From: Parafrankia irregularis | GTDB lineage: Bacteria; Actinomycetota; Actinomycetes; Frankiales; Frankiaceae | DNA length: 64,000 nucleotides | Assembly (NCBI RefSeq): GCF_001536285.1 | Contig: NZ_FAOZ01000002.1 | Location: 124,001-188,000 of the forward strand | Direction: 5' to 3' | In this document: positions 1 to 64,000 of the stretch, one piece after another | How positions within the stretch are numbered: position 1 is the stretch's first letter | Layout of the letters: each line of letters begins with the position of its first letter | Position numbers and translations under genes: made by a program | Notes under the pieces: generated by a model | Database searches by the model: none | Told to the model about the DNA's origin: nothing | The model's input: the letters and a program-made list of their open reading frames with translations, nothing else

Positions 1-123
1 CACCGCGGTGGGGGCCTTCAGCCACCACGGCCTGACCACCCCGTCGTGGAACTGACCCAGGAACGGATCAAACGTCGGCCTGTCCTCGGCGGCCTGATCA
101 ACGAATACGGACGAGCCGCTTAA
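1..123 (+). CDS. C-terminal tail of a transposase/integrase-like CDS (5' end outside window)
   Basis: An open frame enters from the left edge and stops with TAA at 121-123, giving 40 residues. Its end (RRPVLGGLINEYGRAA) resembles the conserved tails of integrase-core transposases that are common in actinobacteria, which is family recall and not a search result. The catalytic part is outside the window. A second frame over the first 54 bases also looks protein-like, so the gene may be frameshifted. It marks mobile DNA at the left border. Confidence 0.45.
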   Translation, partial: HRGGGLQPPRPDHPVVELTQERIKRRPVLGGLINEYGRAA

Positions 124-314
124 AACCCCAGGTCGACACCGGTGGCCGAGTTCTGACACCCCACAATCCTCCGTCGAGGGATCCGCCCATGCATCCAGAG
201 TGCCACTCGGCATCTTCCGACGTTTTCCCCGACCTCGGGCCGGATAATTCCATCTGCCGGGGGGAACGTCGGCAGGGACCGTGGTGCCGCTACGTCCTCT
301 GCGGGGTTCGGACT

Positions 315-890
315 ATGAAAAATCCGAGTAAAAGCACCAATTCGGACAGTAGGAAAATCCCTTTCTGGGATCGCTTTGTCGGCTGGCTGAGTGAACACGG
401 AAACCCGCTGGGGCGGAAGCTCGTCGCGCAGGTAATGGCTGCCCTCCTCGGTCTTGCGGGAGCCTGGATCATCGCTGCCAAGACGATCGAGCCACGCATT
501 CCCCTTGATGCGGCGACTGTGTATATCGGCCGGTTCTACCGGGAGATCTCCGATCCTGCGAAGATTCATGCGGCGTGGCAGAACATGACGACCAAAACCT
601 TCCAGACGTACTCCAGTCTTCCCTATCGGAACTTCCGAAAGTTCTGGGCAAATCAGCAGAGGCCGTCGATTCTCGACGTGTCCAAGGATGGCAGTAACAC
701 GTTTGCGGTTTCTATTCAGTTCCATCCCAAGGGAAAACCGAAGGGCACGAAGGATCCGGAGGCACACTTCGCGGCTGTTCTTCAGTGTGATGATCGTGTG
801 GCGATATGGACGTTCACGAACTGTGACAGTAGGTCGCTCAAACTCGAAGACCTCAAGGACTACGATCTCCGGGTGCTGGACGGAGGATGA
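315..890 (+). CDS. Single-pass membrane protein with NTF2-like extracytoplasmic domain, hypothetical
   Basis: This is a 191-residue protein from the ATG at 315; the frame is open further upstream, but no better start is supported. The N-terminus is short and charged (KNPSKSTNSDSRK). One hydrophobic helix follows (about residues 35-55, VMAALLGLAGAWIIAA), then a soluble domain of about 130 residues whose start (ISDPAKIHAAWQNM) looks like NTF2-like domains on actinobacterial membrane-anchored accessory proteins. I see no catalytic motif. GC is lower than in the neighbours, which fits the mobile-element tail just upstream. Fold assignment is an inference; function is unknown. Confidence 0.6.
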   Translation: MKNPSKSTNSDSRKIPFWDRFVGWLSEHGNPLGRKLVAQVMAALLGLAGAWIIAAKTIEPRIPLDAATVYIGRFYREISDPAKIHAAWQNMTTKTFQTYSSLPYRNFRKFWANQQRPSILDVSKDGSNTFAVSIQFHPKGKPKGTKDPEAHFAAVLQCDDRVAIWTFTNCDSRSLKLEDLKDYDLRVLDGG

Positions 891-1109
891 GTCCGTGGGC
901 CTCGGGTTTCCCTGGGGTCCGTCATGCCGACGGTGAACGCATGATTCACGGCCGAACGGGTACGTCGAACTGGGTCCGAGTGGGTATCGAATCCCGCTCC
1001 CGTGGTTCCGTCGTTGATTCCGATGAACGGCGTGACGGCCAGTCGAACTGGCGCCGATCAACTGATTCCGAGAGTCAACGGCCCCGCCACTCAGAAGGAG
1101 GCGGTCCCA

Positions 1110-1280
1110 GTGTTCGCTCGAATGATCCGTTGTCATGCCAGGTACCAGGCGATGATTCTCCTTTTTCTGCTCGCCGCGGCCATGCTGACTTTCGCCGCTA
1201 CGGTCGTCTCACCGTCGGCTGAAGCGAAGCCCCCGTCCGAGTGCTACAAGTACCCCGACGGGACGATCGAATGTGAGTAA
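1110..1280 (+). CDS. Small secreted peptide, 56 aa, hypothetical
   Basis: The GTG at 1110 follows a strong AAGGAGG ribosome site at 1095-1101, which decides the start. The product has basic residues (ARMIRCHARYQ), a hydrophobic core (AMILLFLLAAAMLTFAATVV) and an SAEA-type signal-peptidase site. The mature peptide is only about 20 residues (KPPSECYKYPDGTIECE), carries two cysteines that could form a disulfide, and is acidic at the end. No family is recognised. It stands alone between a membrane protein and the MMPL gene. Confidence 0.6.
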   Translation: MFARMIRCHARYQAMILLFLLAAAMLTFAATVVSPSAEAKPPSECYKYPDGTIECE

Positions 1281-1350
1281 GCGTTACACTGCTTGAGGTG
1301 TGCTCGGCAACCCTTGTTGGAAGCCTCGTAATCAGAAGCGTCGTGAGTGC

Positions 1351-1378
1351 CCGGTGGTGTAGCGGGCTACACCACCGG
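1351..1378. promoter_or_regulatory. Perfect 13-bp-arm palindrome upstream of the MMPL gene (probable operator)
   Basis: The core GGTGTAGC-GG-GCTACACC lies at 1356-1373. The arms extend with perfect complementarity to 13 bp each (1351-1363 and 1366-1378). The same 18-bp core, with centre CC instead of GG, recurs at 5750-5767 in front of the sensor kinase. The repeat of an exact dyad in front of two genes makes it a regulator site, most simply that of the NarL-type response regulator encoded between them. Confidence 0.7.
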
Positions 1379-1538
1379 TTGGGGAGTCCTCACCCTCGTG
1401 GCGAAGACCGTCTCGCGGAATCGTGTGAGACGACGAAGGACACTCCTCACCGGCACTTCAGCTGGCCGGATGCGTGCGTGGGGTGGTTCTTCGAGTCTGT
1501 ATTCGACTCGATGCGCTGATGCGGAGGCTGCTCCAGCC

Positions 1539-3776
1539 ATGGCAACTGTCCTTTATCGCCTGGGCCATGTCTCCTTCCGGTGGCGATGGTTCGTCGCCTT
1601 GCTGTGGGTGGCCGTGCTGTGTGGCGTCGGCTTCGCCGCCTCGCAGGCGTCCACCGCCAGGGACGAGGGGTTCACCACGCCAGGTATCGAGTCGCAGAAG
1701 GCATTCGACCTGATGGAGCAGCGCTTCCCCGGCTCCGTCGCGAACGCCGCGAGCGCCCGGATCGTGTTCGTCGCGCCCGGCGGTGAGAAGGTCACCGCGG
1801 CAGAGAACCGGAAGGCCATCGAGCGTCTCGTCGACGAGACGGCCGACGGCACGCAGGTCGCCAGTGCTGTGGATCCCTTCCAGGTGAGGGCGCTGAGCGA
1901 CGACGGCACGACGGCGTATACGACCGTCAGTTTCAAAGTCACCGCCGACGACCTCTCCGACGCGAGCAAGAAGCACCTGGAGCACGCCGTCGAACAGGCC
2001 CGCGAGGCCGGGCTGACCGTCGACGTCGGCGGGAACGCCCTGGCCGAGCAGCCCGGGGCGGGAGGGGCGACAGAGGCAATCGGCATCGCCGTGGCCGCTG
2101 TGGTGCTGCTGATCACCTTCGGGTCGATGGCCGCGGCAGGGCTTCCGCTGCTGACGGCGATCCTTGGCGTCGCCGTCAGCATGACCGGCATCCTGGCGCT
2201 CTCCAGCGCGTTCGGCCTGTCCGACAGCACCGGCACCCTGGCCACCATGCTCGGCCTGGCCTGCGGCATCGACTACGCCCTGTTCGTCGTCTCCCGGTAC
2301 CGGGAGGAGCGCGCCAAGGGACATGTGCCGAGGGATGCGGCCGGGCTGGCCGTGGGCACGGCCGGTTCGGCTGTCGTCTTCGCCGGGCTGACCGTGGTCA
2401 TCGCCCTCGCCGGGCTGTTCGTGGTCGGTATTCCGATGCTCACCAAGATGGGGCTGGCTGCCGCCGGCGCGGTGCTGCTGTCCGTGCTGGTATGCCTGAC
2501 GCTGGTCCCGGCCCTGCTGGGCTTCTGGCCCAATGCCGTGCTCTCGCGCGGAGCCCGCAGGAACTCCAAGCGCTACCGCCGGAAGCAACTCAAGCAGCAC
2601 AACGGCGGCTCCCGCTGGGCCCGGATCGTCGTACGCCGCCCGTGGCCCGTCCTGCTGCTGGCCGTTGTCGCCCTGGGTGTCGTCGCCGCCCCGGTCATGA
2701 ACCTCCAGCTGGGCATGCCCGGCGATGAGGCCAGACCCGCCTCCACCACCGAGCGTCGCGCCTACGACGATCTGGCCAAGGGGTTCGGAGCCGGCTTCAA
2801 CGGCCCGCTGACCATCGTCGTCGACGCCAGCGGAGCCACGGACCCGAAGGCAGCCGTGGCGGCGATCTCCACGGACATCGGGGCCACCGACGGAGTCGTG
2901 TCGGTGTCCTCGGCTCGCTTCAACTCCGCCGGTGACACGGCGGTGTTCTCCGCCATCCCGTCCACCAGCCCCACGGACGAGAGGACCAAGGACCTGGTCA
3001 AGAGCATCCGTGACCAGCGGCCCGGTATCGAGGCGAAGACCGACGGCGCGAGCTTCGAGGTCACCGGCAAGACTGCGCTCGACATCGACGTCGCCGAGAA
3101 GGTGCAGGGCGCGCTCATCCCGTACCTGGCGGTCGTGGTCGGACTGGCGATCGTGCTCCTGCTGCTGGTCTTCCGTTCACTGCTCGTGCCTGTCAAGGCG
3201 GCACTGGGCTTCCTGCTCTCGGTGCTCGCCGCTCTCGGTGCGGTCGTCCTGGTCTTTCAGCAGGGCCATGGCGCGAGCCTGCTCGGTGTCGAGACCACCG
3301 GCCCGATCATGAGCATAATGCCGATTTTTCTGGTGGGCATCGTCTTCGGCCTGGCGATGGACTACGAGGTCTTCCTCGTCTCCCGGATCCGCGAGTCCTA
3401 CGTCCACGCAGATGCGGCCAAGCCGGCGGTGGTCTCCGGCTTCCGGCGCAGCGCCCGTGTGGTGGTCGCCGCCGCACTGATCATGATCGCGGTGTTCTCC
3501 GGCTTCATCGGTGCCCAGGAGTCGATGATCAAAATGATCGGCTTCGGTCTCGCGATCGCCGTCCTCTTCGACGCCTTCGTCGTCCGCATGGCAATCGTGC
3601 CGGCCGTGCTGTCACTCCTGGGCGACAAGGCCTGGTACCTGCCGCGGTGGCTGAACCGGCTGCTGCCGAACATCGACGTCGAGGGCGAGAAGCTCAGCCA
3701 CAAGGTCGCGCCGCCCAACGACGTGATGGGGACCGTGCCGGACCAGCCAGTCGTACAACCCCTCCCCATCCGCTGA
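1539..3776 (+). CDS. MMPL/RND-family membrane transporter
   Basis: A 745-residue protein starting at the ATG at 1539, whose first residues (MATVLYRLGHVSF) match the usual MMPL start; a purine-rich GCGGAGG lies at 1520-1526. It shows the two-fold MMPL layout: TM1, a large extracytoplasmic domain (about 40-210), a block of five or six TMs containing GLACGIDYALFVVSRYREE, a second TM and outer domain, then a last TM block with GLAMDYEVFLVSRIRE. The paired GxxxDY motifs are the proton-relay segments of the family. Such proteins export lipids, siderophores or drugs across the membrane using the proton gradient; the substrate is not visible here. It is probably regulated by the convergent two-component system through the palindrome at 1351. 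Confidence 0.92.
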   Translation: MATVLYRLGHVSFRWRWFVALLWVAVLCGVGFAASQASTARDEGFTTPGIESQKAFDLMEQRFPGSVANAASARIVFVAPGGEKVTAAENRKAIERLVDETADGTQVASAVDPFQVRALSDDGTTAYTTVSFKVTADDLSDASKKHLEHAVEQAREAGLTVDVGGNALAEQPGAGGATEAIGIAVAAVVLLITFGSMAAAGLPLLTAILGVAVSMTGILALSSAFGLSDSTGTLATMLGLACGIDYALFVVSRYREERAKGHVPRDAAGLAVGTAGSAVVFAGLTVVIALAGLFVVGIPMLTKMGLAAAGAVLLSVLVCLTLVPALLGFWPNAVLSRGARRNSKRYRRKQLKQHNGGSRWARIVVRRPWPVLLLAVVALGVVAAPVMNLQLGMPGDEARPASTTERRAYDDLAKGFGAGFNGPLTIVVDASGATDPKAAVAAISTDIGATDGVVSVSSARFNSAGDTAVFSAIPSTSPTDERTKDLVKSIRDQRPGIEAKTDGASFEVTGKTALDIDVAEKVQGALIPYLAVVVGLAIVLLLLVFRSLLVPVKAALGFLLSVLAALGAVVLVFQQGHGASLLGVETTGPIMSIMPIFLVGIVFGLAMDYEVFLVSRIRESYVHADAAKPAVVSGFRRSARVVVAAALIMIAVFSGFIGAQESMIKMIGFGLAIAVLFDAFVVRMAIVPAVLSLLGDKAWYLPRWLNRLLPNIDVEGEKLSHKVAPPNDVMGTVPDQPVVQPLPIR

Positions 3777-3852
3777 GCCCCAACGCACGCGGCGAGCAGG
3801 GGATGGCCGACGCTGTTCTGCGCGTCCTGGGCACTATCCGATGAACCTGACG

Positions 3853-3889
3853 GAGCCCCGGTCCCCGAGGAGAGTTGGGGCCGGGGCTC
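3853..3889. terminator. Strong hairpin between convergent MMPL and response-regulator genes
   Basis: GAGCCCCGG (3853-3861) and CCCC (3863-3866) pair with GGGG CCGGGGCTC (3877-3889), with a single bulged T and a 10-nt loop. No long U tract follows, as is usual in high-GC actinobacteria. The position between two gene ends suggests a bidirectional terminator. Confidence 0.7.
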
Positions 3890-3898
3890 TGACGCCGG

Positions 3899-4558
3899 TC
3901 AGGGCTGGATGTTCTGCGGGCTGTTGAGGTAGGCGAGCACGGCGAGCACCCGTCGGTGACCGCTGTCGCTGGGCGGCAGGCCCAGCTTCAGGAACACGTT
4001 GCCGATGTGCTTGTGGACCGCACGCTCGGTCACGACGAGCGTCCTGGCGATGGTGCTGTTGTCGTGGCCTTCCGCCATCAGCTCCAGCACCTCGCGCTCA
4101 CGCGGGGTGAGCGAGTCGATCGGCGTGTCGCGGCGGCGGGTCATCAGCTCGGTCACCACCTCCGGGTCCAGGGCGCTGCCGCCCGCAGCGACGCGTTCCA
4201 GCGCGTCGAGGAACTCGTCGACCCGCCCGACACGGTCCTTGAGCAGGTAGCCGACCCCGCTCGCCCCGCCGCCCAGCAGTTCGGCGGCGTAGGACCCCTC
4301 GACGTACTGCGAGAGGACCAGGACCGGCAGGCCCGGGATCGTCTCCCGCGCCTCGCGGGCAGCGCGCAGGCCCTCGTCGCGGAAGTGCGGTGGCATCCGC
4401 ACGTCCAGTACGGCGATGTCCGGCCTGTATCGAAGCAGAGCGGGCAGGATCTCGGGCCCGCTGCCGGCGACGGCCACAACCTCGTGCCCGGCCGAGTTCA
4501 GCAGCAGGACGAGCCCCTCTCTCAGCAGGGCGTTGTCCTCGGCGATCACCACACGCAC
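3899..4558 (-). CDS. NarL/LuxR-family response regulator
   Basis: 219 residues. The receiver domain (1-120) has the acidic pair E7/D8, phospho-acceptor D52 (in LDVRMPP), S83 and conserved K107 (YLLKDR). A LuxR-type HTH follows (about 150-210, DSLTPREREVLELMAEGHDNSTIA). It is encoded directly after the kinase with a 13-bp overlap, so the two are co-translated partners. As a phosphorylated dimer it should bind a short dyad, and the duplicated GGTGTAGC palindrome is the obvious candidate. That would make the system autoregulated and give it control of the MMPL transporter. Confidence 0.93.
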   Translation of the reverse strand: MRVVIAEDNALLREGLVLLLNSAGHEVVAVAGSGPEILPALLRYRPDIAVLDVRMPPHFRDEGLRAAREARETIPGLPVLVLSQYVEGSYAAELLGGGASGVGYLLKDRVGRVDEFLDALERVAAGGSALDPEVVTELMTRRRDTPIDSLTPREREVLELMAEGHDNSTIARTLVVTERAVHKHIGNVFLKLGLPPSDSGHRRVLAVLAYLNSPQNIQP

Positions 4559-5700
4559 GGCAGCTCCACTTCGATCTCGGTCGGGCCCCCGGTCGGGCTG
4601 GTCACGGTCACCTCGCCGTCCAGGGCGGCGACGCGGCGGCGGATGCCCAGCAGGCCCGAGCCGCGGTGCTCGTCCACGCCGCCGGCGCCATCGTCGCGGA
4701 CGACGGCACGCAGTCCCGCGCGCAGGCGTTCCAGCCGCACGGTAGCCCGGCTACCGCCGCTGTACTTGGCCGCGTTGGTCAGCGCCTCAGCCACCGCGAA
4801 ATACGCGGCCGCCTCCACCGCCGCCGGGGGACGGGGCCCCTCTTCCAGACCACCCACGACGTGAACGGTCACGTCCAGCCCGCTGCTCGCCGCCAGCGCC
4901 CGCACAGCGCCGACCAGACCGCGGTCGGTCAGGATCGGTGGGTGGATGCCGCGCACCACGTGCCGCAGCTCGGTAAGAGCCTCCTGGGCATGGTCCTGGG
5001 CGTCGGCGAGCAGTCTGCGGGCGGTGTCGGGGTCACGGTCGTAGGCGCGTTGGGCCAGACCGATGCGCATGGAGAGGGCCACCAGGCGGGCCTGAGCGCC
5101 ATCGTGCAGGTCGCGTTCGATGCGGCGCAGTTCAGCTTCGTGCGCGGCGATCGCGTCGGTGCGGGTGGCGGCGAGCTCCTCCACCCGGGCAGCGAGGAGT
5201 GCCCGTGGGGAGGGTCTGAGCAGGGCCTGCGACCAGCGGGCCTCCAGGTCGGCGAGCCGGGTGATCAGCGGAAGCACCACGGCTTCGCGGCGCAGCAACC
5301 CGCACCGCACCCCGTCGACGACCAGGCCGAGCGGCCACAGTGGCAGAGCGAGGAGGATCAGAGCACCGTAGAAGTAGAAGGCGAGCATCCACAGCAGATC
5401 GGTGCGGGTCCCAGGGTCCTGGACCGCGATACGTAGCCGCCGCCGCAGCGGGCCGGTGATCGCCTGGTACGCCTCGGGGATCTCCCGGCCCGTCCACGCC
5501 GCCGTCATCTGCCGTTTGGCCCCGGCGATACGGCGGATCAGCAACACCGTCTCCGGCAGCAGCCACGCCCCGACCACCGCGAGCGTGCCCATGGCGGTGA
5601 TCAGCAGAACCGTGATGAAGAGGTAAAGCCCGAAGGCCATCACCGCGGCCCCGCTCAGCTGGACCGTCGCCCGCCCGGCCAGCCGCATCGCCTTCCACAT
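4546..5700 (-). CDS. DesK/NarX-type sensor histidine kinase (HisKA_3)
   Basis: 384 residues. N-terminal membrane segments lie at about 18-50 and 103-130 with no large outer loop, so the stimulus is probably sensed within the membrane. A cytoplasmic coiled stretch (150-190) leads into the dimerisation box, with phosphorylatable H199 in RDLHDGAQ. The HATPase_c domain follows (AEALTNAAKYS, DDGAGGVDEHRGSGLLGIRRR). It phosphorylates the regulator encoded immediately downstream. Its promoter region carries the 18-bp palindrome at 5750-5767, 49 bp upstream of the start, so autoregulation is likely. Streptomyces relatives are usually described as cell-envelope stress sensors; this is inference here. 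Confidence 0.93.
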   Translation of the reverse strand: MWKAMRLAGRATVQLSGAAVMAFGLYLFITVLLITAMGTLAVVGAWLLPETVLLIRRIAGAKRQMTAAWTGREIPEAYQAITGPLRRRLRIAVQDPGTRTDLLWMLAFYFYGALILLALPLWPLGLVVDGVRCGLLRREAVVLPLITRLADLEARWSQALLRPSPRALLAARVEELAATRTDAIAAHEAELRRIERDLHDGAQARLVALSMRIGLAQRAYDRDPDTARRLLADAQDHAQEALTELRHVVRGIHPPILTDRGLVGAVRALAASSGLDVTVHVVGGLEEGPRPPAAVEAAAYFAVAEALTNAAKYSGGSRATVRLERLRAGLRAVVRDDGAGGVDEHRGSGLLGIRRRVAALDGEVTVTSPTGGPTEIEVELPCVW

Positions 5701-5749
5701 GAGCCCACGCTAGGGGATCGGATTCCGCGGACCGGGCCGACGCCGAGAA

Positions 5750-5767
5750 GGTGTAGCCCGCTACACC
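5750..5767. promoter_or_regulatory. Second copy of the GGTGTAGC/GCTACACC palindrome
   Basis: GGTGTAGC-CC-GCTACACC is identical to the core at 1356-1373 read on the other strand. It lies between the divergent sensor kinase (start 5700) and the dehydrogenase gene (start 5960), so it could act on either or both. The symmetry ends after 8 bp per arm here, against 13 bp at the MMPL copy. Confidence 0.7.
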
Positions 5768-5959
5768 ACTCGTTCGGGAGTGCGCTCCCTGGCCCGCGCA
5801 CCCGTGCCGGGAGACGCTGGAACCGGCGGAAGGTCGAAGACTCCTGCACGGGCACCGCACCGTTCGCCGGGCGCCTCACGGACGGCGAACCCCGCGGCGG
5901 CACGTGCCCGGGACCTGCGCCCCATATCACCCCCTCATCCACCGGAGGAGAGCACCACC

Positions 5960-7003
5960 GTGAGCAGGATGAAGTCCCTCTACACCGGCACCACCCCGGA
6001 CACCGTCGAAATCCTGGAGGTGGACCGCCCTGTCCCAGGCCCGCGCGACGCGCTGGTCAGGATCCGAGCCTGCGGCATCTGCGGCACCGACGTGTCGTTT
6101 CTGCACCTGGGCGGTATCCCTGCCCACGCTCACCTGGGCGGCGAGATCGTCCCCGTCGCGCTGGGCCACGAACCAGCCGGTGAGGTCGTCGAGGTCGGCG
6201 CCGAGGTGGAGGGACTGAAGGTGGGCGACCGGGTCGTGGTCAACCCGCAGGGGCCGAGCGGCGTCATCGGCTGCGGTGCGCGACACGGCGCGCTGAGCGA
6301 GTACCTGCTCGTCGAGAATGCCGCCGTCGGCAGGAGCCTGGCCGTCTTCCCCGACCACGTTCCGTTCGACGTCGCATCCCTCAACGAGCCAATGGCTGTC
6401 GCCCGGCACGCCGTCAACCGCTCCGAGGCAAAGCCCGCCGACAAGGTCGTCGTCTTCGGTGCCGGGCCCATCGGCCTGGGCGCGGCGATCTGGCTCAAGC
6501 TGCGCGGCGTGGAGCACGTGGTGGTCGCCGACGTCATTCCGTCCCGGCTGGAGAAGGCGCTGGCCATAGGGGCGGACGCCGTCATCAACTCCGCAGAGCA
6601 GGACGTCACCGGGCGCCTGACCGAGCTGCACGGGCAGGCCAGCAACGCCCTCGGACAGCCCCGGCCCGGCACCGACATCTACTTCGATGCCGCCGGCGCA
6701 GCGGCGGTCTTCAACACCGTGGTGGGCAACGCCAAATGGGGCGCCAAACTGGTCATGGTCGCCATACAGAAGAAGAGCTCGGAGATCGACCTCGGCGGAA
6801 TGCTCCGCAGCGAGCTCACGCTCATCGCGTCGCAGGGCTACCCGACCGAGATCTTCGAGGTCACCCCCGAACTCGTCGAGCACGAGGACCGCTTCGCCAG
6901 GCTGATCAGCCACCGAGTGCCGTTCGCCGAGGCCGACCGTGCCTTCGAGTGGGCCCTCACGCCCGGCGCCGCCGAGAAGATCGTCGTCACCTTCGACGAC
7001 TGA
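5960..7003 (+). CDS. Zinc-type medium-chain alcohol dehydrogenase
   Basis: 347 residues from the GTG at 5960, preceded by GGAGGAG (5944-5950); an ATG three codons on is an alternative. The N-terminal catalytic domain has the zinc-site signature CGICGTD and GHEPAGEVVEVG, and the Rossmann fold has VFGAGPIGLGAA followed by an acidic VADV, which suggests NAD(H). The four-cysteine structural zinc loop of classical enzymes is missing: the stretch after VVVNPQ is short, with one Cys. The family oxidises secondary alcohols, polyols or threonine; the substrate here is unknown. It is divergent from the sensor kinase with the shared palindrome between them. Confidence 0.88.
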   Translation: MSRMKSLYTGTTPDTVEILEVDRPVPGPRDALVRIRACGICGTDVSFLHLGGIPAHAHLGGEIVPVALGHEPAGEVVEVGAEVEGLKVGDRVVVNPQGPSGVIGCGARHGALSEYLLVENAAVGRSLAVFPDHVPFDVASLNEPMAVARHAVNRSEAKPADKVVVFGAGPIGLGAAIWLKLRGVEHVVVADVIPSRLEKALAIGADAVINSAEQDVTGRLTELHGQASNALGQPRPGTDIYFDAAGAAAVFNTVVGNAKWGAKLVMVAIQKKSSEIDLGGMLRSELTLIASQGYPTEIFEVTPELVEHEDRFARLISHRVPFAEADRAFEWALTPGAAEKIVVTFDD

Positions 7004-7165
7004 CCGAAGAAACGGCACCGCTGTCGCGTCCGGACGAGAGCCCGGTGCGGACAGCCTGCAGTAGTCGAAAATGGCTGCCTCCATCCGAGGCGGAAATCGA
7101 GCAGCGCGGTGCACATTCTGGCTGCACCCCGCCACCGCCAGCAGCGCATGAGATGGAGATGTGCG

Positions 7166-8353
7166 GTGAATCACCGACCCGACGCCGGCGAGCCCGGCAC
7201 CGGCACCCACCCTTTTGACGGCGTCGGCGGCCTCGACGAGGAAGTGGAGAACAGCGCCGAACAGAGCCGCATTGAGTCGGTCGAACCCCCGCGACAAGAC
7301 CACGTCCCGCCCGAGGCACTGTGGAGAGAACGGATTCAGGCTCGTTACCCCGTCCCACAGGCGCAATCAACCACCCGTCGCACCCAGCCGGACGTCTCCA
7401 GCGAAAGCCATGCCTGCCCTCGCGGTGATGATCAGCAGGGCCGTGAGGAAGACCCGGTGGCGTACCGCGACGCCGGGAATGATGCAGGCGCCCGACCGGC
7501 ATTCGACGGGGAACCGCCATCCGTGGCCTCTGTGGACACAGCACGACACGCGAAGCGGCGTCGTCGGCGGCGGATCATCGCGATGGTGGCAGTCATCCAA
7601 CTCGTCGTGTTGGCGGCCGGTGACCGATTCGCGGTCTCCGCCGCGGAAGACCAGATGGTCAGCCAGATCGAAGCCAGCATCATCGAGAACCTCGACTGCG
7701 ACGTCACCCCACCCACGGTGAGCGACGTCAGTATCGGAGGGTTCCCCTTCCTGACTCAGGTCGCATTCGGCAGGTTCAAGGACATCGGGGTGACTGTGGA
7801 GGGGGTACCCACGCCAGGGCCCCGTATCTCCGCAGTTGAGGCACACCTGCGCGGCCTGCACATCCCGGTCACGAAGATGCTCACCAACAGCGTCGGTGAG
7901 GTGCCGGTCGACGAGGTCGAGGCGACAGTTCACCTCGACTACACGGATGTGAACACCTACCTGGCTGGCCAGCCGGGCGCGGTGCAGATTAACCCGGTGG
8001 ACGGCGGTGACCAGGTAGAGGTCTCCGGAATCGCCGACATCCCGGTAGTCGGCTCCCAGGAGGTCGGCGGCATCACCACCTTCGAGATCCGGGACAACAA
8101 GCTCACTCTCGTACCTTCAGAGATCTCGCTGCGTGGCACGCTGAACATCAGTATCCCCGTTCCGGGTGGGCTGGGGAACCTGCTTCCCGACATACCGATT
8201 CCGGTCGGCGCCCTGCCGTTCGACGTCAGCGTTGTCAAGGCGGCGACCGACGCGACAGGTCTCTCCCTGACCGCCACGGCCAGGGACATCACGCTCCCGG
8301 AGGCCGACACGAAGCCTCGGAACTGCCCGGCGGCGGACACCGACCGGTCCTGA
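7166..8353 (+). CDS. DUF2993 (LmeA-like) membrane-anchored lipid-binding protein
   Basis: The start is uncertain; the GTG at 7166 follows TGGAGA, and a shorter product from the GTG at 7526 would still hold every domain. The first ~120 residues are disordered and polar. A run of arginines (KRRRRRR) and one hydrophobic helix (IIAMVAVIQLVVLAAG) anchor it. The rest is a DUF2993 domain, recognisable from the order of IENLDCDVTPPTVSDVSIGGFPFLTQ, the YTDVNTYL segment and the C-terminal LSLTATARDITLP. Relatives such as LmeA are periplasmic phospholipid- or polyprenyl-binding proteins of the envelope. Two small exported or membrane proteins follow on the same strand. Confidence 0.75.
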   Translation: MNHRPDAGEPGTGTHPFDGVGGLDEEVENSAEQSRIESVEPPRQDHVPPEALWRERIQARYPVPQAQSTTRRTQPDVSSESHACPRGDDQQGREEDPVAYRDAGNDAGARPAFDGEPPSVASVDTARHAKRRRRRRIIAMVAVIQLVVLAAGDRFAVSAAEDQMVSQIEASIIENLDCDVTPPTVSDVSIGGFPFLTQVAFGRFKDIGVTVEGVPTPGPRISAVEAHLRGLHIPVTKMLTNSVGEVPVDEVEATVHLDYTDVNTYLAGQPGAVQINPVDGGDQVEVSGIADIPVVGSQEVGGITTFEIRDNKLTLVPSEISLRGTLNISIPVPGGLGNLLPDIPIPVGALPFDVSVVKAATDATGLSLTATARDITLPEADTKPRNCPAADTDRS

Positions 8354-8503
8354 GTGACCGAACAGAAGCCGCCGTATCCGTGTCGCGCTCGGCCCACCAC
8401 CGCGACACCCGCGAATGCGTTCCAGGATTTCGCACCCATGAAAAAAATCTCCCACGGAAGAATGTCCGCGCCCAGAAATTTCCGAGATAGGAGGAGGATG
8501 GAC

Positions 8504-8896
8504 GTGAAGCGAATTGCTGTTTCCCTCGCCGTCGCATTTACTGTACTGACCGCATGTCAAGATCCAATCGACTCGGCGGGCGGCGTCGGTAGCGCATCCT
8601 CCGGGCCGAGCGCCTCGGCGCAGATGTCACCGAGCCCGGGCGCCGCACCGGACAGTGCAGACACCGCCGCATATGTTGCACAGTTCCGCCGGGATTTCCC
8701 GGAGGTCGCCGAAGGCAGGACGGACCAGCAGATCATCCAGGATGCCTTCAGTAGTTGCTCGGACATGGCGGACGCCATGGATATAACCACTCCGTCGATG
8801 GGGCGACGCTACGGGCTCGGTGGATCGAAAGCTGACCAGTTCACTCTGCACAACATCGCGCTACTCACCATGGTGGAAATCTGCCAGACCGTCTGA
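8504..8896 (+). CDS. Lipoprotein with DUF732-like domain
   Basis: 130 residues from the GTG at 8504. An AGGAGGA site at 8490-8496 sits 7 nt before this GTG but overlaps the ATG at 8498, which favours the GTG. The signal peptide (MKRIAVSLAVAFTVLTAC) ends in an LTAC lipobox with Cys18 as the lipidated residue. A Ser/Pro/Gly-rich linker follows. The C-terminal 75 residues (YVAQFRRDFPEVAEGRTDQQ, two further cysteines) look like the small helical DUF732 secreted domain. Function of that family is unknown. Confidence 0.7.
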   Translation: MKRIAVSLAVAFTVLTACQDPIDSAGGVGSASSGPSASAQMSPSPGAAPDSADTAAYVAQFRRDFPEVAEGRTDQQIIQDAFSSCSDMADAMDITTPSMGRRYGLGGSKADQFTLHNIALLTMVEICQTV

Positions 8897-8927
8897 CGAA
8901 TAGCGACGCACAGTTGGAGGGGCGCTG

Positions 8928-9497
8928 ATGCCACGACGATCGCTCGCTCGGTGGATAGCTGCGAGAATCCACACCGCCATTCTGGTGACCCGGCCGCGGA
9001 GCGGAAGTCCCGCCCCCACGCATGCCCGTCGACGTCGATCTCGGAGCACTCCGATCAGGAAGCTTCCTACGTCCTGCCCCGGCAAAGGGACGAATATCGC
9101 TGGCGCCCTACGGATGGCCGCGGGGCGAACTGCGTCCTTCGTTTGGTCCTGCACGCTCTGGGCGGCTTTCGCGGTAAGTATCACAGGAACGATCGCCGGA
9201 GCGAAGATCCTCGATCTCGACGGTGCGCAAGGCAAAGCGGTGAGCTACGGCTCGATCGCCCTCTCTCTCCTGGTGGGATCGCTTCTGGCACGGCGAGAGC
9301 CCCTGAGATCGCTCCTCAGATCGACCAAGGTGCAATGGTTTTTGTTTCTTTTCAACGGCAGCATCGCCGTGGGTTCCTATTTCTTCGTTGACGGCAACAA
9401 GGGTATCGGTCTTGCTGTTGGGATGGGACTGGTCGCCCTCGGAGCAGGTCTTGGCCTGCTGAAACATCCGAACCGGTCCGCCGCCCGGCCGGAATAA
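8928..9497 (+). CDS. Small polytopic membrane protein, hypothetical
   Basis: 189 residues; GGAGGGG about 10 nt upstream supports the ATG at 8928. The first 60 residues are Arg/Ser/Pro-rich and probably disordered. Four hydrophobic segments follow: around SCTLWAAFAVSITGTIAGA, SIALSLLVGSLLA, WFLFLFNGSIAVGSYFF and GLAVGMGLVALGAGLGLL. No motif or family is recognised. It lies 31 bp after the lipoprotein gene and is probably in its transcript. Confidence 0.6.
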   Translation: MPRRSLARWIAARIHTAILVTRPRSGSPAPTHARRRRSRSTPIRKLPTSCPGKGTNIAGALRMAAGRTASFVWSCTLWAAFAVSITGTIAGAKILDLDGAQGKAVSYGSIALSLLVGSLLARREPLRSLLRSTKVQWFLFLFNGSIAVGSYFFVDGNKGIGLAVGMGLVALGAGLGLLKHPNRSAARPE

Positions 9498-9773
9498 TGC
9501 GCTCTGTCTGGCGCTGTCGCGTCGACAGCCCGGCATCCCAGTGGCCGTTATCCGGCCATGATCGGGTGCTGCGTCGGCGTAGTGGCTGTCCACCGGTTCC
9601 GACATCGGAGTCCGCGGGGTTCCGGTTCCCGCCGGAGGTGATGTGTCGATAGACGTCCGCTGGCGTCCGCCCTCGTTCACCAGGACTCGTCGACCGTCGA
9701 TCGTCCGTCCAGCGGAGCTGTCCGATCGCTTGACGTCGCTGGAGGCACCGGACGGTTCGAGCGCGGTCTGGGT
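9498..9773. other. Intergenic stretch, no gene seen
   Basis: About 275 bases between the membrane protein and the MerR promoter. Short GACGTCCGCTGGCGTCCG-type repeats occur near 9652-9671 and resemble sequences near the left att copy (13,670-13,745) and at 15,670-15,750. No ORF with plausible codon use and no tRNA is seen. Confidence 0.4.
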
Positions 9774-9804
9774 TTGACTTCGAGCGCACTCTAAGCTCTA
9801 GCGT
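9774..9804 (+). promoter_or_regulatory. MerR-type promoter with 19-bp spacer and operator dyad, leaderless start
   Basis: TTGACT at 9774-9779 and TAGCGT at 9799-9804 are separated by 19 bp, the overlong spacing typical of MerR-controlled promoters. Inside the spacer region CTTcGAG (9778-9784) and CTCtAAG (9789-9795) form a dyad with a 4-bp centre. Transcription would begin at about 9811, exactly the ATG of the regulator, so the mRNA is predicted to be leaderless. Confidence 0.65.
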
Positions 9805-9810
9805 CGGGGC

Positions 9811-10436
9811 ATGGTCACGATCGACGGGCTCGATGAGCGCGATCTCGGAGTCTCGGGCTCGCGCCGGCCGGATGTCACGCCCACCGAGCCGGACGCCGAC
9901 TCCGATGCATCCCCCGTCCTCCTCGCGGGCCCGGATTTCCGACTCGACGCCGCCGGTATCGCTGACACGGCCGGCATCGCTGACATCAGCGGTAGCGCCG
10001 ACAGCGGCAGCACCCACAGCGGCAGCGCCGACAGCGGCAGCGACGTCGAGCACACCGTCGCCCCTCCGCTCACCGGTCTCACGATCGCAGAGGCGGCGAA
10101 GGTGACGGGCGTCAGCGCGCACACGCTGCGGTACTACGAGCGCGTGGATCTGATGCTCGAGCGCGTGTCCCGAGCGCCGTCGAGTCATCGCCGATACGAC
10201 GATGAGGACCTGCGCTGGGTCGGGACACTGACCGCACTGCGCCGCACCGGCATGCCGATCCGGCAAATCGCCCGGTATGCGGCGCTGGTCCGGGCTGGCG
10301 ACGGCAACGAGGCGCAGCGACTCGACCTGCTGGCCGCGCACCGACGGCTCGTCGCCGAGCGGCTGGAGGAAGTCCGCCGTCATCTCACGGCCATCGACAA
10401 CAAGATCGATATCTACCGGAAGAAGGTCGACGACTG

Positions 10437-10437
<1 letters not shown>
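9811..10437 (+). CDS. MerR-family transcriptional regulator with low-complexity N-terminal extension
   Basis: 208 residues. The MerR winged helix begins at about residue 90 ([22 protein letters not shown]), followed by the second helical region ([19 protein letters not shown]) and a long coiled coil (about 155-205) for dimerisation. No cysteine metal site is present, so a small-molecule or redox-linked signal is more likely than a metal. The first 85 residues are unusual: Asp/Ser/Gly-rich with imperfect GSADSGS repeats. They would be omitted if translation began later, but the promoter places the transcript start at this ATG. The stop overlaps the start of the reductase gene (TGATG), so the two are translationally coupled. 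Confidence 0.9.
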
Positions 10438-11429
<992 letters not shown>

Positions 11430-11476
11430 GCCGAAGGACCTGAGCCTGGACCGTCGCTGCCTCCGCTTCCTCCTGC

Positions 11477-12937
11477 TCAGGCTCCGGCGTTGGTGTCGGC
11501 ACTGGCGTCGGCCACGTTGGCACTGGCGTCGGCCACCTCGTCCCGGACACTGAGCGAGGCGAGATCGGCGGCGGCCCGGCCGAGGACGCCGCCTTCCACA
11601 TCGGCGGCGTTCACGGTTTTTGCCACGACTTCGGGGAACATCCTCTCGGCCGCCTCCCGGACGCTGTCGTTGCGGGCGGCGAGTGCGGGCAACAGCCGGC
11701 TGTCGCCCGAGGCGGCAGCGGCGTCGGCACCCGCCTGCTCCGTCGCGGTCGCGAGTCGTTCGCCGATCCGGGTCGCGAAGGAGATGAGGAAGGACTTGCG
11801 GAACGCGCGGGTCCGGGACCGGCCGTACCGGTCCTGGCGGCCGCCGGCCCGCGTCACCGCCGCGGTCGCCTGCACCAGCAGCGAGGTGTAGAGCAGCTCC
11901 ACAGCCTCCAGATCCGTCGGGTACCCGATCACCGTCATGAACCCGAGGTTCCTCACCCAGATCGAGCGGCAACGGTTCGCCTCGGCGATCACGTTCAGCA
12001 GGATGGCCTTCGGCTCCTCATAAGGGTTGCCGATGCCGATCCGACTGGCGCCCGGCTCGTCGGCGGACGTGAACGTGGACGCGGACGCGGACGAGCCGCG
12101 AGCCGCCAGCAGCGCGTCATCGATGCTGTACCGGGCCATCAGCTGCTGGGCCTTGGTGGTCAGGGCCTCGGCCTCCTCCGCGAAGGTGGTCGATTCGGCC
12201 TTGGCCAGCAGCGCGCGGACCCTGTCCAGGACACGGGGATCGCCGACGGGGCCGCGGGCACCACGCCGGGCGGCTCCCGGCAGGGGCCCCAGCATCTGGA
12301 TCGTGGGCAGGCCGTGGATCAGAACGATCAGTTCGATGACGTCGTGGATCACTTCGGCTCGCCCACGGCCCTCGTACGTTCCCCAGGCGTTCAGCAGTTC
12401 GTCATCGCCCCACCAGACGGTGGCGTCGAGGGTCTGCAACTGCGCATCCCACCGCTCGTCAACGGTGGCGGCGTCGTAGCCACGCATCATCTCGGCCACG
12501 AAGTCGATGGTCATGCGCGCCGACCGGCTGCCGATCTCGCGACTGGCGAAACGATGGAGGTCCGCCGGTTGCCAGCCGCGGCGCCAGGCAGCGCTGACGG
12601 TGCGTTCGAGCCAGCCGGTCAGAGCCTGGTTGACGACCTGGTGCCCGCTCGACCCGGCCGGCGCCGCGGCCAGGTTCCGCACCTGTGCTGCCACGGCGGC
12701 GGCGAGGCCGTTGACGTACGCGTTCACCGCCTCGGCGATCATCATGTCGGCGGTCTCCCGGAGCATCGTCCGGTGGTCACGCTCCTGATCGAACCAGCCC
12801 GCATGACCCGCAGGATCCCCCGTAGGCCCAGTGTCACCGGCCTTGGCTGTGTGGTCGGCCTGCGCGCGTGCCCGCGCCTCGCGTGCCTGCTGCTTGGCCT
12901 GGCGCCTCTCGCGGTTCTCGCGGTTGCGAGTGCCCAT
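11477..12937 (-). CDS. DUF2786-domain protein
   Basis: 486 residues from the ATG at 12937 (MGTRNRENRERRQAKQQ). The strongly basic, coiled N-terminus suits nucleic-acid contact. A helical region of about 180 residues follows, then the DUF2786 signature in the middle (VRALLAKAESTTFAEEAEAL, with KAQQLMARYSIDDALL), and a C-terminal half matching the long DUF2786 proteins of actinobacteria. Biochemical function is unknown; related proteins occur in phages and mobile elements as well as chromosomes. It converges on the aldo/keto reductase gene with 47 bp between the stops. Confidence 0.8.
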   Translation of the reverse strand: MGTRNRENRERRQAKQQAREARARAQADHTAKAGDTGPTGDPAGHAGWFDQERDHRTMLRETADMMIAEAVNAYVNGLAAAVAAQVRNLAAAPAGSSGHQVVNQALTGWLERTVSAAWRRGWQPADLHRFASREIGSRSARMTIDFVAEMMRGYDAATVDERWDAQLQTLDATVWWGDDELLNAWGTYEGRGRAEVIHDVIELIVLIHGLPTIQMLGPLPGAARRGARGPVGDPRVLDRVRALLAKAESTTFAEEAEALTTKAQQLMARYSIDDALLAARGSSASASTFTSADEPGASRIGIGNPYEEPKAILLNVIAEANRCRSIWVRNLGFMTVIGYPTDLEAVELLYTSLLVQATAAVTRAGGRQDRYGRSRTRAFRKSFLISFATRIGERLATATEQAGADAAAASGDSRLLPALAARNDSVREAAERMFPEVVAKTVNAADVEGGVLGRAAADLASLSVRDEVADASANVADASADTNAGA

Positions 12938-13185
12938 GGTCGCCTCGCAATGGTTCGTCCGGCCGGCTGGTTCCGGTGGTGGCATCTGCTGCCGAGTATG
13001 CCAACCGCTCAGGAGTCGCCTGAGAAGCAATCGGTCTGGCCGAGGTGGACAAGGTGGCGAAGCGGCCGTGACGGTGCGGACCGGTCGGCCGATGCCCTCC
13101 GGCGCCGAGGTCAGCGGCGGCACCTTCGCGAAGCCGGGGCCGGTGGCACCTGGTCAGGTTGGCCAGCGTCTCCGATGTCCGCGTC

Positions 13186-13403
13186 CGGAAGCGGACGAGT
13201 GGGCCGACCCGGGGCTGGTGCTCACCTCGGCGCCCGGCAACCGGATCGACCCGCGCAACGTCCTCCGGTGGTGGGACGAGGTGTGCGAACGCGAGGAAAT
13301 CCCGCACCCCCGCGTTCACGACCTACGCCACACCGCAGCCTCGCTGCTGTTCTCTGCCGGTGTCGACCTGAACGTGGTGATCGTTCCCGGCTGCGGTACC
13401 TGA
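13186..13403 (+). pseudogene. Truncated tyrosine recombinase C-terminal fragment (element A)
   Basis: Residues here (EADEWADPGLVLTS, NRIDPRNVLRWWDEVCERE, HDLRHTAASLLFSAGVDLN) align closely with the integrase tail at 20.8 kb. They include the box II Arg-His of tyrosine recombinases (HDLRH). The N-terminal and core-binding domains are absent, and the frame leaves homology after VDLN and stops at 13403, so the HxxR and nucleophilic Tyr are lost. It is therefore inactive. It lies 200 bp from an att copy in the same arrangement as the other fragment, marking the end of a second, decayed element to the left. Confidence 0.8.
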
Positions 13404-13416
13404 GCCCCGGAAAGCC

Positions 13417-13453
13417 CAGAGCCCCGCGCCGTGTGATCGGCTGCGGGGCTCTG
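13417..13453. terminator. Hairpin after the decayed integrase (copy of the one beside tRNA-Arg)
   Basis: CAGAGCCCCGC (13417-13427) pairs with GCGGGGCTCTG (13443-13453). The following CCTGTCTCAACC block also follows the hairpin at 21282-21320, so both element ends carried the same terminator cassette. Confidence 0.65.
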
Positions 13454-13511
13454 AACCTGTCTCAACCAGACATCTCAGGGTCCACCCGAGAAGAAGATCC
13501 ACGGGCGGTAG

Positions 13512-13596
13512 CTGGAGCGAAGCTCCAGGTCGTGGGGTCCGGGGCTCGGCCCCGGGGCAGAATTGCGGGCCCTGGCGAGTCGCCCGAAAGGGCGAC
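13512..13596. other. Three successive perfect 7-bp hairpins next to the att copy
   Basis: CTGGAGC-GAA-GCTCCAG (13512-13528), CCGGGGC-TCG-GCCCCGG (13539-13555) and GTCGCCC-GAAA-GGGCGAC (13579-13596) follow each other in 85 bases, with tri- or tetraloops that are very stable in RNA. They fill an extra stretch of about 130 bp that is absent from the otherwise similar flank at 21.33 kb. The function is unknown: a small structured RNA or a folded recombination or regulatory site are both possible. Confidence 0.5.
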
Positions 13597-13606
13597 GAGC
13601 AAGGAT

Positions 13607-13649
13607 GTGCGCTCGGAGGGACTCGAACCCCCAACCTTTTGATCCGTAG
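13607..13649. repeat. Left att copy: 43-bp duplicate of the tRNA-Arg 3' half
   Basis: Identical over 43 bp to 21338-21380, which is the 3' half (anticodon loop to end) of the intact tRNA-Arg(ACG). The identity stops abruptly on both sides and the rest of a tRNA cannot be built here. This is the signature of tyrosine-integrase insertion at a tRNA 3' end and defines the left boundary of a 7.7-kb element. Confidence 0.9.
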
Positions 13650-13667
13650 CCCTCGGCGCACCGTCCC

Positions 13668-13767
13668 TGGACGTCTACCGACGTCCATCGGTGCAGGTCG
13701 CGGGCTCAGCGATGTCCACCGATATCCACGAACGTCCACCCCGATTGCAGTACAACTGCAGTACCGG
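13668..13767. repeat. GACGTCC-like repeats and paired ACTGCAGTAC motif just inside the left att
   Basis: Between 13668 and 13743 there are five or six short variants of (G)ACGTCYA/TGTCCA (for example GGACGTCTACCGACGTCCAT). They are followed at 13747-13767 by TGCAGTACAACTGCAGTAC. A near-identical double motif sits inside the right end at 21245-21265. The positions suit arm-type integrase or excisionase sites, but this is inference. Confidence 0.5.
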
Positions 13768-13829
13768 ATGGCTTTCGTGTGCGTTACAGGACGTAGCGGG
13801 AGCCGGGAGTCCTTCTGGAGGGGGCAAGA

Positions 13830-14252
13830 GTGGATGCGTTAAGCGCTCTAGCTGGGACAATTGTGGGAGGAGTTCTTGTCCTCCTGGGTGATTTTCTCCG
13901 GCGGCGGGATGAAGGGCGTCGCGAATTTGCGCGGAATCTGGCTAACGCAAGTGCTTCCCTGGCTTCCCTGTGTAATCGCTTGAGTGGTGAGCTGATCGAC
14001 GCGAGAGGTGAGGGGGTACACCTAGATGAGATCTCAACATCAAGGCCTGAACGCTGGGAAGTTGTTACGCGCTTCTACATCACCCCAGGAAGTGAACGGA
14101 TCGCCGATGAAGCTTCGGCCATGATAAATCACTACCAAAAGCTGCTTGAATCGTATTCAACCGATGACGTTGTCTGGCAAGAGACCGAGCGGGCCTTCTA
14201 TCGGTCGCTGCTTCAGTTTGAGTCGGCGGCACGCACGGTAGTTGGGCGATAA
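13830..14252 (+). CDS. Membrane-anchored hypothetical protein, element cargo
   Basis: 140 residues from the GTG at 13830, with CTGGAGGGGG upstream. The N-terminal helix (LSALAGTIVGGVLVLLGDFL) anchors it, and a charged, mostly helical cytoplasmic domain of about 115 residues follows (RRRDEGRREFARNLANASAS). It has lower GC than the host genes, in line with recent transfer. No family is recognised. It is the first gene inside the left att. Confidence 0.6.
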   Translation: MDALSALAGTIVGGVLVLLGDFLRRRDEGRREFARNLANASASLASLCNRLSGELIDARGEGVHLDEISTSRPERWEVVTRFYITPGSERIADEASAMINHYQKLLESYSTDDVVWQETERAFYRSLLQFESAARTVVGR

Positions 14253-14294
14253 TTTTGGCTACGGTGATCGTGCCACTTGACGCTTCTATGTCTG

Positions 14295-15374
14295 TCAAGG
14301 GGCTGGGGCAATCGTCATGGTGAGGGCGGGTGCGGCGGTGAGGGCGCGGTAGATTTCTCGGGTGATGTAGCGCTTGAGGCAGCGGCGGATCTCTCGGGTG
14401 GTCTTGCCTTCGGCGGTGCGGCGGGTGACGTAGGCGCGGGTGGTGGGGCAGCAGCGCATACGGACGAGCGCGATGGTGTGGATCGCGCTGTTGAGGGTGC
14501 GGTCTCCGCCGCGGTTGAGGCGGTGGCGGACGGTGCGTCCGCTGCTGGCCTGGAGTGGGCTGGTGCCGGCCAGGGCGGCGAACGCGGCGTCGTTGCGGCA
14601 GCGTCCGGTGTGGGAGAAGCTCACGACCGCCTGGGCGGCGGTGACGGGTCCGAACCCGCGGCGTTCGGTCAGGCCGGGGACGAGGTCGTCCACGATCTGC
14701 TGGCGCTGGGCGGCGTTGGCCTTGAGCGCGCGGGTGTTCTCCCGGACCGCGGTAGCGAGCCGGCGGATCTCGGCATGACGCACGGTCTGTTCGCGGGTGG
14801 GATTCCGGGGTTCTTGGCGGTGGGAGAGCCAGTCGAGGGTGCCGGCGGTGAGGCTCCCACGGGCGAGCTCGCGGTCGGCGTCGTCTCCGCCCAGCAGTAG
14901 GGCACGCAGCCGGTTCGTCTGCGCGGTGTTGGTGACGGTGAGGTCGTGGCGGGCACCCAACAGGATCCGCAGGGCCTCACGGTCGCCGTCGGCACGAGGA
15001 ACGGGAAGCTTGCCGGTGTCGAGACGGAGTGCGGCCAGGACGGCGAGGTGCGCGTCGACGGGGTCGGATTTCCCTGTGCCGCGCCGGACGGTGCGGTGGG
15101 GCTGCTCGCACTCGATGACGAACAGGCCGGCGGCGGTCAGGACGCGGGTCAGACCGACGCCGTAGCTGCGGGTTCCCTCGATGGAGACGACGACACGTGG
15201 TCCGGGGGCGTGGTCGGTGATCCAGGCAAGGAGGCGGGCGAAACCGGTGCTGTCGTTGCTGATGGTGCAGGTCGCGACCGGGAAACCGGTCGGCAGGGCG
15301 AGTTCTGCCTGGTGGGTGTCGCGGTGGGTGTCGATACCGACGGCGGCGTCGCAGTGTTCTGCCAGCATGGGCAC
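14295..15374 (-). mobile_element. IS110-family transposase
   Basis: 359 residues. The N-terminal DEDD RuvC-like domain starts with AVGIDTHRDTHQ (D14), then SIEGTRSYG and a KSDPVDAH motif. The C-terminal Transposase_20 region has the HhH-like RRGFGPVTAAQAVVSFS, the serine/threonine-rich SSGRTVRHRLNRGGDRTLNSA and a conserved RCLKRYITREIY tail. IS110 elements move without terminal inverted repeats and encode a bridge RNA in a flanking non-coding segment; the 450-base region upstream (15375-15824) is the natural place for it. The frame is intact. It is inserted in the accessory element between two unrelated cargo genes. Confidence 0.93.
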
Positions 15375-15824
15375 CGGCCTGGTCCTTCCTCACGGCGGAC
15401 GGGTCAACGTCGGTACCGGCCTGGGTGGAGTCACCGAGCGGCACATCTGTGACGGGTCACGCCCACGGGCGGACAGGCTTCTGATCAGGCCAACTGGTGG
15501 GCCAGGCCGGTACCGGCGACCACGACGGACAGGTCAAATGCAAGGCACGCCGCAGCGGCCGAATCCGTAGCGAGTCACGCCGGGGTCACCGGCACCGAGC
15601 CTGAGGGCACTCCACCCGGGAGCACCGCAACGACACACTCACAGATCCGTAGTTGAATCTGGAACTTCCACTGACGTCCGTGGACGTCCGCCGCGTCCGC
15701 TGGCCTGGGACGCTCCATCCGCTGACGTCCGCCGCCGTCCGATGGCTCGGCTGTCAACTTGGCTGTCAGCCCGGCCGATCGGTGCTCGTGGCCCCTACTG
15801 TCACTCTCTATCGTCGGCCCTCTG
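15375..15824. other. Non-coding flank of the IS110 transposase; possible bridge-RNA region
   Basis: About 450 bases between the transposase start and the end of the HEPN-like gene. GACGTCCGTGGACGTCCGCC-type repeats occur at 15672-15750. No plausible gene is seen; a short plus-strand frame at 15653-15928 overlaps the next gene and lacks a ribosome site. IS110 family elements usually encode their bridge RNA here (family knowledge), but I could not fold it reliably. Confidence 0.4.
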
Positions 15825-17315
15825 CTAACTGGGGTTTTGCTGAAGCGATTCTGGTCCTTCTGCTGGCCCGTTCCCGGATTCATGTGGAAAAATTTGCGCG
15901 AGATCGACGTTTTCTCGAAGGCCTTTGAATAGTGGCCAGCGCCGCAGGTCGATCTCCGACAGATCCCCGCTTTTCATGATTTCAATTATTTCAGGTACGG
16001 CTGCATTATAATCGCCGAGAAGGCATCGCTGGGCGATTTTGTAGATCGGCGCGAGTGCGGACGTGTCCCACCGCTCAATCTCTGCTCTATTAGAATTCGG
16101 ACCATTAAGCTCTTGGCCTGAGATCCAACTATTTACCTGACAGCGGAGTCGAATGCCGGCGCGCATATTTGCAGGTAAGACGCCGCCCATCTTTTCGGCC
16201 ACCGACCACCAGCCTTGAGTCATGGCGGAGTACTGTATATCTACAATTTCGTTGCCAATTTCACTCTGCTCACTCTTCTCCAGCTTCAGTGCAAGAGAAC
16301 ATCCGACGCCGACACCAACGGCCAGTACCGATGGGAGTGCAGAATTAAGGTAGGGTACGTCGATCCGCAAAATTGATCGTAACTGTATGTTGTTCCGCTT
16401 AGCCTCTCGGACTCTGGCGACATACTGTCTACTTACTGTCGAATTATGATGGACTACTGCGTTTCGACGCTCAAGCACTTCCACGAACGTGTCCCAGTCA
16501 ATCGCGAGGTCGCGCATTTTCGGAGTACCGAGACGCTCAAATTGAGAAGCCCAGTGCTCCAAGCCTCGACGAGTGAAATCCTCCACCCTGCGGTCGACCA
16601 AGTCTTCGACGGCCTCCTCAATGCTTCCGTAGGCTAGGAGATCTGCGAGGGAGAATTCCTTCTCATCGGCACCGAGGGCCTTCCGGTGGACAGAGAGATG
16701 GATTCGCATTAGAGCGCCGAGATGGACCTCAAAAGCGCTGACGATCTGCGTCAGAAGTGATTTTCGGACGATCTCAGACCGCTCGGGTGGTAGTGGCTTT
16801 GAAAGAGCTCCAGCAACAGCACTGAGGTACGGCCCTGCATGGGCGAAATCCGACTCAGACTTCACTCTTGTCTGAACTCTTCCTTCATGATAAAAATACT
16901 CTAATCCCGCGGCAGAAATGGCTTCCTCGGAATTATTGGGGAGCTTTGCTTCGCCCTCTAGAATGCTTGAATAAAAGGCGAGCAGCTCGACCATTGCGGT
17001 GCGCTGCTCAAAATTTGGATCCGGGAGGTCGCCAAAGATGTCCGAGAATCTCGTGCTGTCAATATCTCCTTCCGCACCCGCGACGAAGTTGACCAAATCG
17101 GCGATTGCTCGAATCTCGCTGAAGAACGTGTTCACCTGGCGAATTATGTGCATCGCCGGCGAGGTCTCGGCCAACCGGTCCCCCTTGTGTCGCATAGTGA
17201 GTATTATTGTGAGAAAGTATACGGTTTCAATTCCGATTTGGATAGACCGTTGTACTTCTCCGATGGATCTTGCCGGTCGTGTGAGTTCCATTGGCCGCGA
17301 CGGGTCGGGGAGCAC
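15825..17315 (-). CDS. HEPN-domain-like protein, putative RNase/abortive-infection type
   Basis: 496 residues (GTG at 17315; an ATG eight codons on is possible). A conserved-looking block reads QIVSAFEVHLGALMRIHLSV, then about 70 helical residues, then ERRNAVVHHNSTVS. The R284-N285-x3-H289 motif is the catalytic Rx4H signature of HEPN ribonucleases, and the spacing recalls the RiboL-PSP-HEPN group. The C-terminal 150 residues are helical, with no motif I know. The gene is clearly poorer in GC than the chromosome and sits in the tRNA-Arg element, both signs of transfer. Defence or toxin activity is an inference from motif and context. Confidence 0.6.
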   Translation of the reverse strand: MLPDPSRPMELTRPARSIGEVQRSIQIGIETVYFLTIILTMRHKGDRLAETSPAMHIIRQVNTFFSEIRAIADLVNFVAGAEGDIDSTRFSDIFGDLPDPNFEQRTAMVELLAFYSSILEGEAKLPNNSEEAISAAGLEYFYHEGRVQTRVKSESDFAHAGPYLSAVAGALSKPLPPERSEIVRKSLLTQIVSAFEVHLGALMRIHLSVHRKALGADEKEFSLADLLAYGSIEEAVEDLVDRRVEDFTRRGLEHWASQFERLGTPKMRDLAIDWDTFVEVLERRNAVVHHNSTVSRQYVARVREAKRNNIQLRSILRIDVPYLNSALPSVLAVGVGVGCSLALKLEKSEQSEIGNEIVDIQYSAMTQGWWSVAEKMGGVLPANMRAGIRLRCQVNSWISGQELNGPNSNRAEIERWDTSALAPIYKIAQRCLLGDYNAAVPEIIEIMKSGDLSEIDLRRWPLFKGLRENVDLAQIFPHESGNGPAEGPESLQQNPS

Positions 17316-17434
17316 GGCGCGCTAGCGCCGCGCGGACCCGTTACGCGGCGCGGCCGCTGAGGCGCCTCACACGCGCGGCGCTGCGGGTGGGTACGGGTCT
17401 TGATCCTAAAACGGCGGTTTCGGCAACGTGCGGC

Positions 17435-17923
17435 CTATGCGGTTGCCTCGTATCGGCGGCGCCATGTGGCGCATCGTTCGACGTAGGCGGGTAGGTGCTC
17501 GCGGGCGAAGTCGTCCGGGCTCCATGCCGTGGCGGGGAGGAACTCGGCGGGTTCGGCGCAGACGTAGGCCCATGCGTGGCGATCATGGTCTAGGGTGATG
17601 CGTCCGACGGTGTAGAAGTCGGCCTCGAACGCGTCCAGTGTGACCCACTCGGCCGGGGTCAGATCGTCGAAGAGGTGCCCGGCGGCGGTGGCGGCCTCGT
17701 CGTGGATGAGGCCGGGGTAGATGCGTTCGGGTAGGGCGATGACGCGCCATCCGGTGACGGTGACCGGGGTGCGGTGGGGGTCGCGGTCGATGAGGACGCG
17801 GAGGACGTCAGGGAAGAGAAGGCTTCCGTAGACGAAGAGGGGTGCCGGGTCCGCCGATGCGGGGGCCAGTCGGCCAGAGGTTGGTGAGCTGGCTCGGGGT
17901 GAGGGGCTGTGTGTAGGTGGCAC
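17435..17923 (-). CDS. Gamma-glutamylcyclotransferase-like (AIG2/GGCT fold) protein
   Basis: The conserved part starts LFVYGSLLFPDVLRVLIDR, with the YGSL substrate loop of the AIG2/GGCT fold, and continues to a LDAFEADFYTVGRI segment where the family carries its acidic catalytic region. The only in-frame standard start close by is the GTG at 17923, giving 162 residues with a polar 28-residue lead. It overlaps the 3' end of the metalloprotease gene by 116 bp in another frame. Relatives release 5-oxoproline from gamma-glutamyl compounds. It is the third gene of the XRE-metalloprotease operon. Confidence 0.7.
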   Translation of the reverse strand: MPPTHSPSPRASSPTSGRLAPASADPAPLFVYGSLLFPDVLRVLIDRDPHRTPVTVTGWRVIALPERIYPGLIHDEAATAAGHLFDDLTPAEWVTLDAFEADFYTVGRITLDHDRHAWAYVCAEPAEFLPATAWSPDDFAREHLPAYVERCATWRRRYEATA

Positions 17924-19004
17924 GGAAGACCTTCCCCACGATGTCGGTGTCGGCGGTGTCGGCGAGGTTGACGAACCAGTCGATGCCGGCGGGGTAGGCC
18001 CACAGGTAGCTGCGTAGCTGGGGGTCGTTACCGCGGTCGGTGAGGATGTCGGCGATGGTGCCCGCGGTCCAGAATGGGACACGGGCGCGGGCGTGCTCGG
18101 CACACGCGGCAACGGCGTGGCCGGTGTTGATGGCTTGGTGTAGCTCGGCGCGGACGAGCTGAAGGTAGTGGTCCAGGCGGACGCGGGCGGTTACCGCGGT
18201 GTCGTCGGGGATGACGAACAGCGGCATGGCCTGGGCGATGCCTTCCAACAGCACCTGGTACGGCACGTGGACCGACAACAGGCGCGGCCACGAAACATCG
18301 GCGCGCTCGGTAGTGCTGGTGTAGCTGGCGCTCTGAAGCGCGTGGCCCAGGATCTCGTGCAGGGCGAACTGGCGTAGCCGGGTCTTGGTGAAGGTGGCGT
18401 TGCGGAGGTTGAACCGTAGCCGGACCTGGTGGCCGGCGCCGTCCAGCCAGTAGGCCCAGTAGGCGTCGACGTCGGCGGTCGTGATGTCCAGGGTGTACGG
18501 CGCATCTGTTTCGGCAAGGGCCCGGACGGCTGGCTCCAGCTCGTCCGCGGCGGCCCGGATCAGGTCGGGTGCGTCGGCGGTGTCGACGGGGCCTTCGGCA
18601 TCGCGGAGCTGGCGGTCGGTGTCTGTTCCCCAGGAAATGCCGAGGTCGGCAAGTGCCGCGCGGGCGCGGTCTCCGACAGCGGTGACGTACTTGTCGGGCC
18701 ATCCGCCAGCGGGGCATCCCTGGGTGGCGCTCAGGTAGGAGTTGATCGGGGGCCGTTCGCCGAGCAAGGCGGCCAGGTAGGCCAGGTGCGCCCGGAGCTG
18801 CTCGGCGCACACCTGGTCGTTCTCGGCGTCGGCGCGGTCGCTCAGCCTGCTGAGCGTTTCGTAGACGTCTAGGCGGCTCGGGGCTGCGGTGACCGGCTCG
18901 TCGACGGGTGCGCAGTCGAAGTCGATGACGGGTGCGGCGCCGCGGGCGGTTTCGTGGGCGTCCCACGCTCGTAGGGCCTGCTCGATGGCGTCACGTAGAC
19001 GCAT
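17808..19004 (-). CDS. HExxH zinc-metalloprotease-like protein
   Basis: 398 residues. The only clear motif is a gluzincin-type zinc site: H216-E217-x3-H221 (ALHEILGHAL), with E254 (LLEGIAQA) 33 residues later as the probable third ligand and a following helix. The flanks are helical, without signal peptide or TM segment, so it acts in the cytoplasm. The pattern recalls M32/DUF885-type peptidases but I cannot assign a family. It overlaps the upstream XRE gene by 14 bp and the downstream GGCT-like gene by 116 bp, so all three form one operon. An XRE repressor beside a cytoplasmic metalloprotease parallels ImmA/ImmR control, in which the protease cleaves the repressor. Confidence 0.7.
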   Translation of the reverse strand: MRLRDAIEQALRAWDAHETARGAAPVIDFDCAPVDEPVTAAPSRLDVYETLSRLSDRADAENDQVCAEQLRAHLAYLAALLGERPPINSYLSATQGCPAGGWPDKYVTAVGDRARAALADLGISWGTDTDRQLRDAEGPVDTADAPDLIRAAADELEPAVRALAETDAPYTLDITTADVDAYWAYWLDGAGHQVRLRFNLRNATFTKTRLRQFALHEILGHALQSASYTSTTERADVSWPRLLSVHVPYQVLLEGIAQAMPLFVIPDDTAVTARVRLDHYLQLVRAELHQAINTGHAVAACAEHARARVPFWTAGTIADILTDRGNDPQLRSYLWAYPAGIDWFVNLADTADTDIVGKVFRATYTQPLTPSQLTNLWPTGPRIGGPGTPLRLRKPSLP

Positions 19005-19947
19005 GCGGGGTGTCCCACCGGAGCGTGACGAACTGGTTCGGGCGCAGGTTGCGGCGGGTCAGCTCGATGACGATGCCGTTCTCGTCCCGGGCGATGGACA
19101 GGCTTTCGGTCGCGGTGACCTCCGACCCGTCCGGCCGGTCCTCGGTGGCGGAGCATCGGGTGAGGGCGGTAACGCCTTGGTGGCGCAGCCGGATCGTGAA
19201 GAGGCCGGTGGGGCGGACGATCGACTGTCGCCAGTAGTGGTCGTAGACGAACCGGCCACCCGTGCCGCGGTAGCCGACCGTCGCGGATTCCCCGGGTTGG
19301 ATGGCCGGGAAGATCTGGCAGGCGAAACGGGCGGACAACGCGGTGTCGTGGACGCGCTGAATGATGATGTTCCGGTCCGGCGTCGGCAGGGCCTCGATGT
19401 CCAGCGGGCCGCGGGTCGTCTCGAACCACAGCTCACGGTTCAGACGGGTGAAGGCCGTGTCGGTGCCGTTGTAGATCTCGTGCCGATAGGTCAGAGTCGC
19501 CCATCCGTCGTCGGCCACGTCGATGTCAATGGACAGGCTGCGGTCCTCGATGTCGCCGGAAGCCACGGCGGGAACGGGCCCGGCGGGTTGCCCGGGGATG
19601 ACCGGCGTGGGCGATGCGGGGGCCGCTGTTTCGGCAACCGTCGCTGGGCTGGTGGCTTCCCACGGGCGCGGGGCGAGACGGAAGTACGCCCCGGGGATGC
19701 GTAGGGCGTCGGCGATGCGCTCGACCAGGTCAAGCGTGGTGATGCGGGTCTCGCCGGGCATGACCCGGCTGACCCGGCTTTGGGTGAGGCCACGGACGGG
19801 CGAGGACACGCGGTCCTGACTGGCTCCGTCGTACTTGCGCATGAGGCGGAAGATCGTCCCGAAGTCCATGGCTTCGCAGGCGGCGCGGAAGTCGTCTCGG
19901 GCGAGTAGCTCGGGCGAGACGGTGTGGGGAGGGGCGGGCTGGGCCAT
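18991..19947 (-). CDS. XRE-type regulator with C-terminal beta-rich sensor-like domain
   Basis: 318 residues from the ATG at 19947, preceded by GGAGGAG. The N-terminal HTH covers about residues 28-95 (FGTIFRLMRKYDGASQDRV, LTQSRVSRVMPGETRI, LDLVERIADALRIP). After a Pro/Ala linker the C-terminal 180 residues are beta-rich (LSIDIDVADDGWATLTYRHE, LNRELWFETTRGPLDIEALP, TGLFTIRLRHQG), a layout seen in actinobacterial XRE proteins with a ligand or effector-binding tail. First gene of the operon; the divergent 340-base region in front holds its promoter. Confidence 0.75.
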   Translation of the reverse strand: MAQPAPPHTVSPELLARDDFRAACEAMDFGTIFRLMRKYDGASQDRVSSPVRGLTQSRVSRVMPGETRITTLDLVERIADALRIPGAYFRLAPRPWEATSPATVAETAAPASPTPVIPGQPAGPVPAVASGDIEDRSLSIDIDVADDGWATLTYRHEIYNGTDTAFTRLNRELWFETTRGPLDIEALPTPDRNIIIQRVHDTALSARFACQIFPAIQPGESATVGYRGTGGRFVYDHYWRQSIVRPTGLFTIRLRHQGVTALTRCSATEDRPDGSEVTATESLSIARDENGIVIELTRRNLRPNQFVTLRWDTPHAST

Positions 19948-20288
19948 CCGCCATCTCCTCCGGGTCCGGGCCGACTACCAGGGTCAGCGGGTGGTCATGT
20001 CGCTACGCAGAGACTAACCCGGCCATGCGACGTTGGTATGGCCTGTTCGCCGTAGTTGTGAGGATCAGGCCCTCGGCTGGCGCTCGCCAACCGCTCGCTG
20101 AACGGAACCCCACCGGTTCGTCCATACACACCGTGCATTGCCAACTTGACGTTTCGTGACACATCCGGGTAGCGGCAGGCTGATCGGCAAGCCACCCCGT
20201 TCCGCGCCTGAGACGGGCGTCCTCCGCGGGGCGGGGTGGCGTCCAGACCGGCAGACAGCGTGAACGGACGAACTGGGGGTGCGGCGGC
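19948..20288. other. Divergent promoter region between XRE operon and small hypothetical gene
   Basis: 341 bases with no gene. It contains the ribosome site of the XRE gene (19951-19964, minus strand) and a short G run before 20289. I see no convincing operator dyad or -10/-35 pair, though one is expected if the XRE protein autoregulates. Confidence 0.4.
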
Positions 20289-20747
20289 GTGGCCGATGAG
20301 GTGCGGGAAAGTCGGGACAGCGTGCGGCGGACCCCCGGGTTCGCGATGCGCTGGACCCACGGCTCGGCCGATGTGGCCGGTGACCCGGGTGTGGGGCTGC
20401 TGCCCTGGGGTGACGATGCCTGGGCGCTGGTGATTCCGGCGGGCTCGTCGGCCTCGGCGCTGGCGGATGCGATGGTCGGGATGCCGGACGGACTGCGGTT
20501 CGTGGAGGCGTTCGGCGACGTGGATGTGGTCCTCGTAAACGCGGCGGCGGGGGTGAGGGTGTCGCGGCGGGACGCTCCGCGGTCGCTGCTTCGGCAGATG
20601 CTCGGGGGTGACCCGGCCGCGGCGGGGAACAGCGACGGGCGGTGGCTGACCTCCGGCGAGAACGGTGCCGATGAGACGGGCCCGTCAGAGCTGCTGGTGG
20701 ACGTGCTGCGCCGTCACGCGATCCGTCGTCGGACCCGCCGCGTGTAG
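20289..20747 (+). CDS. Hypothetical protein, element cargo
   Basis: 152 residues from the GTG at 20289, with GGGGGT upstream. The middle looks folded (GVGLLPWGDDAWALVIPAGS, GLRFVEAFGDVDVVLVNAAA) and the C-terminus is very basic (RRHAIRRRTRRV). No signal peptide, TM or known motif. It sits between the XRE operon and the integrase tail, where small element-specific regulators are often found. Confidence 0.5.
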   Translation: MADEVRESRDSVRRTPGFAMRWTHGSADVAGDPGVGLLPWGDDAWALVIPAGSSASALADAMVGMPDGLRFVEAFGDVDVVLVNAAAGVRVSRRDAPRSLLRQMLGGDPAAAGNSDGRWLTSGENGADETGPSELLVDVLRRHAIRRRTRRV

Positions 20748-20814
20748 GACACCTCCGTCCTTGAGCTGACGCCGTACACGCTCCACCCAGTGGGCCGGAT
20801 CTCGTCGGGGAGTC

Positions 20815-21234
20815 GTGGGTCGTGCTGACGGCGTCTTCGGCAGCGGCGAGCCTGGTCAGGATCTCGAGGCGTACGAATGGGCGGATCCCGGGTTGGTGTT
20901 CACCTCGGCGACGGGTAACCGGATCGACCCGCGGAACGTGAATCGCTGGTGGGACAAGGCGTGTGAGCGGGCGGAAATCCCGCACACCCGCGTTCACGAC
21001 CTGCGCCACACCGCGGCGTCGCTGCTGTTCTCGGCCGGCGTCGACCTGAACGAGATCCGGGCCCTGCTGCGGCACACCAGGCTGGCCACGATGGCGGACA
21101 TCTACGTGGACATCCTGGACGAAGTGCGCCGCTCGACGGCCCGGAGCATGGACGACATCCTCGCCAGGCTGCACCGGCCGTCAGCTACGGACGGTGACGA
21201 AAACGGGGAGGGTGATCAAGCCGTGAAAACGTGA
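20815..21234 (+). pseudogene. N-terminally truncated tyrosine recombinase (element B integrase tail)
   Basis: 139 residues, against about 370-450 for a whole integrase of this group. The C-terminal catalytic part is intact: HDLRHTAASLLFSAGVDLNE carries box II Arg/His, LLRHTRLATMADIYVDIL carries the HxR motif and the nucleophilic Tyr (IYVDIL). The core-binding domain and first catalytic Arg are missing; the DNA before 20,860 has no matching homology, which suggests a deletion. It ends 103 bp before the right att copy, the usual int-att order, and is near-identical in layout to the fragment at 13.2 kb. It is unlikely to be active alone. Confidence 0.8.
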
Positions 21235-21244
21235 TCGTTTCCAA

Positions 21245-21266
21245 CTGCAGTACGAACTGCAGTACT
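21245..21266. repeat. Paired ACTGCAGTAC motif inside the right att
   Basis: CTGCAGTACGAACTGCAGTAC at the right end mirrors the TGCAGTACAACTGCAGTAC at 13747-13767 inside the left end. Each holds two ACTGCAGTAC-like half-palindromes. The matched positions at both ends argue for recombination-protein binding sites. Confidence 0.55.
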
Positions 21267-21281
21267 TGACCCGGAATGCGG

Positions 21282-21320
21282 CAGAGCCCCGCAGCCTTGG
21301 ATGGGGGCTGCGGGGCTCTG
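21282..21320. terminator. 15-bp-stem terminator between integrase tail and tRNA-Arg
   Basis: CAGAGCCCCGCAGCC (21282-21296) pairs perfectly with GGCTGCGGGGCTCTG (21306-21320) around a 9-nt loop. It lies downstream of both convergent units, the integrase tail (+) and tRNA-Arg (-), and can serve both. Confidence 0.8.
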
Positions 21321-21337
21321 GCCTGTCTCAACCGTGC

Positions 21338-21380
21338 GTGCGCTCGGAGGGACTCGAACCCCCAACCTTTTGATCCGTAG
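21338..21380. repeat. Right att copy, inside the intact tRNA-Arg(ACG)
   Basis: The 43 bp repeated at 13607-13649. It covers the anticodon-loop-to-3'-end part of the tRNA on the minus strand plus one base beyond, so the inserted element restored a complete tRNA gene at this end. Confidence 0.9.
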
Positions 21381-21411
21381 TCAAATGCTCTATCCGTTGA
21401 GCTACGAGCGC
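21339..21411 (-). tRNA. tRNA-Arg (anticodon ACG)
   Basis: 73 nt with a complete cloverleaf: acceptor GCGCTCG/CGAGCGC, D stem GCTC/GAGC, anticodon stem TTTGA/TCAAA with loop CTACGGA (anticodon ACG, read as ICG), and T arm GGGGG-TTCGAGT-CCCTC. The discriminator base is A and CCA is not encoded. It is the integration target of the element to its left on the map. Confidence 0.96.
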
Positions 21412-21504
21412 CTGCCGATCACTCTCGTGTTCGGCTTCGCCAGCTTACAGCACGCGGAGCGGGTGCTACGAACCGCGGCCTCCTGATCCCCGAGGTTCTG
21501 GCAT

Positions 21505-22059
21505 TCATGATCGTCGGATGGGCTCTCGGTGGGGGCGTGTCGATGTCGCGGTCGGGAGTTGGTGTAGTTCGACGTCGGTCAGGGTGCTGGCCGCGATGGT
21601 CGCGGTCAGGTAGGTGGGGTGGGGCTGGCGGCGGCGGTCCGTGGGCGAGCCCGGGTTCAGCAGCCGCAGGGGGTGTGCGTCGCCGGGGCGTGGCGTCGTG
21701 GTGTCCCAGGGGATGTGGGAGTGGCCGAAGACGAGCACGTCGGCGTCGGGGTGGGCGGCGGCCAGGCGGCGTTCGCGGCCGGTGGCCGGGCCGGTCTCGT
21801 GGACGACGACGAAGCGCAGTCCGTCCAGGGTGATCCTGGCGACTTCGGGTATCTGGGCGCGGATGTCGGGTCCGTCGTTGTTGCCCCAGCAGGCGACGAG
21901 CCGTCGGGATCGGGCTGTGAGCTTGTGTAGCAGGTCGATACTGACCCAGTCGCCGGCGTGGATCACGACATCGGCCTCGTCGACGGCGGACCAGACCTGC
22001 GCGGGCAGGTCACGGGCCCGAGCCGGGACGTGCGTGTCAGCCAGCAGAACGAGACGCAT
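21505..22059 (-). CDS. YfcE/MJ0936-type metallophosphoesterase
   Basis: 184 residues with the whole calcineurin-like metal-site series: D8xH10 (LLADTHVP), GDW with D37, GNND around 59-62, VVHE and GHSH. It lacks a signal peptide, so it is cytoplasmic. Family members hydrolyse phosphodiesters such as 2',3'-cAMP or model substrates with a dinuclear Mn site. The C-terminal 30 residues are polar and probably disordered. It is the first conserved gene outside the tRNA-Arg element. Confidence 0.9.
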   Translation of the reverse strand: MRLVLLADTHVPARARDLPAQVWSAVDEADVVIHAGDWVSIDLLHKLTARSRRLVACWGNNDGPDIRAQIPEVARITLDGLRFVVVHETGPATGRERRLAAAHPDADVLVFGHSHIPWDTTTPRPGDAHPLRLLNPGSPTDRRRQPHPTYLTATIAASTLTDVELHQLPTATSTRPHREPIRRS

Positions 22060-22209
22060 TCAGCCAGTGTTCGCGATCGCGCCGGTCTTCGCGATGTCGC
22101 CCGCGCCTGAACGCGGTCCGGTGCGCGATCGGCCACCTGCGCTGGTCAGTCATCTGGCGTGCGGTCCGGTGGGTGGCGGGCGTGCGGTTTGGGCTCAGGC
22201 ACGGGGATG

Positions 22210-25200
22210 TCAGTGGCGGCGCCGGCGGAAGCCGGGGAGGAGTTCCTGGACGAGGGCGTCGGTCTCCGGTTCCGCGGCCCGGCTGGGGCGGCCTGGCGGA
22301 GCGGCGATGGCCCGGTACAGCTCGCCGGCGACGGCTTCCAGGGTCTTGCGATCACCGCGGGCGGCGACGGTGCGTAGCAGGTCACGCCACAGGGCCTCGG
22401 CGGTCGGCACGGCGCGCAGGCCGGTGCGGCAGGCGGCCATCGCGGTGATCGTGTCGCCTCGTTCGAGGGTGATGGCGGCGAGGCGGTGCGCCGCGTCGAT
22501 GACGGCGCCGCGCATGGTGCGCGCCACCGGGGTCGTCTCCACCCACTGGTACCTGCCGTCGGCTCGGTCGGACCACAGTGGTCCGCCGATCAGGTTCAGG
22601 GCGTCGCGCAGGTCCGCCTGGGGGTTGCTGGCGTCATCGGGGCGAGCGGCGCGGTGGCTGTAGGCCACAAAGAGTTCCCAGTCGCAGCGGACGTCCGAGC
22701 TGAGGGTCCAGAGTCCGTCCGGAGCGGGCTGCAGGCGGGGCCGGCCGTCAGCGTCGACGCCCAGCCAGTTGCGGGCGGCGATCAGCGCGGGCAGGATCGC
22801 TGACCCCTGTGTGGTCTGTCCGTCCGCTGGGTCCGACGGGTTCGCCAGGCCGAGGAAGTCGCGCAGCTCCTCGGGATAGGCGCCGTCCCGGTGCAGGGCG
22901 AGGAAGACGATGATCTCGGTGAGCAGGTCGGCCTGCTCGCGCTGGATCGGTCCGGGTGCGCCGATGTAGGGGTAGCCGAGCACATGGACCTCGGCTTCCG
23001 TGGGCCCGGCGGGGTGCGGTTCGAGCTGCGGCAGGGTCGCCAGGACATCGGCGGCGGAGTCCGGCCGGGGGAGGCGCGCGTCCTGCGGCTGCGCCGCCCC
23101 GGTCACGCTCCCGCCCATGTTCCCGGCCTCGCCCGTGGTCTGGCTCGCGCCCGCGGTCTGGCTCGCGCCCGCGGTCTGGCTCGCGGGATTGGGCTGACTC
23201 GGTGGGGCGGCACCGTAGGCCGGCTCGGCGTAGTAGGCGTGCGGGTGTGTCGACGGGTGGGCGGGAAGTTCGTTCGGTGGCGGCGACGACGGGGGAGGCG
23301 GGGGCGAAGGCGGCGAACCACCGCCCCACTGGACGTAGTCCTCGGCCCAGGCTTCTGTGGCCTCCTGGTATTCCCGCGGTCGCTGGGCCGCGGCTTCCTC
23401 GGGGCTATGAGGCGATGGCTGGCGATGGCCTGGTGCCGGCTGCTGGCCATGCGGCGGGGGGACGAGCAGCGTCCGCGGAACCCTCGGGACGTCCGTAGGC
23501 CGCAGGACCGGCTGGTCCGCCGGCGTCAGATATGCCGGTGGATGATCCGCCGGTGCCGGCAGAGGTGGTGCGGGCGGGGGCATCGCCGCCGAAGGCGCCG
23601 GGGGCGGGGGCCAGGTCGGTCCCTGCGAGGGCGGTGCGGGCGGGGCCGGAGGCGAAGACGGCGGCGTGGCCGGGATGTAGCCGTCCGGGATCTGGCCATC
23701 ACGGCCATCCGGGACGTATCCGGCTTGGACGTAGCCATCCGGGACGTAGCCATCGGGCACGGGGCCGGCTGTGACGTGGCCGGCTGGGATGTAGCTGTCC
23801 GGGGCAGGTGGGACGGGCGGGGCGGCGGGCGGCTGCGTGTGCGCAGCGGCGAGGTCGTCCCCGGGGCGCGGGCCGATGGGCATGCGGATGACGGAAGGCG
23901 CCGAACTCGGCGGAGGCACCCACGGCACGGGTCCGGGGATCGAATCGGCGTCCCGAGGTGGGCGGGTGCCCTCCGGATGCGTTGACGGAGACGGCGACGG
24001 CGGAGGTGAGGTTTTCGGCGCGGGTGCGGGCACCTGGTAGGGGCCTGTGCTCCCATGGCCGGTGGCCGGGCCGGAGGTCGGAGCGTACGGCGGCAGAGGC
24101 GGCGCCGGCCTGGCCGGTGCGGGCGGGACCGGCGTCGGTGGGGGAGGCGTAGCTGAGTGCGGTGGCGGTGCCACCGGGAAGGCGGCCGCGGCCCTTTCGG
24201 GGTGATCGGGCTCGGCGCGGGCATCCGGCGAGGTCGGCGCAGCGTCTGGGATGGGCAGACGCACCGGCCCGGTGGCGTGCCCGTGGTGCTGCGCGGGGGT
24301 GCGGTACGTACCGGTGCCGGGGTCGGACGCCGGCCAGCGGCGGTCGTCGTCGTAGCCGCCGTAGTTGTCGTGGCTGCCGGAGCCGTCGTATTCGCCAGAG
24401 CCGTCGTAGGTGTCGTAGCCGTCGTATTCGCCAGAGCCGTCGTAGGTGTCGTAGCCGTCGTATTCGCCAGAGCCGTCGTAGGTGTCGTAGCCGTCGTATT
24501 CGCCGGAGCCGTCGTCGACCGGCCCCTCGTCGTGGCCGTCTTCGTAGCCGTGGCCGTGGTCTTCGTAGCCGGCTGGCCCGTCGCCATGATCGTCGTCATG
24601 GTCGTCGTAGCCGGCCGGGCTGTAGGACGGGGTGCTTGCCCAGGGCGGGCGCGGGACTGCGGTGCCGCGCGATCCTCCGGCCTGGATGCGGAACATCGCC
24701 AGCATCGCCGCGTACTCGGCCGCGGCAAGGGTCTGGGCGTTGACCTCGACGCCGAGCACGCCGAGCGACATCCGGGCGTCGGGCCGGACGTCGAAGCGCC
24801 AGCGTGCCGCCGGGCTGTCACCGACCATCAGCACACCGACGGTGTGGTCGCGCCCGCCCGCGAGCCTGGCCAGCCGCTCGGCATGGGCCGGCGCCGGCGG
24901 GCCGGCCAGGACCAGCAGGTCCGGCGACCACTCCGACGGGGCGGTCGGCGACTGCCGCCCACGCAGGGCGGCGCCCGGCTCGGCGCCCCAGGCGGTGTCC
25001 CGTGGTTCGCGGGCTTCCAGCTCGTCCAGGATGTCGGCCAGGCTGGACGAGGTACGCAGCCGTCCCGGCGCGATCGGGCTGGGGTCGTCGGCGAAGCCGA
25101 CGAGGCAGACCCGCAGGTCGTCGGACCAGATGTTCGTCGCCAGCTCGACCGCGACGGAGATCGCGGCCTCGCTGGCCACCGCCGGATCCCCGGTGAGGGC

Positions 25201-27708
25201 GATCATGCCGGGGGCGCCTTCGAGATCGACGAGGATGCGGCAGCCGGTGTCGTCACGCCCGACGGTGACGAGTGCCGGGTAGGGCGCCGGGACGTCCGCT
25301 GACAGGCTGGCGCTGGCCTCGAAGGGGAGCCCGTCCGGTGCGTCGGGGTTGCGTTCGATGCGCCACGAGCCGGGGTTGTTGCCGACCTGCCAGGGACTCG
25401 GCGGGGGTTTGGCGACGGCGGGCGCCATGTGCAGGACGAGAGCGGAGTCGGTGAGGATCGCCGCGTACACGGGTGGCAGTTCTCGGCCGCGGGCGGTCAG
25501 CCCGGCGGAAAGCAGCCGGAGTGACCGGTCGACGAATCGGGCGGAGGGCAGGTCCGCGGCGAGCCGCAGGGCGTGCTCGACCTCGGCGGAGAACGGGTCG
25601 GCGTTGGCGTCGCTCGATCTGCGCCTGGTCAGCGCGGTGAGAACGCCGGCGGCGAGCAGTGCGGCACCGCTGATTCCCCGCCCGCCGCCGATCCGGCCCG
25701 AAGCCGCGCGGTTGGCCGCTGAGGCCGATGCCGCACCTGTTCGGTCGTCGTGACCGCCGCGTTGGCCCCCGGGCCCGGTCGTTGCCGTCCTTCCCGCTGG
25801 CCCTGGTGCGGTTGTGGGGCCGGTCGAGGCCGCCGGCGCGGTGGTTCCGCCGGCGGCTGCGGCCTGGGATTCGTAGCCGGGGCCGTAGTGCTGGCCCGGT
25901 CGATGGTCAGCCGGACCTGGTGCGCCGGTCCAGCCGCCCGCGGTGCTCGGCCCGCCGGCCGTGGCGCCCGGCCAGCCCGTGCCCACGGGCCCGGTCTGCT
26001 GGGAGCCGGTTGCCCCTGCCGCACCACTGCCGCTGGTACCCGGGGCGGTGGGCCCGGTGTGGGCCGTCGGTTGGCTCGTCTCGGCCTCGCGCTGGGCGGC
26101 GAAATGAGAATGGACCTCGTGGACCCAGGAGGCTTCGCGGTGTGGGACCCGGATCGTCCGGACCTCCTCGCCCGCGGCGTCTGGGGGGAGCAGCAGCACC
26201 CAGCCGGGGGCCACGAGTGAGGGCGCGCTGAGCACCTGCCCGTCCGGCTGGATGCGACCCTCGTTGAGGGTGAAGAGCTCGCGGTAGCGGAGGCTGTCGC
26301 CGAGCAACCGCCGGGCGATCGCCCAGAGGGTGTCGTGCTGGCGCCCGTCGGCCGGGCGAACCTCGCAGAACTTGACGTCGACGCCGTCCGGGAAGAGATC
26401 GGCGGGACTCTCCTCGCCCGCGGTCAGCTCGCGTGGTGCGGACGCATGCTCATCCCACCGGAAACGCCGCGCCGGGACCGTGGCGGACGCGGGGCCCCCG
26501 GCCACGTCACCGGTCGGGCGCTGCATGATCGGCATCGGCCCGGTCGAAGCCGGGGAGGGCACGGCGTGGGCCGACCCGGTGGTCGCGGCGTAGGCCGACC
26601 CGGTGGTGCTGACGATGGCGCGGCTCCGGGGGGCGAGTGATCCGGATCCGCTCCTCGGCCTGCTGTGCCCGTCCCCGGTACCAGCTGCGCTTTCCACCGC
26701 GGGTGGCGATGCCGGCGGCCGCGACGCCGGTGGCTGCGATGCCGACGGCCGCGACGCCGGTGGCTGCGCGGACGGCTTCTGCGTGGACGGCTTCTGCGCG
26801 GGCAGTGACGTGGAGGTCGACGAGGGAGTTGCCGCAGCCGTGGCCGTCGGGGCTGTAGGTGTCGATGCGGGTGCCGCTGCGGGCAGCGCGGGGCGCGCCT
26901 GGGGTGTCGCCGGATGGCTCCGGTTCGGCTGGGCAGCGGTGAGGCCACGGGCAAGCCGTGAGATCGCGGCCGGATCCGATCGGCGCAGCCGGCCGGTCGC
27001 CGCCGCCACCTCCCCCGCCGTCACCTGATCCGGCGCTGTCTGCGCCGCCGACACCGAGCTCTGGTCATCGCCGGAGCCACGGCTCCGCCGGCCAGCCCCG
27101 GAACCGTCGGGACGGGGCAGCTCGGGCGCCGGCCCTCCCACCCTCGGTGCACCTCGGTGCGCGGCGCCGCGCCGGGCAGCCGAGCGACCGCGAGGGGGTG
27201 CCGTGCTGCGCGGTGTGGCGCCGCGTGGTGTGGCCAGCGGTAGCAGGTCACCTACCAGCCTGCGGGCCAGCAGCTGGCTGCCGCCACCGAACGGAATGCG
27301 TGGGGCAAGGCCCGTCTCCCGCCGCTCGGCCCGCCATTCGGCGATGACGCAGACGACGAAATGAGCCCAGATCAGCCATGCCGCCAGAACCATTAGGCGC
27401 AGCAGGTTGGCCGCACCGAACTCACCGGTGAACGCTCCGGAATCACCGAAGGCGGCGGACAGCGGAGTGCCGCTGAGTATGAGGAGGAGGACGGGCACGG
27501 CAATACCGAGAGCCAGCAGCAGCGCAGCGGCCGAACCGCTGCCCCGGCGTGCGCCAGCGCCGGCTGAGCCACCTGTTGGACTGCGTGTGGCCTGACCTGC
27601 TGGATGACCCGTGGCGTGGCCTGCTACACGGCCCGTAGCACGGCCCGCTGGTGGTCGCGAACTGCCTGTCTCCCCCACACTGTAACAGTCCACCACGTCT
27701 GGTCTCAC
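22210..27708 (-). CDS. Giant membrane protein with LysM domain and C-terminal BTAD (SARP-type) domain
   Basis: 1832 residues from a GTG at 27708; other GTG codons lie within 11 codons. Order: two N-terminal TM helices (about 55-80 and 95-120), a Pro/Ser/Thr-rich linker, a LysM-like motif near 445-505 (DTLWAIARRLLGDSLRYREL), a third TM near 680, a folded region of about 400 residues ending near 1010, a long Pro/Gly linker with Tyr-Asp-Gly repeats (1060-1110), and a C-terminal BTAD-type helical domain (about 1670-1810, DALNLIGGPLWS, LAAITLERGDTITAMAACR). No DNA-binding HTH of SARP proteins is evident at the start of this domain. Such LysM/BTAD proteins occur near secretion loci in actinobacteria; function unknown. 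Confidence 0.85.
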   Translation of the reverse strand: MRPDVVDCYSVGETGSSRPPAGRATGRVAGHATGHPAGQATRSPTGGSAGAGARRGSGSAAALLLALGIAVPVLLLILSGTPLSAAFGDSGAFTGEFGAANLLRLMVLAAWLIWAHFVVCVIAEWRAERRETGLAPRIPFGGGSQLLARRLVGDLLPLATPRGATPRSTAPPRGRSAARRGAAHRGAPRVGGPAPELPRPDGSGAGRRSRGSGDDQSSVSAAQTAPDQVTAGEVAAATGRLRRSDPAAISRLARGLTAAQPNRSHPATPQARPALPAAAPASTPTAPTATAAATPSSTSTSLPAQKPSTQKPSAQPPASRPSASQPPASRPPASPPAVESAAGTGDGHSRPRSGSGSLAPRSRAIVSTTGSAYAATTGSAHAVPSPASTGPMPIMQRPTGDVAGGPASATVPARRFRWDEHASAPRELTAGEESPADLFPDGVDVKFCEVRPADGRQHDTLWAIARRLLGDSLRYRELFTLNEGRIQPDGQVLSAPSLVAPGWVLLLPPDAAGEEVRTIRVPHREASWVHEVHSHFAAQREAETSQPTAHTGPTAPGTSGSGAAGATGSQQTGPVGTGWPGATAGGPSTAGGWTGAPGPADHRPGQHYGPGYESQAAAAGGTTAPAASTGPTTAPGPAGRTATTGPGGQRGGHDDRTGAASASAANRAASGRIGGGRGISGAALLAAGVLTALTRRRSSDANADPFSAEVEHALRLAADLPSARFVDRSLRLLSAGLTARGRELPPVYAAILTDSALVLHMAPAVAKPPPSPWQVGNNPGSWRIERNPDAPDGLPFEASASLSADVPAPYPALVTVGRDDTGCRILVDLEGAPGMIALTGDPAVASEAAISVAVELATNIWSDDLRVCLVGFADDPSPIAPGRLRTSSSLADILDELEAREPRDTAWGAEPGAALRGRQSPTAPSEWSPDLLVLAGPPAPAHAERLARLAGGRDHTVGVLMVGDSPAARWRFDVRPDARMSLGVLGVEVNAQTLAAAEYAAMLAMFRIQAGGSRGTAVPRPPWASTPSYSPAGYDDHDDDHGDGPAGYEDHGHGYEDGHDEGPVDDGSGEYDGYDTYDGSGEYDGYDTYDGSGEYDGYDTYDGSGEYDGSGSHDNYGGYDDDRRWPASDPGTGTYRTPAQHHGHATGPVRLPIPDAAPTSPDARAEPDHPERAAAAFPVAPPPHSATPPPPTPVPPAPARPAPPLPPYAPTSGPATGHGSTGPYQVPAPAPKTSPPPSPSPSTHPEGTRPPRDADSIPGPVPWVPPPSSAPSVIRMPIGPRPGDDLAAAHTQPPAAPPVPPAPDSYIPAGHVTAGPVPDGYVPDGYVQAGYVPDGRDGQIPDGYIPATPPSSPPAPPAPPSQGPTWPPPPAPSAAMPPPAPPLPAPADHPPAYLTPADQPVLRPTDVPRVPRTLLVPPPHGQQPAPGHRQPSPHSPEEAAAQRPREYQEATEAWAEDYVQWGGGSPPSPPPPPSSPPPNELPAHPSTHPHAYYAEPAYGAAPPSQPNPASQTAGASQTAGASQTTGEAGNMGGSVTGAAQPQDARLPRPDSAADVLATLPQLEPHPAGPTEAEVHVLGYPYIGAPGPIQREQADLLTEIIVFLALHRDGAYPEELRDFLGLANPSDPADGQTTQGSAILPALIAARNWLGVDADGRPRLQPAPDGLWTLSSDVRCDWELFVAYSHRAARPDDASNPQADLRDALNLIGGPLWSDRADGRYQWVETTPVARTMRGAVIDAAHRLAAITLERGDTITAMAACRTGLRAVPTAEALWRDLLRTVAARGDRKTLEAVAGELYRAIAAPPGRPSRAAEPETDALVQELLPGFRRRRH
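24388..24515. repeat. 36-bp in-frame tandem repeat (3.5 copies) in the LysM/BTAD gene
   Basis: Units begin at 24388, 24424, 24460 and, partially, 24496. The three complete units are identical. Each encodes a 12-residue Tyr/Asp/Gly/Ser unit (DTYDGSGEYDGY in the protein). Exact identity points to recent slippage or recombination, so copy number probably varies between strains. Confidence 0.9.
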
Positions 27709-28062
27709 TACAGGTCATATTTCACTCTGCTGGGCGCGGCGTTCACACGAATGACACCGGCTTGCTGACTCTGGCGACTCGTCGCTGCGGCGTGCTGGCG
27801 CACCGTGTGCAGGCGATACGCGCTCTTGGGACTGAAGGCACTGGATGCACCACTGCGTCAACCGTTGTCCGAATGATCCATATTTGTGGTGATTATGCAT
27901 GCTTTTGCCAGCTGGATCGTTTGAGTCGCGGGGCTGACGCCGACGTGCTGAAGTTCGAAACCAATACAGATGAGTGTTCCGAGCGTCGGGATCCCGCAAG
28001 AGTCGTACGTACCGAGGTACTGACTCGCAGGTCAGGGCAGAGCAGAGGGCAGGACGGCCAGG
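27709..28062. other. Divergent intergenic region, no gene seen
   Basis: 354 bases between the LysM/BTAD gene (minus) and the next plus-strand gene. It is more AT-rich (for example around 27872-27900) and should hold both promoters, but I cannot pin a convincing -10/-35 pair. Confidence 0.4.
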
Positions 28063-28689
28063 GTGCAGAGGCATACAACGGGGCGGCGGGGGAAACCTCC
28101 CCGCTTCTCCATAGCCGTGCCGGACAGCTGGTTCGTGCTGGATACCCAGGCCGCCCGCAGCACGGCGGCGATCGCCCGGATGGCCACGGAGCGGGCGCGT
28201 GGCCATCCACTGCTGGCAGGGCGGGAACCCACCGTCGCCCGGATTCTGCATGACGCCGCGACCCGCGCCGAAAGTGCCGGGGCGGCCTACTGCGCCGTCA
28301 TGATCGAGGACGTCCGCGGCATCGGCCTGTCCGCCAGTGTCATGGTCTGCGTCCTGCCGACCGACCGGCACATACCCGACCTCCCTCGGCAGGAACGCCC
28401 TGCCTCCGACGACGCCGAGGCGGGGGAGCGTCGGCGCTGGCGTCGCGTCGGCGCCGTGGACCTGCCGGCTGTCGGCCTGGCCACCCGGACCGTGCGGCTC
28501 GAGCCGCAGCGGTCGACGGACGGCGCGGAGATCTCCCACCTGGTGATGCGGACGACGGTCCCGGTCCCGGGGCATGACCGGATAGCGGTGATCGCCTGCG
28601 CCAGTCCGAACACGGCCCTGGCGGTGGCGCTGCACGACCTGTTCGACGCCGTGACCGCGACGTTCACCTTCGTCCACGAGATGCCGTGA
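28063..28689 (+). CDS. Conserved-looking hypothetical protein near the type VII module
   Basis: 208 residues from a GTG at 28063. It begins RFSIAVPDSWFVLDTQAARS, the usual first strand and helix of small PsbP/Mog1-like domains. It continues with alternating strands and helices (AYCAVMIEDVRGIGLSASVM, ISHLVMRTTVPVPGHDRIAV) and ends in a helix (ALAVALHDLFDAVTATFTFV). No signal peptide. The fold is a guess from this pattern. Proteins of this kind often sit beside WXG100/FtsK loci in actinobacteria, as here, which is the only functional hint. Converges with rpsD. Confidence 0.6.
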   Translation: MQRHTTGRRGKPPRFSIAVPDSWFVLDTQAARSTAAIARMATERARGHPLLAGREPTVARILHDAATRAESAGAAYCAVMIEDVRGIGLSASVMVCVLPTDRHIPDLPRQERPASDDAEAGERRRWRRVGAVDLPAVGLATRTVRLEPQRSTDGAEISHLVMRTTVPVPGHDRIAVIACASPNTALAVALHDLFDAVTATFTFVHEMP

Positions 28690-28704
28690 CCGCGATGCGG
28701 TTTG

Positions 28705-29310
28705 TCAGCGTGCGTAGTACTCGACGACGAGCTGTTCGTCGCAGACCACCGGGATCTCCGGCCGGCTTGGTCGCCGGCTGAGCACGGCCAGCAGCGCGCC
28801 GCGGTCGACGTCGAGGTATGCGGGCGGCGGAGCCCCGGTCGGCTGGGTCTCGGCCACGATCCGGAATGGCGCCATGGTGCGGCTGCGGGTGGTGACGGTG
28901 ATGACATCGCCGGGTTGGACGCGGAAACCGGGACGGTCCACCCGACCTCCGTTCACCTGGATGTGCCGGTGGCTGACGAACTGGCGAGCCTGGTAGATCG
29001 TCTTGGCGAAGCCGGCTCGCAGGACGACCGCGTCCAGGCGGGTCTCCAGATCTTCGATGAGCAGGTGGCCGGTGCGTCCCGTCCCACGATCAGCCTCGTC
29101 GAACGCCCGCCGGAGCTGCTTCTCGCTGATGTGGTACTGGAAGCGCAGCCGCTGCTTCTCCCGCAGCCGCTCCTTGTAGGGCGACATCGTCTTGCGCCCG
29201 CGGCCGTGCGGGCCGGGCGGGTAGGGCCGGTTCTCGAAGTAGCGGGCCGCCTTGTCGGTCAGCGGCATCCCGATGCTGCGGCTGAGCTTGGCGACGGGCT
29301 TGTGGCGCAC
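28705..29310 (-). CDS. rpsD: 30S ribosomal protein S4
   Basis: 201 residues, full length. The start is the GTG at 29310, set by AAGGAGG 6 nt upstream. The N-terminal domain lacks the Cys4 zinc motif, so this is the zinc-independent form also used by Streptomyces. The S4 RNA-binding domain spans about 90-155 (TRLDAVVLRAGFAKTIYQAR, HIQVNGG) and the tail ends CDEQLVVEYYAR as usual. S4 nucleates small-subunit assembly. It is away from other ribosomal genes; whether it is the only copy or a paralogue cannot be told from this window. Two iron-box sequences lie in its promoter region. Confidence 0.95.
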   Translation of the reverse strand: MRHKPVAKLSRSIGMPLTDKAARYFENRPYPPGPHGRGRKTMSPYKERLREKQRLRFQYHISEKQLRRAFDEADRGTGRTGHLLIEDLETRLDAVVLRAGFAKTIYQARQFVSHRHIQVNGGRVDRPGFRVQPGDVITVTTRSRTMAPFRIVAETQPTGAPPPAYLDVDRGALLAVLSRRPSRPEIPVVCDEQLVVEYYAR

Positions 29311-29321
29311 CGCATCCTCCT

Positions 29322-29356
29322 TTAGGTTAGGTGTCCCTTAAATTAGGCAAACCTAA
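29322..29356. promoter_or_regulatory. Two overlapping DtxR/IdeR-type iron boxes between rpsD and a divergent gene
   Basis: Compared with the 19-bp IdeR/DtxR consensus TTAGGTTAGGCTAACCTAA, the box at 29338-29356 matches at 16 of 19 positions and the one at 29322-29340 at 14 of 19, with its left ten bases exact. They share three bases. The pair lies between rpsD (start 29310) and the His-rich gene (start 29362), so iron-dependent repression of one or both is predicted. A DtxR-type regulator with intact metal ligands is encoded at 45.1 kb. Confidence 0.75.
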
Positions 29357-29361
29357 CCATA

Positions 29362-30180
29362 GTGGATCGACTGGTGGTGGAGCAGGTGGCGGACGGCACG
29401 ATTGATCGGCCCGGGGCAACGCACGGGACGTGGGGCGAGGGGCCTGCGGACGTCCTCGCGGCGACCAGGTGGGCAGCGCGCGAGCTGATTCGCGTCGCGC
29501 CGTACGGCAGCCTTGTCCTGTGGGGTGGGCGCCTGGTGCATGGCCTGCGCTTCGCGGTCATCGCCTCCGCGGGGATGTCCACGCTCGGGCCGGGGGCATA
29601 CGACCTGGGCCCCGGCGGGGCCGCACCCACGGACGCCATCCCCGCTGATCTCGTCATGGCCGATCCGGCGCCGGTCGGGGCCACTCACGCCGGCCCTGTT
29701 CCGGCGGAACCGAACCTGTTCGAGCAGTTCGCGGCCGTCCCGGCGACCCGCCTCGTGATGCTGGCCCCGTTCTCGGTCGGACGTCTGCTGGGCACCGAGG
29801 ACCAGGCCTGCCGGTTCCAGATCTGCGGGCCGGTGTCAGCGGACGGCTGTGAATGGGTCTCGGTCGCCCTGGCCGGATGGGTCGCGCCGGTGCCAGGCGG
29901 GGCCGTTTCGGAGCTCGCGCAGGCGTTCACCGATCGGCACCCGACACCGGACCTGCTCGATCTCGGCAGCGTGTGGATGCTCCTGGAGCTCGATCTCGCC
30001 GAGGCCACGGTTCGGACGAGGTCCAGGTGCATCCAGCTGGACACCGCAGACGTCGTGGCCCTGCTGAACGATCACCTGCATCAGCACGAGCACGAGCACG
30101 ATCTAGCCCATGCCCGTGACCCGGACGGCGATCACACCGCAGGCCGCGAACACGATGCGGGACGAGGCCCGCAGGCCTGA
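29362..30180 (+). CDS. Hypothetical protein with His-rich tail, predicted iron-regulated
   Basis: 272 residues from the GTG at 29362, only 5 bp after the second iron box, so the transcript is probably leaderless or nearly so. Two folded parts are visible: one near 35-75 (ARELIRVAPYGSLVLWGGRL) and one near 130-245 (CEWVSVALAGWVAPVPGG, PDLLDLGSVWMLLELDLAEA). The second part recalls DUF2470-type split-barrel proteins linked to haem or iron, but this match is weak. The tail is rich in His, Asp and Glu (DHLHQHEHEHDLAHARDP), a likely metal-binding stretch. Iron box, divergent position and metal-like tail together suggest a role in iron limitation. Confidence 0.6.
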   Translation: MDRLVVEQVADGTIDRPGATHGTWGEGPADVLAATRWAARELIRVAPYGSLVLWGGRLVHGLRFAVIASAGMSTLGPGAYDLGPGGAAPTDAIPADLVMADPAPVGATHAGPVPAEPNLFEQFAAVPATRLVMLAPFSVGRLLGTEDQACRFQICGPVSADGCEWVSVALAGWVAPVPGGAVSELAQAFTDRHPTPDLLDLGSVWMLLELDLAEATVRTRSRCIQLDTADVVALLNDHLHQHEHEHDLAHARDPDGDHTAGREHDAGRGPQA

Positions 30181-30280
30181 CATGAGGCTTCCCGCGGGCG
30201 CGGCGGCCTGAGCGCCGGTGCCGTGGGGGCCGGTGGCGGGACGCTGGGCCGTGCCGTCCCGCCACCGCTCGAACAACGGG

Positions 30281-30568
30281 TCAGCCCGCTGCCTGGATGT
30301 CGATCTGGATCTCGGCGAGCCGAACCCGCAGTCGGTCCAGCTGGGTGTGCAGATCGGTCAGGGTTCGTTCGTAGGCGGGCCAGATCGAGGTACGGAACTC
30401 CGCTGCTGTGCGGCCGTCCCAGTTCTCCGGTTCCAGGAGGACCCGGGCGGTGGCGCGAAGCCCGTTGAAGTGCGTCAGAAGTGGGCCGTTGATGAGGCCG
30501 GCGAGCTCGTCGACCGCAGCCGACGCCTGTGGGGTGGCCCGAACGGTCAGACCTGATCCTGTCGTCAT
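30281..30568 (-). CDS. WXG100-family (ESAT-6-like) protein
   Basis: 95 residues forming two helices around a WDG turn (ENWDGRTAAEF), the W-x-G signature of Esx secretion substrates. Length and hairpin layout are typical. It lies 70 bp after the other WXG100 gene and both follow the FtsK-like ATPase, so they probably form the heterodimeric type VII substrate pair. A YxxxD/E export signal of the mycobacterial kind is not evident at the C-terminus (QIDIQAAG). Confidence 0.88.
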   Translation of the reverse strand: MTTGSGLTVRATPQASAAVDELAGLINGPLLTHFNGLRATARVLLEPENWDGRTAAEFRTSIWPAYERTLTDLHTQLDRLRVRLAEIQIDIQAAG

Positions 30569-30638
30569 CGCATTCTCCTGAAGCTGAGTCTCTTCCGGGG
30601 CAGTGGAAGCCGTGTCGGGGCGGCGTGCCGCCCCGGCG

Positions 30639-30908
30639 TCAGCTGCCGGCCAGTGCGGTGCGTTGGTTGACCTCGGTCACGGTGCGAGCGAGGTCTGCCA
30701 GGTTCGTCTGCAGCGCTGACAGGGTGTTCTGCACCTCGGGCCAGATCTGGGTGCGGAACAGCTGGGCTTTCGGCCCCTCCCAGTTCGCCGGGTCCGCGAG
30801 TGCGTTCCCGCGGGCGACGAGACTCGCTGTCGTGCTCTGAAGATCGGTGAGCTGATGGCTCATCTGACCGGCGGCACTCTGGGCCGCAGGAGTGGTAACC
30901 GTGCGCAT
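30639..30908 (-). CDS. WXG100-family (ESAT-6-like) protein, partner
   Basis: 89 residues: helix, WEG turn (ANWEGPKAQLF), helix. Both WXG100 proteins share the following FRT-x-IWP segment, so they are related duplicates. Secreted as a folded four-helix pair by type VII systems in known cases. Encoded 154 bp downstream of the FtsK/SpoIIIE ATPase on the same strand. Confidence 0.88.
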   Translation of the reverse strand: MRTVTTPAAQSAAGQMSHQLTDLQSTTASLVARGNALADPANWEGPKAQLFRTQIWPEVQNTLSALQTNLADLARTVTEVNQRTALAGS

Positions 30909-31062
30909 GGGTGGTCCGTCCGTCCGGGGGCAGGGGTCGGAGGCACCGGCGGCGAGATCCAGCCTGTCAGTAGCCGGGAGGTGAACCAGCCGACAGGGGG
31001 ATGCTACCGTCCGTACCGATGACGTCTAGATATGAGGCATTTTCTTAAGGTGTGGACATCAT

Positions 31063-34000
31063 TTATCCTTCAAGTAGTGAGTTGACTACCTGGATTGGCG
31101 TGATTTCGCCGCGCCGGATCAGGAGCCCTCTTCCCGGTGGGCCCGGGCCGCACAGCGCTCGAGGCAGCCGTACGCCGAACAGATCGCCATCCGCGGGGCC
31201 GCTCGGGGTGAGCAGCACTCCGCACCGGGAACGACGGGCGTCCACCACGAGGCCGCGGAACTGGTTGACCAGATCCTCGGTGGTACCGGCGGCGACAAGT
31301 CGACTCTCGTCGGCAAGGTCGTCACGCAGCAGGGCCGCGAGCTCCTCGCCGAGCGGAGTGCCGGTGACGGATTCGACGTCGTCGACGAGAAAGACCGTCT
31401 GGGAACCGGCCGGCGCTGCCTCCCCGCACCGCAGCTGATCGGCGTCGGAGACGTCCACCACGATCTGCGTGGCCGCTTCTCCGGCGAGTTCCCGCAGCGG
31501 CGACGGCCGTGGGCTGACGACAACGGTGCGGCAGCCATGTGTGTGTAGCTCACCCGCGATGGTGAGCAGCGCGGTGCTGCGACCGGATCGGGGCGGCCCG
31601 GCGATCACGAAGCCTGGACCATCCATGGCGAGATCGATGCTGATGGGCGCCAGCTCGTCACCCCCGACCGCCAGAATGATCGGCAGTCGTTGCCCGTCGA
31701 CAGCGCGATCGGTCTCGGAGCTGCTCAGGGTCCGCAGGGTCCGTCGACCGACCCGGGCAGGTAGGCCGTCGACCCGAAACGGGCGAGGCTCGACCTGTGT
31801 GGCGGGCTCGGCCTGTATGGCCGCTTGCGGCCCTGGCGAACCCGCGTCGGACCGTGTACCGCCGAGTTCTGGCCGCTGGCGCGCCGGCCCTGCGCCGGCG
31901 GCTGCCAGCCGGCGCAGCATGCCAGCCTGCGCTGCGCCGGATGGATCGTCGGTCAGCAAGGCCACCTGGACTTCGACCGGACCGTCTGACTCGGCCCAGA
32001 CACGCTCCGTGGATCCGTTGGACCCGCCGATCAGATACCCCCTTCCGGGCGGAAGGGCTTCGGGAACGCGCAGGCCGGCCAGCCCGGCGAGGCCGTAGTC
32101 GGAGCGTTCCGCCATGCGCAGCACCAGGCGCTGATCGATGGTCGACGCCAGCTGCCCGGTGAGTCCGCGCCGGTCAGCGGTGACCACGATTCTCAACCCG
32201 ACCGCCGGGCCGTCCCGGGCAAGTGCCAGGAGTCGGTCTATGGCCGCCGCGCCGTCCAGGTTCTCGAAGGAGGCGAGAAAGCCTTCGTACCCGTCGAGGA
32301 GAAGGAGGAGATAGGGCAGGGCGGAGGATGCTGCCCCGTGGGTGCTCCGAGCCTGCTGTGCCTGCCGCGCTTCGGCCAGGTCGGCGAAGCCACCCTGGGA
32401 GAGAAGGATCTGCCGGCGCGCCACCTCCGCTGCCAGCCGAGCCAGCAGACGGTGCACCCGCTCGGTTTCGGCAACGGTGACAACGGCTCCGGTGTGGGGC
32501 AGGTCCGCGACCGGCGCCAGACTGTTGTTCCCGCAGTCCAGGCCGTAGATGTGGACATCCGCTGGCGACGCGGCGAGCGAGGCCGATCCGGCGACGGTCC
32601 GCAACACCGTCGACCGCCCGGACCGGGGCGCGCCGAGGACCAGCAGGTGAGATCCGCCTTCGAGATCGAGCGCGAGGGTGGGCTGGGCCTGCGCCCGGCA
32701 CAGGTCGGCGAGCCCGAGTGGCACGCGCAGGCCGCTGTGCTTCGGCGTGCCCACCTCGGGCGTGGCACCCTCCGGCGTGCCATCGTCCGGCGCGCCGATC
32801 GGGGGCAGGGCGGCGATGGTCGTGCGGACGGGCAGCGGTGCGAGCCACGGCCGGCGCGGGCTCGGAAGGCGGCAGACCCGGGCTGCCTCCTGCAGAGCGT
32901 CGGCCAGCAGGCGCAGGTCCGTCGGCTCGTCCGCCGCAGGCGGGTTCAGTCGCACCTGGCGTGACGAGCGCGCCTCGCTTTCGGCCCGGATGACCGACGC
33001 CAGCACCTCTCCGGCGGGCGGCCAGGGCAGCTCGATGACGAGGGGCTCCGCCGAAGCGGAAGCCGAAGCCGAAGGCGAGGCGGGCGGTGCATCGTCGCGT
33101 CGGCGTGCGCCTCCGATCCGGGCGGTCTGGAAGACAACCGGAGGATCCTGCCCGACTCGAAGAATCGCGCGGCCCGGCGCCGACACAGGAAGACGCGCCG
33201 CGTCCGGAAGCCCCAGAACATCCGTGCTCTCGGTCGGATCAGTGACCCGCAGCGCGATCCGAAGGTTCGTGTTGGCCAGGATCTCCGGCGAGACGACGCC
33301 GGCTGGGCGCTGGGTGGCGAGCACCAGGTGCATGCCCAGCGAGCGCCCTCGACCCGCAAGCCCCACCAGGCCGGTGACGAAGTCCGGGAGCTCACGGACG
33401 AGCGCGGCGAACTCGTCCACGACGACGACGAGCCGCGGCAACGGATCCGGCTGCATCCCGCCTGGTACATCGGACTCGGTCGACCCGGCGGGCCGGGCTC
33501 GCCGGGTACGCACGGCGCGTCGGTACTCGTCGATGTCCTTGCAACCAGCGGCTGCGAACAGCGACTCCCGCCGCCGCAGCTCAGCGCCAAGGGAGTCCAG
33601 CGCGCGCTGGACCAGGTGCGGATCGAGATCGGTGACGAGGCCGACGGTGTGCGGCAGCCGGGCGCAGTCACCGAAGGCGCTTCCACCCTTGTAGTCGATC
33701 AGGACGAAGGTCATCTCGTCGGGGCGGTTGTGGATGGCCAGCGAGGCGACCAGGGACTGGAGAAGCTCGGACTTCCCCGCCCCCGTGGTCCCGGCGACGA
33801 GGGCGTGTGGTCCGTCGCGGCTCAGGTCGAGGTTGACCGCTCCGGTCGGGCCCACGCCAATCGGAAACGTCGCCGCGCCGCCAGCCGTGATCCAGCGTGG
33901 GGCGAGCACCCGTGAGCTCGGTGGATCCAGCTCCAGAAGATCCAGCAGCCGGATGTCCGTCGGCAGCCGCGTCCCGCCCGACGCCTGGGGCCCGGGATCA

Positions 34001-36024
34001 CGTAGCGGCGCCAACGCACGGGCCAACCGCTCGCACCATCGCCCAGCCGCGGTGGTGGACTCGGAAGCGGCGGTTGTGGTCGCCGAGAGCCTTGTGGAGA
34101 TCGATTCTCTGGGATCTCCGCGGGGCCGGTCGGCTGTGGAGGGCGTGTCCGCGCCACCGACGAGATCCGGCTGGATGCGGTCGATGTCCGGGTGGCCCTG
34201 CTGCCGCAACCGGACCCCGGCCGGGCCTTCGTCCACGACTGCCACGCACTCGGGCGGGAGGAGCCGTGGGTCGTGTTCGAGGCAGACCACGTGTATGCCG
34301 ACGCCAGGCCCGGACCGCAGTACCGGGATCAGCGCGGCGCGCAGCGTAGCCGCGCCTTCGACGACAGCCAGGACCGCGGGAGCGCCCCCGGTCCGGCTGC
34401 CGGCGCCGCGATCGGCCAGGCGCAGCCGTGCTTCGGTCAGCGCCACCAGCTCATCGACCAGACGCGCCCGGCTCGGCCCGTCGGCGCCGACGAGCACGGA
34501 GCCCGGCGGACCGCCGGCTGGGCGGCAGTGCGGCAGCCACCGCGTCCACTCCCAGCTCGGCGCCGCGGCGGGGTCGACGGCAAGGTGGATCGCCAGATCT
34601 CGTGGGCTGTGAAGCGCCGCGGCCTGCGAAACGAGCCAGAAGCCGATCTTTCGGGCGAAACCTCTCGCGCCGACGACGCCGAGGACGCCGATGTCGGGCA
34701 GTGGGACCGTGACCGGCACGGCCCGCAACATCCACCGGGTTGTCCGGCGGTGGTCCGGCGCGGCCGGGTCTTCCAGCCGGACTCGGCTCGGTACGTCTCC
34801 CGTGCCCACACGAAGGTGCAGGAAGTCGGGATCTTCCGGGCGACGCTCCCACAGGCCACGCCGAGGCCCCACCGCACGCAGCATCACCGCAGCGGCGTCG
34901 GGGTGGGACGCGCGCCGGACGGCGGACTCGTGCTGCAGCGCGGCTGCGGCATCCCGTTCGATGTCGGCTCTGGAGCGCTGGTACTCGGCGAGCGCGCGAC
35001 GATGGTCGCGTGTGTCGCGGCGTTTGCCCGCCAGATGGGATCCCAACAGGGACAGCGGTGCCAGCGCCGCGAACAGCAGGAGGTGGGCGGCGTGCAGGAC
35101 AAGTGCCATGCCACCGGCGGCGACCGCCGGCAGGAGCGCTGCCAGTACCGGGGGCGGCGCGGCCGGCGGTGCCGTGGGCAGTGCGGGCAGGCGGTAGCGG
35201 CTGTCGCCGGCCCAACGCACCAGACGTGGCTCCCGGCTGATCTCAAGACCTGATCCGGCATGCTCCGGCCGAAGCAGTGCGTCTGGCGGACTGGGCGTGG
35301 TGAGCAGCAGAGATGTGGCTCCGACCTGCAACGCCAGCCCGGCCAGGTCACTCGCGTGCCGTAGCGCGGAGAAGGTGACGGGGCCGGTGCGCTGGCAACC
35401 GTCGATCCACACCTCGGACTGAACCCTGGGTGTGACGACGCAGGAACCGTCGACCTCGATCCGCAGGGTCAGCGCCTGTGGCGGTGCTGTCTGTTCGGGA
35501 AGAACGATGCCACCGAGGGGATCCGCGCCGACACCGTACTCGCCGGCGGCAAGCTGGTACACGGCTCCCGAGCCCGGGCCGCCGGTGACCCGGAGCTCGA
35601 CCAGGCCCAGGGCTTCTCTGCGCTGGCCGAGTGGCGTCCCGAGGCCCACCAGCGATCCGTCGCGCAGTGGGGATGCGCCGAGCCGCAGCGCCGCGTCGAT
35701 CTCGACGCCGTCGATCTGGACGGATGGCGTGGGTACCTGACGGTGCTGCGACGTGCCCGGATGGCGCTCCCGGCCGCCGAGGGGAGACCCGCGTCCGCGG
35801 GGAGGGCGCCCGCGGTTGCTGGGAGGGTGCCGCCCGGAGCCCGGGTTGTCGCTGCCACCCGGCCGCGACGCCGCCAACGCGTCGGCGATCGCGCGCATCG
35901 GTGTCTCGGGGGCGGCACGGATGAGAACGGTCCGGACGTCGGCCGACTGCGCGGGCGCCTCGCCGTCGGCCGCCCGCGGATGCCCGCTCTCGGGTGGCAG
36001 CGCCACGGTGCAGGTGATCCACAT
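31063..36024 (-). CDS. Type VII secretion FtsK/SpoIIIE ATPase with FHA-like N-terminus (EssC/EccC type)
   Basis: About 1653 residues (ATG at 36024; a GTG three codons earlier is possible). Order: Arg/Pro-rich lead, FHA-like domain (about 140-235, GAVYQLAAGEYGVGADPLGG), two TM helices (about 290-335), then three FtsK-like ATPase domains. Domain 1 near 745 has a proper Walker A (GTTGAGKS) and Walker B (LVVVVDEFAA). Domains 2 (near 1131, GAPRSGRST) and 3 (near 1475, GPPRSGRST) have Arg where Walker A has Lys, so they probably bind substrate signals more than they hydrolyse ATP. It is the motor recruiting WXG100 substrates, whose genes follow directly. No EccB, EccD, EccE or mycosin gene lies in this window. 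Confidence 0.92.
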   Translation of the reverse strand: MWITCTVALPPESGHPRAADGEAPAQSADVRTVLIRAAPETPMRAIADALAASRPGGSDNPGSGRHPPSNRGRPPRGRGSPLGGRERHPGTSQHRQVPTPSVQIDGVEIDAALRLGASPLRDGSLVGLGTPLGQRREALGLVELRVTGGPGSGAVYQLAAGEYGVGADPLGGIVLPEQTAPPQALTLRIEVDGSCVVTPRVQSEVWIDGCQRTGPVTFSALRHASDLAGLALQVGATSLLLTTPSPPDALLRPEHAGSGLEISREPRLVRWAGDSRYRLPALPTAPPAAPPPVLAALLPAVAAGGMALVLHAAHLLLFAALAPLSLLGSHLAGKRRDTRDHRRALAEYQRSRADIERDAAAALQHESAVRRASHPDAAAVMLRAVGPRRGLWERRPEDPDFLHLRVGTGDVPSRVRLEDPAAPDHRRTTRWMLRAVPVTVPLPDIGVLGVVGARGFARKIGFWLVSQAAALHSPRDLAIHLAVDPAAAPSWEWTRWLPHCRPAGGPPGSVLVGADGPSRARLVDELVALTEARLRLADRGAGSRTGGAPAVLAVVEGAATLRAALIPVLRSGPGVGIHVVCLEHDPRLLPPECVAVVDEGPAGVRLRQQGHPDIDRIQPDLVGGADTPSTADRPRGDPRESISTRLSATTTAASESTTAAGRWCERLARALAPLRDPGPQASGGTRLPTDIRLLDLLELDPPSSRVLAPRWITAGGAATFPIGVGPTGAVNLDLSRDGPHALVAGTTGAGKSELLQSLVASLAIHNRPDEMTFVLIDYKGGSAFGDCARLPHTVGLVTDLDPHLVQRALDSLGAELRRRESLFAAAGCKDIDEYRRAVRTRRARPAGSTESDVPGGMQPDPLPRLVVVVDEFAALVRELPDFVTGLVGLAGRGRSLGMHLVLATQRPAGVVSPEILANTNLRIALRVTDPTESTDVLGLPDAARLPVSAPGRAILRVGQDPPVVFQTARIGGARRRDDAPPASPSASASASAEPLVIELPWPPAGEVLASVIRAESEARSSRQVRLNPPAADEPTDLRLLADALQEAARVCRLPSPRRPWLAPLPVRTTIAALPPIGAPDDGTPEGATPEVGTPKHSGLRVPLGLADLCRAQAQPTLALDLEGGSHLLVLGAPRSGRSTVLRTVAGSASLAASPADVHIYGLDCGNNSLAPVADLPHTGAVVTVAETERVHRLLARLAAEVARRQILLSQGGFADLAEARQAQQARSTHGAASSALPYLLLLLDGYEGFLASFENLDGAAAIDRLLALARDGPAVGLRIVVTADRRGLTGQLASTIDQRLVLRMAERSDYGLAGLAGLRVPEALPPGRGYLIGGSNGSTERVWAESDGPVEVQVALLTDDPSGAAQAGMLRRLAAAGAGPARQRPELGGTRSDAGSPGPQAAIQAEPATQVEPRPFRVDGLPARVGRRTLRTLSSSETDRAVDGQRLPIILAVGGDELAPISIDLAMDGPGFVIAGPPRSGRSTALLTIAGELHTHGCRTVVVSPRPSPLRELAGEAATQIVVDVSDADQLRCGEAAPAGSQTVFLVDDVESVTGTPLGEELAALLRDDLADESRLVAAGTTEDLVNQFRGLVVDARRSRCGVLLTPSGPADGDLFGVRLPRALCGPGPPGRGLLIRRGEITPIQVVNSLLEG

Positions 36025-36073
36025 GGCCGGCACGATACCGGCGGAGAGCGACTGCTCTCTCTGTGTTACCTAT

Positions 36074-37303
36074 TCAGGAGAGTTGATTCGGTTGAGGATC
36101 GTTCGACGGCGCGAAACGCCGGCCTCTCGCCCGCACGACTTCGTCGCCAGCCGCTCTCACCAGCGCTTCCGCGTCGGACGGCGGCGTTCCTGAACCCGCC
36201 GTGCCCATGGCCGCGGCCGAACCGAGCGGCCTGGGCGACGCGGCGACGTCATGGCCCGATCGGAGTCGTCCCACGAAGGCCAGCCCAACGCTCACCGTGA
36301 TCTGGATCTGCTGTCCGTCGACAAGCATGGGCTCGGCGAGGGACGAACCGACCTGGTCCGCCAGAAGGGTTGCCGCTGAGCTGGTCGTCTTCGGCATGAC
36401 GATGACGAACTCGTCGCCGCCCCAGTGGCCGAGCAGTGCATCGGAACCGAGCACGGCCTGAAACCGCCGCGTCACCTCGCAGAGAGTGCTGTCGCCGACC
36501 GCGTAGCCGTACCTCTCGTTGACCAGGCGAAATCGGTCCAGATCCAGGAACAGGACGGCCACCCCGGGGTTCTCGGTACCCGGAGCGACAGGCCGCCCGA
36601 TCGCCGGCGCTCGTGTCGTCGTCACTCGCGCCGGCATAGCCCGAACGGGGCCCGGCGTCGGAGGCGGGCTCGCACTACTCGCCCGTGCGGGTGGTGTTCG
36701 TCGTTCGCTGGGACTGGTCCGGCCGGGCGGCGCGACATAGCCCGGTTCGACCGCCGCGTTCGCTTCCAGGGCATCGTCGATCAGATCACGGAGCGCCAGG
36801 CGGTTGGGAAGCCCGGTCACCGGGTCATGCAGGGCACGTTGTCGAAGCGCAACGGCCTGGCCGTGGCGTTCGGTCACGTCGTCGACCACCACGACCAGTC
36901 CGTCCCCACGGCTCAGCCCTCTGATCCGGACATCCACCCAACGCTCGCCGCGGGGCGAGGAGACGGGGAGCTCGAGGTGCACCTGCTCGCGGCGTGAGTT
37001 GAGCATCCGCCGGGTCAGGAGAGCGAGCTGGCGCAGCGGAGCGGCGTCCTGGCCGGCGGTGTCACAGGCGGCGAGCCAGCTGGTACCGGGGCGGACCGGG
37101 ACGACCGCCAGCCCCGCGGCGGCGCTGCGCCGCCACGCGTCGTTGAGGCGCACGACCGTTCCGTCCGGCCCGAGGACGGCGATGCGGGACGGCAGGGAGT
37201 CGAGGACCACGGCGGCCAGATCGTCGGTGATCACCGAACCTGTGTCCTCCCGGGAGATGGAAGCCGTGGCTGTAGCTGTCTCGGTCCTGCCACCGGCCGT
37301 CAT
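36074..37303 (-). CDS. Diguanylate cyclase with PAS domain, heading the type VII operon
   Basis: 409 residues. A PAS-like sensor (about 28-150, DSLPSRIAVLGPDGTVVRLN, ending in a PAC-type VVVDDVTERHG) precedes the GGDEF domain: LHDPVTGLPNRLALRDLIDD, a long Pro/Thr-rich insert of about 60 residues, LFLDLDRFRLVNERYG, then the active-site GGDEF (about 294-298, HWGGDEFVIVMP). No EAL domain or TM segment. The intact GGDEF should make cyclic di-GMP; the insert between the two GGDEF sub-motifs is unusual. The gene ends 50 bp before the FtsK-like ATPase on the same strand, so one transcript is likely. Confidence 0.9.
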   Translation of the reverse strand: MTAGGRTETATATASISREDTGSVITDDLAAVVLDSLPSRIAVLGPDGTVVRLNDAWRRSAAAGLAVVPVRPGTSWLAACDTAGQDAAPLRQLALLTRRMLNSRREQVHLELPVSSPRGERWVDVRIRGLSRGDGLVVVVDDVTERHGQAVALRQRALHDPVTGLPNRLALRDLIDDALEANAAVEPGYVAPPGRTSPSERRTPPARASSASPPPTPGPVRAMPARVTTTRAPAIGRPVAPGTENPGVAVLFLDLDRFRLVNERYGYAVGDSTLCEVTRRFQAVLGSDALLGHWGGDEFVIVMPKTTSSAATLLADQVGSSLAEPMLVDGQQIQITVSVGLAFVGRLRSGHDVAASPRPLGSAAAMGTAGSGTPPSDAEALVRAAGDEVVRARGRRFAPSNDPQPNQLS

Positions 37304-37732
37304 GGATCAGTGCGGACGCCCGTTTCGATCTGGTGGTGGTGCTCCGACCGATGCCCGCGATCCTTGACCGCGGGCTGGCGCCCTGCCCGACAAAGGTCTC
37401 TCCGGAGTGAGAACGATGCGTTTCGATGGTGTTAACGGTGTTGTTGTCTTGGGTTTTCCGGTATCCAGGTGGCGAAATCTGCCCGACCTGGTTTCCGGTG
37501 GGTGGGAGGTCGCTGCGGCGCCCCACCAGGAGCCGCCGAGGGATGCGCCGTCGGGTGCTCCGCACCTCCAGCGCCACGTTCGCGTGGTACCTTCGCGCGC
37601 CGCGGGGGCGCGCCTGTCGGCGGCGCGTGGTCGACCCGGAACGTTCATCTGAGCGTCGTGGCGCCGGATCCGGCCGCAAAGTAGGTTTCGTGTTCGTCGA
37701 AACACAGCCTGTTCGACCGGATGGAGCACAGG
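37304..37732. other. Divergent intergenic region before the PhoX-like gene
   Basis: About 430 bases, unusually T-rich around 37430-37460 (GTGTTGTTGTCTTGGG). It must contain the promoters of the diguanylate cyclase (minus) and PhoX-like (plus) genes. One GTTCATCTGAG at 37645-37655 fits a single PHO-box unit, but no second unit follows. No gene is seen. Confidence 0.4.
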
Positions 37733-38962
37733 GTGAGCCTTTTCGATCGTCGACCTGCATCTGCAGAACCCCCGACCATGCACCGTGAGACGGAAAAGGC
37801 TCGTATCAACCGTCGGACACTTTTCCGTCTTTCCGTGGCGGGGGCGGGGACCGCCGTTTTCGCCGGAGCGGCCTGGGACGCGGCTCTTGCCGCCTCAGCC
37901 CAGCCCGGAACAAGCCCGTACGGGCCGCTCGGTGCCGCGGATGTGAACGGAGTGGCATTGCCGAGCGGCTTTACCAGCCGAATCGTGGCGAGGTCCGGAC
38001 AGGCCGTGTCGGGCACCTCATATCTCTGGCACGGGGCACCGGACGGAGGTGCCTGCTTTCCCCGGGACGGCGGCGGCTGGGTCTACGTTTCCAACTCGGA
38101 GCTTCCGGTGATAGGAGGGGCCTCGGCCCTGCGTTTCGACGCGAATGGAACCATTGTTTCGGCCGGGTCCATCCTGTCCTTTTCCAACGCGAACTGCGCA
38201 GGTGGCCCGACGCCGTGGGGAACCTGGCTGTCCTGCGAGGAGATCTGGCTCGGGCGGGTATTCGAAACCTTCCCGCAGGGCGGAACGTCAGCGGTAAGCC
38301 GTCCGGCGATGGGGCGCTTCAAGCACGAGGCCGCCGCCTGCGACCCCGTTCGGAAGGTGGTCTACCTGACCGAGGACGAGACCGACGGATGCTTCTACCG
38401 CTTCCGGCCGACGACCTGGGGTGACCTGTCGTCGGGAACGCTGGAGGTGCTCACCGCCACCACCGGCGCGACCGGACCCGTCGGATGGGCTCGGGTACCC
38501 ACCCCCGCCGGGCTCCTTCAGGCGACGCGAAACCAGGTCTCGGCCGCGGCGCATTTCAACGGTGGAGAGGGCTGCTGGTACGCGAACGACATCTGCTACT
38601 TCACCACGAAGGGTGACAACCGGGTCTGGGCCTACAACGCGTCCGCGCAGTCCCTGTCCATTGTCTACGACGCCGCTCAGGCCGGCGCGAATCCGCCACT
38701 GACCGGCGTTGACAACATCACAGGCTCGCGTGCCGGGGATCTCTTCGTGGCCGAGGACGGCGGCAACATGGAGATCAACATCATCACGCCGGACGGAATC
38801 GTGGCGCCGCTTCTGCGGGTCGACGGCCACAGTGGTTCGGAGATCACCGGGCCGGCCTTCACACCGGCCGGCGACCGGCTCTACTTCTCCTCACAGCGCG
38901 GCACGACGAACTCGTCCACAGCCGGCATCACCTTCGAGGTCACCGGTCCCTTCCGGGTCTGA
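37733..38962 (+). CDS. PhoX-like (DUF839) Tat-exported phosphatase
   Basis: 409 residues from the GTG at 37733, with GGAG 6 nt upstream; an ATG four codons earlier is possible. A twin-arginine signal (NRRTLFRLSVAGAGTAVFAG) shows folded export. The mature protein is a beta-propeller of DUF839/PhoX type with DGGGWVYVSNSEL, the metal-site-like LSCEEIW, GRFKHEAAACDPV and FVAEDGGNMEINII segments. The Cys-Glu-Glu motif is the family's iron/calcium ligand region. PhoX enzymes release phosphate from organic esters outside the cell when phosphate is scarce. The next gene, a PstS-domain protein, supports a phosphate theme, though this shorter actinobacterial branch is little studied. Confidence 0.85.
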   Translation: MSLFDRRPASAEPPTMHRETEKARINRRTLFRLSVAGAGTAVFAGAAWDAALAASAQPGTSPYGPLGAADVNGVALPSGFTSRIVARSGQAVSGTSYLWHGAPDGGACFPRDGGGWVYVSNSELPVIGGASALRFDANGTIVSAGSILSFSNANCAGGPTPWGTWLSCEEIWLGRVFETFPQGGTSAVSRPAMGRFKHEAAACDPVRKVVYLTEDETDGCFYRFRPTTWGDLSSGTLEVLTATTGATGPVGWARVPTPAGLLQATRNQVSAAAHFNGGEGCWYANDICYFTTKGDNRVWAYNASAQSLSIVYDAAQAGANPPLTGVDNITGSRAGDLFVAEDGGNMEINIITPDGIVAPLLRVDGHSGSEITGPAFTPAGDRLYFSSQRGTTNSSTAGITFEVTGPFRV

Positions 38963-39350
38963 CCGGACGGAGCCCAGCCCGGATCGGCCCAGCCCGGCGT
39001 CGTCCGGCGCGTGCGTCGGCTCCACCGGCAGGCCGAGATCGCGAAGGGATGGGCTCCCCACGCGCATTCCCGCCCCGGCAACCTGGCTCCGTCGGGTTGC
39101 CGGGAAACCCGCCGGCGCCAAATGATGCGCCTTGTCCCGCCTTGCGTCGCCGCTTCCTCCTGCTTTGCGAAGCGACACCAGAGCCAGGCCGGACGAACAG
39201 GTCAGGGGTGGGATTTCGAGCGTTCCGATGAATTCACGGCGAACTTTCGGTGGCCAACTGGGCCGTGATCTTCTCTCCGGTCCCCACGGGTCATACGGTA
39301 ATCAGACAGGTGCGAGGGGTCATAAGGGGCGTGCGGGGGTGAACTGACGC
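38963..39350. other. Intergenic region between PhoX-like and PstS-domain genes
   Basis: 388 bases with no gene visible. The final 130 bases (from 39220) are relatively AT-rich and should hold the promoter of the next gene; I see no certain operator. Confidence 0.4.
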
Positions 39351-40895
39351 GTGGAATGGTTGAGTACCGAGAACCTGGTAGCGATACTCACCGCACTGCT
39401 CGGTATTGCTGCGTCGTTCGCGGTCGTGTGGTACGAGCGCCGGGTGCCACGCCGGCGGCGCATCGGATACCGCGTGCAGATGGACATGCCCGTCGGCGGT
39501 GATGACCGGAGTGGGCAGGGTCAGGCCGATATTCGCCTGGGCCTTTTCAACGATCTTCCCGACATGGCGGATGCCACCCTCGTACTGCTCCGGATCGAGA
39601 ACGACGGTGCGGAAAGCGTCGCCGACACCGACTACACCAGTCGTGACCTCCACGGCCTCACCGCCGTCTTCGCGGGCCGCGTTGTCCGTGGGGTCGCGGT
39701 CACCGTCACCCAGCCCGACGCCGAGCACCTCATGGAGCACTTCACCGCGTCCCGCGGCATGCGTAACAGCGGTAACACCATCTACCTGCCCCGGGTGCCG
39801 CTCAACCGTGGCCAGCACTACAAGCTCCTGGTACTTCTCACCGGCGGTCGGGTTGGTTCCGCGGTCCGGGTCAGCGGCGGGATCCGGGACGGCGCGGTGG
39901 CGCCCAACCGGAGCACGACGGTCGATGACAAGCCACCCTTGTTCAGCCAGCCGTCCCGCCTGATCACCGTTCTGCTCACGGTCTGCGTGACCGTGTTGGC
40001 CAGCATCATCGTGGTGGGTGACGGCACCCCACAGCCGATCGGCTGTGCCGCGGGAAACCTGACCGTCAACGGTTCGACGGCCTTCGCGCCGGTCATGCGG
40101 GAGGTGGCCGCGAGGTATGAGGCGGACTGCGCGGGTGGAACGGTCACGGTGGACACGCGCGGCAGTAACGAAGGCCTGACGAAGCTGGCCGCGGCGGGTT
40201 CCCCGGCGCAGGGCGCGCCGGAGATGATCACAATCTACGACGGTGCCGGACCGCAGGCGAACGCGGAACTCCTTTCGACCCGGGTCGGTGTCTCCGCGTT
40301 CGCCGTCGTGGTGAACAACGACCTGCCGGTGAAGAATCTCACCACGGACCAGGTCCGCAGAATATTCCGCGGGGATTTTCTCAACTGGAGCCAGCTCGAC
40401 GGGCCTGATCTTCCGATCTCCCTGGTGAGCCGGGACGCCGACTCCGGAACCCGTGACCTGTTCCGGCGCGTTGTACTCGGCGCCGAAGGGGAGCCGGCGT
40501 TCACCTCGTACGACTGCGCGCGCCAGATCTACCCGCAGGACGAGGGCAAGGTGATCCGGTGTGAGCGGCGCAGCACCGGGGAGGTGCTCGCCGGGGTCGC
40601 GAGTCTGCCAGGAGCCATCGGCTACAGCGAGCTGAGGGCCGCCCTGGCGGTACCGGGCCTGCATACCGTGAGCCTCGACGGGCATTCACCCTCGATCGAG
40701 TCCCTCGGCAAAATGAGCTATCCGTTCGCCGCAGTGGAATTCGCCTACACCTATGGGCCGCCGCGCGCGGGTTCCCTAACCGCGAGCTTCCTTACCTATC
40801 TCACCCGTGACATCGGTCAAAGCGTGATGCGGGAGCAGGGGCACCTTCCCTGCTACACCCCAGAGGGCTTCCGCCGCTGCGAAGACCGACCCTGA
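39351..40895 (+). CDS. Two-TM protein with cytoplasmic beta domain and extracytoplasmic PstS-like domain
   Basis: 514 residues from a GTG at 39351. TM1 is at about 7-27 and followed by Arg residues (ERRVPRRRR, inside). A domain of about 170 residues (30-200) lies on the cytoplasmic side. TM2 is at about 203-223. The outer part (236-514) is a phosphate-binding-protein fold: NLTVNGSTAFAPVMREVA, TRGSNEGLTKLA, VVVNNDLPVKNLTTDQVRRIF, ISLVSRDADSGTRDLF, AIGYSELR. The Ser and Thr phosphate ligands (GSTAF, SGTR) are present. There is no lipobox and no pstCAB nearby, so this looks like a transmembrane sensor or anchored scavenger and not an ABC-transporter subunit; that is inference. Confidence 0.8.
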   Translation: MEWLSTENLVAILTALLGIAASFAVVWYERRVPRRRRIGYRVQMDMPVGGDDRSGQGQADIRLGLFNDLPDMADATLVLLRIENDGAESVADTDYTSRDLHGLTAVFAGRVVRGVAVTVTQPDAEHLMEHFTASRGMRNSGNTIYLPRVPLNRGQHYKLLVLLTGGRVGSAVRVSGGIRDGAVAPNRSTTVDDKPPLFSQPSRLITVLLTVCVTVLASIIVVGDGTPQPIGCAAGNLTVNGSTAFAPVMREVAARYEADCAGGTVTVDTRGSNEGLTKLAAAGSPAQGAPEMITIYDGAGPQANAELLSTRVGVSAFAVVVNNDLPVKNLTTDQVRRIFRGDFLNWSQLDGPDLPISLVSRDADSGTRDLFRRVVLGAEGEPAFTSYDCARQIYPQDEGKVIRCERRSTGEVLAGVASLPGAIGYSELRAALAVPGLHTVSLDGHSPSIESLGKMSYPFAAVEFAYTYGPPRAGSLTASFLTYLTRDIGQSVMREQGHLPCYTPEGFRRCEDRP

Positions 40896-40988
40896 ACGGC
40901 CGGCGACCCCCCCGCACGCGGTGGCGGTGACGAGTGCAGGCGTCTGGAACATCGGGAACCGGCCGGTCGTCCGGGTCGTCGTCAGGCT

Positions 40989-41378
40989 GTGGCGCTCGTT
41001 TGGTTCATGACCATTCCCGGGCTCGCCTGCGTCCTGGTTCTCCTCAGCGCGGTCGATCGCTTCGCCATGTGGGCAACCACTCGCAGCTGGCTTCCGTGGC
41101 AACGGCGCCACGGTGGCCGCGGTGTGTCCACGGTCGCGCTCGACGAGTTGGAAGCCTGCTTCTATGCCGGCAAGCGACACCAGATCGAGCAGCGCCGTAC
41201 GGAGGAGATCCTCCGCGACGACGACTCCGAGGGCGCCCCGCCCCGAGCGGAGCCCGCTCAGGCGATCGTCCGCCTGCCAGTCGTGGCGGTGTCGCCGGGT
41301 TCGTCGGGGAATCCAGGCATCCGGGCGACTCACAGCCTGGCTGTGCCGATGCGGGCAGAATGCCCCGGACGGGATTGA
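40989..41378 (+). CDS. DUF6191-type small membrane protein
   Basis: 129 residues from a GTG at 40989. One N-terminal TM helix (MTIPGLACVLVLLSAVDRF) is followed by WLPWQRRHG and the conserved LDELEACFYAGKRHQIEQRR segment, then an acidic, proline-rich tail (RDDDSEGAPPRAE). This order is the recognisable pattern of the actinobacterial family DUF6191. The function is unknown. The tail after residue 95 looks like low-complexity drift. Confidence 0.75.
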   Translation: MALVWFMTIPGLACVLVLLSAVDRFAMWATTRSWLPWQRRHGGRGVSTVALDELEACFYAGKRHQIEQRRTEEILRDDDSEGAPPRAEPAQAIVRLPVVAVSPGSSGNPGIRATHSLAVPMRAECPGRD

Positions 41379-41581
41379 CGCAGGCGTCCGCCCGGCCGCG
41401 CGTGGCCACGGCTGTTTCGGGCGGTCACGGACTGTCGCGGCACCTCATGGTCGCGGTCGGCACTGGGGGCGGTACGGTTCGTGCGCCAGCGTGAGATCTC
41501 GAAAATCTGGTCGGGGTGTGCGGTGGTCGCCGACGGTGTGGTCGGCGGGTCGGTTTCCGCCGGTCAGGTCGAGGAGTTGCC

Positions 41582-42043
41582 GTGGGCCCGTTGTCGCTGC
41601 AGGAGCTGATCGACTCCGAGGAGTTCGCGCTTGATCACGCCGGCCTCGCCGTGCTGCCGTTCGATGCATGCATCCGGCTGTTGGGGACGGTGCCGGTGGG
41701 CCGGGTGGCCTTCGTGTCGGACGGCCAGGTCGTCCTGTTGACCGTCAATCACGCGATGGATGGCGACAGTGTGGTCTTCCGGTCGGCCGTCGGCTCCAAG
41801 CTGTCGGCGGCGGTGAACCATGACTCGGTCTCCTTCCAGGCCGACTGGTTCGACCCGGAGACCAGGGCGGGATGGAGCGTCCTGGTCACCGGTGTGGCCA
41901 GGCCTGTCGTCGAGGGCGCCCAGACCGCGGCACTGGAGCTCCTGGGGCTGGAGCCCTGGGCGGACGTCGTCGAGCGGCCGTTCTGGATCCGGATCGACCC
42001 GCGGTCGGTGACCGGCCGGGCGGTCGTGCGCGCGGAAAGCTGA
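41582..42043 (+). CDS. Pyridoxamine 5'-phosphate oxidase-family (split-barrel flavin) protein
   Basis: 153 residues from the GTG at 41582, preceded by GAGGAG at 41571-41576. Split-barrel pattern: LLGTVPVGRVAFVSDGQVVL, VNHAMDGDSVVFRSAVGSKL, VSFQADWFDPETRAGWSVLV and a FWIRIDPRSVTGRAV end. Short proteins of this kind bind FMN, F420 or haem; which one cannot be read here. A leading helix (LSLQELIDSEEFA) precedes the barrel. Intact gene standing alone, followed by pseudogene debris. Confidence 0.85.
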   Translation: MGPLSLQELIDSEEFALDHAGLAVLPFDACIRLLGTVPVGRVAFVSDGQVVLLTVNHAMDGDSVVFRSAVGSKLSAAVNHDSVSFQADWFDPETRAGWSVLVTGVARPVVEGAQTAALELLGLEPWADVVERPFWIRIDPRSVTGRAVVRAES

Positions 42044-42086
42044 CCTTCGGCCCGCCTGGCCGCCCGGCCGCTTGGCCGCCCGCACC

Positions 42087-42408
42087 TTCGGCTGCACGGT
42101 CAGGACCGTCGCGACCCAGGCTGACATCGACGCCGGCTTCATCGCGAACGTGGCCCGCCTTGTCGGCACCACGCCGACGGGCGAGCTGATCACAACGGCG
42201 CCCCAGGTCACCATCCTGCAGCCCGTGGGTGCCGGGCCCATCCCCCACCACTGGCGCGATCTCCCTGGCCAGGTCCGCCGCGCCGGCCGAGTTCGTCGGC
42301 GTGGGCCAGAAGCTGGACTACTCCTACCTGGTGACGAACATCGGCCCGGTCGGCCTGTCCGGCGTCCGCGTAGTGGACGGCCTGCCAGGGCTGTCCACGG
42401 AGGCCAGG
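42087..42408 (+). pseudogene. Decayed DUF7507/DUF11-type surface repeat protein fragment
   Basis: One frame reads CTVRTVATQADIDAGFIANVARLVGTT and [12 protein letters not shown], matching the end of a DUF7507/DUF11 repeat (TQADxDAGxxxNxAxxTG). About 10 codons later another frame continues with [20 protein letters not shown], then [20 protein letters not shown], the start of the next repeat. The order is right but the frame changes between them, and start and end of the protein are missing. These repeats build large secreted adhesin-like proteins, so this is a relic of one. Confidence 0.7.
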
Positions 42409-42684
42409 CTGCCGGGGCCAGCGCGGTGTTGCTGCGGATCGGGGTCGGCCGCGGGTGGTGCCTCTTGCCGAGCAGGTGCAGCACCATGCGGGTGAGGTCG
42501 ACGTTCTCGACACGGCGCTTCGCGCTTCTGTACGGCTGGTGACCGACCTGGCGCACAACGCCGGGGACGTCTTTCCGTTTCCTCAGCCCGTCACCGGGAG
42601 CACGATCGGGGCATGGGTGGTTTTGGCAGTCGGGCCCGCGGCGGCACGGGCAACCTCGCGGGCGCGGGAAACGTCAATCCAGCC

Positions 42685-43620
42685 ATGACGCGCAGCGGTT
42701 CCGCGGCCGCCTTGTGCACGGTGGTGTGCCTCGTCGTCGTGCTTGCGGGGTGCGGCGGTGGCGGCGCGCCGCCAGCCGGCCCGGCGGCGGGCCCGACGAC
42801 CAGTGTCACGACGGACGCGCCGGCGCCGAGCGTCACCGGCCTCCCCGGCACGACGGTCTCGCCGGTCTCCTCGGCACCCAGCGCCTCCGCGAGCCATCCG
42901 CCGCGCGCGACCGGCACGCCGCCCGGGCCGACATCGCGGCCCACCACTGTCGCGCCACCGTCGACGCCGGGCACAGCGCTGTCCGCCGGGGTGGCGGGGA
43001 AGGACTGGGAGCGGCTGCCAACGACCCGCAAGATCGTCGCGCTGACGTTCGACGCCGGTGCCAACGCGGACGGCGTCGCCCCGGTCCTCGCGACGCTGCG
43101 GCGGGAGAACGTTCCGGCCACGTTCTTCCTGACCGGCCAGTTCGCGAAGAACTTCCCGTCGAAGGTTCAGGACATCGCGGCCGCGGGCGGGCGGATCGGG
43201 AACCATTCCGCAACGCATCCGTATTTCACCAAGCTCACCGACTCCGAGATCCGTAGCCAGGTACAGAGTGCCGAAGGCGACATCCGGACGGCCACCGGCC
43301 AGGACCCGCGGCCGTTCTTCCGTTTCCCGTACGGGGACCGGAACGTGCATGACATCGCTCTGCTCAACGAGCTTGGCTACGTCCCGGTCCGGTGGACCGT
43401 CGATACCGTCGGCTGGAAGGGCACATCTGGCGGAGCCAGTGTGGAGTCCGTCACGACAAGGGTTCTGAACGCGCTGACACCCGGCGAGATCGTGCTCATG
43501 CACCTGGGCTCTCACCCGGAGGACCATTCGACGCTCGACGCCGACGCGTTGCCCGGCGTTATCAAGGCGCTGCGTGAGCAGGGCTACGGCTTCGTCACCC
43601 TCGACGTCCTTCTCGGGTAA
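42685..43620 (+). CDS. NodB-type polysaccharide deacetylase lipoprotein (CE4)
   Basis: 311 residues from the ATG at 42685; an upstream ATG at 42613 would add 24 residues before the signal peptide. The signal ends with an LAGC lipobox. A Ser/Thr/Pro-rich linker of about 90 residues leads to the NodB domain. Motifs: TFDAGAN (motif 1, second Asp replaced by Ala), HSATHP (zinc-binding His pair), RFPYGDRN, DTVGWKG and IVLMHLGSHPEDHST. The family removes N- or O-acetyl groups from peptidoglycan, chitin or xylan. The TFDAG variant occurs in known family members, so activity is plausible. It sits outside the membrane, probably modifying cell wall. Confidence 0.9.
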   Translation: MTRSGSAAALCTVVCLVVVLAGCGGGGAPPAGPAAGPTTSVTTDAPAPSVTGLPGTTVSPVSSAPSASASHPPRATGTPPGPTSRPTTVAPPSTPGTALSAGVAGKDWERLPTTRKIVALTFDAGANADGVAPVLATLRRENVPATFFLTGQFAKNFPSKVQDIAAAGGRIGNHSATHPYFTKLTDSEIRSQVQSAEGDIRTATGQDPRPFFRFPYGDRNVHDIALLNELGYVPVRWTVDTVGWKGTSGGASVESVTTRVLNALTPGEIVLMHLGSHPEDHSTLDADALPGVIKALREQGYGFVTLDVLLG

Positions 43621-43691
43621 CCCGCCGGTCGGCCGCGTCGGGTCATCGACCGCCGACGGAACTGAAGCTGTCACGTTCGCGAGAACATCAC

Positions 43692-43970
43692 CTCCTCGCG
43701 GAGGCACAGGGTGCGGTAAGCGCGGTTGCCGAGTTCCACCTCCGCGAAATCGCGATCACTGCCCGCCTGCCAGCGGCGGCCCCGGTGCAGCGGCTTTTGG
43801 GCTCCTACGACGACGGTGTATGGGTCGCCGGCATCTACGCCGAGATCGAGGGCTGCCTTCCCAGCCGGCCGTGGCGGCACGGCGAGCTGAGTCGCGTCCT
43901 CGGCGCCCTGACCCGGCTGAGCGCCGACCTCACCCCCGCGTCGGTCGCCCCGGCCCCCTGGCTGCGCCGC
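43692..43970 (+). pseudogene. Aminoglycoside-phosphotransferase-like fragment
   Basis: One frame reads REIAITARLPAAAPVQRLLG, SYDDGVWVAGIYAEIEGCLP and WRHGELSRVLGALTRLSADL. This is the N-lobe end of actinobacterial phosphotransferase (APH/choline kinase-like) proteins, where GSYDDGxWVALVFExxEG is typical. The catalytic C-lobe (HxDxxxxN, DW) is missing and the DNA runs into another family's tail, so this is a broken remnant. Confidence 0.65.
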
Positions 43971-44017
43971 GCCTTGGTGGGTGGCGGGCGCTGGCACAGA
44001 GCGCCGGGGCCCTGGCG

Positions 44018-44131
44018 CGCCTTGCCGCGGTGACCGGCGAACTGCTGCGGGAGCTCACGCTCGACCCCACCCGCGACTACCAGCCGACCGGTCGGCCCCA
44101 CGGACCAGCCCGCAAAACCACGAAGCCCTGA
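44018..44131 (+). pseudogene. 3' remnant of an IS481/rve-type integrase
   Basis: The last codons of a frame read VTGELLRELTLDPTRDYQPT then GRPHGPARKTTKP and stop at 44131. This matches the C-terminal beta-strand tail of integrase-core (IS481-like) transposases common in Frankia and Streptomyces. The catalytic DDE core is absent upstream. The stop codon lies within the hairpin that follows tRNA-Arg(CCT). Confidence 0.65.
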
Positions 44132-44155
44132 ACCCAAGATCGTAGGTCCAGGGCT
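44124..44155 (-). terminator. Terminator of tRNA-Arg(CCT)
   Basis: AGCCCTGAACC (44124-44134) pairs with GGTCCAGGGCT (44145-44155) with one A/C mismatch and a 10-nt loop. On the minus strand it is followed by a T-rich stretch (TCGTGGTTTTGC) 28 bp after the tRNA end. Confidence 0.7.
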
Positions 44156-44182
44156 ATGCCGATGTCCTGAGACATCACACGG

Positions 44183-44255
44183 TGCCCCTGGCAGGAATCG
44201 AACCTGCGACCTACCGCTTAGGAGGCGGTCGCTCTATCCACTGAGCTACAGAGGC
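44183..44255 (-). tRNA. tRNA-Arg (anticodon CCT)
   Basis: 73 nt: acceptor GCCTCTG/CAGGGGC (one G-T pair), D stem GCTC/GAGC, anticodon stem ACCGC/GCGGT with loop CTCCTAA (anticodon CCT), T arm with TTCGATT. The discriminator is A. It reads the rare AGG codon in high-GC genomes, and integrase debris lies just downstream of its 3' end. Confidence 0.95.
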
Positions 44256-44492
44256 ATTGCGCCGCGATAATACAAGGATTTGGCCGGTGACCACACACCA
44301 GGTCTGTCACGCATCGCGGCCAGGCGGCACGAACCTGCGCGAGGGCCGCGGGATCTTCGGAGATGCGACCGGCTCAGACGCCGGCGCGCCCAGGTGACGG
44401 ACGTCCGTCCGCGGGGCCGCGCACGCTCGATGGTCCTGCGGCCTGGCTGAGCGTGCGCGCTGGGTGATCAGCGCCTTTCCGGGGGTCGGGGT

Positions 44493-44717
44493 TCAGCCGA
44501 ACTGCTCGGCCATCTCGACGAGTTCCTTGCAGCGGGGGCAGACCGGGTAGCGCTGCGGGTCGCGGACCGGCTCGAACTTGTAGCCGCACAGGGCTGTTAC
44601 GCGGCCACCCTCGATGGAGGCTCGGACGATCTCCTCGCGGCGCGCGTAGTGGGAGTGGTCATCTCCCTCGTCGGTGCGGGTGTCGGACGTCTCCGGCGCG
44701 ATCTGCGTGGTGCTCAT
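44493..44717 (-). CDS. DUF3039 protein
   Basis: 74 residues. An acidic, His-containing lead (TDEGDDHSHYARREEIVRAS) precedes GGRVTALCGYKFEPVRDPQR and YPVCPRCKELVEMAEQF. The single Cys in ALCG plus the CPRC pair give a probable zinc knuckle, diagnostic for DUF3039, a small protein family nearly universal in actinobacteria with unknown role. Its gene is divergent from the DtxR-type regulator. Confidence 0.9.
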   Translation of the reverse strand: MSTTQIAPETSDTRTDEGDDHSHYARREEIVRASIEGGRVTALCGYKFEPVRDPQRYPVCPRCKELVEMAEQFG

Positions 44718-45124
44718 ACCCTTGAGTGTAGGTACCTGCCCGCGTCGCGCCGCCCTGACGGTGTGGGTGCCGTGGTGGCTGCGTGACCGCAGGCGAGATC
44801 ATGCTCGCGGCCGTCTGGGCTCCTGCCCGGCGGTGCCGCCGTGTTCCTGGAAGCCGGTCCTTGATGTCGTTTTTGTGCGCGCCCCGGGCTGGGCCGAGGT
44901 GCGGGCGTGGCGCGCCGGCGACGCTCGTCCTCCAGCAAGGCCCAATCCCCACTTTGGGTACCCGGTCGGGTACCCTCGGTGGGTGGGGAGCGGTTCGGCG
45001 TAGTGACGACGGGGCGGCTTCCGGGGCGGCTTGGCCATACCACAATCCGACACCAGGACGCAGAGGAATGTGGCTCCTCCCGAGGGGCGTTGCAGCGTAC
45101 TCTGGTTGCGGACGAAGGAGACCG
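44718..45124. promoter_or_regulatory. Divergent region of DUF3039 and DtxR genes with twin GGGTACCC palindromes
   Basis: 407 bases. GGGTACCC occurs twice, at 44956-44963 and 44968-44975, separated by GGTC; the block as a whole is GGGTACCCGGTCGGGTACCC (44956-44975). It lies 150 bp upstream of the DtxR start. The even 12-bp spacing suggests a cooperative regulator site. It does not match the iron-box consensus, so autoregulation by DtxR is not implied. No gene is seen here. Confidence 0.5.
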
Positions 45125-45811
45125 GTGACTGGACTGATTGACAGTACCGAGATGTACCTCCGGACCCTGTACGAGCTACGGGAGGAGGGCATCACCCCGC
45201 TGCGTGCCCGGCTGGTCGAACGGCTGCATGTGAGTGCGCCGGCGGCGAGTGAGTCGACTGCGCGGCTGGCGAGCGAGGGCCTGGTGGCCCTGGCTGATGA
45301 CCGGACGGTGCAGTTCACGGAGAAGGGCCTGGTCAGGGCCACGGCGGTGATGCGTAAGCATCGTCTCGCCGAGCTACTCCTGACCAAGATCATTGGCCTG
45401 GACTGGGCGCTGGTTCACAACGAGGCATGTCGCTGGGAGCACGTGATCTCGGACGAGGTCGAGGCCCGGCTGACGGTTCTTCTGGGTGATCCGAAGCGTT
45501 GCCCCTTCGGCAACGAGATCCCGGCTCCGTTGGAGACCGCCGAGCCGCCCGTCGCGGCCCCGGTGAGCCTGCTCACCTCCGCTGAGCGGAATGTCAGTGG
45601 CCCCAAGGCCGTGACGGTGAGCTGGATCTCCGAACGCCTCCAGACCGACGAGAACGCGATGCGCACCCTGCGCGACGCATCGGTCGTGCCAGGCGCGAAG
45701 ATCTCGCTGAACGCTCGTGGTGACAGGCTCTACATCGCGAAGCCGGACGGTGACGCCGACGAATCGGAGATCAGCCGGGGCATGGCGTCCCTGGTCTACG
45801 TCGATCACTGA
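45125..45811 (+). CDS. DtxR/IdeR-family iron-dependent repressor
   Basis: 228 residues from the GTG at 45125, with AAGGAGA just upstream. Residue numbering equals that of corynebacterial DtxR: primary-site ligands M10, C102, E105, H106 (ACRWEH) and ancillary-site H79, E83, H98 are all present. Domains: winged HTH (1-73), dimerisation and metal domain (74-140), C-terminal SH3/FeoA-like domain (about 150-228, VSWISERLQTDENAMRTLRD, VVPGAKISLNARGDRLYIAK). With Fe(II) it should repress genes carrying TTAGGTTAG-type boxes, such as the pair at 29322-29356. Cys at position 102 favours Fe over Mn specificity. Confidence 0.95.
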   Translation: MTGLIDSTEMYLRTLYELREEGITPLRARLVERLHVSAPAASESTARLASEGLVALADDRTVQFTEKGLVRATAVMRKHRLAELLLTKIIGLDWALVHNEACRWEHVISDEVEARLTVLLGDPKRCPFGNEIPAPLETAEPPVAAPVSLLTSAERNVSGPKAVTVSWISERLQTDENAMRTLRDASVVPGAKISLNARGDRLYIAKPDGDADESEISRGMASLVYVDH

Positions 45812-46295
45812 GCCTCTTCCACCGTCGGCTCGGCATCCGCGTTCGCGGGCTGTGCGACGGAGAAGGCTCACTGGCACTCCGGCGAGCCAGCGGTGGCGCC
45901 CGCCACAGCGGTGCGTCTGTCGGCAAGCGTCCCTCGGCTCATCTTGAACAACTTCACTGCTGGTATCTGAGGACCGGGCCCGTTGGGTCCGGTCCGATGT
46001 ATTTCCGAGGAGAGATCGGGCGCAGCTGCGCGCGCCAGACGACTGGCGGACGGAGGCAGCCGGCAAGCTGATAGCCCATAAGTGGTGGTTGGCCGGGTGT
46101 GGCCTGGCATGTTCTGGCCGGCAGGCGCTCCGGCTGTGATGGGAGCCGGCGCCGCGGCCTGGCCCGCCAGGGCTGGGCTCGCCGCCGCCAGGGCTGGGCT
46201 CGGTCTCGTCCAGCCGCCATAGCCCACCGCTGCGGGCTTCGACGGTCGCTGCTCGTTCCCAGAGCCCCGCGGATGAGGGGCCCCGGACGGCGCGG
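45812..46295. other. Intergenic region between convergent DtxR and NlpC/P60 genes
   Basis: 484 bases with no convincing gene. CGCCAGGGCTGGGCTCG is repeated at 46165-46181 and 46186-46202 (21-bp step). Frames crossing it have no ribosome site and poor codon pattern. Confidence 0.4.
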
Positions 46296-47678
46296 TCAGG
46301 CTCCGGGCCGTACGCCGCCCTGGAAGGACGACCACCACACGTTCTCGATCCGCACGACCTCTCCGGTGCGCGGAGCGTGGATCATCTTTCCATCGCCGAT
46401 GTAGATGCCGACGTGATAAAGATCCGCGCCGAAGAAGACGAGATCGCCGGGAATCAGCTCCGCGCGGGAGACCCGCCGGCCGGATGTCCACTGGTCGCCG
46501 GTGTAGTGGGGGATGGCGACGCCTGCCTTGCCCCAGACCCACTGGGACAGCCCGGAGCAGTCGAAGCTGTCCGGTCCCTCGGCACCCCAGACGTAGGGTT
46601 TCCCCAGCTGTGCGTGTGCTTCCTGGACCGCGCGGGCGGCCCCGCCGCTGCCGCCGGTGGGGGGCGGTGGCGCCGGCGCGACTGGTGCGGCGGCGAAGGT
46701 TGAGCCGGCCGTCGCGACGAGCCCGGCTTCCCGGGTGAGGCGTTCACGTTCCAGCGCGGCCTGGCGGGCCGCTTCCGCGGCTGCCGCGGCTTCGGCGGCC
46801 TGACGGGCACGTAGCGCGGCTGCTTCCCGTTCGCGGGCCTCTCGTTCCAGCTGGGCCTGTCGGTCGATCAGGTCGTCCAACAGCTGGTGCTGTTCGGCCG
46901 CGGAGGCTTCGATTCCGCGCCGTTGCTCGGAGAGTGAGTCGACGACGTGCTGACGACCGGCGAGGGCCTCGTCGGCGGCCTGCTTAGCCTCGGTCTGGTC
47001 GTGACGGGCCAGGCGCAGGTCGGACTCGGCGGCCCGCTGCCGCCGCGACAGTGCGTTGACGGCGCCGGCGCGGTCGAGCGCGGTCCGTGGATCTCCCGTA
47101 AGCAGGATGGAGAGCTGTTCGAAACCGCCTGAGCGGTAGGCCGAGGTCGCCAGCCCACGGTGGCGGTCCGACGCCGTTCGGACGGCTGCGTCCGCCGCGC
47201 TGAGGCGCTGACGGGCGGTTGTCGCGGTGCGTTCCGCCTCGGCGAGCCGGATGCGTTCCGCGTTGTACTGCTCGGCTGCCACGGAGAGCTGGTGCCCGAG
47301 CTCGTCGATACGGGCCCGGGTGGTCGCGATCTGCGTGGTGACGCTACCGAGGTCCTCTGCGTGGCCTTCCCTCGGCCGGTCGCCGGAGCCGGAGCCGGAG
47401 CCGGCGCGAGAGTCGGAGCCGGAGCCGGCGCGAGGGCTGGTGCCTGGCTCGGCGCGGGCGATACCGAGGCCGACTCCGAGGCCTGGACCAGCCGTCAGCG
47501 CGGGGCCTGCGGTCAGCACGCCAACCAGCGCGACGAGGGCCGGGCGCCGGCCTCGCGGACCGCTCTCCCGGGGCCGCGGTGGCGGCTCACGGCGCCATTT
47601 CTCGTCTTTCGTGCTCGATGAGCTCGGCCCTTCAATACCTCCTCTGTCATCCGCGGCGGACGAAGCGGGCGAATTCAT
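46296..47678 (-). CDS. Secreted NlpC/P60 peptidoglycan hydrolase with coiled coil (RipA-like)
   Basis: 460 residues from the ATG at 47678; a GTG at 47756 would add 26 residues. After a polar lead a signal helix (RRPALVALVGVLTAGPALTA) exports it. A long Ala/Glu/Arg coiled coil follows (about 115-315), then a hinge and the NlpC/P60 domain (about 350-460): catalytic Cys in DSFDCSGLSQW, first His in YHVGIYIG, second His in MIHAPR. The layout is that of RipA-type D,L-endopeptidases that cut stem peptides during septation, the coiled coil serving for autoinhibition or partner docking. Divergent from amtB. Confidence 0.92.
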   Translation of the reverse strand: MNSPASSAADDRGGIEGPSSSSTKDEKWRREPPPRPRESGPRGRRPALVALVGVLTAGPALTAGPGLGVGLGIARAEPGTSPRAGSGSDSRAGSGSGSGDRPREGHAEDLGSVTTQIATTRARIDELGHQLSVAAEQYNAERIRLAEAERTATTARQRLSAADAAVRTASDRHRGLATSAYRSGGFEQLSILLTGDPRTALDRAGAVNALSRRQRAAESDLRLARHDQTEAKQAADEALAGRQHVVDSLSEQRRGIEASAAEQHQLLDDLIDRQAQLEREAREREAAALRARQAAEAAAAAEAARQAALERERLTREAGLVATAGSTFAAAPVAPAPPPPTGGSGGAARAVQEAHAQLGKPYVWGAEGPDSFDCSGLSQWVWGKAGVAIPHYTGDQWTSGRRVSRAELIPGDLVFFGADLYHVGIYIGDGKMIHAPRTGEVVRIENVWWSSFQGGVRPGA

Positions 47679-47878
47679 ACCCGATCGGGGGATACTGTTG
47701 GCCTCGTGGGACGGGCTGCCGGCGCTATGCCAGCCCTCCGTCGGAACACTGGTCACGACGCGGCACCGTAACTCTGTGCAGTTGTAGAGTCACGGAAGCG
47801 CGCCGACCGACACGGAGGGTCTCGGAACGCCCACCTGGCGCCCAAGGTCGGGGCGCACGGGTCGCCCAATTCAGCGAT

Positions 47879-47916
47879 TTCACACGTCGGAAACAGATTA
47901 GACACTAGAACGGAAC
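47879..47916 (+). promoter_or_regulatory. GlnR-type box upstream of amtB
   Basis: TTCAC-n6-GAAAC-n6-GACAC-n6-GGAAC runs from 47879 to 47916. This follows the actinobacterial GlnR pattern of alternating GTnAC and GaAAC units with 6-bp spacing; one 5-mer is exact and the other three differ at one base each. It lies 107 bp before the amtB start. Nitrogen-limitation activation of the amtB operon is expected by analogy with Streptomyces and Mycobacterium. Confidence 0.75.
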
Positions 47917-48022
47917 AGATCTTATCGACTCTTCGGCCGGAGGGACCGGGACGAGCGCAGCGTGGCCGGAGTCCGGGTAGCGCAGTCCGCGCGGTGCGCG
48001 CGGGGGGAATGACAGGAGTGAC

Positions 48023-49641
<1,619 letters not shown>

Positions 49642-49658
49642 GCCGTACGAAACATCCT

Positions 49659-49689
49659 GGGGGCGCACCTGTTACGGTGCGCCCCCTTT
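49659..49689 (+). terminator. Intrinsic terminator between glnK and glnD
   Basis: GGGGGCGCACC (49659-49669) and GGTGCGCCCCC (49676-49686) form an 11-bp perfect stem with a 6-nt loop, followed by TTTCCGTTT. It lies 18 bp after the glnK stop, so amtB-glnK can end here and glnD transcription is at least partly separate. Confidence 0.85.
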
Positions 49690-49808
49690 CCGTTTCGGTG
49701 CCGTGACGACCAGAAGAGCTTTCGGTCGCATATCACCGGACAGCGGGAAGGAAAGTGCGCGAGAGTGCCAGAGTGGGGGCTGTGGACCAGTAGGACGGGG
49801 GGCGACCG

Positions 49809-52175
49809 GTGGACGCGAGACTCCAGGCTCTGCGGGGCCGTGCGGACGAATTTCCCGGTTTGACCGGATCCGCGCTGCGTAAGGCCCTGGCTGAACTCGC
49901 CGACGCCGCGCTCGCCGACCTGTTCGGAGAACCAGGTGCCGGTATCGCGCTGCTGGCCGTGGGCGGCTACGGGCGCCGCGAGCCGGCCTTCGGCAGCGAC
50001 CTCGACCTCGTGCTCGTCCACGACGGTCGCCGCAAGGACGTGTCCGCGGTCGCCGACGCGATCTGGTACCCGCTGTGGGACGCCGGGGTCGGCCTGGACC
50101 ACAGCGTCCGCACCGTCGACGAAGCCGTCACCGTCGCCGACACCGACCTCAAGGCGGCCCTGGGCCTGCTCGACGCACGTCTCATCCGCGGTGACACCGG
50201 CCTCGCGGCGAAGCTCGTCGACACGGTCCGGGCCCGTTGGCGGTCGCGGGCGTCACGTCGGCTGCCGGAGCTCGCCCTGTCGGTCAACGAACGGGCTCGC
50301 CGGACGGGAGAGGTCGCCTTCCTCCTCGAGCCGGACCTGAAGGACTCCCGGGGCGGCATGCGCGATGTGCAGGCGCTGAAGGCGCTCGCCGCCGCCTGGG
50401 TGGCCGAGGAGCCCCCGCCGCGCGTCCAGCAGGCCTACGAGGTGCTGCTGGACGTCCGCGGTGAGGTGCGCCGGATCGGTCAGGGCCGCGGGCAGGACCG
50501 GCTCCTCCTGCAGGACGGCGAGGCGGTGGCCGCGGCCCTGGGCTACCCGGACTCCGTCGCCGTCTCCCGCGCGGTCGCCGACGCGGGCCGGGTCATCTCC
50601 TGGACCTGGGACACCACCTGGTATCGGGTCGCGGCCGCGCAGCGCTCCAACTCCAGGATCGGCGCCGGGCTGCGTCGCCCGGTCCGCCGGCCGCTGGACG
50701 AAGGCGTGGTCGAGCAGGACGGGGAGATCCAGCTGGCCCGGGACGCCGATCCGGGGAACGACCCCGGACTCGTCCTGCGTGCGGCCGCCGCCGCGGCGCG
50801 CACCGGCATCCCGTTCGGCCGCTACGCCATCGACCGGCTCGCCCAGGAGGCGCCCGCGATGCCCGCGCCGTGGCCCGAGGCCGCGCGCGACGACCTGGTC
50901 AGCCTGCTGGCGACCGGTGACCCCGCGATCCGGGTGATGGAGTCCCTCGATCAGGTGGGGCTGCTCGAGCGGCTGATCCCCGAGTGGGCCGCGGTGCGCA
51001 GCAGGCCACAGCGCAACCCGTACCACCGCTACACCGTCGACCGGCATCTGCTCGAGGCCGCCGCCCGCGCCGCCGCGCACACCCGGGACGTCGACCGGCC
51101 CGACCTGCTCCTGCTCGGCGCGCTGCTGCACGATATCGGCAAGGGGTACCCAGGAGACCACACCGACGCCGGCATCGACGTCGTGCGAGAGCTGGCACCC
51201 CGGCTGGGGCTCCCGCCCGAGGACACCGAGATCCTGCTCGCGATGATCCGGCACCATCTCCTGCTGGTCGAGGCCGCGACGAGGCGGGACATCGACGACA
51301 CCGCCACGATCGAGTCGGTGGCCGCCTCCGCCGGCAGCGTCCGAGTGCTCACCCTGCTGCACCGGCTCACCGAGGCCGACGCCCAGGCGACCGGGCCGAC
51401 CGCCTGGAACGCCTGGAAGGCCCGGCTCGTCTCCGAGCTCGTCCAACGCGCCACGGCCGTGCTCGACGGCCGCGAGCCGCCCTGCCCGCCCGCGCTGTCC
51501 GACCGCCAGATCGCGCTGCTCGCGCTGCCCGGCGACCTCACCGTGCAGGTCAACCCGCTGCCCGACGAGGGCATGTTCGAGATCGTCGTCGTGACGGCCG
51601 ACGACCGGGTGGGGCTGCTCGCCACCACGGCGGGCGTGCTCGCGCTCAACCGGCTGGACGTCCGACGTGCCTCGGCGCGAAGCTCCGCCGGGCGGTCCCT
51701 GCTACAGGCTGCCGTCGCCGCGCCGCACGGCGAGCGGCCCGACCTCCAACGGCTCCAGACGGACCTGCGTGGGGCGATCACGGGCAGCCTCGACCTGACC
51801 GCACGTCTCGCCGGCCGCGAACAGGACTATGCATCGAGTCGGCGGCGCAGCACCCCGGCGCCACCCCAGGTGATCTTCGACGATTCCGGCTCCGTGCCGG
51901 TGGTCGAGGTCCGGGCGCCCGACCGTGCCGGCGTGCTGCACCGCATCGCCAGGGCGCTGGCCGAGACGGGCCTGGACGTCCGCACCGCGATCGTCGCGAC
52001 CCTGGGCCTGGACGTGGTCGATGCCTTCTACGTCGAGGATCCTGTCGAGGGCCCGGCCGGCACGCGACCGGCCGCGGTGCTCAGCGGCGAACGGCGCGCC
52101 GAGGTGGAGTCCGTCGTCCTGGCAGCCCTGACCGCAGGCGCGGTGGCCGGTGCCAGCGCTGGCGACGGTCCGTGA
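49809..52175 (+). CDS. glnD: PII uridylyl/adenylyltransferase GlnD
   Basis: 788 residues from a GTG at 49809. The nucleotidyltransferase domain holds GGYGRREPAFGSDLDL (G52, S63, D64 and D66 of the NT signature). The GlnE/UTase helical domain follows (RGGMRDVQALKAL). The HD hydrolase has its motif at H441-D442 (LLHDIGKG), and two ACT domains end the protein (about 590-670 and 700-770; VVVTADDRVGLLATTAGVLA, VEVRAPDRAGVLHRIARALA). It modifies and demodifies GlnK according to glutamine. Length is slightly short for the family but no domain is missing. A terminator in the 167-bp gap before it suggests its own promoter. Confidence 0.95.
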   Translation: MDARLQALRGRADEFPGLTGSALRKALAELADAALADLFGEPGAGIALLAVGGYGRREPAFGSDLDLVLVHDGRRKDVSAVADAIWYPLWDAGVGLDHSVRTVDEAVTVADTDLKAALGLLDARLIRGDTGLAAKLVDTVRARWRSRASRRLPELALSVNERARRTGEVAFLLEPDLKDSRGGMRDVQALKALAAAWVAEEPPPRVQQAYEVLLDVRGEVRRIGQGRGQDRLLLQDGEAVAAALGYPDSVAVSRAVADAGRVISWTWDTTWYRVAAAQRSNSRIGAGLRRPVRRPLDEGVVEQDGEIQLARDADPGNDPGLVLRAAAAAARTGIPFGRYAIDRLAQEAPAMPAPWPEAARDDLVSLLATGDPAIRVMESLDQVGLLERLIPEWAAVRSRPQRNPYHRYTVDRHLLEAAARAAAHTRDVDRPDLLLLGALLHDIGKGYPGDHTDAGIDVVRELAPRLGLPPEDTEILLAMIRHHLLLVEAATRRDIDDTATIESVAASAGSVRVLTLLHRLTEADAQATGPTAWNAWKARLVSELVQRATAVLDGREPPCPPALSDRQIALLALPGDLTVQVNPLPDEGMFEIVVVTADDRVGLLATTAGVLALNRLDVRRASARSSAGRSLLQAAVAAPHGERPDLQRLQTDLRGAITGSLDLTARLAGREQDYASSRRRSTPAPPQVIFDDSGSVPVVEVRAPDRAGVLHRIARALAETGLDVRTAIVATLGLDVVDAFYVEDPVEGPAGTRPAAVLSGERRAEVESVVLAALTAGAVAGASAGDGP

Positions 52176-52333
52176 CCGTCCACCTCGATCCCGTCACGTT
52201 CGTCGCCGTCCGATACCTGAGGGTGTCCTGATCGGGAGCTGGCGTGGTGCCATCGGGGGAGTGTTGCGCTCCGCACGGGAGGGTCGTGGTCTGGTCCGCT
52301 GTGCGGGGCGCTATGCTTGGGACGCACCTTCAA

Positions 52334-52423
52334 GGAGGCTTCGCCTAGTCCGGTCTATGGCGCCGCACTGCTAATGCGGTTTGGGTCTACAGCCCATCCG
52401 GGGTTCAAATCCCCGAGCCTCCG
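52334..52423 (+). tRNA. tRNA-Ser (anticodon GCT)
   Basis: 90 nt with the long variable arm of a class II tRNA: acceptor GGAGGCT/AGCCTCC, anticodon stem CCGCA/TGCGG with loop CTGCTAA (anticodon GCT), variable arm TGGGTCTACAGCCCA, T arm GGGGTTCAAATCCCC. The discriminator is G, the serine identity base. Confidence 0.95.
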
Positions 52424-52429
52424 CCCTTG

Positions 52430-52468
52430 CTGGTCGGGCCCGTTCGCGTCGGACGGGCTTCTGACCAG
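52430..52468 (+). terminator. Terminator of tRNA-Ser(GCT)
   Basis: CTGGTC (52430-52435) with GACCAG (52463-52468), and inside it GCCCGT (52438-52443) with ACGGGC (52453-52458). The inner stem is followed by TTCT. It begins 7 nt after the tRNA. Confidence 0.65.
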
Positions 52469-52598
52469 GTACTTTTCCTTCACTGTCTGGCATCGCACTG
52501 TGTGCTGAGGTGTGCTTCCGTGGGCGGCAGTTCGGGTAGAACGTGCATGCCAAGCAGGGCGCGAGGGCCTGGTGCCGAGCGGACGACCAGGAGGCGGC

Positions 52599-52952
52599 AT
52601 GGCCAGCACACCCACGAGCACCGTGCCGGCACGGGTCCGGCTTTCCCGCGCACCGGGGTGGCGCATGCCTGACAACGCGGTGAAGGTTGACCGGACCACC
52701 CGGTGGGGCAATCCGTTCGATCACCGCCTGCGCGGCAGAGCAGATGCCATCCGGCGGTACACCGCGTGGATCGGCGGAGAGGGGCCGGACGAGATGCCCG
52801 CCGGCAAGCGGGTCGGGACGGTCTCTCGAACGTGGGTGCTGGAGCACCTCCCGGAACTCGCCGGCCACCCGCTGGCCTGCTGGTGCCCGCTGGACGAAGC
52901 GTGCCACGCCGATGTGCTCACCCGCCTCGCCGCCGAGCGTGAGCGGCCGTAA
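52599..52952 (+). CDS. DUF4326 protein
   Basis: 117 residues from the ATG at 52599, preceded by AGGAGG at 52589-52594. The family signature is clear: RVRLSRAPGWRMPDNAVKVD, RTTRWGNPFD near the start and LAGHPLACWCPLDEACHADV with a paired Cys motif (CWCPLDEAC) at the end. DUF4326 proteins are small and often carried by phages and mobile elements; their function is unknown. The position just after a tRNA gene is a typical insertion spot. Confidence 0.85.
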   Translation: MASTPTSTVPARVRLSRAPGWRMPDNAVKVDRTTRWGNPFDHRLRGRADAIRRYTAWIGGEGPDEMPAGKRVGTVSRTWVLEHLPELAGHPLACWCPLDEACHADVLTRLAAERERP

Positions 52953-53021
52953 CGAGGGTGAGCGGCCGTAACGAGCGTTAGCGGCAGTAACAGACGCCTG
53001 CCTGGCTGACCCCGTCCGGGT

Positions 53022-53630
53022 TCAGGATGACGTCCAGCGTCGTAGGTCGTCGGGGGTGTCGAGGTCGGTTGGATCGCCTGGGGCCGGCACCTCGTCGAGG
53101 AGTTCGGGGTGGGCCGCGAGGAAGCGGCGGGCGCCCTCGTCCGGGCCGGCGAGGGCGATGGCGGCGCGCCACAGGTCGGGTGCCATGACGATCGGGTGGC
53201 CGCGGCGCTGCCCGTACCTGGCGACGGTGACCCGCCCGGGTTTCCAGGCGGCGAGGGCCGCGCGGACTGCGGGACCACCGATGCCCGGCGTGTCGACGAG
53301 GAGCACGGCGACCGCGTCCGCGGGAGGGCGGCCGGGGGTGTCCGCCTGCTCCAGCGCTAACGCGAGTGAGCTGCGCAGACCCTGCTCGGGGGCGGGATTC
53401 ACGACCAGTTCGGCGTTCGGCGCGGTGGTTCCGGAGCGGACCACCGCGATGATTCGGTCGCACCCCGCCTCGCCTGCGGCGTTGATCGCCCGGTCCAGGA
53501 GGCGAACGCCGCCGACCGTGATTGTGGCCTTCGGCGTGCCCATCCGACTGCCGCTGCCCGCCGCGAGCACGGCCGCGACCAGGTGGGTGGTTCTCGGCTG
53601 AGCTGGAAGGTCGGCGTCATGATCAGCCAT
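53022..53630 (-). CDS. MobA/MocA-like nucleotidyltransferase
   Basis: 202 residues with the NTP-transfer signature VLAAGSGSRMGTPK near residue 23, then VRLLDRAINAAGEAGCDRII, a metal-binding VLLVDTPGIGG (in place of DxD) and RGHPIVMAPDLW. This is the molybdenum cofactor cytidylyl/guanylyltransferase group: it charges molybdopterin with CMP or GMP. It is divergent from an XdhC-family gene, which supports a role in a molybdenum hydroxylase, but no such enzyme is in the window. Confidence 0.88.
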   Translation of the reverse strand: MADHDADLPAQPRTTHLVAAVLAAGSGSRMGTPKATITVGGVRLLDRAINAAGEAGCDRIIAVVRSGTTAPNAELVVNPAPEQGLRSSLALALEQADTPGRPPADAVAVLLVDTPGIGGPAVRAALAAWKPGRVTVARYGQRRGHPIVMAPDLWRAAIALAGPDEGARRFLAAHPELLDEVPAPGDPTDLDTPDDLRRWTSS

Positions 53631-53880
53631 GTCGGCAGACTAGTGCGCCGTGGCCGGCCACGCTTGCCGTAATCCTCCGGCGCCTGCCCGGGCTCGCACC
53701 GGGCTCGCACTGGGCGCCCGCACCTGGGCCCGAACGTCACGTTGCATGATTGCTGCGGGATGTCTCGCGTGAATTCGGGCATTTTGTCGCGGTGCGGCAT
53801 ACGGTCGATGAGCCGGGCACACCTATGGGGTGGCGGGTCTGGTCCCTGGGACTCCACGACGACGAGCTGAGGCGATCTCG

Positions 53881-55005
53881 ATGCGCGACGTGCTCACTGA
53901 TCTCCGGACCTGGTGGGAGGCTGGGGAGACGTCCGGGCTCGCGACCGTTGTCGGCACCTGGCGGTCCGCGCCTCGCCAGCCGGGCGCGACGATGGCGGTG
54001 GGCCCGGACGGTGCCGCGATCGGCAGCGTGTCCGGTGGATGTGTCGAAGGCGCCGTGTACGAGCTCGCCGAGCAGTGCCGTGCGACGTCCGTGCCCGTTC
54101 TGCAGCGCTACGGGGTCAGTGACGACGATGCCTTCTCGGTCGGCCTCACCTGCGGTGGGATCATCGACGTCTTCGTGGAGCCGGTGAACCGGCGATCGTT
54201 TCCCGAGCTGGGTGATGTGCTCGCCGACGTGCGGGCGGGTCGCCCGGTGGCGGTCGCGACGCTGGTGAGCGGGCCGCCTGGTGCTCCGGTCGGCGCGCAT
54301 CTGATCGTGCGGCCGGAATCGGTCGAGGGCACGCTCGGTGGCGAGCGGTTCGACGAGGCGGTGCGGGACGACGCCCGGGGCCTGTTGGACCAGGGCGGTA
54401 CGGGCATCCTGCGGTACGGCCCGCACGGGGAGCGGCGCGGCGATGACGCCGCCGTGTTCGTGTCGTCGTTCGCCCCGAAACCGCGAATGATCGTGTTCGG
54501 CGCGATCGATTTCGCCGCGGCGCTGGCCCGGGTCGGGGCCTTCCTCGGTTTCCGGGTGACCGTCTGTGACGCGCGCGCGACCTTCGCGACGAGCAGGCGT
54601 TTTCCCGATGCCGACGAGGTGGTCGTCGACTGGCCGCACCGATATCTCGCGGCGACCCCGGTGGACGCGCGCACGGTGGTGTGCGTTCTCACGCATGATC
54701 CGAAGTTCGACGTGCCGCTGCTGGAGGTGGCGCTCAACAAGCCGCTCGCCTACCTCGGGGTGATGGGATCCCGGCGGACCCACGAGGACCGGGTTCGACG
54801 ACTGCGGGAGATCGGTTTCTCCGACGCGGATCTCCGCCGGCTGCACGCGCCGATCGGCCTCGATATCGGTGGCCGTACTCCGGAGGAGACCGCGATCTCC
54901 ATAGCCGCGGAGATCATCGCCACCCGCCAGGGCGGATCGGGAGGCCAGCTGCGTGCGTTGAGCGGGCCGATCCACCACGAGCAGCACATTCGGGTGGCTC
55001 GCTGA
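53881..55005 (+). CDS. XdhC/CoxI-family molybdenum-cofactor insertion protein
   Basis: 374 residues. The N-terminal XdhC/CoxI domain has the GLATVVGTWRSAPRQPGATM stretch and SVSGGCVEGAVYE with its Cys, followed by LTCGGIIDVFVEP. The C-terminal Rossmann domain reads MIVFGAIDFAAALARVGAFL, then TVCDARATFATSRRFPDADE, LTHDPKFDVPLL, AYLGVMGSRRTHEDR and the closing RTPEETAISIAAEIIA. Family members bind molybdopterin, help its sulfuration and load it into xanthine dehydrogenase or CO-dehydrogenase-type enzymes. Paired divergently with the MobA-like gene. Confidence 0.92.
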   Translation: MRDVLTDLRTWWEAGETSGLATVVGTWRSAPRQPGATMAVGPDGAAIGSVSGGCVEGAVYELAEQCRATSVPVLQRYGVSDDDAFSVGLTCGGIIDVFVEPVNRRSFPELGDVLADVRAGRPVAVATLVSGPPGAPVGAHLIVRPESVEGTLGGERFDEAVRDDARGLLDQGGTGILRYGPHGERRGDDAAVFVSSFAPKPRMIVFGAIDFAAALARVGAFLGFRVTVCDARATFATSRRFPDADEVVVDWPHRYLAATPVDARTVVCVLTHDPKFDVPLLEVALNKPLAYLGVMGSRRTHEDRVRRLREIGFSDADLRRLHAPIGLDIGGRTPEETAISIAAEIIATRQGGSGGQLRALSGPIHHEQHIRVAR

Positions 55006-55105
55006 GGCGCGTGCAGTGCCGCTGAGCAGGGCAGATCGGGTCGGCCGAGAGCAGGCGTCGGGATTTCTCCTGATTCGGTCACCTGATTCCTGCTAGTCTC
55101 CGGCC

Positions 55106-56077
55106 GTGCTGTTTGCCTTACGATTCGACTTCCGTAATCCGGAGCTAGCCGGGACATCCATGGCCGATCGCTACGCGGCGGCCCTCGACATGGCCGAGTG
55201 GGCTGATCAGCTCGGTTGCGTGACGATCGCGGTCTCGGAACATCACGGCTCGTCCGATGGCTATCTGCCCAGCCCGATCCCGATGCTGGCGGCGATGGCG
55301 GCCCGGACGAAGAATGTTCGCTTCATGATCGCGGCCCTGGTGGCCCCGTTCTATGACCCGCTGCGGCTGGCCGAGGACATGATTGTTCTCGACAACATCA
55401 GCAGAGGCCGCGTGGACCTGGTGGTCGGGGCCGGGTACGTCCGCGAGGAATTCGAGATGTACGACGTCCCGATGAACGAGCGCGGAAAGCGTGTGACCGA
55501 GACGGTGCGGACGTTGAAGGCGGCTTTCGGTGGGGAGCCGTTCGAATACCGTGGCCGCACCGTTCATATCACTCCCGCGCCGCATCGGCCGGGTGGTCCG
55601 GGGCTGATACTCGGTGGGAACAGCGAGGCGGCGGCGCGGCGGGCGGCGCGCATTGCCGACGGATTCATCCCGGCGGTTCCGGAGGTCTGGGAGTTCTACC
55701 GCGACGAGGTGCAGAAGCTCGGGCGGCCGGATCCAGGACCGTGCCCGATCAGCGCGAACAAGGTGGTGGCGCTCGCCGAGGACGCCGAGGACGGCTGGCG
55801 ACGGATGGCGCCGTTCTTCCTGCACGAGACGAACTCCTACGGTGCCTGGCAGGCGCAGCAGGGCATCGCGTCGCCCTATCACACGAAATCGGGTGTGGAG
55901 CAGTTGCGGGTTGAGGGGCAGTACCGGGTGCTGACCCCGGATCAACTTGTCGCCGAGCAGAAGGATGCGCCGTTCCCGTTCGTTCAGTTCCATCCGATGT
56001 GCGGTGGGATGCCACCGGAGGTCGCCTGGTCGAGCCTCCGGCTCTTCGAGCACGAAGTTCTACCCAGGTTCGCCTGA
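55106..56077 (+). CDS. LLM-class (luciferase-like, probably F420-dependent) oxidoreductase
   Basis: 323 residues from a GTG at 55106. TIM-barrel bacterial-luciferase pattern: LGCVTIAVSEHHGSSDGYLP (the SEHH active-site segment), LAEDMIVLDNISRGRVDLVV with GAGYVREEFEMYD, PGLILGGNSEAAARRAARIAD with FIP, and a C-terminal FHPMCGGMPPEVAWSSLRLF. Actinobacterial members mostly use coenzyme F420, others FMNH2; substrate unknown. Single-gene unit. Confidence 0.92.
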   Translation: MLFALRFDFRNPELAGTSMADRYAAALDMAEWADQLGCVTIAVSEHHGSSDGYLPSPIPMLAAMAARTKNVRFMIAALVAPFYDPLRLAEDMIVLDNISRGRVDLVVGAGYVREEFEMYDVPMNERGKRVTETVRTLKAAFGGEPFEYRGRTVHITPAPHRPGGPGLILGGNSEAAARRAARIADGFIPAVPEVWEFYRDEVQKLGRPDPGPCPISANKVVALAEDAEDGWRRMAPFFLHETNSYGAWQAQQGIASPYHTKSGVEQLRVEGQYRVLTPDQLVAEQKDAPFPFVQFHPMCGGMPPEVAWSSLRLFEHEVLPRFA

Positions 56078-56289
56078 CGTTTCTGCGACCCGGCCGGTGC
56101 CCCTGAGGCTGGGGCCGGGCCCGCCTTCGGTCGTGGGCTCGGCTTCGCCCTCGGGCTCGGGCGGGGTAGCCCCGGACTCGGCGGGGTGCCCCTGGGCCCG
56201 GCTGGCGCTGACGGCGCGGCGCCGACGGTGCCAGCCGCCCGGGTGCCACCCGGGCTCACCGCGCCGGCTGCGCCGCATGCCCTGCTGGC

Positions 56290-56529
56290 TCACGGGGACG
56301 GGCTTGAGGGATGCACCCGGACGACCCGGAAGTCGACTCCCACGATTCGCCCGTACATCTCCGCCGACATCGGCCCGGGAAAGGTGCCCACGACGGACGT
56401 GGGAGAGCCTGAGGTGTCCACGAACACGACCGCGTAGGCGGTCGGCGCCAACCACTTCCTCCCCATTACCGCCTGGGCGTGCCGCCAGCTTTCCTCCGAC
56501 GGAGGGTGAAGTGGGCTCGGCGTGGTCAT
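56290..56529 (-). CDS. Small hypothetical protein, 79 aa
   Basis: ATG at 56529, preceded on the minus strand by G-rich sequence (GGGCGGGGCGGGG). The sequence looks like a folded beta/alpha peptide (KWLAPTAYAVVFVDTSGSPT, YGRIVGVDFRVVRVHPSS) flanked by Pro/Ser ends. No family is recognised. Codon use fits a real gene. It is divergent from the XRE protein gene at 56940. Confidence 0.5.
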   Translation of the reverse strand: MTTPSPLHPPSEESWRHAQAVMGRKWLAPTAYAVVFVDTSGSPTSVVGTFPGPMSAEMYGRIVGVDFRVVRVHPSSPSP

Positions 56530-56939
56530 GTTCGCCCCGCCCCGCCCAGGAAAGGTCTAATTTCGCTAGAGGAATACGGGGGGTTTCCGCTGATGTCGTC
56601 GGCGTGCCGGTTGCTCTTCGCCATGTCGATGCTCCGGTCAAGGTGCGGTGACTGCTGGATCGCATCCTCCTTCCGCTTGCACCGACGGTCCCTGAAGACG
56701 GACCACAAGGGGAGGGTGTGAGAGTCGTCATACTGCAGTCATGGGGAAGAAGCGACACAGAGCCACCGGCACGCCGAATAAGGGTCATCGGGCAGAACCG
56801 GGTCGCATGGCACGATCAGAATGGGAGATCAGCGCACGAACGTCCGTGGACCGGGGGAGTGGTGTTTCGAATGCAGGGGTGTGAAAACAGTCAGACCGGT
56901 TGGACACGGCCGACCGCGGGCCAGAACCGGGGGTCCCGG
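56530..56939. other. Intergenic region upstream of the XRE gene
   Basis: 410 bases, locally AT-rich around 56555-56575. The reading frame of the XRE gene stays open across part of it, but the residues look non-coding and no strong ribosome site is seen before 56930. Confidence 0.35.
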
Positions 56940-57818
56940 GTGGACGATGTACGGGACATGCAACCCTGTCTCGCCAGTCTGCTGGGCGCCATCGTCCAGT
57001 ACAGGAAGGCCGCCGGGCTCAGTCAGGCCCAGCTCGCCAACCGGGTGCGGTACCAACCGAGCTATCTCTCGAAGGCCGAACGTGGCCTGTTGGGCGTTCC
57101 GTCGCAGTCGCTCATCACCGCTATCGACGCGGAGCTGAACGCCGGCGGCACGCTCGTCGAGCTACGGCGCCACGCGTGGCTCGAGGACAAGGGAGGCCAG
57201 GCTGGCGTCACGTGGAGGGAGGTTCCGCAGGAGGTGGACATCACGAATCGTCGACAGCTCATCGTCGGAGGCGGCGCGGCGGCGGTCGCGCCCGCGATGG
57301 TCGCGCCCGTAGCCGTCGGGTCGGCGGCCGTCGCGTCGGCGACGATGGAGAACGCACCGGTGCCCGCCGCGTCGCGGGCCGCGCTGGCCGGCATACCGGG
57401 CCAGGTCCGCGGTGACCTCGCCGGCCGTTGGTGGACGTCCTGGCAGACCTTCCGGGACGGTGAGGAGATCCACTCCTCGCAGGAGGTCAACGTCGACCAG
57501 GCCGGCGACCACCTCACCATCGCGGCGATCTCGCGCGGCCTGGCGCTGGAGGAGGGCGGCTACCTGTGGTCGGGGGAGCTCCGCGTCTTCGACAACGAGA
57601 TCGTCATGGGCTGGTACATGGCGATCGACGGTCCGGTGCGGTCGAAGGGAACGCTGTTCATGTCGCTGCATCCGCACGGAGACCGACTGACGGGCCGCTG
57701 GGTGGGGCTCAGCTACGACGGCCTCTTCATCGAGGGTTGGGGAGCGATGGCGCGGTCAGAACAGGTCACGATCGCGCTGATCGAGCGGCTGAAGAAGCAG
57801 CACCCGCGCGGGGTCTGA
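56940..57818 (+). CDS. XRE-family HTH protein with C-terminal effector-like domain
   Basis: 292 residues from a GTG at 56940 (an ATG six codons on is possible). HTH_31 domain at about 10-65 (LLGAIVQYRKAAGLSQAQLA, YQPSYLSKAERGLLGVPS), the Streptomyces/Frankia type often paired with DUF397-like partners. A middle segment resembles a hydrophobic or Tat-like stretch (TNRRQLIVGGGAAAVAPAMV), though it is internal. The C-terminal 135 residues form a beta-rich domain (WWTSWQTFRDGEEIHSSQEV, LTGRWVGLSYDGLFIEGWGA). No DUF397 gene follows. Ligand and targets unknown. Confidence 0.8.
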   Translation: MDDVRDMQPCLASLLGAIVQYRKAAGLSQAQLANRVRYQPSYLSKAERGLLGVPSQSLITAIDAELNAGGTLVELRRHAWLEDKGGQAGVTWREVPQEVDITNRRQLIVGGGAAAVAPAMVAPVAVGSAAVASATMENAPVPAASRAALAGIPGQVRGDLAGRWWTSWQTFRDGEEIHSSQEVNVDQAGDHLTIAAISRGLALEEGGYLWSGELRVFDNEIVMGWYMAIDGPVRSKGTLFMSLHPHGDRLTGRWVGLSYDGLFIEGWGAMARSEQVTIALIERLKKQHPRGV

Positions 57819-57930
57819 GACGCCGTGGCAGCCCGGCAGGCGGGACCACGGTGAGGCGGTCGTCGGCCACTGAGCAGGGAGCCGGGCCGCCATCACCGAG
57901 GTCGACCGCCACCCCTGCCGGGCGGGTGGT

Positions 57931-58929
57931 TCAGCGGGTCGCGCGAATCGACTCTCGCAACGAGCTCAGCGTCGCCGCGATCGCCGTCGGCTCGTAACCG
58001 CAGTGCGCCATGCAGTTCGCGCAACGCGGGTCGCGGCCGCGGCCATACGACTCCCAGTCGGTGGTGTCCAGCAGTTCCTGGTAGGTCTTGGCGTAGCCGT
58101 CGCCCATCAGATAACAGGGCTTCTGCCAGCCATACAGCGAGTAGGACGGAATCCCCCAGGCGGTGCAGGGGAAGTCCACCTTGCCTTCGAGGAAGTCCAG
58201 GAACATCGGCGAGTGGTTGATCCGCCAGCGGTTGCGCCGGCCCTCGGCGAAGGCCTTGCGGAAGAGCTCCTGGGTCTCCTTGATTCCGAGGAACTTGTCC
58301 TGCTCGGGGGCCTTCTCATACGCGTACGCGGGCGAGAGCATCATCCCGTCGACATTGAGGTCGTTGTTCAGGAAGTCCAGGACCTCGATAACGGTCTGCG
58401 GGGTGTCAGTGTTGAAGAACGTCGTGTTGGTCGTCACCCGGAAGCCGCGGCGCTGGGCCTCCTTGATGGCGTCCACGGCCTGCGCGAACACGCCCTGCTT
58501 CGCGACAGACTCGTCGTGGCGCTCCTCAAGCCCGTCGATGTGCACCGCAAGAGACAGGTACGGCGACGGCTTCAGCTTGTCGATCTTGCGGGGCAGCAGC
58601 AGCGCATTCGTGCAGAGGTAGATGAACTTCTTGCGCTTGACCAGGCCTTCCACGATCTGCTCGATCTGCGGGTGCATGAGTGGCTCACCGCCCGCCAGGC
58701 AGACGACGGGCGCGCCGCACTCGTCGGCGGCGGCCAGCGCCTGGTCCACCGGCATCCGCTGCCGGAGGACGTCCGCCGGGTGCTGGATCTTTCCGCAGCC
58801 CTCGCAGGAGAGGTTGCACGCGAAAAGAGGCTCCAGCTCCAAAGTGATCGGGAACTTGTCCCGACGTGCGATCTTCTGCTTCAGCAGATAGGCACCGATC
58901 TTGATCGCCTGACGCCGCGGAATGCTCAT
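57931..58929 (-). CDS. hpnH: Adenosylhopane synthase HpnH (radical SAM)
   Basis: 332 residues from the ATG at 58929 (MSIPRRQAIKIGAYLLKQK, the usual HpnH start, with GGAAGGG 5 nt upstream; a GTG two codons earlier is less likely). Radical SAM cluster C38-x3-C42-x2-C45 (CNLSCEGC), SAM motif LAGGEPLMHP, and a SPASM-like end with RCANCMAHCGYEP. HpnH joins the 5'-deoxyadenosyl radical to diploptene, the first step of side-chain-extended hopanoids. Frankia vesicle envelopes are rich in such lipids (established). No squalene-hopene cyclase or other hpn gene is in the window. Confidence 0.95.
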   Translation of the reverse strand: MSIPRRQAIKIGAYLLKQKIARRDKFPITLELEPLFACNLSCEGCGKIQHPADVLRQRMPVDQALAAADECGAPVVCLAGGEPLMHPQIEQIVEGLVKRKKFIYLCTNALLLPRKIDKLKPSPYLSLAVHIDGLEERHDESVAKQGVFAQAVDAIKEAQRRGFRVTTNTTFFNTDTPQTVIEVLDFLNNDLNVDGMMLSPAYAYEKAPEQDKFLGIKETQELFRKAFAEGRRNRWRINHSPMFLDFLEGKVDFPCTAWGIPSYSLYGWQKPCYLMGDGYAKTYQELLDTTDWESYGRGRDPRCANCMAHCGYEPTAIAATLSSLRESIRATR

Positions 58930-59851
58930 TTTCACCCTTCCGGTGGTGATCTATGTTCGCCTGGTGAGTGGAGTGATCCTTTTCCGTTGTCGGCTCTGAC
59001 CTGCCGCGACAGCGCCCGACGGATGCGAGATGGAAAAGGATCATCGGCGATGCCTTACCGCTCCTGTCAGTCTAGGTAGGCACCTAATCTAATTCCCAGG
59101 AAAATTCTTCATTGAGATCTACTTAACCGGCTGGTGCGAGATCGTACTTCGTCGGTTCTGTTGTCCAGCAACTGCCGCGTGCCGGGGTGAGACGTGACAT
59201 CCGGCCACCGGAGCAGGTGTCACGTTCGTATTCCAGCCAGGACCCTGGGCCCGTCGGGCTGCGGCCAGGGCTGTCGTGCGGCCGGTCGTGATACCTGGAC
59301 CTTCGACCTGCCTGCGCGTGGACCGGTGGAAAGCGGCGGTGCGTCCGGTCGGTATGGGGTCCCCGCGAGGCACGTCGACTGGAACGACCGTAACAAGATC
59401 AGCGGAATCTCGTCGCGCCCAATGGTGCCGGGCCATCGGGTGATGGGGCCACCGTGCCATCGGGTAACGAGCGCCGGGCGTGCCGGCAGTCGGTGCCACC
59501 GGTCTGAAGTGCCCGCTCAGGAGGGGCGTGGGTCGGACGTGCCGCGGTCATGCTCGACGGCGGAGCCCCGTTGTCCAGCTAGCCAGGCGTTTCGGCGTCG
59601 ATGACCGGACGGGGGTGCCTGTCAGGGCCGGTCCGGCGGGCGGCAGCTGGCCGCCGGCGTGTATGCAGCCGGCAAGGGCGGTGCCGTGGGGCTGTGGTGT
59701 CGTTGTGGCCCCGGCCCCGGCTCTGGCCCCGGTTTCGTGCCTCCCTGGCCCCGGCTGTGGCCGTGACGGCGGTGGGCCGACCGTGACGGACTACGGGAGT
59801 GGTCTCGCGCGTGGTCCGAGAAGGCGGTCGCGTTGCGCGGCCCCTGAAAAG
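58930..59851. other. Long intergenic region, no gene seen
   Basis: About 920 bases between hpnH and the Roadblock gene terminator. An AT-rich block at 59070-59125 contains TAGGTAGGCACCTA (a 14-bp dyad), possibly an hpnH promoter or operator. From 59640 to 59770 the DNA is GGCCCCGG-rich low-complexity. Frames here lack ribosome sites and natural composition. Confidence 0.4.
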
Positions 59852-59903
59852 CCGGCTGCCGCCGAGGCCATGCCCTCGGTGGGGTGGCCTCGGCGGCAGC
59901 CGG
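59852..59903 (-). terminator. 18-bp-stem intrinsic terminator after the Roadblock gene
   Basis: CCGGCTGCCGCCGAGGCC (59852-59869) is perfectly complementary to 59886-59903, around a 16-nt loop. On the minus strand it is followed by TTTTC, 18 bp after the stop of the Roadblock gene. Confidence 0.88.
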
Positions 59904-59921
59904 TCGTCGAGTGGGACGACG

Positions 59922-60293
59922 TCACATGTCGAGACGCGACTCGATGGAGCGTAGGCGGTGACGAGCCATCGCAAGGTTGGCCCGGCTCTTGTCGAGCACC
60001 AGATAGATGAACAGCCCGCGCCCGGTGTGGCTGCTGAGCAGCCTGATCAGGTGGTACTGCCTGCCGAGGGTGATGAGGATGTCCTCGATGGTGTCCTGCA
60101 GGCCCAGATTCTCCATCGTGCGGATCTTCGAGCGGATGACCTCGGTGTTGCCCGCGGCCGCAATCTCCAGGTCGAAGTTATGGATGTTGCTGAGCTTGCC
60201 GAGGGTCATTCCACTGGTGAAGTCGACGAGTGCGACTCCGGTGGCACCCTCGATCTCCAGGCATTCCTTCAGCGCGATGTCCACGCTGTTCAT
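59922..60293 (-). CDS. Roadblock/LC7-like protein (orphan)
   Basis: 123 residues from the ATG at 60293, set by GGGAGG 5 nt upstream; an upstream ATG at 60470 would add a 59-residue acidic extension. The pattern MNSVDIALKECLEIEGATGV, ALVDFTSGMTLGKLS, EIAAAGNTEVIRSKI, GLFIYLVLDKSRANLAMARH is the alpha-beta Roadblock/LC7 fold. Bacterial members regulate small MglA/Cvn-type GTPases. Here none of the usual cvn partners (nitrate-sensor-like kinase, DUF742, GTPase) is adjacent. It has its own strong terminator, so it is a single-gene unit. Confidence 0.75.
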   Translation of the reverse strand: MNSVDIALKECLEIEGATGVALVDFTSGMTLGKLSNIHNFDLEIAAAGNTEVIRSKIRTMENLGLQDTIEDILITLGRQYHLIRLLSSHTGRGLFIYLVLDKSRANLAMARHRLRSIESRLDM

Positions 60294-60868
60294 GTCGCCT
60301 CCCACTTGATCTTTGGTTTCGTCCTTGGCAGGTTCGTCACTGCCTCCGTCGTCTGCGGGATGGTCGTCTTCGGCGAGCCGATCCTCTCGTGCGAACCACC
60401 AGGTCCCGAGCCTTCTTCGCATTTCGCCCCACTTGAAAATGGGAGCACTCTCCGGGTCTTCGAGCGCCATGCCGTAGACGCCCTCTCTCCCGGCAATGCC
60501 AACTCGCAGGTACCTGCCGACACCATTCCACCAGAATTCAGGTGCATCCGGCCCGTGCAGTTATGGCGTGCATTGCACACTGGTTGGTCGACCAGACAGG
60601 TGAGGTATCGCGAGCCTGCATATTGAGAGCGCTGTAGGTTTGCTGCCTTCAATTCCATAACCGCAGGTCAGGGGCGGCGCGGGGTGGTTGAAGCGGTGCC
60701 GGCTGTCCGGAGCCGGGCCTGTCGCGGACAGGCCCGGCGGCTGATCAGAGCCGGAAGGAGATGACATCGAGACACCGGAACCGCCGGCACCAGAACTGCC
60801 AGACTGCGCAGCCGCCCGGTCAGATGGTGACGGTCCGGGGGGCACATCGGGTGTGCGGCCCGGACCGG
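60294..60868. other. Intergenic region between peroxiredoxin and Roadblock genes
   Basis: 575 bases. The part next to the Roadblock gene (60294-60470) is open in its frame and could be an N-terminal extension, though the ribosome site favours the shorter start. The remainder shows no gene. Confidence 0.4.
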
Positions 60869-61342
60869 TCAGAGCTTGGCGAGCGCGGCAGCGATCGTGT
60901 CGACGTTTGAATAGGTTATGCCGATCAATCCGACCTCTTTCCAACGCAGCACGCCGTCCCCGTCGACGACGAACACCGAACGCCGCAGGCCCAGTCCGGG
61001 CAGGGCGATGCCGTACTGTTTGACGACCGTGCGCTCGGTGTCGGCCAGGAGCGGGAACCCCAGCGAGTGCGACCGGGCGAATTCCTCGTGGCTGTCGAGC
61101 CCCTGCGGGCTGATTCCCCATACCGGTGCCCCGAGACCGCGGAACACCTCGATACCCGCAGTGTAGGAGCACAGCTGCTTCGTGCAGACCGGGGTGTTGT
61201 CGCCGGGGTAGAACGCGAGGACGACCGGATGGCCCTTCTCCTGGGAGAGGGTGAAGTCCGACCGGAGCGCCTCTGGGCCGTTGAGCGTCAGGCCGGGAAG
61301 AGTGAAGTCGGGAGCCGGTTGGCCGACCGCGGGAGTTGCCAT
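60869..61342 (-). CDS. Bcp/PrxQ-type peroxiredoxin
   Basis: 157 residues from the ATG at 61342. The thioredoxin fold starts VGQPAPDFTLPGLTL; the peroxidatic Cys53 and resolving Cys58 lie in PVCTKQLC, the five-residue spacing of atypical 2-Cys PrxQ enzymes. The catalytic Arg region and SVFVVDGDGVLRWKEVG follow. It reduces hydrogen and organic peroxides, recycled by thioredoxin. Length and motifs are complete. The frame upstream of the ATG is open but not protein-like. Confidence 0.93.
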   Translation of the reverse strand: MATPAVGQPAPDFTLPGLTLNGPEALRSDFTLSQEKGHPVVLAFYPGDNTPVCTKQLCSYTAGIEVFRGLGAPVWGISPQGLDSHEEFARSHSLGFPLLADTERTVVKQYGIALPGLGLRRSVFVVDGDGVLRWKEVGLIGITYSNVDTIAAALAKL

Positions 61343-62233
61343 CTGGAGATCACCCTTTCTTTGTGGCCGAGTGTGCTCGTGCCGTCGTCGGACCCGCCTG
61401 GGGGGCCGCCGGCAGGCCGACGGGCGGCGGGGGCCCGATGGGTGAGGCGACAACGCTTCGGCCGCCCGGAGCCCGGGCATGGTGGACGTGCGGGAGTGCG
61501 GGACCTGCAGGGGATGTGGGAACCGCGCAACGTTCGGGGCCGCGTCCTGGGCGGGCCGCAGGGGAGTTGCGGGATCCACCCGCAAGCTCGACCATCTGAC
61601 TCCTTCGGTTGCGCTCGGACGTGGTACCCGTGACAAGGCGGTCCGAGCGCCGGTGCCCGTCGTGGGTGACCGTCGAATTATGCCACCACGCCGGTGACGT
61701 AAAGCTGATGTCGTCGGCGCCCCTTGATCCCGCACTCCTGGTGGTGGCCCGGCAAGCTGTGTCGCCGGCATTCTCCCGGTGTGCCGAGTCGCGATGCTCG
61801 CCAGGGTCTGCCATTGTGCCCATGTTGTGGGACCAAAGGCCCGGTCGGTGCGGCAATAGCCCCGAACCAATCCGGCCCGGCCCGTGCGTCGCGGCGCGGC
61901 TGGGAGAATCCGGAGCGGAACTCCACAGCGGCCCGGAATAGATCTCGGAACCGATCTACCGGATTCAGTGGAGCTGTGTCAGATCTTCCGGGTGCTGTGG
62001 GCGGATTCACGGGTGCCGCGTCCGCCTGTTCCCGGGGTCGTAGTCATGGATGCAGGCGGGAAACGCCGGCGGCCCGTGCTTCGAATCGTGCGCTCTGGCG
62101 CAGAACAGATGTCGATCCGACGCTCCTGTCGGGGCGCAGCGGCACGGAATGGCGCGGAACAGGTCCACTGTTCACGCTGGCGCAGCCGGCCCGGTGCGGC
62201 AGCGGGGGATTGGTTCCCGGTTAACAGAGAAAA
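61343..62233. other. Intergenic region, no gene seen
   Basis: About 890 bases between the peroxiredoxin start and the halogenase terminator. Several open frames cross it on both strands, as is usual in high-GC DNA, but none has a ribosome site with natural composition. The end nearest 61343 must hold the peroxiredoxin promoter. Confidence 0.4.
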
Positions 62234-62265
62234 GCTCCTGCCCAGGCGGTGGGCAGGAGCGACAG
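62234..62265 (-). terminator. Intrinsic terminator downstream of the halogenase-like gene
   Basis: GCTCCTGCCC (62234-62243) pairs perfectly with GGGCAGGAGC (62251-62260) around a 7-nt loop. Read on the minus strand it is followed by TTTTCTCTGTTAA (62233 downwards). It lies about 105 bp after the gene's stop. Confidence 0.85.
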
Positions 62266-62365
62266 AGGGCGCTGTCCGGCAGCGTGCCGGACGGGCCCAG
62301 GGCGGGAGCGGCGCTTGGCGTCGGCCGCACCCTGGGCCAGATCTGGTCGCCGTCGGTAGCAGTCC

Positions 62366-64000
62366 TCAGAGCGCCGCCGGCGCCGGAGCGCCACCGCTGC
62401 GGGCCAGCAACGCCTCGAGGTCGTAGCCGTACCACCGGCGCATCGGCTCCGGCGAGGTCGTCCGGCCCCACTCGTACATCCGGCGCTGCGCTTCGAACGA
62501 GCCGTCATGCCACCGGCGCAGGACGTCCCCGAGCCGTAGCGGACTCGGCAGGAAGTCCGCCGAGCCGAGCAGCGTGGCGAGCTGCTCCACCGCCGCCCCC
62601 GGTGTCGTCCGGTTCTGCTCGACGTCCTCCATGACCAGGCCGAGCCGGCGGAACAGGTCCTGGAACTCCGGCAGGTCGGGGCAGAAGGTGCCGGGGAAGG
62701 GGGCGTCGAACAGCCGGTCGAACAGCGCCGGGTCGCCGCTCTCCTCATAGGCGAAGTAGGTGCCGACGATGCGGGCGATCCCGAGGTTCCAGCCCATGAA
62801 CCAGACCTTCGACCAGGCCCGCCACAGATCGAAGTCGCGGAAGGAGGTGTAGGAGCCGGCTACCAGCTGGTCGTTCACGTCGAGGATGGTCTGGTTGAGC
62901 TGGTCGACGGAGGCGAAGCGCTCGGCCGAGAGGTCGTCGTCGGCGAGGGCCTCCATGAGCAGCGGCGCGAACGAGTAGATCACCTGCATCGTGTTCGCCA
63001 TGCCTCGGGAGAACAGGGCGTCGATGGCACCGGCGGCGTGGCTCATCATGGCCCAGCGATCGCCGACGGTGCGGGTGCTGGAGTACTGGGTGCGCCCGGT
63101 GGAGACCCACTCCCAGGTCGGCCGCGCGTGCTCGAACTGGCGGGCGACGCTGGGGAAGCGGTCGAGGAATGCCTGCCACTCCTCGGTCGCGCCGACTCCG
63201 GGCTGCTTCGGGAACCGGCGTGTGTCGAGGTTGAGCCCGACGCTGCACAACGGGTTGGTGGCGCCTTCGTGGTTGTCGAACGGGATCACCCACATCCAGC
63301 CACCGTCGAACAGGTGGTGCAGCGTGCCCTGATACCAGGGCGTCGGCTGACCGCTCGGCCGGGTGACGTGATCGAACGGGGTGACGCCGACCATGTGGGT
63401 GAACAGCGTCCGTGAGTGGCTCCGGAAGCGGCAGGGATCCTCGCGCAGGCCGTACTGGTTCGCGAGCACGGAGTTGCGCCCGGACGCGTCGACGACGTAG
63501 CGGACCCGCAGCTGTTCTCCGGCCCTGGTGTGCAGGATCGCCGCGCTGTCGGTGATCTCCACGCGATCGACGAAGGTCCGCTGCCGAGGATGCGCACCGT
63601 GCCGCACCGCGGAGTAGAAGAGGTAGGAGTCGATGTCCTGGCGGTGCATGTGCATCTCGGGGCCGTTCGGGAACTCCGAAACGCTACACTGCGTCACCTC
63701 CTCCGGGTTCTGGATCTCCCCCTCCCGGTGGTAGACGAAGCCGAAGTTTCGTTTCACTCCGCAGGCGGAGGAGACGTGCCGACGGACTCCCTCGAAGCTG
63801 CTGACGTGGCCGAGTTCCGGGACGTCGAACCGTTTGGCCAGGAGTTTCAGCAGATAGGTCGTCTCTCCGATCGTCGATTCCCCCAGCGCGAATCTCGGGT
63901 GTGTGCCGCTGTCGATGAGTACCACGCTGTGACCATGGCGGGCGAGGATGTTGGCCAGTGTTGAGCCGGCGATGCCGCTGCCGAGAATGGCGACCGAATA
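62366..64000 (-). CDS. Flavin-dependent halogenase-like FAD monooxygenase (5' end outside window)
   Basis: 544 residues are present; the frame stays open to the right edge, where YSVAILGSGIAGSTLANILA shows the GxGxxG FAD-binding start, so only a few N-terminal residues are missing. Motifs: FALGESTIGETTY (the residue region after the FAD loop in tryptophan-halogenase-like proteins), VVDASGRNSVLA, and GGWMWVIPF, the W-x-W-x-I-P signature that blocks monooxygenation in halogenases. A helical C-terminal domain of about 180 residues follows (DVNDQLVAGSYTSFRDFDLW). Halogenases use FADH2, O2 and chloride or bromide to make HOX. The substrate, and whether catalytic Lys is retained, need comparison. 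Confidence 0.82.
   Translation of the reverse strand, partial: YSVAILGSGIAGSTLANILARHGHSVVLIDSGTHPRFALGESTIGETTYLLKLLAKRFDVPELGHVSSFEGVRRHVSSACGVKRNFGFVYHREGEIQNPEEVTQCSVSEFPNGPEMHMHRQDIDSYLFYSAVRHGAHPRQRTFVDRVEITDSAAILHTRAGEQLRVRYVVDASGRNSVLANQYGLREDPCRFRSHSRTLFTHMVGVTPFDHVTRPSGQPTPWYQGTLHHLFDGGWMWVIPFDNHEGATNPLCSVGLNLDTRRFPKQPGVGATEEWQAFLDRFPSVARQFEHARPTWEWVSTGRTQYSSTRTVGDRWAMMSHAAGAIDALFSRGMANTMQVIYSFAPLLMEALADDDLSAERFASVDQLNQTILDVNDQLVAGSYTSFRDFDLWRAWSKVWFMGWNLGIARIVGTYFAYEESGDPALFDRLFDAPFPGTFCPDLPEFQDLFRRLGLVMEDVEQNRTTPGAAVEQLATLLGSADFLPSPLRLGDVLRRWHDGSFEAQRRMYEWGRTTSPEPMRRWYGYDLEALLARSGGAPAPAAL

Follow-up and report, generated by a model that had tools for sequence, protein, structure and literature searches.

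The genome of Parafrankia irregularis has two genes for ribosomal protein S4, and the one outside the alpha operon (rpsD2) has a pair of overlapping iron boxes directly upstream. The S4 that it encodes lacks the four cysteines of the alpha-operon copy. We think it probable that the short stretch between rpsD2 and a divergent gene, whose product has a predicted HugZ-like fold, is a DtxR/IdeR operator that both genes share, and that the cysteine-free S4 replaces an iron-using S4 when iron is low. In support of this, a similar box accompanies the cysteine-free S4 gene across many families of actinobacteria.

Two types of S4 and a pair of iron boxes

By "the window" we mean the whole stretch of DNA that was analysed (64 kb). 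These are the features that we refer to:

28705..29310, minus strand: rpsD2, second ribosomal protein S4, C- type, 201 amino acids, GTG start (NF003717, E 1.9e-65; TIGR01017 above cut-off; Pfam S4 and Ribosomal_S4)
29316..29321, minus strand: Shine-Dalgarno sequence AGGAGG of rpsD2, read from the sequence; it abuts box 1 directly
29322..29340, no strand assigned: iron box 1, TTAGGTTAGGTGTCCCTTA, 14/19 to the DtxR/IdeR consensus; the paired layout is also found in Parafrankia relatives
29338..29356, no strand assigned: iron box 2, TTAAATTAGGCAAACCTAA, 16/19; in the class sample, the corresponding gene has a site of 15-18/19 in 44 of 44 dual-S4 genomes
29386..30180, plus strand: divergent gene, 264 amino acids from the likely GTG start, with a predicted FMN-binding split-barrel fold, HugZ-like (start by alignment; fold from a model)
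45122..45811 (start approximate), plus strand: iron-dependent repressor of the DtxR/IdeR family, which presumably reads the boxes (IdeR 1fx7 in the PDB, E 5.3e-55)

There are two S4 genes in the genome. The alpha-operon copy (G000:C2:364497-365123) has the gene order rpsM-rpsK-rpsD-rpoA around it (read by eye from the translations), rpsD2 lies outside this operon, and the two proteins are 43% identical. An earlier note on this DNA had raised the question of a second rpsD, and the answer is that the cysteine-bearing copy is in the alpha operon and that the window holds the second copy.

The N-terminus of the alpha-operon S4 has the pattern CxxC-x13-CxxxxC (C9, C12, C26, and C31), and all four cysteines align with a solved S4 chain (from its entry codes, we take this to be the Thermus thermophilus protein). 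When rpsD2 is aligned to the alpha-operon S4, it shows none of the four cysteines and lacks 8 residues ahead of RPYPPG, in gaps of 2 and 6. The N-terminal region of rpsD2 is free of cysteine altogether, and its sole cysteine is residue 190. With neither the four cysteines nor the seven-residue insert, rpsD2 belongs to the C-(IV) type of S4. (We write C+ for the cysteine-bearing form and C- for forms such as rpsD2.) Passages of a 2023 paper (PMC10450194) describe the uS4 of T. thermophilus as coordinating an Fe4S4 cluster, with CxxC-CxxxxC as the pattern of the C+ form. The closest solved C+ chain that we saw is the one from Thermus and not an actinobacterial one, and we infer that the actinobacterial C+ S4 holds such a cluster as well.

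With GTG 29386 as the start of the divergent gene, the gap between the two start codons is 75 bases. Within it are two 19-mers that resemble TTAGGTTAGGCTAACCTAA, which we take to be the DtxR/IdeR consensus and which we used for the scans. The earlier note had claimed two overlapping iron boxes here, and we confirm them, at 29322-29340 (14/19) and at 29338-29356 (16/19). They share 3 bases, and an extra 14/19 match at 29343 is a shift in register. Over the whole 64 kb, the scan gave no further box of at least 14/19 outside this cluster, and a single position there reaches 13/19. Among shuffles of sequence upstream of S4, 0 of 710 reached 14/19; a further set of shuffles gave 1 of 980 at that level for single-S4 genomes and 0 of 990 for dual-S4 genomes. 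(A scan of 29250-29450 for sigma-70 promoters found no match, which is weakly informative in an actinobacterium with 70% GC.)

Across the 9.5-Mb genome, we found 13 strand matches at 10 places with at most three mismatches to the assumed consensus, and the reversed control gave 0. Of the nine places other than the S4 promoter, four are without a clear iron gene and five are beside genes of iron type (read by eye). These five neighbors are a FecB-like binding protein; a siderophore-interacting protein; a lysine N-hydroxylase with an ABC ATPase; an ABC exporter; and a non-ribosomal peptide synthetase (NRPS). Siderophore and transporter genes beside the boxes suggest a DtxR-type iron regulon in this genome, with the S4 promoter among its few strong sites. 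At one of the four places without a clear iron gene (L004, at C4:278918), the box precedes the gene for a small cysteine-rich protein, which is presumably DUF1540-like; the neighbors at the other three have no clear identity.

The putative reader of the boxes is encoded in the window. By the NF053665 model, it is the single DtxR-family regulator of the genome (the sole match, at 240 bits, which is below the 290-bit cut-off), and it resembles IdeR/DtxR far more than MntR. The earlier note had stated that a DtxR protein with all of its metal ligands is encoded here; this agrees with the alignment to IdeR, in which the metal-ligand segments are kept. Judging from its sequence, this protein presumably reads the boxes. 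Its recognition helix is SAPAASES, as compared to SGPTVSQT in IdeR, a difference that counts against this assignment; the boxes in the genome are nevertheless of the usual consensus.

Both rpsD2 and the divergent gene lie within a cluster that resembles a type VII secretion locus (28063-36033). It includes an FtsK/SpoIIIE-type, EccC-like protein (31063-36033), a WXG100 protein that scores below the Pfam cut-off, and a similar small partner. The type VII-like cluster is retained in four Parafrankia-type loci and two Frankia loci. Because the EccC and WXG100 genes point at the divergent gene, and because the window has no other box of at least 14/19, control of secretion by the boxes is not evident.

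The box at cysteine-free S4 genes of other actinobacteria

For a class sample, we searched 393 genomes, took the 142 whose best match was a C-(IV)-like S4 of at least 181 bits, and tested each of these for a C+ copy. (The sample was drawn from the matches listed; lower matches, such as those of the mycobacterial alpha-operon type, were left out.) In all 44 genomes with both forms, which we call dual-S4 genomes, a box of 15-18/19 lies before the C- copy, roughly 30-81 bases upstream of the first aligned C- codon. The C+ copies of the same 44 genomes all have the cysteine motif, and none of the 44 has a site above 13/19 in the 3.0-3.6 kb that was scanned around each.

Of 81 Micromonosporaceae genomes, 60 carry a C- S4 gene; a C+ gene is also present in 55 of these and absent from 5. 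The box is present in 52 of the 55 dual-S4 genomes versus 0 of the 5 single-S4 genomes. For 50 named genomes, the corresponding counts are 38 of 39 and 3 of 11. (One of the three dual-S4 Micromonosporaceae without a box is also the case without a box among the 39.) These 50 genomes come from 58 named loci, with L042-L046 and L094-L096 left out. The former are apparently G001, G005, G004, G002, and G025, whose C+ status was tested in the class sample; the latter were counted in the Micromonosporaceae set, and the genome of L094 has no C+ match.

The sites are concentrated at S4. Across 55 named loci (568 kb), every site of at least 15/19 lies in an S4 promoter, and 46 of the loci have one there. 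A second match of at least 13/19, at a distance of 15 or 20 bases (16 in one case), accompanies the box in 52 of 99 dual-S4 genomes, a count that includes about 3 duplicates. (The class and Micromonosporaceae samples overlap by at least three genomes, G170/G460, G253/G501, and G438/G520, so the 99 dual-S4 genomes are really about 96.) We regard it as firm that the predicted box is conserved together with the C- gene in many families. The earlier note had proposed conservation in close relatives as a check on its claim, and the box is kept in them, so this check did not refute the claim.

In one member of the Micromonosporaceae (L379, genome G471), the boxed C- S4 gene and the alpha-operon C+ S4 gene are an unusually close pair, about 2.6 kb apart.

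In some genomes, the C- form is the only S4, and yet it has a box. A site of at least 14/19 was found in 25 of the 98 single-S4 genomes of the class sample: in family f13, 3 of 5 have one (at 18/19); in f18, 13 of 35 (at 16-17/19); and in f17, 9 of 25 (at 14-15/19). These boxes count against the switch that we propose below, as do the three dual-S4 Micromonosporaceae without a box; either repression is partial, or the boxes of single-S4 genomes are leftovers from C+ genes that were lost. The three f13 genomes (L022, L023, and L141, in G068, G046, and G149) have an 18/19 box on a gene that must be essential, as their only S4 is of the C- type. In f17, all 25 single-S4 genomes (such as L226, in G247) carry a box of 12-15/19 at a similar place, and this gradation looks like the slow decay of a former operator.

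The presence of a C+ gene is associated with the box in f17 (Fisher's test, p 3e-5) and in f18 (p 0.0014), where related genomes are dependent observations. A tree of the 55 named C- S4 genes has five changes of the box and four of C+, from which only 3-4 independent pairs can be drawn, with a sign-test p of 0.5. With so few independent changes on the tree, the link between C+ and the box might still be due to shared ancestry. It appears strong by count and weak by independent events.

The divergent gene

According to the earlier note, the gene that faces rpsD2 starts at 29362 and encodes a protein with a tail rich in His and Asp. There is a divergent gene behind the boxes, but its start is more likely to be the GTG at 29386, where several relatives have an ATG that follows a GGAGG-like stretch. 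The emphasis on the tail was misplaced: it is found in 2 of 8 aligned sequences, namely the window protein and a relative that is 97% identical to it. No Pfam or NCBIfam family matches the divergent protein over its cut-off (the best was PF13883, with E 0.28, in one homologue).

An AlphaFold2 model built from 8 sequences has a mean pLDDT of 65.6, with about 71-94 in the core. In comparisons with Foldseek and VIA-align, the core groups with FMN-binding split barrels, and many of the best matches are heme-binding. These split-barrel matches include 2arz (whose function is unknown), the glutamyl-tRNA reductase-binding protein, heme-bound At3g03890, MSMEG_6519, HugZ (3gas), ChuZ, and HutZ. The VIA Z scores are 13.2, 13.2, and 11.8 for HugZ, ChuZ, and HutZ, and 14.6 for heme-bound At3g03890 (6m0a). 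The likeness to HugZ, ChuZ, and HutZ is one of predicted fold: identity to them is only 6-12%, and the divergent protein has no Pfam match over the cut-off. We predict that the divergent protein is a HugZ-like split barrel, although the fold alone is no proof of function, and that its ligand may be heme. An enzyme that binds or opens heme would be a natural member of an iron regulon.

Homologues of the divergent gene were found in 23 of 35 Frankiaceae genomes, and all 23 have a box of 15-18/19 ahead of the gene. In these genomes, the C- S4 gene is intact in 9 and broken in 2, and there is no tblastn match at the locus in 12. The box precedes the divergent gene in all 14 Frankiaceae genomes that have this gene and no intact C- S4. 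(The scan used one locus per genome; the second fragments L385 and L405-L407 were left out.) In one of the 12 genomes without a tblastn match (L387), a reading frame beside the box keeps the N-terminal S4 segment RHKPVARL. A broken S4 gene or an N-terminal remnant lies beside an intact iron box at L387, L395, and L402 (in Frankiaceae genomes G023, G016, and G033). It appears that a spare S4 has been lost repeatedly in the Frankiaceae. As the box outlives S4, it most likely serves the divergent gene too.

Outside the Frankiaceae, we considered four boxed loci, and three of them (Actinomadura, Micromonospora, and Yinghuangia) gave no homologue of the divergent gene. The fourth, L068 in Hamadaea, has a weak and partial homologue (4237-4425; 35% identity over 63 residues) close to its boxed C- S4, which hints that the pairing of S4 with the divergent gene may be older than Frankia. 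The earlier note had treated S4 and the divergent gene as alternative targets of iron control. The pattern of conservation supports both, and not one to the exclusion of the other.

A proposed iron switch of S4 and its alternatives

The switch that we propose would work as follows. If iron is sufficient, Fe-loaded DtxR would occupy the paired boxes and both genes would be silent; ribosomes would carry the alpha-operon S4, with an iron-sulfur cluster at its four cysteines. If iron drops, DtxR would leave the boxes. The C- S4 would then be built into new 30S subunits, with no cluster to be used or awaited, and the HugZ-type split-barrel protein, of the heme-binding or heme-oxygenase type, may release heme iron or hold it. 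The steps that we predict are the binding of DtxR, derepression at low iron, and the replacement of one S4 form by the other in ribosomes. We also lean toward a broader claim: that iron sensing by DtxR/IdeR lets many actinobacteria exchange the iron-sulfur form of S4, the primary 16S-binding protein, for a paralog without a cluster.

This arrangement is similar to that of the Zur-controlled C- paralogs of S14, L28, L31, L33, and others in Bacillus, Streptomyces, and Mycobacterium. There, too, the C+ gene is in an operon and the C- gene is outside of it, under the control of a metal-loaded repressor. But those genes have a Zur site and the metal is zinc, whereas at S4 we find a DtxR/IdeR iron box, and the cofactor is probably an iron-sulfur cluster. 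The iron box, the siderophore neighbors, and the family of the regulator are like those of the DmdR1, IdeR, and DtxR regulons of actinobacteria, as described in passages of PMC12161575. Ribosomal proteins were not found among known iron regulons in the searched text of PMC12161575 or of other papers on DtxR or on iron in Streptomyces, and we found no earlier report of an iron-controlled S4 in the open-access PMC literature.

It is also conceivable, if rather unlikely, that DtxR controls both genes and that the C- S4 is not there to spare the cluster, but changes iron-starved ribosomes in some other way, for example in their accuracy or in how well they withstand oxidative damage to the cluster. 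Mutations in S4 do alter accuracy and stress resistance (as reported in parts of PMC12186496), and the box would be conserved in the same way. On the other hand, the two forms of S4 are defined by the N-terminal metal motif, and the regulator is of the iron type. Since a metal motif separates the forms and an iron regulator controls them, sparing of the cluster is the simplest link.

A switch that responds to another metal seems improbable. Such a switch could respond to zinc, in the known manner of Zur, or to manganese, with a relative of DtxR as its reader. We rejected Zur control of rpsD2-type genes: upstream of the C- S4 of 44 + 55 dual-S4 genomes, a 15-mer that we take to be the Zur consensus matched no better than it did in shuffles. 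Pairs of C+ and C- S4 were described in 2009, by authors that we take to be Chen, Roberts, and Luthey-Schulten. In passages of that paper (PMC3087516), the table of pairs includes Frankia sp. EAN1pec and two Salinispora species, the C+ S4 is called zinc-binding, and Zur is said to control zinc-free paralogs of S14, S18, L28, L31, L33, and others in bacteria. These C+/C-(IV) pairs are of the same kind as ours, and the view taken of them is one of zinc and Zur. Yet the search of 26 genomes for Zur sites that PMC3087516 describes yielded some for other ribosomal paralogs of Salinispora but not one for S4. (The main text of PMC3087516, as far as it was available, never uses the word "iron".) An iron box would account for the absence of Zur sites at S4, and it suits an iron-sulfur cofactor. 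As to manganese as well as zinc, the S4 boxes match the sites beside iron-uptake genes, and the regulator is far closer to IdeR/DtxR than to MntR.

Could the boxes serve the divergent heme-type gene alone, with rpsD2 as a bystander beside an iron promoter? The 14 Frankiaceae genomes that keep the box at the divergent gene without an intact C- S4 would fit this idea, as would the weak partial homologue close to the boxed S4 in Hamadaea. But in Actinomadura, Micromonospora, and Yinghuangia, the box is at S4 and the homologue was not found, and in the window, box 1 abuts the Shine-Dalgarno sequence of rpsD2. We consider it very improbable that rpsD2 is a bystander. Finally, although box 1 is only 14/19, the idea that the boxes arose by chance in an AT-rich promoter is refuted by their conservation across many families, and it also conflicts with the 13 matches versus 0 for the control in the genome and with the lack of other sites of at least 15/19 in 568 kb.

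We tried Myxococcota as a second phylum, and genomes with two S4 matches are rare there (4 of 112). At two of these four loci (L375 and L378, which are related), a Fur-like site of 14/19 to an assumed consensus lies about 186-189 bases upstream of the start of the C- S4. Possibly, the same iron rule operates in Myxococcota with another regulator.

If the proposed iron switch of S4 is correct, then the ribosome would be an iron reservoir under the direct control of the iron regulon, as the iron counterpart of the zinc switch that is run by Zur. This would answer a question that had been open since 2009, of why there are pairs of S4 paralogs without a Zur site. It would also give a possible physiological reason for S4 to hold an iron-sulfur cluster, and it would directly tie the composition of the ribosome to the supply of iron. 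For the Frankiaceae, whose life in nodules and soil is iron-demanding because of nitrogenase, it would add a gene for a heme-protein-like product to the iron regulon.
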